5,300 nucleotides of DNA, taken from JAUWCW01 sp030609125 [NCBI: Candidatus Rokuibacteriota bacterium]. Lineage in GTDB: Bacteria; JAUVQV01. Under the pieces are notes generated by a model. The model saw only the letters and a list, made by a program, of their open reading frames with translations. It searched no databases and was not told the origin of the DNA. The stretch spans positions 1 through 5,300 of the forward strand of contig JAUWCW010000169.1 in the NCBI GenBank assembly GCA_030609125.1, read 5' to 3'. The position numbers were made by a program, and so were the translations under genes. This document shows, one piece after another, positions 1-5,300 of this stretch. Every line of letters starts with the position of its first letter. Positions within the stretch are counted from its first letter, which is position 1.

Positions 1-408
1 AACGAAATGGCTCGTCCAGGTGAACCGCTTAGTGCAGGGGTAGAAGAGAAAGAGGGCGACGAGAGGCGGCCAGAGAAGACGGCAGACGGGATGGAGGTGA
101 GCGACGGAGAGCAGAAGCACGGCCAGGGAGAGCAGGGCGAAGGCCCAGGCCTCGCCGCGCTTGAGGAGTCCCGACGGGAGGGCCCTTGAGGATGTCCTCG
201 GGTTGAGGGCGTCCAGGCGCTCGTCCAGAATCCTGTTCAGGGTCATCGCCAGGGAACGGGCGCCCACCATGGCGGCCGTGATCCAGAGGATCTCGGTCAG
301 GCCGGGTCGGCCCGCGCGGGCGAGAAAGACCGCCGTCAGGGCAAAGGGGAGAGCGAAGACGCTGTGCTCGAACTTGATCATCTCCAGAAAGGTGCGGAGC
401 TTATTCAA
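1..408 (-). CDS. ubiA: UbiA-family prenyltransferase, N-terminal part (cut by window edge)
   Basis: Integral-membrane enzyme that would attach a polyprenyl chain to an aromatic ring acid, the lipid-forming step of ubiquinone or menaquinone synthesis. The 136 visible codons are open to the edge, a little under half of the usual roughly 290-residue length. Start TTG at 408 is chosen because AAGGAG lies 7 bases before it (416-421) and the resulting N-terminus (NKLRTFLEMIKFEHSVFALP) is typical of the family. The first Asp-rich prenyl-diphosphate/Mg2+ motif is present as N58-xxx-D62-xxx-D66, followed by NPRT. Hydrophobic segments lie at about 17-33, 38-56 and 88-125, then the family-like YPCTKRFTW stretch near 126-133. 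The gene overlaps the end of ubiD by 8 bases, so translation is probably coupled. The UbiD partner suggests the futalosine-type menaquinone enzyme (MqnP) or 4-hydroxybenzoate polyprenyltransferase; the fragment cannot decide. The second Asp motif lies outside the window. Confidence 0.9.
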   Translation of the reverse strand, partial: MNKLRTFLEMIKFEHSVFALPFALTAVFLARAGRPGLTEILWITAAMVGARSLAMTLNRILDERLDALNPRTSSRALPSGLLKRGEAWAFALLSLAVLLLSVAHLHPVCRLLWPPLVALFLFYPCTKRFTWTSHFV

Positions 409-1855
409 GGCCGTACTCCTTCCAGCGGGCGTCGACGAGGCGACGGACGTCGTCGCTCATGGCTATGTCCTTCGGCCATTCGCGGGGATGGTTCTCCTCG
501 GGGAGCTTCCGGGTCGCGTCGATCCCCATCTTGCTGCCGAAGTCCGCTGTCGGCGAGGAGTGGTCGAGAACATCGAGAGGACCCTCGCCGAGGAGGACGT
601 CCCGGCGGGGGTCGACGTTGTTGAAGGCGCGCCAGGTCACCTCCGAGTAATCGTGTACGTTCACGTCGTGGTCGACGACGACGATCATCTTGGAGAACAT
701 CATCTGCCCTGTCCCCCAGATCGCGTTCATGACCTTCTGGGCGTGGCCGCGGTACTCCTTCCTGATGGAGACAATGACACAGTTGTGGAAGACTCCTTCC
801 AGGGGAAGGTCCATGTCGATGATCTCCGGCAGCAGGAGCCTGACGAGGGGAAGGAAGAGTCTCTCCGTGGCTTTGCCCATGAAGCAGTCTTCCATGGGCG
901 GGCGTCCCACGATGGTGGAGGGATAGAGAGGGTTGCGGCGCCTGGTTACCGCGGTGAGATGGAAGACCGGATAGTCGTCGGCCGGCGAGTAGTAACCCGT
1001 GTGGTCGCCGAAAGGCCCTTCACGCCGTCTTTCCTCGGGAGAGACATAGCCCTCAAGGACGATCTCCGCCTCGGCCGGCACCAGCAGGTCGACGGTACGG
1101 CACCGCACGACGTCAACCGCCCGGTCGCGGAGAAAGCCGGCGAAGATCAGCTCGTCGAGGCCCGGCGGGAGGGGCGCCGTGGCGGCGTAGATGGTGGCCG
1201 GGTCCGCGCCGAGAGCGACGGCCACCTGCAGGGGCTTGCCCCGCCGGCAGGATTCGCGGTAGTGACGGGCCCCGTCGTGGTGACGGTGCCAGTGCATGCC
1301 CGTCGTCCGGCCGTCGAAGACCTGGAGGCGGTACATCCCGACGTTCTGCTTGCCCGAGTCCGGGTCTTTCGTAATGACCAGGGGCAGGGTGATGAACCGG
1401 CCGCCGTCCTCGGGCCAGCATTTCATGACGGGAAGGTTGCCGATGTCGAAGCCGCTTTCCTGGACGATCTCCTGGCAGGGAGCGCTCCTGACAGTGCGGG
1501 GAAAGTAGCGGGCGCTCCTGGCAAGGTCCAGGAGGCGCCCGAGCTTGCCTGCCCAGCCCGCGGGGAGGTCCGTGGAGGCGAGGCGGGCGATACGCCGGGC
1601 GTGCTCCTCGAGGTCCTCCACCCCGAGGGCCCAGGCCATCCGCTCCGGTGTGCCCATGATGTTGGTGACAAGAGGGAACGGCGATTCCTTCACGCTCTCG
1701 AAGAGCAGAGCGGGCCCGCCGGCCTTGACGACGCGGTCCGTTATCTCCGTGATCTCGAGGTCCGCGCTGACCGGGGCGGTGATCCGCAGCAGCTGGTTTC
1801 TACTCTCGAGAAAGGAGACGAACTCTCCCAGGCTGCGGTACGAGGATATCTTCAT
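401..1855 (-). CDS. ubiD: UbiD-family prenylated-FMN decarboxylase, probably for menaquinone (or ubiquinone) synthesis
   Basis: Reversible (de)carboxylase using prenylated FMN and a divalent metal, expected to decarboxylate a prenylated aromatic acid in the cytoplasm next to UbiA. The 484 residues are normal full length. Spacing-based comparison with fungal Fdc1 (from memory) places the metal/cofactor ligands at N171 (QNVGMYR), a His of the 188-193 cluster (HWHRHH) and E235 (DELIFAG). The catalytic trio would be R176, E279 and D284 (EGPFGDHTGYY). Asp in the last place is seen in UbiD-type enzymes where Fdc1 has Glu. The C-terminal part carries VVVDHDVNVHDYSEV, NNVDPRRDV and SKMGIDATRK, which fit the menaquinone/ubiquinone branch rather than phenolic-acid decarboxylases. 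Start ATG at 1855 shares ATGA with the tetR stop, with AAAGG 7 bases upstream. A prenylated-FMN synthase (UbiX) is needed for activity and is not in view. Family is firm; the exact substrate is inference. Confidence 0.94.
   Translation of the reverse strand: MKISSYRSLGEFVSFLESRNQLLRITAPVSADLEITEITDRVVKAGGPALLFESVKESPFPLVTNIMGTPERMAWALGVEDLEEHARRIARLASTDLPAGWAGKLGRLLDLARSARYFPRTVRSAPCQEIVQESGFDIGNLPVMKCWPEDGGRFITLPLVITKDPDSGKQNVGMYRLQVFDGRTTGMHWHRHHDGARHYRESCRRGKPLQVAVALGADPATIYAATAPLPPGLDELIFAGFLRDRAVDVVRCRTVDLLVPAEAEIVLEGYVSPEERRREGPFGDHTGYYSPADDYPVFHLTAVTRRRNPLYPSTIVGRPPMEDCFMGKATERLFLPLVRLLLPEIIDMDLPLEGVFHNCVIVSIRKEYRGHAQKVMNAIWGTGQMMFSKMIVVVDHDVNVHDYSEVTWRAFNNVDPRRDVLLGEGPLDVLDHSSPTADFGSKMGIDATRKLPEENHPREWPKDIAMSDDVRRLVDARWKEYGLE
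416..421 (-). promoter_or_regulatory. Ribosome binding site deciding the ubiA TTG start
   Basis: AAGGAG on the minus strand stands 7 bases before TTG 408 and inside the last codons of ubiD. It supports the TTG over the next in-frame ATG at residue 10, which would remove the conserved family N-terminus. Confidence 0.75.
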
Positions 1856-2508
1856 GGGCGTGCCTTTCGCGGCTTTTCCGGCGCGGTGAGGCCGGTCTTG
1901 AGGATGATCCTGATGGTCTTTGTGGCCTTGAGCATGGAGAAACGGAAGCGGCGGCGAACCGGAGTCGGAGCGTTTTCCTTCATCATCCAGGCGAAGAGCA
2001 CGCTCTGGGCGATCCCGTAGATGACCATCCGGGCCACGCGGGTGTCAAGATCCGGGTGGTACTTGCCGGTCTGCTTCCCCTCGATGAGTATCGATTCAAT
2101 GAGGTCCAGGAAGTCGGCGAGGCGGAGAGCGACGCGGCTGTTGAAGAAGACGCTGCTGGGGTTGGTCTCCATGAGGAAAACCTGGGAGAGGGGCTTGCTG
2201 GTCATGAATTGCTTCATGGCCTCGGCGAAAATGGCCTTGAGCTTGTCGTTGGGGTCCGGGAGGCCCGATGTTTTTTTCCTCACCCGATCGGTGAAGCTCT
2301 GCCACCTTTCCTCGAAGAGGGAGAGAAAGATATCTTCACGGGAGGGGAAGTAGTTGTAGAGCGTCCCCTCGGCGACACCGGCTTCGCGGGCGATCTCGGA
2401 GGTCCTGGCGTCGTGGTAGCCGCGGCGGGCGAAGACCCTCTGGGCCGCCGCGAGGATGGCGTCCCGCTTGTGACCGTTGCGGACAGTGGGGCTCGTGGTG
2501 TCTTTCAT
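1852..2508 (-). CDS. TetR/AcrR-family transcriptional repressor (FadR/YsiA-like)
   Basis: DNA-binding repressor of 218 residues from ATG 2508, a normal TetR length. The N-terminal HTH domain spans about 15-62 (KRDAILAAAQRVFARRGY, then TSEIAREAGVAEGTLYNYF, whose GTLYNYF is the recognition helix). The C-terminal helical half (about 65-205) is the ligand and dimer region. The AGVAEGTLYNYF-REDIF style resembles fatty-acid regulators such as Bacillus FadR (YsiA); ligand and targets are inference. Earlier in-frame starts exist at 2526 and 2589, but the -10 box of a strong promoter sits at 2525-2530, so transcripts starting near 2518 would lack both. From 2508 the leader would be only about 10 bases with no clear Shine-Dalgarno, so 2526 cannot be fully excluded. 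No in-frame ATG, GTG or TTG lies between 2508 and the HTH. It is the first gene of tetR-ubiD-ubiA, ending in a 4-base ATGA overlap with ubiD. A seven-A run encodes part of the linker at K78-K79. Confidence 0.93.
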   Translation of the reverse strand: MKDTTSPTVRNGHKRDAILAAAQRVFARRGYHDARTSEIAREAGVAEGTLYNYFPSREDIFLSLFEERWQSFTDRVRKKTSGLPDPNDKLKAIFAEAMKQFMTSKPLSQVFLMETNPSSVFFNSRVALRLADFLDLIESILIEGKQTGKYHPDLDTRVARMVIYGIAQSVLFAWMMKENAPTPVRRRFRFSMLKATKTIRIILKTGLTAPEKPRKARP

Positions 2509-2526
2509 GAGTGAGTGCTCACTCAT
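2507..2526. promoter_or_regulatory. 20-bp palindromic operator, probable TetR autoregulatory site
   Basis: ATGAGTGAG and CTCACTCAT are perfect 9-base inverted arms around a TG centre. The inner 18 bases have the form TGAnTGA-n4-TCAnTCA, the same architecture I recall for the Bacillus FadR (YsiA) box. The site overlaps the edge of the -10 box, the predicted transcription start and the tetR ATG, so a bound dimer would block RNA polymerase. That it is bound by the adjacent TetR protein is inference from position and symmetry. It could also act on the divergent lipoprotein gene, but it lies about 120 bases from that start codon. Confidence 0.8.
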
Positions 2527-2553
2527 TATCGTTTCACGGGGAAGTCTTGTCAA
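2525..2553 (-). promoter_or_regulatory. Sigma-70-type promoter for tetR-ubiD-ubiA
   Basis: On the minus strand TTGACA (2548-2553, perfect -35) is followed by a 17-base spacer and GATAAT (2525-2530, five of six matches to TATAAT). Transcription would start near 2518, inside the palindrome. It is the only strong promoter seen in the window and lies directly ahead of the three-gene unit. Confidence 0.78.
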
Positions 2554-2583
2554 GCCTCGGGCGCGGACGGGCGGCACCAGCAC

Positions 2584-2612
2584 TTGCACGGGGAAGAGGA
2601 AAAGGGGAAAAT
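2584..2612 (+). promoter_or_regulatory. Possible weak promoter for the lipoprotein gene
   Basis: TTGCAC (2584-2589), a 17-base spacer and GAAAAT (2607-2612, four of six matches) lie 34 bases before the lipoprotein ATG. The match is modest and the stretch is purine-rich, so chance is a serious alternative. No better plus-strand promoter was seen in 2527-2645. Confidence 0.2.
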
Positions 2613-2633
2613 GGCAGGACAGGAGATGATGAC

Positions 2634-2640
2634 AAGGAGG
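2634..2640 (+). promoter_or_regulatory. Ribosome binding site deciding the lipoprotein start
   Basis: AAGGAGG ends 5 bases before ATG 2646. The same frame is open back to 2511, but the extra 45 residues would bury the export signal and run into the tetR operator. Confidence 0.8.
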
Positions 2641-2645
2641 AGCGG

Positions 2646-3125
2646 ATGGTGTTTAGACGAAATGCGCTGCAGGGATGGCTCGGTGCGCTCGGCCTGGCCG
2701 CCCTTCTGCTGATCCCCGCCGGATGCGACAACAGCGACAGCAGCGGGAACGTAACTGGGCCCATGGCGAATCTGGTGGTAATTTTCAGTCCCAATCCAGT
2801 CATGCACTCCGGCTACGGAGAGTGGCACTACGAGGTGGCAGTGAGGGAGACGAGCGGCGTGGGCGTTCACATCTACGGGTTTATCAGAAAGTCGCACAGC
2901 GCCGCCGGCGAGTCTTACAGTAACGACGTCAATGAGGAGATTGCTTTCATCGATGATTTCGACGGTTGCGGCGGCGAGGGCAATTACATCCCCGGCGGCG
3001 GGATAAGGTGCGGCTTCCATCGAATTTCTGATGGGCGAAACAGCGGCTTCGAGGTCTGGACGTTCTACGGCGTGGATGACTTTGGCAACGAGGTGACTGG
3101 CGAGGGGCGTGTCGATTTGCTTTAA
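2646..3125 (+). CDS. Small predicted lipoprotein of unknown function
   Basis: 159 residues from ATG 2646, chosen because a strong Shine-Dalgarno AAGGAGG (2634-2640) lies 5 bases before it and because it opens a proper export signal: basic MVFRRN, hydrophobic core to about residue 23, then IPAGC with the lipidation cysteine at C27. Pro at -3 is an imperfect lipobox. Asp at +2 would, by the E. coli Lol rule, favour inner-membrane retention; other lineages may differ. The mature part begins with a short polar linker (28-39). It then looks like a single beta-rich domain: NLVVIFSPNPV, an EWHYEVAVRET strand pair, GVGVHIYGF, and a final VWTFYGVDDFGNEV hairpin, suggestive of an Ig-like sandwich. C108 and C122 could pair. 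I do not recognise the family and assign no function. The gene seems less G+C-biased than its neighbours (codons such as ATA, AGA, TTT, AAT), which may mean lineage-specific or acquired DNA. It is divergent from tetR and convergent with the transporter gene. Confidence 0.85.
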   Translation: MVFRRNALQGWLGALGLAALLLIPAGCDNSDSSGNVTGPMANLVVIFSPNPVMHSGYGEWHYEVAVRETSGVGVHIYGFIRKSHSAAGESYSNDVNEEIAFIDDFDGCGGEGNYIPGGGIRCGFHRISDGRNSGFEVWTFYGVDDFGNEVTGEGRVDLL

Positions 3126-3131
3126 GCTCTA

Positions 3132-4055
3132 CTAGGCCTCGGGATTCTGCAGCACCGCCTTTTCGGGCTCCACAAAGACCCTCTTCACCAGGGGGTGCTC
3201 CCTCCTGATGGCGCTGTCCAGCAGGGCGATGGCCGCCTCGACCTCACCCGCGGCGACGTGGTCGGCAAAGTCCATGCTGATTGTCACCAGGATGAACTCG
3301 GGTCCCATGTGCAGGGTGAGCACCTCGTTCACCTTCAGCACCGCGGGGAGGGAGAAGGCCTTGCGGCGGATGCTCTCGACGATCTCCGGGTTGGCGCTCT
3401 CGCCGATGAGGAGGCCCTTGGTTTCGTAGGCGAGCCAGATCGCGGTCCCTCCCAGAATGAGGCCGATCACGATAGAGGCGGCGCCGTCATAGAACGTATT
3501 TCCCGTTATCTGGCTGAGGAGGATGCCGATGAAGGCCGCCGCGAGGCCGAGCATGGCGGCCGAGTCCTCGAAGAGCACCACGAAGAGGGAGGGGTTCTTT
3601 CCCCGCCGAACCGCCTCGATGTATCCCCACTTGCCTTTCGCCCTCGTGAACTCACGAAGGGCAAGTGACCAGGCAAGGCCTTCGAAGACCAGGGCCAGGG
3701 CGATGACGACGTAATTGACAAGAGGGTTGCCCAGGGGCCTGGGATGCATCAGGTGGCGGTAGCCTTCGTAAAGGGAGATACCCGCGCCGAGGGCGAAGAT
3801 GAGGATCGCCACGACGAAGCTCCAGAAGTAGATTTCCTTGCCGTGACCGAAGGGGAAGCGCTCATCGGCGGGGCGCTGTGCGCGCTTCAGCCCGTAGAGG
3901 AGCAGGACCTGGTTGCCCGTGTCGACGAGAGAATGAATCCCCTCGGAGAGCATGGCCGAGCTTCCGGTCGTGAAGGCGGCGGCGAACTTGGTGACGGCAA
4001 TGAGGGAGTTCCCCGCCAGGGCGGCGAGAATGACTTTTCTGGAAGACGACCCCAC
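3132..4055 (-). CDS. Cation diffusion facilitator (CDF) transporter, SLC30A9/ZnT9-like subgroup
   Basis: Inner-membrane transporter expected to export a divalent metal (Zn2+, or Fe2+, Mn2+ or Co2+) by exchange with protons. The 307 residues are normal length. Transmembrane stretches lie at about 8-28, 34-55, 78-97, 112-132, 158-180 and 190-210, then a cytoplasmic C-terminal domain (about 220-300). The TM2 metal motif is SEGIH41-SLV-D45. PFGHGKE (68-74) is the family loop signature. TM5 reads FE163-D164-SAAMLG in place of the usual HxxxD, and TM6 has D190. The ED-SAA-LG pattern and the long segment between TM4 and TM5 point to the SLC30A9-like subgroup. The start is GTG at 4055: an in-frame TGA stands three codons upstream, and the N-terminus fits the family. 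No clear Shine-Dalgarno is visible. It follows rmuC by 38 bases and is probably co-transcribed with it. Metal specificity cannot be read from sequence. Confidence 0.93.
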   Translation of the reverse strand: MGSSSRKVILAALAGNSLIAVTKFAAAFTTGSSAMLSEGIHSLVDTGNQVLLLYGLKRAQRPADERFPFGHGKEIYFWSFVVAILIFALGAGISLYEGYRHLMHPRPLGNPLVNYVVIALALVFEGLAWSLALREFTRAKGKWGYIEAVRRGKNPSLFVVLFEDSAAMLGLAAAFIGILLSQITGNTFYDGAASIVIGLILGGTAIWLAYETKGLLIGESANPEIVESIRRKAFSLPAVLKVNEVLTLHMGPEFILVTISMDFADHVAAGEVEAAIALLDSAIRREHPLVKRVFVEPEKAVLQNPEA

Positions 4056-4093
4056 GGCGTTTCAGTCCCGGGGCAGGGGGGAGGCGGGAGAGC

Positions 4094-5227
4094 TCACCGG
4101 CGGGTCTCCCCTTCGGAGGCGATGAGACGGAAGGTTTCGCGGATCCGGGCCAGGGAGCGGTCGGCGTCGCCGTATCGGCCGCGGGCGTTCTCGAGGTGCC
4201 GCCCGACAACCTGGAATTCCTCGGAGAACCTGCCGAGGGCCTGGCGTATCTCACCGAGCTGACCGCGGATCTCAGCGGCACGCTCCTCTATCCGCAAGCC
4301 CTTGAGACCGTAGGCGATGGCCATGAGATAGGCGTAGAAGCTGTTGGGTGAGACGGGAACCACGTGACGGGCGAGGGCGTAGGCGGAAATTCCGTCCCCC
4401 GCCACGGCGTCGTCGTCGCGGACAATCACTTCGTAGAAGACATTTTCCGCCGGGATGTACATCAAGGCAAAATCGTAGGTCTTCTCGTCGGGCCTGATGT
4501 ATTTGTCGTCAATTTCGTCAACCCGGCGGCGGAAAGAGGCGAAGAACTCGCGCCGGCACTTCCTTCGCTCCTCGTCCGTTTCGGCCCCCTGCATCCTGGT
4601 GAAACTCTCAAGGGGAAACTTGGAGTCCACCGGGACGAGGCAGTCCCCGAGCCGTATGACGGCGTCGACCTTCTCGCCGGAAGCGAAGGTGTACTGAGTC
4701 TCGAAGTTGGCGGAAGGGAGCACCTGCGAGAGGAGGTCTTCGAGAAGGAGTTCGCCCAGCCCCCCCCGGAGTTTCGGCGCCCGGAGTATGTCCTGCAGCG
4801 AGGAGATGTCTTTGCCCAGGGCGTGCATGTGGCGGGCCGTCTCGGAGAGCTCCCCGAGCCGTTCGTTGACGCTGGCGACGACCTTGTGGGTGCCGTCGAG
4901 CTGCCGTCCTATGTTGCCCCGGGTCTGCGCCAGCTGTTCATTCAAGGTCGACGCGACGGCTGCGAGCTGACTGTTCAGGGTCTCCACCACGGTTGCGAAC
5001 TGCCCCTGAAGGGACTCCATGCCGCGCAGCTGACCTTCGGCGAGAAGGCGCGAAAGCCCTTCCTGCCTTTCCCCGGCAGCTGAGGCCAGCCGGTGCAGCT
5101 CCCGCAGCTGCTGCTCAAAAAGGAGGGCGGAGCGGCTCGAGCGCCACAGCAGAAAGAGCATAAGGCAGAAGGCCGCCAGGAGGATAGCAGCCAGGGAAGT
5201 TGCAAGGACGACGAGCTCGGCGCTCAT
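4094..5227 (-). CDS. rmuC: RmuC-family DNA recombination protein, membrane-anchored
   Basis: RmuC homologue. In E. coli the gene limits recombination at inverted repeats, and the core domain is thought to be a PD-(D/E)XK-type nuclease; the biochemical activity is poorly established. From ATG 5227 the protein has 377 residues, within family range. It has an N-terminal transmembrane anchor (about 5-28), then a long coiled coil (about 35-130, rich in Gln, Leu, Glu), then the RmuC core. The core shows LRGGLGE (154-160), EKVDAVI with D188, and VPVDSKFP, where D201-S-K203 would be the D/ExK pair. It continues with FALMYIPAENVFYE (254-267) and a C-terminal helical segment. The start is set by the Shine-Dalgarno AGGAGG at 5237-5242, 9 bases from ATG 5227; the alternative TTG at 5236 touches that site with no spacer. 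It lies directly behind a possible upstream reading frame and ahead of the CDF gene on the same strand. Confidence 0.94.
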   Translation of the reverse strand: MSAELVVLATSLAAILLAAFCLMLFLLWRSSRSALLFEQQLRELHRLASAAGERQEGLSRLLAEGQLRGMESLQGQFATVVETLNSQLAAVASTLNEQLAQTRGNIGRQLDGTHKVVASVNERLGELSETARHMHALGKDISSLQDILRAPKLRGGLGELLLEDLLSQVLPSANFETQYTFASGEKVDAVIRLGDCLVPVDSKFPLESFTRMQGAETDEERRKCRREFFASFRRRVDEIDDKYIRPDEKTYDFALMYIPAENVFYEVIVRDDDAVAGDGISAYALARHVVPVSPNSFYAYLMAIAYGLKGLRIEERAAEIRGQLGEIRQALGRFSEEFQVVGRHLENARGRYGDADRSLARIRETFRLIASEGETRR

Positions 5228-5232
5228 TCCGC

Positions 5233-5300
5233 TCAACCTCCTCTCTTGGGCGCCGGCGGGCCGCCGGCGTCGGCTTTCTTTCCTACGAGGCGTACGCGGC
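5233..5300 (-). CDS. Possible C-terminal end of an unidentified upstream gene (cut by window edge)
   Basis: A minus-strand frame enters from the right edge and gives 21 residues (RVRLVGKKADAGGPPAPKRG, then G) before a TGA at 5233-5235, five bases ahead of the rmuC ATG. The Gly/Pro/Lys-rich tail looks like an ordinary flexible C-terminus, and the spacing would suit an operon with rmuC, whose ribosome site lies inside it. The fragment is too short to name a family. In the other two frames the edge sequence either stops at 5283-5285 or runs into rmuC without an ATG or GTG, so this reading is the likeliest but weakly supported. Confidence 0.4.
   Translation of the reverse strand, partial: RVRLVGKKADAGGPPAPKRGG
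5237..5242 (-). promoter_or_regulatory. Ribosome binding site deciding the rmuC ATG start
   Basis: AGGAGG (within GAGAGGAGG) on the minus strand is 9 bases from ATG 5227 and directly abuts TTG 5236. The spacing supports the ATG. Confidence 0.75.
5251..5269. repeat. G+C-only inverted repeat (hairpin) just upstream of rmuC
   Basis: CGCCGGCGG and CCGCCGGCG are perfect 9-base arms around one G; as RNA about 7 pairs with a 5-base loop would form. It lies 8 bases upstream of the rmuC Shine-Dalgarno. On the plus strand the following bases are moderately T-rich, but no plus-strand gene ends here. On the minus strand no T-run follows, so it is not a convincing terminator. It may simply reflect Gly/Pro codons in the upstream reading frame. 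Confidence 0.4.

What the first reader, a model, noticed from the sequence alone, without database searches (positions are those of the whole stretch)
2507..2553. Strong promoter with a FadR-box-like palindrome over its start point controls a quinone gene unit
A TTGACA-17-GATAAT promoter and a near-perfect 20-bp palindrome of form TGAnTGA-n4-TCAnTCA overlap immediately before the tetR start. The layout implies autorepression. The box shape matches that of acyl-CoA-responsive FadR (YsiA) regulators as I recall it, and the protein's HTH resembles that group. If so, the inducer may be an acyl-CoA or a related CoA thioester.
Basis: partly seen in the sequence, partly recalled or inferred. Interest (0 to 1): 0.6.

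Follow-up and report, generated by a model that had tools for sequence, protein, structure and literature searches.

The report
FadR-like repressor's own operator-promoter
A bacterial gene switch seems to sit on its own promoter ahead of menaquinone (vitamin K2) genes; its DNA site is of the type used by fatty-acid regulators, but its sensing half has changed, so what it senses remains open.

Summary
In detail: TTGACA-17-GATAAT (11/12) runs into a 20-bp palindrome with perfect 9-nt arms that ends on the tetR ATG. The regulator heads overlapping tetR-mqnL(ubiD)-mqnP(ubiA), genes of the futalosine menaquinone route. The box is real: 20 of 36 distant homologous regulators carry TGAnTGA-n4-TCAnTCA exactly within 260 nt upstream (25 with one mismatch allowed), against 3 copies in the rest of that DNA and none upstream for seven control patterns. 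Autorepression is well supported, though untested.

The acyl-CoA inference is weaker. The protein scores 134 bits against FadR's cut-off of 200; seven beta-oxidation-linked homologues score 184-214, four unlinked ones 110-157. It has Asn for FadR's switch residue Arg109. Its box is the only one in its genome. The identical 18-bp core also precedes two other TetR genes beside ABC-efflux genes. None of 109 ubiD loci has the box; two Chloroflexi place an unrelated TetR, with another palindrome, in the same position. Best reading: a FadR-derived, single-operon autorepressor of menaquinone genes, effector unknown.

The parts
2525..2553 (-). sigma-70-type promoter: -35 TTGACA 2553-2548, 17-nt spacer, -10 GATAAT 2530-2525
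2507..2526 (.). 20-bp palindromic operator ATGAGTGAG-TG-CTCACTCAT; core TGAGTGA-n4-TCACTCA at 2508-2525; overlaps the last two bases of the -10 and the first two bases of the tetR ATG
   Evidence: boxes before homologues:
1852..2508 (-). tetR: FadR/YsiA-like TetR regulator, 218 aa (TetR_N + TetR_C_4)
401..1855 (-). mqnL-type ubiD: menaquinone biosynthesis decarboxylase, 484 aa, overlaps the tetR stop by 4 nt (ATGA); the only match to this protein in the genome
   Evidence: (TIGR03701 640.6 bits, cut-off 495.9)
1..408 (-). mqnP-type ubiA prenyltransferase, N-terminal 136 aa, TTG start, cut by the contig end; overlaps ubiD by 8 nt

Best explanation
A TetR-family homodimer of FadR (YsiA) descent binds the palindrome at 2507-2526. 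The site spans the end of the -10, the transcription start and the start codon, so binding blocks RNA polymerase and represses tetR together with mqnL and mqnP behind it (autorepression of one operon with overlapping genes). A ligand in the C-terminal domain should release it. The DNA-reading half has kept a FadR-type code; the sensing half has diverged (Arg109 to Asn, long branch), so the inducer is more likely not the long-chain acyl-CoA of classical FadR but another ligand, for example an intermediate of the quinone pathway. Shown: box, promoter, overlap, gene order, family, recurrence of the box before homologues, single site in the genome. Inferred: binding, repression, start point. Unknown: ligand.
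For: Promoter and palindrome overlap. 20 of 36 homologues have an exact box within 260 nt upstream, 25 of 36 with at most one mismatch; 3 copies in 282,022 other positions; 0 upstream for each of seven control patterns. L145, the second-best homologue, has a 20-mer differing from the window's at one base. 8 of the 25 boxed homologues have a promoter match of 9/12 or better, and in 6 of these 8 the predicted start lies in the box. One strict box and one TetR_C_4 protein in the genome, hence a local regulator. Overlapping genes tetR-ubiD-ubiA. Divergence of the sensing half.
Against: No binding or expression data exist. No orthologous operon was found, so conservation rests on homologues with other neighbours. 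11 of 36 homologues show no box at one mismatch or fewer in 260 nt. 17 of the 25 boxed homologues, among them L144 and L145, show no promoter match of 9/12 by the box. No Shine-Dalgarno is seen before ATG 2508, so the start codon is not certain. The operon is cut by the contig end and the genome is about 92% complete, so further boxes could be missing. Descent from FadR is by similarity; the tree place is weak.
Confidence: 0.72

Rival explanations
1. Bona fide FadR function: long-chain acyl-CoA (or a related CoA thioester) releases the repressor, so menaquinone genes rise when fatty acids are oxidised and electrons must be passed to quinone.
For: Best solved-structure matches are FadR chains; TetR_C_4 61 bits, cut-off 21; both halves are most like FadR-type proteins among 45 rows compared; 20 of 36 homologues have ETF, FadB, thiolase, acyl-CoA dehydrogenase or the iron-sulfur oxidoreductase in the fetched stretch; the genome has two acyl-CoA dehydrogenase matches.
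Against: 134 bits against a cut-off of 200; seven beta-oxidation-linked homologues scored 184-214 (5 of 7 over the cut-off), four unlinked ones 110-157. Asn at position 109; all 20 linked homologues have Arg, the 5 without Arg are not linked (Fisher p 0.012, relatedness not corrected). But 11 homologues with Arg109 are not linked either, so Arg109 is not a sign of linkage by itself. No box in the fetched acyl-CoA dehydrogenase stretches (L181, L182) and one strict box in the genome.
Confidence: 0.25
2. The regulator is an autorepressor with an aromatic, quinone-like or efflux-type ligand (such as dihydroxynaphthoate), its DNA site being shared with TetR proteins of efflux operons.
For: Exact core TGAGTGAGTGCTCACTCA before the TetR genes of L198 and L199, beside ABC, ABC-2 and (L199) HlyD genes; Asn109; the weak tree neighbours L146/L147 (85/51) have no beta-oxidation neighbours and L146 lies beside an MMPL transporter.
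Against: The window's HTH half is closer to FadR types (L145 61.5%) than to L198 (43.8%), and its ligand half has no hit to L198 and a weak one to L199. Its recognition stretch differs from L198's at 2 and L199's at 3 of 9 places, from L144/L145's at 2 and B. subtilis FadR's at 3, so it favours neither.
Confidence: 0.32
3. The palindrome serves another regulator, or is an RNA hairpin/terminator of the plus strand, and tetR is not autoregulated.
For: A terminator-like call on the plus strand at 2507-2526; no binding data.
Against: The box lies before 20 of 36 homologous tetR genes exactly; no plus-strand gene was assigned to end there; the tail is not a T run; the predicted start falls inside the palindrome.
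Confidence: 0.06

Closest known systems
FadR (YsiA) of Bacillus subtilis / B. halodurans (PDB 3whb, 1vi0; 5gp9, whose naming as B. halodurans FadR is recalled)
   Same: Same two domains; best solved-structure matches. Operator shape TGAnTGA-n4-TCAnTCA: the B. subtilis consensus TGAATGAnTAnTCATTCA is recalled, but the shape is shown here before FadR-type homologues.
   Different: Arg109 is Asn; below the FadR cut-off; heads menaquinone genes; single site in the genome; G at the fourth place of the half-site, where 14 of 20 exact homologue boxes have A.
   Same: Highest HTH identity (60-62%); L145's box differs at one base of 20.
   Different: Pass the FadR cut-off, keep Arg109, lead beta-oxidation genes.
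TetR genes beside ABC-2 efflux genes (L198, L199)
   Same: Identical 18-bp core; L198 also has TTGACA-17-TAAGAT running into the box.
   Different: C-terminal domain is TetR_C_24 (L199 also weakly TetR_C_4, 26.2 bits); FadR scores 83 and 87; neighbours are ABC, ABC-2 and, in L199, HlyD.
Chloroflexi tetR-mqnL-mqnP loci L101 and L105
   Same: TetR directly ahead of ubiD and ubiA, promoter running into a palindrome.
   Different: Separate TetR clade and operator ATAGACCGACnnGTCGGTCTAT.

Membership tests
FadR, Bacillus type (NF053878) | TetR_N helix-turn-helix and YsiA-like C-terminal domain (TetR_C_4) | tested here: met
   64.5 and 61 bits, cut-offs 24 and 21
FadR, Bacillus type (NF053878) | score over the curated equivalog cut-off of 200 bits | tested here: not met
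   134.2. Of 11 homologues scored (of 36), 5 pass (L144, L145, L150, L156, L163) and 6 do not, two of these beta-oxidation-linked (L172 184, L168 193.5)
FadR, Bacillus type (NF053878) | Arg109, key to the conformational change (PMC13176608, passages seen) | tested here: not met
   Asn; Arg in 31 of 36 homologues
FadR, Bacillus type (NF053878) | TGAnTGA-n4-TCAnTCA operator | tested here: met
   but other TetR genes meet it too
FadR, Bacillus type (NF053878) | regulon of beta-oxidation genes marked by boxes | tested here: not met
   one strict box in the genome, none in the acyl-CoA dehydrogenase stretches; genome 92% complete
FadR, Bacillus type (NF053878) | release from DNA by long-chain acyl-CoA | not testable with these tools
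   needs gel shift
Autorepressed local TetR regulator | palindromic operator over the promoter/start of its own gene | tested here: met
Autorepressed local TetR regulator | protein binds the operator and represses | not testable with these tools
   needs gel shift and reporter
Futalosine menaquinone genes | ubiD over the mqnL equivalog cut-off, and other mqn genes in the genome | tested here: met
   TIGR03701 640.6, cut-off 495.9; MqnC 472, cut-off 428.1; one PF02621 MqnA/D-family match over its Pfam cut-off, which had no NCBIfam match at 1e-15
Futalosine menaquinone genes | ubiA over an MqnP cut-off | tested here: inconclusive
   best model MqnP, 153 bits of a cut-off of 430, but the gene is cut at 136 aa by the contig end

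The most novel reading that the evidence does not exclude
A dedicated regulator of menaquinone supply that arose from the FadR acyl-CoA sensor: it kept FadR's DNA code, lost the acyl-CoA switch arginine, left the beta-oxidation regulon and now senses a quinone-pathway or other ligand. A separate TetR in Chloroflexi took the same post with another operator, so TetR control of mqnL-mqnP would have arisen at least twice.
Probability: 0.35. Interest if true: 0.5.

Novelty: new variant of a known kind. Interest (0 to 1): 0.36.

Why it matters
I found no described TetR regulator of the futalosine menaquinone pathway in the held library: searches (54 papers, 15 titles listed; 0 papers; FadR with menaquinone, 3 papers) show none by title; subscription papers are mostly not held. 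If a FadR-derived repressor sets quinone supply, one can ask whether cells tie electron-carrier synthesis to fatty-acid supply or to feedback from the pathway. It is also a caution: box shape and HTH speak for the DNA site of a TetR protein, not for its ligand.

Tried and rejected
Tried without result: scan of named genomes for close relatives of the TetR (22 stretches matched, none confirmed); the two genomes held for the phylum (only the window's own at E <= 1e-20); the FadR-DNA structure paper 10.1093/nar/gkx009 (not held), so DNA- and CoA-contact residues were not compared one by one; literature search for the recalled FadR consensus (0 papers), for TGAATGA with FadR (9 papers, no relevant title), and for the window's half-site (2 papers each, no relevant title).

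Rejected: terminator/hairpin reading; a wider regulon in the genome (8 relaxed sites, 7 control sites); control of the plus-strand lipoprotein-like ORF at 2646 (no plus-strand promoter found). The whole-window palindrome test alone is not significant (41 of 200 shuffles); I rely on position and homologues. Position 109 rests on ungapped alignments. Homologues are related by descent, so its p value is only a guide, and neighbours were seen only in the fetched stretches, some cut by contig ends. In one search at most seven candidates per genome were scored. The tree place of the window protein is weak (85/51, long branch). No structure prediction was run.

Full report
The window is a complete contig (C290, 5300 nt) of a 2.32-Mb, 92%-complete genome with one other held genome in its phylum. 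On the minus strand it carries tetR (2508-1852), ubiD (1855-401) and the start of ubiA (408-1, cut by the contig end); the genes overlap by 4 and 8 nt. UbiD passes the menaquinone-decarboxylase equivalog (TIGR03701) and is the only match to that protein in the genome. The genome also holds MqnC (over its cut-off) and one MqnA/D-family protein (PF02621; no NCBIfam match at 1e-15), so I take this for the futalosine menaquinone route.

TTGACA-17-GATAAT (11/12) is the only promoter-like site in the window and runs into ATGAGTGAGCACTCACTCAT at 2526-2507, whose 9-nt arms are perfect. The palindrome shares its last two bases with the tetR ATG. A start point about 7 nt after the -10 would lie inside it, leaving a leader of roughly 10 nt without a Shine-Dalgarno sequence (inference). 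By itself a palindrome of this quality turns up in 41 of 200 shuffles of the window, but in 3 of 2000 shuffles of the 161 nt around the start.

Homologues give the real test. Of 386 genomes searched, with at most seven candidates scored per genome, 36 foreign TetR matches had E <= 1e-22; all 36 were fetched. Within 260 nt upstream of the match, 20 of 36 have TGAnTGA-n4-TCAnTCA exactly and 25 of 36 with at most one mismatch. The other 282,022 positions of the same DNA hold 3 exact copies, and seven control patterns gave none upstream. Those three copies stand at the 5' ends of the acyl-CoA dehydrogenase genes of L144 and L145 and of the MMPL gene behind L146's tetR. L145's box is ATGAGTGAGTGCTCATTCAT, 19 of 20 letters like the window's. 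Eight of the 25 boxed homologues have a promoter match of at least 9/12, and in six of these the predicted start lies in the box. Against: 11 of 36 show no box, and 17 of 25 boxes have no such promoter match.

A count over 17 genomes: 15 chosen because their TetR homologue has an exact box hold 1 to 8 exact boxes each; the window's genome holds one; the other genome of its order none; the reversed control gave none in any. Relaxed to two mismatches the own genome gives 8 sites against 7 for the control. Its acyl-CoA dehydrogenase stretches on C5 and C16 have no box. The regulator is also the only TetR_C_4 protein there. So this is a single-operon regulator, as far as the assembly shows.

Is it a FadR? 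The domains say FadR-like, and among the 45 rows compared both halves are closest to FadR-type proteins. But it scores 134 against the FadR cut-off of 200. I scored 11 of the 36 homologues: seven with beta-oxidation neighbours gave 184-214 (five over the cut-off), four without gave 110-157. The window falls among the latter, although two linked ones also miss the cut-off. Position 109, Arg in B. subtilis and B. halodurans FadR and in 31 of 36 homologues, is Asn in the window. PMC13176608 (passages seen) calls Arg109 a key residue of FadR's conformational change. All 20 homologues with ETF, FadB, thiolase, acyl-CoA dehydrogenase or the iron-sulfur oxidoreductase in the fetched stretch have Arg109; the 5 without Arg109 have none; 11 with Arg109 have none either. 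Of the five without Arg109, two still have an exact box (L154, L173) and one a box with one mismatch (L175), so keeping the box does not imply keeping the acyl-CoA switch.

The box is not FadR property either. The exact core TGAGTGAGTGCTCACTCA occurs in G025 and G310 before TetR genes of another type: TetR_C_24, with L199 also weakly TetR_C_4, FadR scores 83 and 87. Their neighbours are an ABC ATPase, an ABC-2 permease and, in L199, HlyD. L198 repeats the layout, TTGACA-17-TAAGAT into the box, with the box encoding MSEHSL in frame, as the window's upstream in-frame ATG would. Boxes of the general shape precede further TetR-like ORFs (L200, L201). The window's presumed recognition stretch AEGTLYNYF differs at 2 places from L198, 3 from L199, 2 from L144/L145 and L146/L147, and 3 from B. 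subtilis FadR, so it does not decide; over the whole HTH half the FadR types are closer (L145 61.5%, L198 43.8%).

Are there orthologous operons? Two have a TetR gene directly ahead on the same strand, three a divergent one, none the box; 106 of 109 have at least 700 nt upstream. The two, L101 and L105 (both Chloroflexi), have a TetR of a separate clade, their own palindrome ATAGACCGACnnGTCGGTCTAT, promoters running into it and ubiA behind ubiD. TetR control of mqnL-mqnP thus seems to have arisen more than once.

Conclusion: an autorepressor of FadR descent over a FadR-type box, heading menaquinone genes (about 0.72). The inducer is open; classical acyl-CoA about 0.25. This is a rewired known kind, of moderate interest.

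Noticed in passing
L101:4292-5011 and L105:4284-4992: Chloroflexi tetR-mqnL-mqnP operons with palindrome ATAGACCGACnnGTCGGTCTAT over the promoter region; a separate TetR clade in the same post.
   Followed up: partly
L198:3165-3880 and L199:3407-4067: The window's exact 18-bp core stands before TetR genes beside ABC-2 efflux genes; in L198 the box could encode the first codons MSEHSL.
   Followed up: partly
window 2506-2526: If the promoter is used as predicted, tetR would have a leader of about 10 nt and no Shine-Dalgarno, so leaderless or near-leaderless translation is likely.
   Followed up: no
window 2646-3125 (+): Small divergent ORF of 159 aa with a lipoprotein-like signal (IPAGC, by eye) and no Pfam or NCBIfam match at 0.001.
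   Followed up: no
L101:7377-9820 and L105:7520-10509: ORFs that read like a TauT/NMT1-type substrate-binding protein, ABC ATPase and permease follow mqnP in both Chloroflexi loci (by eye from ORF lists; no family search).
   Followed up: no
L146:2109-4601: The weak tree neighbour L146 has a second exact box at the 5' end of an MMPL transporter gene, so such boxes are not confined to beta-oxidation genes.
   Followed up: no
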